In this document: piece after piece, positions 1-15,413 of the stretch
Layout: the number at the start of each line of letters is the position of its first letter
How positions within the stretch are numbered: the stretch's first letter is position 1
Assembly (NCBI GenBank): GCA_001803565.1
Contig: MHDQ01000253.1
Location: 1 to 15,413, forward strand
Direction: 5' to 3'
DNA length: 15,413 nt
From: Nitrospinae bacterium RIFCSPLOWO2_12_FULL_45_22
Lineage (GTDB): Bacteria; 2-12-FULL-45-22
Translations under genes and position numbers: made by a program
The notes under the pieces: model-generated
Database searches by the model: none
What the model saw: the letters and a program-made list of their open reading frames with translations, nothing else
Told to the model about the DNA's origin: nothing

Positions 1-1
1 C

Positions 2-970
2 ATTGCTGCTACTGCCACTGTCGCTGATATGGCATTACCCTTTGGCGCAGCCACCAATATCAAGGTTGAGATTGCGGATCTAGATGGAACCCTGGCCTCA
101 AGCAGTGTTAATTATCAAGTAGTCAACCGGCAGCCAGTCGCTAACCCCGGTTCAAATCAGATAGTGAAAGGGAGCAGTACCGTAACCCTGGATGCTTCCA
201 CCAGTAGTGACCCGGATGGTAACCCCCTGGCCTTTAGTTGGACCCAGACATCTGGGCCATCAGTCACATTGTCTAATGCCACCGCGCAGAAGCCCACCTT
301 TACTGCCCCAGAACCCAGTGACAATAATGTCCTGACCTTCCGCCTGATAGTCAATGATGGGACGGTAGACAGTAACCCCGCTAGCGTAAATATCCGCATA
401 AATCGCCCACCGGTAGCCGATGCTGGAGCAGACCAGAAGGTTAAGCCTTTTGATACCGTGACCCTTAACGGATCGAGCAGTAAAGACCCTGATGATGACC
501 CTTTAACCGTAAAATGGCTCCAGACCGCTGGCCCGACTGTCACCCTCTCTCAGACTACTTCTATGAACCCAACTTTTGTCGCCCCTCGGGTAAGTGCGAC
601 AAATAATGTCTTAACGTTCCAGTTGATAGTCAATGATAGTACGGTGGATAGTGCGCCAGATACAGTAGATCTCAGTATAAATCGTTCACCTACCGCTAAT
701 GCCGGCTCAGACCAGACTGTAGAAGCATATGCATTGGTGACTCTGGATGGTTCTGGCAGTAGCGATCCAGATAGTGACCCATTGACCTATCAGTGGACCC
801 AGATAGCCGGTACCACGGTAACTTTAGCCAATGCTACCGGGGCACTCCCCACCTTTTTTGCACCCCGGGCCAAGAGGGATGCCGTCCTGACTTTTTCATT
901 GATAGTAAATGATAGCTCAGCCAACAGTGAACCAGATGCGGTATCCATCACTATCCCCGGAAAGCCCTGA
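2..970 (+). CDS. PKD/REJ-like repeat surface or secreted protein, 5' end missing
   Basis: The frame is open to the left edge, so this is the C-terminal part of a larger protein; the first ATG at 29 is just an internal Met. Three tandem repeats of about 92 residues are visible, at about nt 125-400, 401-679 and 680-955. Each opens with an N-R-x-P-x-A-x-x-G segment, then S-x-D-P-D, W-x-Q-T/I-x-G and a V-L-T-F-x-L-I-V-N-D strand. This is the pattern of PKD/REJ-type (K319L-like) beta-sandwich repeats of extracellular proteins, which usually serve adhesion or spacing between catalytic and surface domains. The protein stops just after the third repeat (GKP), with no membrane anchor, LPXTG or PEP-CTERM tail. 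The N-terminal domains that would define its role are outside the window, so its function is unknown. Confidence 0.85.
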   Translation: MAATATVADMALPFGAATNIKVEIADLDGTLASSSVNYQVVNRQPVANPGSNQIVKGSSTVTLDASTSSDPDGNPLAFSWTQTSGPSVTLSNATAQKPTFTAPEPSDNNVLTFRLIVNDGTVDSNPASVNIRINRPPVADAGADQKVKPFDTVTLNGSSSKDPDDDPLTVKWLQTAGPTVTLSQTTSMNPTFVAPRVSATNNVLTFQLIVNDSTVDSAPDTVDLSINRSPTANAGSDQTVEAYALVTLDGSGSSDPDSDPLTYQWTQIAGTTVTLANATGALPTFFAPRAKRDAVLTFSLIVNDSSANSEPDAVSITIPGKP

Positions 971-982
971 TCCCAAAAGATA

Positions 983-1194
983 TTACCCTGGAACGACACA
1001 GTCTAGCCAGCTAAAGCCGTCTAAAAAATATGGCCCCGAATACCCTCCAAAAAACGCAAAGCGTAGAGGGTAAAGCTTAAAACTGAGATAATTTATTCCT
1101 TAGTTTTGCGCTTTAAGCTTTACACTTTCGGTGTCTATCCGGGTTCATCCGTGCCTAAAATCCTCATTCTGGCTAAACAGTTACCCAGGAACGA
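983..1194. repeat. Degenerate intergenic repeat block with palindrome
   Basis: The non-coding stretch after the PKD gene holds layered repeats. A 14-bp direct repeat (TTACCCtGGAACGA / TTACCCaGGAACGA, one mismatch) lies at 983-996 and 1181-1194. Between them is a perfect 12-bp inverted repeat, GTAAAGCTTAAA at 1070-1081 and TTTAAGCTTTAC at 1112-1123, followed at about 1130-1156 by a segment like 'gtgtctatccgggttcatccgtg'-type dispersed repeats that I recall from many uncultivated bacterial genomes. No convincing ORF is present. It could be a decayed non-autonomous element; dispersal in this genome cannot be seen from one window. Confidence 0.5.
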
Positions 1195-1330
1195 TGTTTC
1201 TAATGGACCCTATAAGATGTTCCAATCCCCTCTTTGTCCTAAATTGGCTCTCTAAGTTACTGCTAGAGATATGTCCCAGTGTTTGTTGAAACGTTCCATT
1301 CCCCAGAAAAGGTACAGAAATAGCAAAACC

Positions 1331-1359
1331 TTGACATATATTTCAATATATGGTATATT
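1331..1359 (+). promoter_or_regulatory. Sigma70-type promoter candidate, distal to prkA
   Basis: TTGACA at 1331-1336 and TATATT at 1354-1359 are separated by exactly 17 bp in AT-rich DNA. This is a full -35 consensus with 5/6 of the -10. Transcription would start near 1366 and give a leader of about 320 nt before prkA, running through the GC-rich hairpin block at 1387-1435. It may be a housekeeping promoter for the prkA operon or may drive a small untranslated RNA. Confidence 0.55.
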
Positions 1360-1386
1360 TACTATGCTTTTCTGTCTAGATATAGT

Positions 1387-1435
1387 CCCCTTATAGAAAG
1401 GGGTAAAAATTTCCCCCAGGAGGGTTAGAGGGGGG
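1387..1435. repeat. C/G-tract hairpin repeat in prkA leader region
   Basis: CCCCTT (1387-1392) pairs with AAGGGG (1398-1403) over a 5-nt loop. A second possible stem pairs the C run at 1413-1417 with the G run at 1430-1435. Arrays of short C and G runs like this are common dispersed intergenic repeats. If transcribed from the promoter at 1331-1359, the hairpins would lie about 20 nt into the leader and might pause or attenuate transcription. Confidence 0.4.
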
Positions 1436-1549
1436 CAACAATTCCTTTGCTCATTACTAGATAATCGAGCCAAAATTATTTTTTATTGGCCTATAGGAGC
1501 CTTAAATAAGCGAAGTAGTTGAGGTAGTAATGGTTGGGCTATTGGACAA

Positions 1550-1565
1550 TGGCATAAAATTTGCA
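1550..1565 (+). promoter_or_regulatory. Sigma54 (RpoN) -24/-12 promoter for the prkA operon
   Basis: TGGCA (1550-1554) and TTGCA (1561-1565) give the GG-N10-GC spacing required by sigma54 (GG at 1551-1552, GC at 1563-1564), close to the consensus TGGCAC-N5-TTGCA. The predicted start is near 1576, about 112 nt before the prkA ATG. From the literature, E. coli yeaGH, the homologous operon, is an NtrC/sigma54 target, which makes this placement meaningful. I saw no clear NtrC-type enhancer palindrome upstream, so the activator is unknown. Confidence 0.7.
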
Positions 1566-1636
1566 TATTATATGATTGAGGAAAGGAAATTTTCTCGGGT
1601 AGCAAGAGGGTTTTTAAACCGGCAAGATAAGGGTTT

Positions 1637-1676
1637 ATTGTTATAAAAGTAAAAAAATTGTTATAAAAGTAAAAAA
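1637..1676 (+). repeat. Perfect 20-bp tandem duplication before the prkA RBS
   Basis: A 20-bp unit (ATTGTTATAAAAGTAAAAAA) occurs twice head to tail at 1637-1656 and 1657-1676 without mismatch. It ends just before the AGGAGG ribosome-binding site at 1678-1683. It lies inside the leader from the sigma54 start. An A-rich unpaired leader can favour ribosome loading; the exact duplication suggests a recent slippage event. Confidence 0.8.
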
Positions 1677-1687
1677 AAGGAGGGGTC

Positions 1688-3751
1688 ATGATGGAACTAC
1701 AGACCGTTTCCCAACCATTTATGAATCTGATAAGAGAGCTTCAGGATATAGAGAGTTATAAGCACCTGTACTGGGAGGGTAGTTTTGAAGAGTACCTGGA
1801 CCTGGTCAGAAAGAACCCCAAGGTGGCTAGAACGGCTTTTCAAAGGATTTATGATATGATCTTATCCCATGGTACCGAAGAGTATACGGATAATAAAAAG
1901 AAAGTTATCCATTATAATTTTTTTGACGACCCTTTCTCTGGCGGGATAGATGCCATTTATGGCCTAGATATCCACCTGATGAAATTGGCCAATATTTTTA
2001 AGTCCGCCGCTATGCGTTATGGCACCGAGAAGAGGGTACTGCTATTGCATGGCCCAGTGGGGAGTGCCAAGAGCACCATTGTCCGGCTTTTGAAGAAGGG
2101 CCTGGAGGAATATTCTAAGACCCCTGAAGGGGCCCTGTATTCCTTCAAGTGGATAGATATGGAAGAGATTCATAATAATGGACAGCCTATCCCCTGTCCT
2201 ATGAACGAGGAGCCCCTTCATCTAATCCCGTTGGAGATTAGAAAGCTTATCCTGGAAGATATAAATCGGGCTCTTCCCGAGAGAGAAGAGTTGATAATTG
2301 AAGGGGACCTCTGCCCCTCTTGTAGGCAAAATTATCGGGAATTGCTAAAGAAATATGGTGGGGATTGGACTAAGCTGGTAAATCATATCCGGGTACACCG
2401 GGTGATACTTTCCGAAAAAGACCGGGTAGGTATTGGTACCTTCCAGCCCAAGGATGAAAAAAATCAGGACTCTACCGAGCTTACTGGAGATATAAATTAT
2501 AGAAAGATTGCCGAATATGGCACTGATTCCGACCCCCGGGCCTTCAATTTTGATGGTGAATTCAATATTGCCAACCGGGGATTGATCGAATTCATTGAGG
2601 TATTGAAATTGGAGGTAGCTTTCTTATACGACCTGCTGGGCGCTTCTCAAGAGCATAAGATAAAGCCCAAGAAATTTGCCCAGACAGATATTGATGAGAT
2701 CATTATCGGCCATACCAATGAACCAGAATACCGGAAATTACAGAACAATGAGTTCATGGAGGCATTGAAGGACCGTACGGTCAAGATAGATATCCCATAT
2801 GTCACCAAATGGAGTGAAGAGGTAAAGATATATAAAAAGGATTACAATAATACCAAGATCAGGGGAAAGCATATTGCCCCCCATACTATTGATATGGCTG
2901 CCATGTGGACGGTCCTGACTCGCCTGGAGGAACCCAAGAAGGCCCAATTGACCCTCTTGCAAAAACTTAAACTGTATGACGGTAAGACTCTACCGGGCTT
3001 TACTGAGGACAATATTAAGGAGTTAAGGAAAGAGGCTGCCCGGGAGGGGATGGAGGGTATTTCTCCCCGCTATATTCAAGATAAAATCTCTAATGCCCTG
3101 GTAAGCGATAAGGGTGAGGGTTGCTTAAATCCCTTTATGGTGCTGAATGAGCTAGAGGCAGGCTTAAAACACCACTCCCTCATTACTTCAGAAGAACAAC
3201 GGAAAAGCTGCAAAGAACTATTGGCAGTGGTTAAGGCCGAGTATGAAGACACAGTCAAAAACGAGGTTCAGCGCGCTATATCGGCCGATGAAGAGGCCCT
3301 GAAGAGATTATGCGGCAACTATATTGATAACATAAAGGCCTATACCCAGAAAGAGAAGGTAAGGAACAAATATACTGGCCAGGCAGAAGAACCCGATGAG
3401 AGGCTGATGCGCTCGATAGAGGAAAAGATCGAGATACCAGAAACCCGCAAAGACGATTTTCGCCGGGAGATCATGAACTATATCGGGGCTCTGGCCCTGG
3501 ATGGTAAGACCTTTGATTATAAGGCTAATGAGCGGCTCTTAAAGGCGCTAGAACTAAAGCTGTTTGAAGACCAGAAAGATTCTATCAAACTGACTAGCCT
3601 GATCTCCAGTGTAGTGGATAAAGATACCCAGGAAAAGATTGACGTGGTTAAAAGCCGGCTCATTAACAACTATGGCTATTGTGATATCTGTGCTACCGAT
3701 GTGCTAAGCTTTGTAGCCAGTATCTTCGCCCGGGGAGATATCAAACAGTAA
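1688..3751 (+). CDS. prkA: PrkA-family serine protein kinase / AAA+ ATPase
   Basis: This 687-aa protein is a full-length PrkA (YeaG) family member. Residues 122-130 (GPVGSAKST) form the Walker A loop. [12 protein letters not shown] (296-307) is the Walker B region, GHTNEPE (341-347) the sensor-1 region, and GISPRYIQ (457-464) fits sensor 2. A C-P-S-C pair (209-212) lies in the insert between Walker A and Walker B, and the C-terminal part is the helical PrkA kinase-like region. The family is cytoplasmic and has been reported as a protein kinase and, in Bacillus, an ATP-dependent protease linked to sporulation. AGGAGG at 1678-1683 sits 4 nt from this ATG and 7 nt from the adjacent ATG at 1691, so the true start may be Met2. 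It is the first gene of an operon; its stop overlaps the next start by 1 nt (TAATG). A sigma54 site at 1550-1565 probably controls it. Confidence 0.95.
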
Positions 3752-4854
3752 TGATTGCCAAGATAGAGAGAGATAGTGGACGATTCAGGCAGATCATCCG
3801 GGGTAAGATAAAGAAGGAGCTAAAGAAATACATTGTCCGGGGTGAGCTGATTGGCCGTAAAGGTAAAGACCTTATCAGTATCCCCTTACCTCAGCTAGAT
3901 ATTCCTACCTTCCGCTATGGCCACCAGGGTAGAGCCGGCGTAGGCCAGGGCGAAGGAGAGGAAGGCACACCCTTGGCTCCTGGACCGGTTGAGCATGGTG
4001 AAGGTGCGGGCGAGATGCCTGGGGACCACATCCTGGAGGTAGATATAACCCTGGAAGAGCTGGCTAAGCTCCTGGGCGAAGAGCTTGAGCTGCCTAATAT
4101 TGAACCCCGGGGGAAGAAGCATATTACCAGCCAAAAAGAGAAATATACGGGGATCAGTCATGCTGGGCCAGAGTCCTTGCGGCATTTTAAAAGGACATAT
4201 AAAGAGGCCCTAAAACGCCAGTTAATCTCAGGTAGCTATGACTATAAAAACCCCCGGATTGTCCCGATAAGAGAGGATAAGCGATACCGCTCCTGGGATG
4301 TGACCAAAGAACCAGAGAGCAATGCGGTAATAATATATATGATGGACGTTTCGGGCTCTATGGGTGATGAACAGAAGGATATTGTTCGGATAGAATCCTT
4401 CTGGATTGATACCTGGCTGCGCTCGCAATATGAAGGAATTGAGACCCGCTATATTATCCACGATGCCGTAGCCAGAGAAGTAGACCGGGAGACATTTTAT
4501 CATACCCGGGAGAGTGGTGGAACCAAGATATCATCTGCTTATCAGTTGTGTAGCCAGCTCATCAACAAGGAATATTCACCTGAGGACTGGAATATCTATC
4601 CCTTCCACTTCTCTGATGGAGACAATTGGGGTGGGGGAGATACCAAGATTTGTATAGAGGTACTGGAGAAATATCTATTGCCCAAGATCAATCTCTTCTG
4701 CTATGGGCAGGTAGAAAGCCCTTATGGTAGTGGCGAATTTAAGCGGGATCTCGATTATTATTTCAGTGATTGGGAAAATCTCGTCACCTCCCATATCCCC
4801 GACCGGGAAGGGGTTTATGATTCTATAAAGCAGTTTTTAGGAAAAGGGAAATGA
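3751..4854 (+). CDS. yeaH: YeaH/YhbH family VWA protein (DUF444)
   Basis: This 367-aa protein belongs to the DUF444 family (YeaH in E. coli, YhbH in Bacillus), which almost always accompanies prkA and spoVR. A basic N-terminus is followed by a Gly/Glu-rich low-complexity segment (about residues 58-92). The C-terminal half is a von Willebrand factor A domain. Its metal site (MIDAS) is intact: D199-x-S201-x-S203, T258 in GGTKISSA and D289 in FSDGDN. The family has no proven biochemical role. A VWA protein coupled to an AAA+ ATPase recalls the MoxR-VWA and RavA-ViaA pairs, so a substrate-adaptor role for PrkA is a reasonable inference. Translation is coupled on both sides: a 1-nt overlap with prkA and an ATGA overlap with spoVR. 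The symbol follows the E. coli name. Confidence 0.93.
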
Positions 4855-6341
4855 ACCTTACAGCAGAATTAGAGTCATTAAAGGCTGAGATAGAAGAATA
4901 TGCTGCCTCTTATGGGCTGAATTTTTTCCCCATTGTCTTTCAGATTTTGGATTTTGATCAGATGAATGAAGTAGCCAGTTATGGTGGTTTCCCTACCCGC
5001 TACCCGCACTGGCGTTTCGGGATGGAATATGAAAACCTGCAAAAGAGCTATACCTATGGCCTACAGAAGATATATGAGATGGTAGTGAATAATGATCCTT
5101 GTTATGCTTACCTATTGGAATGTAATAATATCGTGGATCAGAAGATAGTTATGACCCATGTCTATGCCCATAGCGACTTTTTTAAGAATAATCAGTGGTT
5201 CCAGTATACTAACCGGAAGATGATGGATGAGATCGCCAATCATGCCACTCGAGTCATAAAATATATAGAAAAAGAGGGACAAGATGTAGTGGAGGACTTC
5301 ATAGACTGTTGTCTATCCCTGGAAAACCTTATTGATTATCATTCACCTTTTATTCAGCGGAAGGAAAAAAAGTCTAAATACGATTTTCAAGAAGAAGAGC
5401 CGGGAGAAACGGTAAAGAAGCTCCGGAGCAAAGACTATATGGATAGCTTCATCAACCCTAAAGAATTCTTAGAGGAGCAAAAAAAGAGATTAGAAGAAGA
5501 AAAAGTTAGAAAGAAGAAATTTCCTGACGAACCTGAGAAGTGTGTGCTCACTTTCCTGATCGAAAACGCCCCCCTGGAGAAATGGCAACAGGACATCCTC
5601 TCTATCATCAAGGAAGAGAGCTACTATTTTGCCCCTCAAGGCCAGACCAAGATAATGAATGAAGGGTGGGCTACTTATTGGCATTCTAAGATTATGACCG
5701 AGAAATGCCTGAGGGACCCAGAGCTCATAGACTATGCCGACCACCATGCAGGGACTTTAGGGATGAGACCTGGCCGGATCAACCCCTATAAGATCGGGGT
5801 AGAACTATTCCGGGATATTGAGGATAGGTGGAATAAAGGGAGGTTTGGTAAAGAGTATGAAGAGTGCGACAACCTGATCCAACGGAAAAATTGGGACAAG
5901 AAGCTGGGGCTAGGCCAGCAAAAGAGCTTTGAGGTCAGAAAAATATACAATGATATAGGATTCATTGACACCTTCCTCACAGAAGATTTCTGCCGCGACC
6001 AGAAGCTTTTTACTTACCAATATAATGAGAAGACAAATACTTATGAGATTGCCAGTCGGGACTTTAGGGAAATCAAGATACAGCTCCTCTTTAGCTTGAC
6101 TAACCTGGGCCAGCCTTTTATCTATGTTATAGATGGCAACTATGAGAACCGGGGCGAGATCTATCTTAAACACAAACATGAAGGTATAGATTTAAAGCTC
6201 GATTATGCCCAGGCTACCCTGGCCAATATCTATAAGATATGGGAGAGGCCAGTGCATATCGAGACGATAGTGGCGGAAAAAGGTAAATTATTCACCTTTG
6301 ACGGTAAAAAACATGATAAGCACGATATAAAAATTGGATAA
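4851..6341 (+). CDS. spoVR: SpoVR family protein
   Basis: This 496-aa protein is a full-length SpoVR (YcgB) family member. Visible family signatures are [17 protein letters not shown] (45-61), the His-rich [12 protein letters not shown] (103-114), [15 protein letters not shown] (268-282) and DHHAGTLG (297-304). The conserved His and Glu residues in these blocks look like a metal or catalytic site, but no activity is established to my knowledge. In Bacillus, SpoVR is involved in spore cortex formation. The family is also widespread in non-sporulating bacteria, where it stays with prkA and the DUF444 gene, so its presence does not show sporulation. A highly charged Lys/Glu stretch (about 206-227) is probably a surface coiled or flexible linker. 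Its ATG overlaps the stop of the VWA gene by 4 nt, and it is the third gene of the operon. Confidence 0.95.
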
Positions 6342-6382
6342 AAATAAGAGTAGTGGGACCGTTTAGGGTCGCTCAATTTGAG

Positions 6383-6415
6383 TTAACATTATTTAATTAC
6401 TTTCCGATAAGTAAT
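6383..6415 (+). promoter_or_regulatory. Weak promoter / small palindrome before 172-aa gene
   Basis: TTAACA (6383-6388) and GATAAG (6406-6411), 17 bp apart, make a weak sigma70-like pair. The inverted repeat ATTACTT (6396-6402) / AAGTAAT (6409-6415) overlaps the -10 position, as an operator would. Both signals are short, and the gene may instead be read through from spoVR. Confidence 0.25.
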
Positions 6416-6443
6416 AAGGGAAGAGGAGAGAGGTAAGAGAAGC

Positions 6444-6962
6444 ATGAGAGTAGGAGAAAAGATTTTAGCAACATTAGAAAAAGACAGGACTGATCTTAAT
6501 AACGGCTCCAGCCCATATCTAGTAGAAATAAAGGAGCAAGGGTTGAAGATCGGGACTGAATTAATAGATTTGGATCGGCTGGGCTGTGTTCTTTGCCAGA
6601 TAACATTTCAAGATGAAGAGGCTGATGCGCAACCTTTGGATGCTAACCGGGGGCTAGAGCATATGGCTCGCCAGATTGGAGAGAGGATCACTTATTTATT
6701 AGAAGGCCTGGCTTTGGTTGAATGGGATAAAAACTCCTCTACCCTACTTATGCGGAGTCAGCCTCCCGAAAGCAACAGCCGCTACATCGGCTATTATGAG
6801 CTATTGCTCTCCCAGGGCCCTTATCTGGCGCTAACCAGATACCGCTATGACCGGGGAGCGGGCTGTAGGAGCCAGGAGCCTATTAATCTGACCAGGGAGG
6901 TATTTGTCCGCTTAATAGACGACCTGGCCACCATCATAAAGACCCCGGAGCCAGAACAGTAA
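6444..6962 (+). CDS. Conserved-looking hypothetical protein, 172 aa
   Basis: I cannot name this protein. It is a soluble protein of 172 residues with no signal peptide or membrane helix. It opens MRVGEKILATLEKDR and carries a C-x-x-C pair (C48, C51) that is not an obvious zinc knuckle, since no second pair is present (only C141). The C-terminal half is rich in Tyr and Arg (SRYIGYYELLLSQ, LALTRYRYDRGAG) and ends with an amphipathic helix (REVFVRLIDDLATIIK). Balanced codon use, a purine-rich RBS (AGAGGT at 6429-6434) and a stem-loop just past its stop support a real gene. It lies 102 nt after spoVR on the same strand and may share the operon's regulation. An intergenic palindrome suggests it could also have its own promoter. 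It might be a small regulator or partner of the PrkA system, but nothing in the sequence proves it. Confidence 0.75.
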   Translation: MRVGEKILATLEKDRTDLNNGSSPYLVEIKEQGLKIGTELIDLDRLGCVLCQITFQDEEADAQPLDANRGLEHMARQIGERITYLLEGLALVEWDKNSSTLLMRSQPPESNSRYIGYYELLLSQGPYLALTRYRYDRGAGCRSQEPINLTREVFVRLIDDLATIIKTPEPEQ

Positions 6963-6972
6963 AATAGCCCCT

Positions 6973-7012
6973 CAGACGGATTCTCTTTTTTACCGCGAAG
7001 AGAATCCGTCTT
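6973..7012. terminator. Stem-loop at convergent junction, probable bidirectional terminator
   Basis: AGACGGATTCTCT (6974-6986) and AGAGAATCCGTCT (6999-7011) are perfect 13-bp arms, extendable by one more T-A pair to leave a 10-nt loop. The stem stands between the stops of two convergent genes (6962 and 7026), where a shared terminator is expected. T-rich tails are weak on both strands. The ACCGCGAAGAGAA-like right half also resembles dispersed repeats, so it may be a repeat used as a terminator. Confidence 0.6.
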
Positions 7013-7025
7013 CTCTTACAAATTT

Positions 7026-7838
7026 TTATAATATCCTTTTAAATAGTGCTTTACCTGCCCCAGCCAATAAGAGTGCCAGTCCCAAAGTACAGATGGTAGC
7101 AGAGCCAGTAGGGAGATCCAGGAGAAAAGAAAAGTAGAGTCCCAAGATACTACTAGCCGCCCCTAATGCCCAGGCTATAGCCAGCATGGTTCCACACTGC
7201 CGAGAAAAGAGCATGGAAGTAACCGCTGGTATTATGAGCCAGGAAAAACATAGCAATACCCCGCCACTACGGATAGCTAGGGCTATCACCAACCCCAGGG
7301 AGAGATAGAAGAGAAAGTTCCACCAGGAAGCATTGCTCCTTTGACGGTAAAACTCTTCAGGATTAAGGGAAATTTGCAAGAACCGGGAAAAGAGTATGAC
7401 ATGTAATATACCTACTAAGCCGAAGACAATGGCCATCTGAATAATTTGTTCAGTGGTAACTGCCAGGATATTCCCAAACAATATTTTCAATACATCCGCT
7501 TCACCATGGGGGGTCTTAGCTACCAATAGAATGGCTACTGCGGAGGCTACTGCATAAACAATTCCCATTATAGCCTCCTGAGGTATACGTTCTTCCTTTG
7601 TCCTGATGGATAAGAGGGCTGCCCCAGTAAGGGTAAAGACCAGAGATAGCACGGTAGGGTCCTGACCTAATAGAAGGGCAGCCGCTACACCTACCGCCGA
7701 GATTTGAGCTAAGGCTAAATCTACAAAGACTATACGCCGAAGGACAACATGGATACCAAAATACGCTAGGGTAGTAGAGAGGAGAAGGGAAGCTAATAAG
7801 GCCTGGAGCATAAAAGGTAGTCTGAACATCTCTATCAT
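7026..7838 (-). CDS. ZnuB/TroC-like metal ABC transporter permease
   Basis: This 270-aa, highly hydrophobic protein has about seven to eight membrane segments and belongs to the ABC-3 permease family for zinc, manganese or iron (ZnuB, MntB, TroC/D). Family signs are the N-terminal RRIVFVDLALAQISAVGVAAA segment, the cytoplasmic loop QEAIMGIVYAVASA (the helix that docks to the ATPase) and the late GGVLLCFSWLIIPAVTS helix. It would form the inner-membrane channel fed by the ZnuA-like protein encoded just upstream; the two genes overlap by 4 nt (ATGA). The RBS is a GGAGGG run inside the end of the upstream gene. No ATPase gene follows: the next gene is convergent. The metal cannot be decided from the sequence. 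Confidence 0.92.
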   Translation of the reverse strand: MIEMFRLPFMLQALLASLLLSTTLAYFGIHVVLRRIVFVDLALAQISAVGVAAALLLGQDPTVLSLVFTLTGAALLSIRTKEERIPQEAIMGIVYAVASAVAILLVAKTPHGEADVLKILFGNILAVTTEQIIQMAIVFGLVGILHVILFSRFLQISLNPEEFYRQRSNASWWNFLFYLSLGLVIALAIRSGGVLLCFSWLIIPAVTSMLFSRQCGTMLAIAWALGAASSILGLYFSFLLDLPTGSATICTLGLALLLAGAGKALFKRIL

Positions 7839-8767
7839 TCTACCCTCCCTCCCTCGCCCTCAAAAGTTTCAATGAGCTTGGAAATATTATGCTCAAAAAG
7901 GGCGATATAGCTATTTACTCCTTCTGCCCCACCCACCGAAGGAGGAAGAACTAGGACTTGAGCACCAGTCTTACTGGCTACCAGCCGGGGGGCTTGGTCA
8001 CTAAAGTAGGGTTCCATGATAATAACCTTTACCTTCTTCCTCTGCATAAGAGATATCAGGGATGCAAGGTGGGCGGGTGATGCCGGTATGCCCGGTTTAG
8101 GCTCAATATAACCCACTACCTTTAGGCCGAAGCGCTTGGCAAAATTGGGCCAGCTATTATGATAGGTAACAATCTTAGTATCGCGATAGGGTTCCATTCG
8201 CTTAATCCATTTGGCTGTTGCTTCCTGCAAATGCTGGGCATATTCCTCTTTGTTCTTTCTGAAATATTCAGCATCTTGCGGGGCAAGGTGCGTTAACCCT
8301 CTTAGGATATTCTCCATGATAGCTATCCCATTCATGGGGTCTAGCCAATAGTGAGGGTTACCAAAGATGTGAATATCCCCCAAAGAACGGTCTATCTGTC
8401 CAGTTGGAATCTCCAGGAGTTCTACCCCTTCAGAGGCATCTATATAACCATCGGCCCCCGGATAGATTTTTCTATTTCGTGACCCCTCCGTCAACACCTG
8501 AGCCCACAGTTCTAATTCCAGCCCCACTTTCACAAACATATCAGCTTTCCGGAGCTTTATCATATGGCTGGGTTTGGCTTCTACAAAATGCGGATTCTGA
8601 TACCCTCTAGCAATACTCTCTACCTCTCCTTTTTCTCCCCCAACAGCCTCGGTCAGGGCCTTAAGGTCCGTAGTCGTGGTAACTACCTTTATCTTTGAAG
8701 CCCCTAATCCTATGGTTGGGACAAATATAAGAGAAAAAGTTAAAGAAAGGACGATAAATCTAATCAT
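7835..8767 (-). CDS. ZnuA-like periplasmic metal-binding protein
   Basis: This 310-aa protein is a cluster A-I (cluster 9) solute-binding protein that captures a divalent metal and hands it to the permease. A signal peptide covers residues 1 to about 23 (VPTIGLGA, signal peptidase I type). There is no lipobox Cys, so it should be a free periplasmic protein of a diderm cell. The probable ligands are H60 (NPHFVEAKPS), H139 (GNPHYWLDP), H203 (TYHNSWPNF) and an acid near E252/D257 (MEPYFSDQAP). Three His plus one acid favours zinc over manganese (MntC/PsaA types use 2 His, 1 Glu, 1 Asp), but this is inference. The mobile His-rich loop of E. coli ZnuA is absent. The start is supported by a GGAGG site 8-12 nt upstream. 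Confidence 0.92.
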   Translation of the reverse strand: MIRFIVLSLTFSLIFVPTIGLGASKIKVVTTTTDLKALTEAVGGEKGEVESIARGYQNPHFVEAKPSHMIKLRKADMFVKVGLELELWAQVLTEGSRNRKIYPGADGYIDASEGVELLEIPTGQIDRSLGDIHIFGNPHYWLDPMNGIAIMENILRGLTHLAPQDAEYFRKNKEEYAQHLQEATAKWIKRMEPYRDTKIVTYHNSWPNFAKRFGLKVVGYIEPKPGIPASPAHLASLISLMQRKKVKVIIMEPYFSDQAPRLVASKTGAQVLVLPPSVGGAEGVNSYIALFEHNISKLIETFEGEGGRVE

Positions 8768-8796
8768 TTTACCTACCTCCTCTGTAAATTTTTTAT

Positions 8797-8882
8797 TTCA
8801 CCACCGCGTACGCGGAGAGCGCAGAGAAAAATTATTACAAATTGTTTATTATCTCCGCGTCCTCTGCGCTCTCTGCAGTGAA
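8797..8882. repeat. Inverted 'CGCGGAGAGCGCAGAG'-type dispersed repeat
   Basis: Two 30-bp arms (8797-8826 and 8853-8882) are imperfect inverted copies, matching at about 20 of 30 positions. They are separated by an AT-rich 26-bp loop and both are built of CGCGGAG / GCGCAGAG units bounded by TTCAC...GTGAA. I recall this class (CACCGCAGAGGACGCAGAG variants) as a high-copy intergenic repeat in many uncultivated bacterial genomes. It fills most of the 143-nt gap between the porin and znuA-like genes and could form a stem modulating read-through. Confidence 0.65.
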
Positions 8883-8910
8883 GAAGAACCCGTATTCGTT
8901 TAAGGTTGTC

Positions 8911-10215
8911 TTAGAAAGGTTCAGGACGATGCGGACCAAGGGTAAAGGTTGCCTGGAATAGAATCTGATCCTCATCCTTCTCGTAATTCCTATCTATATG
9001 ATTATACTGGAGCCTGAACCTGGAAAACTCGCTGGGGAAAAAGGTCAGTATCCCAGAATAGCCCCACTCGTTATCTATATCGATAGAAGGAAACTCTGAA
9101 TACTCTAACCTCCCCCCTAAATACCACCTCCGGGAGAATTGGTAATTGGCAAATGAATAAAAACCAAAACTATTAATATTTCTCGATTCAGTCTCTCGCT
9201 GATTAAAGAGCGCCTCTGTCTGGAATATGAAAGAGCGGTAAAGGCCTTGGCCCAAGGGCCTCCATCTATACGTTAGGTCCAATCCTTCCAAGGTAGTCCG
9301 TTGGTCTCCTTCAGAATCATTAAAACCGGTCGCCCCGGTTAAGCCTAACTCAAGGCTGGACAAGTCGCTCAAATCAAAGAAGTTTTTTAGATGGGCCAGA
9401 TAAATAGGATGGTCTGACTCTTTCCCGGCAAAACTGCTCTCATTTTCCCCATTCAAGATTTCCACGCTCAGCTCCATATACTTATCCCAGGGGTTTGGAA
9501 TAAGGCTGCTCAGGGAAACCCCAGGAGAAGACAACCGCCCTTCTTCGCCAAAGAAATTCTTTATGAAGAGGGGATCATCAATATACGGCCTTTCTGGTCG
9601 ATGGATTCGATTTATCTTTCCAAAATTGGCATAAAATTTTCCCAGTTTGGCCTGGAGTCCCCAGGGCAGGGTTAACAAAGTCAGGTACCCTTCTTCTACA
9701 TCGGTCTCTATCTCACCCTCTTCGCCTTCTTCAGTCGCTACAAAAAAATCGGCCCGGGCATAAGGGTCTACCGCTGCCTGGAAGCCTAACTCGACTTCTC
9801 TAAAACCAAATCGATCCCCTTCTTCACTCCTCTCATCATCGCTCATATTTCCAGTAAAATCCCCTATGGCACTGATGTTTGGATTTAATGCTGCCAGAGA
9901 GGGTAAACCACTCTTTGATGCAGCTTGAGAATCTGGATCCCGAGGAGAAGGTTGTATTGTTGGTGTAGCAGGGGGTTGGACTAGGTCCTTCTTTAACTCA
10001 TCCAATATGGCTTGCTGGGCTTCTATAACCAATTGCATATCTTTTAGGCTCTTTTTCAAGTCAGATATCTCATGTTGGAGTATGACTATTTTATCTTGAT
10101 CCTTTATAGGCTTAACTTTGCCTTGTTCACCCCAACTAAACTCTTTAAGGGGAGAAACTCCTAAGATTGAAACAAGAATAATAAAGATCATAAAGAGGTA
10201 TAAGTATATCCGCAT
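8911..10215 (-). CDS. Outer-membrane porin with N-terminal coiled coil
   Basis: This 434-aa protein has a signal peptide (hydrophobic residues 3-20) and a coiled coil (about 41-78, KIVILQHEISDLKKSL...). A Pro-rich linker follows, then a beta-barrel domain from about residue 114 that opens with NPNISAIGDF. Alternating aromatic/hydrophobic strands run to the end and the last residue is Phe, the usual outer-membrane assembly signal. The layout matches coiled-coil porins that trimerise and bind peptidoglycan. The segment GKFYANFGKINRIHRPERPYIDDPL is a conserved-looking inward loop or plug. It lies 143 nt upstream of the ZnuA-like gene on the same strand, so it probably lets the metal across the outer membrane; specificity is inference. 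RBS AAGGAGA sits 9 nt before the ATG. Confidence 0.85.
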   Translation of the reverse strand: MRIYLYLFMIFIILVSILGVSPLKEFSWGEQGKVKPIKDQDKIVILQHEISDLKKSLKDMQLVIEAQQAILDELKKDLVQPPATPTIQPSPRDPDSQAASKSGLPSLAALNPNISAIGDFTGNMSDDERSEEGDRFGFREVELGFQAAVDPYARADFFVATEEGEEGEIETDVEEGYLTLLTLPWGLQAKLGKFYANFGKINRIHRPERPYIDDPLFIKNFFGEEGRLSSPGVSLSSLIPNPWDKYMELSVEILNGENESSFAGKESDHPIYLAHLKNFFDLSDLSSLELGLTGATGFNDSEGDQRTTLEGLDLTYRWRPLGQGLYRSFIFQTEALFNQRETESRNINSFGFYSFANYQFSRRWYLGGRLEYSEFPSIDIDNEWGYSGILTFFPSEFSRFRLQYNHIDRNYEKDEDQILFQATFTLGPHRPEPF

Positions 10216-10291
10216 CTTTTGTTCTCCTTACTTTGTATTTATCACAAAGGTCTAGGGTTAAATTATTGGCGGATGAGTTATCCTGAATCTA

Positions 10292-10304
10292 GTATGAATC
10301 ATAC
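10292..10304. promoter_or_regulatory. 13-bp palindrome upstream of porin, possible metalloregulator site
   Basis: GTATGA-A-TCATAC is a perfect 6-1-6 inverted repeat, 77 nt upstream of the porin ATG. Fur-family regulators (Fur, Zur, Mur) bind AT-rich inverted repeats with a 1-nt centre, so in front of a metal-import locus it is a reasonable operator candidate. The sequence is not a recognised Fur or Zur consensus, and no clean -35/-10 pair was found around it. Confidence 0.35.
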
Positions 10305-10328
10305 AATAGCCAGGGGAAGTAAAAATTT

Positions 10329-10395
10329 AGATTGCGCTAACGCTCATCGCAATGAGGGTGAGATTACTTGGCTTGCCATTGTGAGCGGAGCACTC
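10329..10395. repeat. Degenerate 'CATTGCGAGCGgagC' dispersed repeat
   Basis: AGATTGCG...CGCAATGA (about 10329-10355, with ATTGCG/CGCAAT arms at 10331-10336 and 10348-10353) is followed by GAGATTACTTGG...CCATTGTGAGCGGAGC (about 10360-10391). Both are decayed copies of the GAGATTGCTTCG / CATTGCGAGCGAAGC palindromic repeat that I recall from many bacterial genomes. It lies between the small membrane protein gene and the porin. Confidence 0.5.
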
Positions 10396-10664
10396 TAGAT
10401 ACAGGGTGGGGAGCGGCTAGGGTAAGGTAACCTGGGGGAGGAGAAAAAGGAGCCCAGAATAAATGACGGAATGAGAAAGAAAAAGATCAGAGGAGAAAAC
10501 AGTATGGGAGAGGCAAGATTACCCGAGGGGAATCCTTTGATACGAGCACAAATGAAGCAGGGCTGGCTCAGATACTCAGAAGATTTTACTGAGTGGGAAT
10601 GTAAACAAATTAAGGTAATGCTGAAAACTAGGCAGATAATAATAAAGACCTTTTTATAATCCAT
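10395..10664 (-). CDS. Small membrane protein with HSHS and CFIC motifs
   Basis: The frame gives an 89-aa protein starting MDYKKVFIIICLVFSITL. An N-terminal hydrophobic segment (about 5-21) is followed by a short loop with H-S-H-S (23-26) and C-F-I-C (36-39), then a second hydrophobic segment (about 52-70) and a Pro/Ser-rich tail. This resembles small secreted or membrane proteins with an N-terminal signal, His cluster and CxxC that occur beside metal transporters. The name and function are not known to me. Context supports a metal-related role: it directly precedes the porin and ZnuAB-like genes on the same strand. The RBS is weak (AAGAGA). An in-frame GTG at 10694 has no RBS. Part of the tail overlaps a C/T-rich low-complexity stretch, so a chance ORF is not excluded. 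Confidence 0.45.
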   Translation of the reverse strand: MDYKKVFIIICLVFSITLICLHSHSVKSSEYLSQPCFICARIKGFPSGNLASPILFSPLIFFFLIPSFILGSFFSSPRLPYPSRSPPCI

Positions 10665-10729
10665 TATTTCTCTTTCGCACCTGAGTGCAATCACGGTTTT
10701 GCCTGTAAAGAAAAAACATGAACTATTTT

Positions 10730-11359
10730 TTATGATCTTACCTTTTCATACCCAGCTCTGAGGGCGGCCTTGTTCAGAGAAATGAGAGACTGTTTTCCAG
10801 AACTTTTTAACAGTTCGACCAGAGACGCTTCTATCTCCTCCAGTGGAATAGCCTCAGTTACCTTTAAATAAGCCCCAAGGAGGATCAAGTTTGAAATCCG
10901 CCTCCCTGCCTCTATCCCTATTGTCCTGGTAGGAATAAACCCACTACCGAGGTCAGTAATGGTAGTTTCGAGAGATGAGGAAGATCCTATGTCCTGGGCC
11001 ATATCCATAGCCGGCAGGTAGATAGCCCTTAAGTCCCTCCTCCTTATCTCACGGTCTATCAAGGAGCTATCCAGGATAGCGATACCTCCTTCGGTGAGCC
11101 AATCTTCATACGTATCCAAGGCCAGACGCCCCAGGAATATCATATTCTTAGGCCGTGAAATTATGGGAGAAGCAATCTCATTCTGGGAAAGGATTACATA
11201 ACAGATAACCTCTCCACCCCTCATAAAGGTATCATAGTTGGGCAACCAGGTAACATATTTATATCTCTTCAATCCGGCCTTAGCCAACGTAAGTCCCATG
11301 GTTAAGACTCCTTGACCCCCCAATCCCGCTGCAACAAATTCGTACCTATCCTTTGGCAT
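10730..11359 (-). CDS. 2-oxoacid:ferredoxin oxidoreductase, gamma subunit
   Basis: This 209-aa protein is the gamma subunit (KorC/PorC/VorA family) of a multi-subunit 2-oxoacid:ferredoxin oxidoreductase. The complex oxidatively decarboxylates 2-oxoacids with CoA and reduces ferredoxin in the cytoplasm. The family hallmark GLGGQGV is at 12-18, followed by LTLAKAG, and RGGEVICYVILS is the conserved middle block. The C-terminal NLILLGAYLK helix (about 163-172) is typical. At 209 aa it is longer than the usual 180-190, apparently because of a Ser/Thr-rich stretch (about 130-155) before that helix. A strong AGGAGG RBS sits 4 nt before the ATG and overlaps the end of the beta-subunit gene, 8 nt away. 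It is the last gene of the trio. Confidence 0.9.
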   Translation of the reverse strand: MPKDRYEFVAAGLGGQGVLTMGLTLAKAGLKRYKYVTWLPNYDTFMRGGEVICYVILSQNEIASPIISRPKNMIFLGRLALDTYEDWLTEGGIAILDSSLIDREIRRRDLRAIYLPAMDMAQDIGSSSSLETTITDLGSGFIPTRTIGIEAGRRISNLILLGAYLKVTEAIPLEEIEASLVELLKSSGKQSLISLNKAALRAGYEKVRS

Positions 11360-11367
11360 ATGGCCTC

Positions 11368-12126
11368 CTATGGTATTGAATCTATGTCTTTAAATTCCCC
11401 TAAAGGATACTCTTCCATCATATGGCTTTCGACCCATCTTAAGGCATCTTTGGGACTCAGCTTAAGGGTGGATGGACAGGCCTCAAGAATTTCCACAAAG
11501 CCATATCCTATTCCCTCTATCTGTTTCTGGAAAGCTTTCTTCATGGCCTTGGCCGCCCTATTATATTCAGCACGACTCGTTAGGGAGCAGCGAGCTGAAT
11601 AGGCTACCCCCTTAAATGTGGCTATGAGTTCGGCTACATGGACCGGATAACCTTCTAATTCAGCATTTCTCCCATAAGGTGTAGTAGTAGTCTTTTGGTC
11701 CAAAAGGGTTGTTGGTGCCAGTTGGCCCCCTGTAGTCCCATAACCGGCATTATTACAGAATATCGTGGTAAGTTTTTCTCCCCTTATCACAGCATTCATA
11801 ATTGTCCCCATCCCTATAGCTGCTAGATCACCATCACCCTGGACAGTAAAGACTATAGGCTTGCCATAAAGAGAGCGCTTGATTCCGGTCGCAACAGCCG
11901 GTGCCCGCCCATGTAAACAGGAAACCAGATCAATATCTAAAAACATAAAACCAAAGGCATGGCATCCCACACCCACACACCCAATAGTCTTATCCTGGAT
12001 ACCCAATTCATCCATGGTCTCAGCAATAAGTCTAAAGACGGAGCCATGATGGCATCCAGGACAGTAGAGGTGAGGTATTGGTAAAACAGTTTTTGGGCGT
12101 CCTGCTAAGAGTTCTCTATTTTCCAT
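11368..12126 (-). CDS. 2-oxoacid:ferredoxin oxidoreductase, TPP-binding beta subunit
   Basis: This 252-aa protein is the thiamine-pyrophosphate and Fe-S binding beta subunit. YCPGCHHG (21-28) and GVGCHAFG (52-59) are conserved Cys blocks. With a later Cys they probably ligate the proximal 4Fe-4S cluster. G-D-G-D (97-100) followed by N-N-A-G-Y-G (125-130) is the TPP/Mg motif, and GRAPAVATGIK (73-83) is the conserved pre-motif helix. Substrate (2-oxoglutarate, branched-chain 2-oxoacids or others) cannot be set from these motifs. The gene overlaps the 3' end of the alpha gene by 11 nt, with a GGAGGTG RBS inside it, so translation is coupled. Confidence 0.93.
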   Translation of the reverse strand: MENRELLAGRPKTVLPIPHLYCPGCHHGSVFRLIAETMDELGIQDKTIGCVGVGCHAFGFMFLDIDLVSCLHGRAPAVATGIKRSLYGKPIVFTVQGDGDLAAIGMGTIMNAVIRGEKLTTIFCNNAGYGTTGGQLAPTTLLDQKTTTTPYGRNAELEGYPVHVAELIATFKGVAYSARCSLTSRAEYNRAAKAMKKAFQKQIEGIGYGFVEILEACPSTLKLSPKDALRWVESHMMEEYPLGEFKDIDSIP

Positions 12127-13192
12127 AAATCTTCTTCACCTCCTCATAAATGGTTTGGGGAAGGATGAGCCCACTGGGACCAGGAAGATGTCTTGCCAGA
12201 ATACCCAGATGGTAAACTTGAGCTTGTTCTGTGACAGCAGCCGTCACATCTTCTACCATTTGACCCAGATTATCCTCGACCACCAAGAACTTCTTAACCT
12301 TGTGAGATGTTTCCTTAATTATCTGGTATGGGAAAGGCCAGAGAGTAATGGGCCTGATCATACCGACCCTCATCCCTTCTTCTCTGGCCATCAGGAACGC
12401 TTCTAAGGCAGCCCTGGCGGTAGAGCCAAAAGAAACCAAAACGAGCTCTGCATCTTCTAATCCTCGGGTATCGTATCTAGTTTCCTTTTCTTTCATTTGC
12501 TCATACTTTTTTGAAACGGCTACCAGATATTCTCTAAGCATAGAGCCGACGACAAACCCAGGGAATATCATACGCCTCTGTCCATCTTTCCTCCCTAAGC
12601 CAACGGCCCAATCCTTTTCTGGCACAGGAGTAAACTCTAATTTCCGCATCTCAATGGACTCCATCATCTGCCCCAAAAGGGCATCGCTCAATATAATGGT
12701 GGGGTGGCGATACTTGTCTGCTAGGTAGAAAGCAAGCTGAACAAAGTCAAAGGCCTCCTGAACAAAGGAAGGGGATAGAACAATCGTGTGATAATCCCCA
12801 TGTCCACCACCTTTGGTAACCTGTAAATAGTCCATCTGGGAAGTCTGAGTGGTCCCACCCCCTGGCCCACCTCTCTGGACATTGACTATGACACATGGCA
12901 CTTGTGCTGCAGCCATAGCTGATATTGCCTCCTGCATTAGGCTAAATCCAGTACTAGAAGAAGAAGTCATAGCCCTTACTCCAGTAGAAGCCGCCCCATA
13001 AACCATATTGGCACTAGCAGTTTCACTTTCTGTCTGAACAAAGACCCCTCCCCTCTTCGGCAGCTCTGAAGCAAAAAATTCCATAATTTCATTTTGTGGG
13101 GTTATGGGATAGGCAAAAAAATGTTTGCAGCCCGCATATAAAGCTCCATATCCGATAGCTTCATTTCCACTGATAAAGGCTTGTTCTCCCAT
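12116..13192 (-). CDS. vorB: 2-oxoacid:ferredoxin oxidoreductase, alpha subunit (VorB/KorA-like)
   Basis: This 358-aa protein is the alpha subunit with fused pyrimidine-binding and C-terminal transketolase-like domains. Y-P-I-T-P-Q-N-E (28-35) is the signature of the family, and GGVFVQTESETASANMVYGA (48-67) and RAMTSSSSTGFSLMQE (73-88) are conserved pyrimidine-domain blocks. The overall sequence is closest to my memory of proteins named 3-methyl-2-oxobutanoate dehydrogenase subunit VorB. 2-Oxoglutarate (KorA) or indolepyruvate-like substrates remain possible, so the symbol is tentative. I chose the ATG at 13192 because a strong AAAGGAGGT lies 5 nt upstream and the protein then starts MGEQAFISGNEA, as homologues do; an ATG 27 nt further upstream (13219) has no RBS. 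No ferredoxin (delta) gene accompanies the trio. Confidence 0.93.
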   Translation of the reverse strand: MGEQAFISGNEAIGYGALYAGCKHFFAYPITPQNEIMEFFASELPKRGGVFVQTESETASANMVYGAASTGVRAMTSSSSTGFSLMQEAISAMAAAQVPCVIVNVQRGGPGGGTTQTSQMDYLQVTKGGGHGDYHTIVLSPSFVQEAFDFVQLAFYLADKYRHPTIILSDALLGQMMESIEMRKLEFTPVPEKDWAVGLGRKDGQRRMIFPGFVVGSMLREYLVAVSKKYEQMKEKETRYDTRGLEDAELVLVSFGSTARAALEAFLMAREEGMRVGMIRPITLWPFPYQIIKETSHKVKKFLVVEDNLGQMVEDVTAAVTEQAQVYHLGILARHLPGPSGLILPQTIYEEVKKIYGK

Positions 13193-13219
13193 CCAGACCT
13201 CCTTTCTGCGAGCAGTCAT

Positions 13220-13322
13220 CCAGCATATCTCGGTTGAAAAGCGGGATAAGAATGCCCCCCTATGGCGTAGGAAATTACCCTATATACCGATAAGCAGGGT
13301 TTTCTAACCCCGCCAGACACAG
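13220..13322. repeat. Hairpin-bearing intergenic repeat between purC and korA-like gene
   Basis: On the minus strand GCGGGGTT-AGAA-AACCCTGC (13313 to 13294) folds into an 8-bp stem with one G-U pair and a 4-nt loop. It is followed by a G-run/'cattcttatcccg' segment (about 13235-13262). I recall elements built like this (GCGGGGTT...AACCCCGC) as common dispersed repeats. There is no T tract after the stem, so it is more likely a repeat or weak attenuator than a clean terminator. Confidence 0.45.
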
Positions 13323-14204
13323 CTAGCCCGTTAATCTCTTTAAAGCCTCCAGGTACTTCTCGCTGGTCTTTCTTACCACTTCCTCCGGGAGTATCGGAGC
13401 AGGGGGAGTCTTGTCCCAATCAAGACTCAGGAGATAATCCCGGACAAACTGTTTGTCGAAGCTCTTTTGGGAGCGGCCGGGTTTATAGTCCTCTTTAGGC
13501 CAGAAACGGGAGGAGTCCGGAGTAAGAAGTTCATCTATCAATAGTAGTTCCCCTTCCTGAAGGCCAAATTCAAACTTGGTATCAGCAATAATAATCCCCT
13601 TCTGCTCAGCTATATCCTGGGCCTTTTTGTATATATCGAGGCTAATGGTTGTCAACCTCTCTGCCAAATCGGCTCCAATGATCTCTTTCATCTTTTCCAC
13701 CGTAATATTAATATCATGCCCTTCCTCGGCCTTAGTGGCCGGAGTAAAGATAGGTTCTTCTAACTCAGCCCCCTCTAACAGGCCGGGGGATAATTTTATC
13801 CCACAGATAGAACCCGTTTCCTGGTACTCCCTGTATCCCGAGCCTGCTAGATAACCCCGTACCACGCACTCAACTGGCAACGGTTCTGCATTCTTCACCA
13901 ACATGCTCCTACCCTCTAAAAGCCTTTTATACGGCAGACATATCTCGGGATAATCTTCTACCCGCATAGAGATAAGGTGGTTGGGGATAATGTCTTCCAT
14001 CTGTTTAAACCAATAACTAGATATCTGGGTCAAGACCCTGCCTTTGTTAGGTATGCCATTGGGAAGGACTACATCAAAGGCCGAGATCCTATCAGTAGCT
14101 ATAAATAGCAGGTTATCACCGAGGGAATAAATATCCCTTACTTTACCCCGTTTAAACAACGTAATACCTTTAATATCAGTATTAATTACTAAATCATCAG
14201 GCAT
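13323..14204 (-). CDS. purC: Phosphoribosylaminoimidazole-succinocarboxamide synthase
   Basis: This 293-aa protein is SAICAR synthetase, which joins CAIR and aspartate with ATP in purine biosynthesis (cytoplasmic). The N-terminal [25 protein letters not shown] (about 20-44) holds the ATP-binding Gly-Lys-x-R-D motif and the family D-R-x-S-x-F-D. [18 protein letters not shown] and D-T-K-F-E-F-G later in the sequence are further signatures, and PDSSRFWP is also conserved. Length and layout fit the common longer bacterial form of about 290 residues. The ATG overlaps the end of purE by 8 nt, so purE and purC products, which act in sequence (AIR/N5-CAIR to CAIR to SAICAR), are translationally coupled. 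Confidence 0.96.
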
Positions 14205-14883
14205 CTTTTCCCCCTTCTTCGAATTCTCTCTTTGCCTCTTCCCTCATCTTTTTAAACTTCTCATCAATCTCATGGTATTTTAGGGCCAGTATCTCAAGGG
14301 CCAGGTAGGCGGCATTTTTTGCCCCATTAATAGCCACAGTGGCAACTGGTACGCCATCAGGCATTTGCACTGTCGAAAGGAGGGCATCTATCCCTCCCAG
14401 GACACCCGAGTTTAATGGAACACCTATGACCGGTAGTTGGGTATTAGCAGTTACCATACCCGCCAGATGGGCTGCCATCCCGGCCCCGGCAATGATCACT
14501 TCTATACCCCTTTCTGCGGCACTTCTGGCATATTCCATAACCCTATCCGGTAGCCTATGAGCGGATAGCACCTGCATATCAAAAGGAACCCCAATCTCCC
14601 TTAAAATCCCAGCCGCTTCTTCCATAACAGTTCGGTCATTTTTGCTCCCCATGAGAATTCCTATCAGAGGCATTTCCCTTCTCTCGCCCCCTTTCCATTT
14701 GAGCTCCAGTTCTAGTTCTCCACCATCCTCCTCCGTCTCCAGCTCTAGCTCTAATGTCACTTCATCAGGTAAAGAAGCTAACGTATCACCTACGGAGACC
14801 TCTCTTTGAACCTCCAGGGAAGCAACTATTTTTTTGATTTCTTCTAAAGCCTCAGAAAGTTTTACCTGCTTTTTAATCTTCAT
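14197..14883 (-). CDS. purE: PurE N5-CAIR mutase with N-terminal amphi-Trp-like domain
   Basis: This 228-aa protein carries a complete PurE core from Met71 (nt 14673) to about residue 205: MGSKND (78-83), catalytic SAHR (107-110), [11 protein letters not shown] (133-143) and the late [13 protein letters not shown]. PurE converts N5-CAIR (class I) or AIR plus CO2 (class II) to CAIR; the core looks class I. The first 70 residues are extra. An amphipathic helix is followed by [22 protein letters not shown], with alternating Leu/Glu and W63 near the end. This matches the small amphi-Trp domain as I remember it (TIGR04354, role unknown). The GGAGG RBS 7 nt before the first ATG supports this start. 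A weak site (GAGAAGG) lies before Met71, so internal initiation giving a plain PurE is possible. It overlaps purC by 8 nt. Confidence 0.93.
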
Positions 14884-14972
14884 AATAAGCCTCCGCCTTT
14901 TACCCCTGCTTATCTACCTTGACACAAACCAGACACCAAGCAGCCGCAGGCCCCTGCCCTGCTAACTCTTCT

Positions 14973-15413
14973 CTATTCAAAATAGAGATTTTTTATTTCA
15001 TACTCAACCGTCCCTTTTGGCACTTCAACTTTAATCATCTCACCTACTTTACGCCCCAGCAATGCCCTGGCTACTGGTGACCTTATGGATATCTTTCCTT
15101 TCTGATGATCCGTTTCATCCTCACCCACTAACCGGAAGGTCTTCTCTTCACCAGCTTGTAAATCTTCTAATACTACGGTAGCGCCAAAGACTATCCGGTC
15201 GCTGGAAAGAGTCTTGGTATCAATAACTTGAGACCGGGCCAGCCTATCCTCCAGTTGCCTTATCTTAGCCTCAACCAATGCCTGCTGCTCCTTAGCAGCA
15301 TGATACTCAGCATTCTCGCTCAAGTCCCCATGCTCCCTGGCTATTCTAATAGCCTCTATCACCTGAGGTCTGACGCGGCTCTTTAAATCCTTTAGCTCCT
15401 TCTGGAGGACTTC
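14973..15413 (-). CDS. greA: Transcription elongation factor GreA, N-terminus cut by window
   Basis: The frame is open to the right edge, so the first residues (about 12-15 of the usual 158) lie outside; 146 residues are present. The N-terminal coiled-coil finger is shown by ELKDLKSRVRP, AREHGDLSENAEYHAAKEQQ (the D and E at the coiled-coil tip) and an EAKIRQLEDRLA helix. The C-terminal FKBP-like domain follows: VVLEDLQAGEEKTFRLVGEDETD, ISIRSPVARALLGRKVGE. GreA enters the secondary channel of RNA polymerase and triggers cleavage of backtracked RNA. The apparent start at 15362 is a GTG inside the coding region, not the true start. purE follows after 89 nt on the same strand. Confidence 0.95.
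   Translation of the reverse strand, partial: EVLQKELKDLKSRVRPQVIEAIRIAREHGDLSENAEYHAAKEQQALVEAKIRQLEDRLARSQVIDTKTLSSDRIVFGATVVLEDLQAGEEKTFRLVGEDETDHQKGKISIRSPVARALLGRKVGEMIKVEVPKGTVEYEIKNLYFE

Follow-up and report, generated by a model that had tools for sequence, protein, structure and literature searches.

An amphi-Trp-related domain fused in front of PurE in a Nitrospinae bacterium and in Nitrospirota

PurE is an octameric enzyme of purine synthesis that occurs in several natural fusions, being joined to PurC in metazoan PAICS and to PurK in fungal ADE2. A PurE-PurE' fusion is also described in Methanobacteria (PMC3261824). Like these proteins, the one we describe here carries an extra domain in one chain with PurE; unlike them, it carries neither a pathway enzyme nor a second PurE, but a small domain without a catalytic family match. 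It is encoded in a 15,413-nucleotide stretch of Nitrospinae bacterium RIFCSPLOWO2_12_FULL_45_22 (contig MHDQ01000253.1), referred to here as the window. The protein is a variant of PurE rather than a new kind of system, and its N-terminal domain is a relative of the amphi-Trp proteins (TIGR04354 in NCBIfam, PF20068 in Pfam).

Our literature search found no assigned biochemical role for amphi-Trp domains, which a preliminary description of this locus had characterized as small stand-alone proteins of unknown role. As to size this holds: the amphi-Trp matches listed in our surveys, at least 49 in number, come from open frames no longer than 204 amino acids, bar one weak partial match, and since nearly all of these are small proteins, fusion to an enzyme is unusual. 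As to role the picture is less blank, because several of the high-scoring amphi-Trp loci that we scanned adjoin genes of the GAK system, namely those for a CofD-like protein and an HprK-related kinase B; a shorter amphi-Trp subfamily seems not to adjoin them. Several amphi-Trp genes can also cluster on one contig (L038/L059/L067 on G258:C281; also L062 and L064), some with long Ala/Lys/Pro-rich tails. The window shares with the GAK system an amphi-Trp-type domain, but no window gene resembles a GAK gene, and the best match to the GAK CofD-like protein in the genome, which is 85% complete, scores 59.6 bits against a cut-off of 340. We therefore rejected a GAK origin for the domain. A second amphi-Trp match in the same genome was sought and not found.

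One reading frame for an N-terminal domain and a complete PurE

The fusion gene (14197-14883, minus strand, as are all genes and sites given coordinates in this section unless listed by eye) consists of a single open frame, 228 codons long, that encodes 228 amino acids without an internal stop. It is a single, real in-frame fusion of a 70-residue N-terminal domain (residues 1-70; 14674..14883) to a complete class I-type PurE (residues 71-228 and the stop codon; 14197..14673), which bears out the architecture first proposed for it. Codon usage over the 210 bases of the N-terminal domain scores +31.8 bits in the frame of the fusion, whereas each of the remaining five scores between -13 and -42, and a Shine-Dalgarno-like GGAGG (14890..14894) ends 6 nt before the start codon at 14883. 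The PurE core, annotated as a class I-like N5-CAIR mutase, matches TIGR01162 at 196.9 bits over residues 74-222 (curated cut-off 149.6) and PF00731 with E 1.6e-61, and retains the motif residues common to all aligned PurEs. Its nearest solved chain is Thermotoga maritima PurE (1o4v, E 2e-53), while the class II chain 3rg8 matches only with E 4e-11. From other class I PurEs the protein differs in its 70-residue front domain. No purK scores over cut-off in the genome, which is 85% complete; some organisms get by with a class I-like PurE alone (PMC3261824).

The core begins at Met71 (14673), the usual start point of stand-alone PurEs such as that of G279 (MPLVGIIMGS), and a weak candidate internal ribosome site for PurE alone, AGAAGG (14677..14682), lies 3 nt before this codon. 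Between W63-K64 and the PurE start runs a linker, GGERRE (14674..14691), whose residues 65-67 have pLDDT below 50 in the full-length model; because of this low model confidence we regard it as probably a flexible tether.

Downstream, as the preliminary description had noted, lies purC, encoding SAICAR synthase (13323..14204; PRK13961, 426 bits), which overlaps the fusion gene by 8 nt, and given this overlap translational coupling of the two genes is probable. About 90 bases upstream, a GreA/GreB-like gene (Pfam GreA_GreB; 14973..15413) runs off the contig end. Elsewhere in the window, reading the list of open frames by eye, we noted three adjacent genes resembling a PrkA-YeaH-SpoVR set (serine kinase, VWA protein and SpoVR; 1688-6341) and a protein, cut off by the contig start, that bears PKD/Ig-like repeats of some 96 residues each, three in tandem (2-970). 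Mis-binning of the contig is unlikely, since its tetranucleotide make-up agrees with most sampled contigs of its bin. One contig of the bin, G000:C254 (L159), correlates at only 0.29 with the window in this measure, and is possibly contamination or a mobile element.

Homologous fusions in Nitrospirota and the number of origins

PurE is present in 327 of the 386 genomes in a first survey across bacteria. Among the matches listed there (each of our surveys lists about 150 best matches, and further fusions may exist), only that of the window started ahead of residue 45, and the PurEs in long frames that we read lacked such an N-terminal domain. The resulting view of the fusion as a singleton or artefact was dropped once a second survey, of Nitrospirota, yielded a PurE in G672 that matches the window protein from residue 10. 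This fusion is 245 residues long and has its own GGAGG site; its first 68 residues align with those of the window protein without gaps, and the local score of the two N-terminal domains is 66, while shuffles reached no more than 53. Fusions in G804 and G808 came from a third survey, centred on G672. The architecture is thus not limited to the window genome but extends to at least three Nitrospirota genomes, in which PurE is preceded by a homologous domain of equal length. In phages and plasmids we found no fusion covering 80% of the query.

The Nitrospirota domains share with that of the window their length, their position and a set of residues conserved across all four (K8, I19, E24, V29, V31, E45, L46, G55-E56-L57, L61 and W63). 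They differ in being only 25-28% identical to it, in not being acidic, in the placement of their cores in another clade and in having no methionine at the PurE junction; this last feature indicates that, barring a rarer start codon, the domain is translated in one chain with PurE in these genomes. The Nitrospirota domain is under purifying selection, with dN/dS of 0.19, 0.12 and 0.24 for the three pairs as compared to 0.09-0.14 for the core, values that are rough where dS exceeds 1. All three fused cores fall within family f268 (100/99), in which most other PurEs that we read carry, at the fusion's place, short, variable and often Arg/Lys-rich tails of about 20-40 residues (L102-L148). Since the fusion occupies the place of such basic tails and is patchy inside the family, it is dispensable there.

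In a tree of 45 PurE cores from which the N-terminal domain was left out, the window core is placed among non-fused Nitrospirota PurEs of families f208, f275 and f264 (98/91). It stands apart from the PurE of G001, the only other genome of its order in our set (53% identity), and this grouping suggests horizontal transfer of purE. Forcing the four fused cores into one clade costs 76.9 log-likelihood units (p-AU 1.2e-84), which rules out inheritance of the fusion from one ancestor. With the fused cores in different supported clades, the fusion must have arisen at least two times, independently in the window lineage and in Nitrospirota. A constraint that unites the three fused f268 cores is disfavoured too (p-AU 2e-4). 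The branches in this part of the tree are short, however, and it does not distinguish between loss, gain on more than one occasion and exchange among family members.

Repeated independent fusion speaks for a functional link and against an assembly artefact. That one wrong base merged two overlapping genes in the window is conceivable, since a one-base deletion near the junction would close the first frame at a TGA overlapping the PurE start, and a run of five Gs and the possible internal start both lie near this point. We nonetheless consider such an error extremely improbable: homologous fusions without a junction methionine occur in three other assemblies, no stand-alone amphi-Trp gene stands beside purE in the loci that we read, and the composition of the contig fits its bin.

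Relation of the N-terminal domain to amphi-Trp proteins

The N-terminal domain had been likened to amphi-Trp from its terminal tryptophan and Glu/Leu-rich strands. Both features are present, and W63 aligns with the family tryptophan at the end of the last strand, although the invariance of this residue in the alignment is partly by construction, as the other rows were trimmed at the tryptophan. The curated models match the domain but stop short of including it: TIGR04354 scores 21.8 bits (E 1.7e-4; model positions 7-67 of 67) against a cut-off of 31, and PF20068 scores 18.8 bits against a gathering cut-off of 27. With both cut-offs missed, the domain is no family member by curated rules, and the identity originally assigned to it has to be loosened to that of a relative outside the curated family limits, with a related fold and significant kinship. 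Because such fused domains are missed by the curated models, further fusions from this divergent branch may have gone unnoticed.

The kinship itself is real. A single-sequence search with the domain among 865 open frames of 30 amphi-Trp loci ranks amphi-Trp frames at the top, and a profile of 29 amphi-Trp domains scores it at 24.7 bits, whereas the maximum among 19,895 scored shuffles is 17.7. When the fusion was aligned jointly with both families by MAFFT, the amphi-Trp rows were put wrongly, and we therefore made two separate models. Compared profile to profile, the four fused domains match the amphi-Trp domains with E 1.5e-7, and when the four-domain profile is run on 8766 open frames its best non-fusion matches are amphi-Trp proteins (best E 3e-7). 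The likeness could in principle reflect nothing but an acidic, alternating composition, as might be argued from the two missed cut-offs and from the Nitrospirota domain, which alone matches no model. We judge this very improbable in light of the shuffle, open-frame and profile-profile results, and because the Nitrospirota domains are not acidic and yet align almost without gaps.

When amphi-Trp rows are supplied, AlphaFold predicts for the domain a helix (residues 9-25) and four strands (28-31, 34-37, 43-51 and 54-62) with pLDDT 89.5, in agreement with the fold first suggested, though this prediction draws partly on those rows. In the full-length model, for which the N-terminal domain was given no relatives, the helix and the third and fourth strands recur at lower confidence. 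By these predictions the domain would resemble amphi-Trp proteins in having a helix followed by strands, the last of which ends in tryptophan; it differs from them in its sub-threshold scores and in being joined to an enzyme. A fold search with the domain returned no significant match (best E 1.7 in Foldseek, best Z 2.6 in VIA-align), which does not show that the fold is new, and searches of our domain profiles against the sequences of solved structures gave weak or repeat-driven matches only, with no stand-alone amphi-Trp member among them.

Possible roles of the fused domain

Our direct results concern sequence, predicted fold, selection and separate origins, and it is from these that we infer function. 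The same kind of domain has joined PurE at the same place in independent events, suggesting a functional link, and the known fusions join PurE to PurK, PurC or a second PurE; on these grounds we prefer, tentatively and at somewhat less than an even chance, a docking or assembly module that is flexibly tethered on the PurE oligomer. In this model a single polypeptide would present a small alpha-beta, amphi-Trp-related domain in front of an otherwise normal class I-type PurE, and because PurE is octameric each particle would be surrounded by multiple copies of the domain, eight in all. The domain may hold PurE near a pathway partner, such as PurC in the window or PurK in one Nitrospirota case, or alternatively link PurE particles to one another. 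The preliminary description's suggestion that it might act on PurE octamers or on the passage of CAIR to PurC would be compatible with this. We consider it unlikely that the domain replaces PurK, since in G808 what reads in the sequence as the start of a PurK-like gene directly follows the fusion; the domain is thus probably no mere PurK stand-in. The docking model has points against it: PurC is not a neighbour of the Nitrospirota fusions and no single partner is common to all cases, the domain shows no conserved polar, active-site-like pattern besides the fold core and the GEL...L.W strand, and the patchy distribution within one Nitrospirota family implies that the fusion can be dispensed with there.

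The same patchiness, together with the rarity of the fusion and the variable basic tails that f268 relatives carry at this position, would fit another account, in which a small stable domain has replaced a disordered PurE tail and helps the protein to fold or stay soluble, with no particular partner to bind. We regard this as unlikely, though a serious contender, as it does not readily explain why two origins arrived at an identical fold, length and position, or why the domain is under purifying selection. Small helix-sheet domains are often regulatory modules, and amphi-Trp genes elsewhere adjoin kinase and CofD-like genes, so that the domain could instead sense a ligand, such as a nucleotide, and control PurE allosterically. 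This strikes us as improbable: the four N-terminal domains conserve no pocket-like polar residues, the linker to the core is modelled at low confidence and, as weaker evidence, no known sensor fold is matched significantly.

Beyond the choice of mechanism, we propose that a specific job in purine synthesis, be it docking, assembly or control, is the reason why unrelated lineages have, on two or more occasions, acquired an amphi-Trp-related domain at the N-terminus of PurE, a proposal to which we give slightly less than even weight. If it is correct, the amphi-Trp fold gains its first enzyme partner; in any event, the list of PurE fusions gains a small module without a catalytic match. Repeated fusion to a well-assayed enzyme also makes the role of amphi-Trp testable by ordinary PurE assays and pull-downs.
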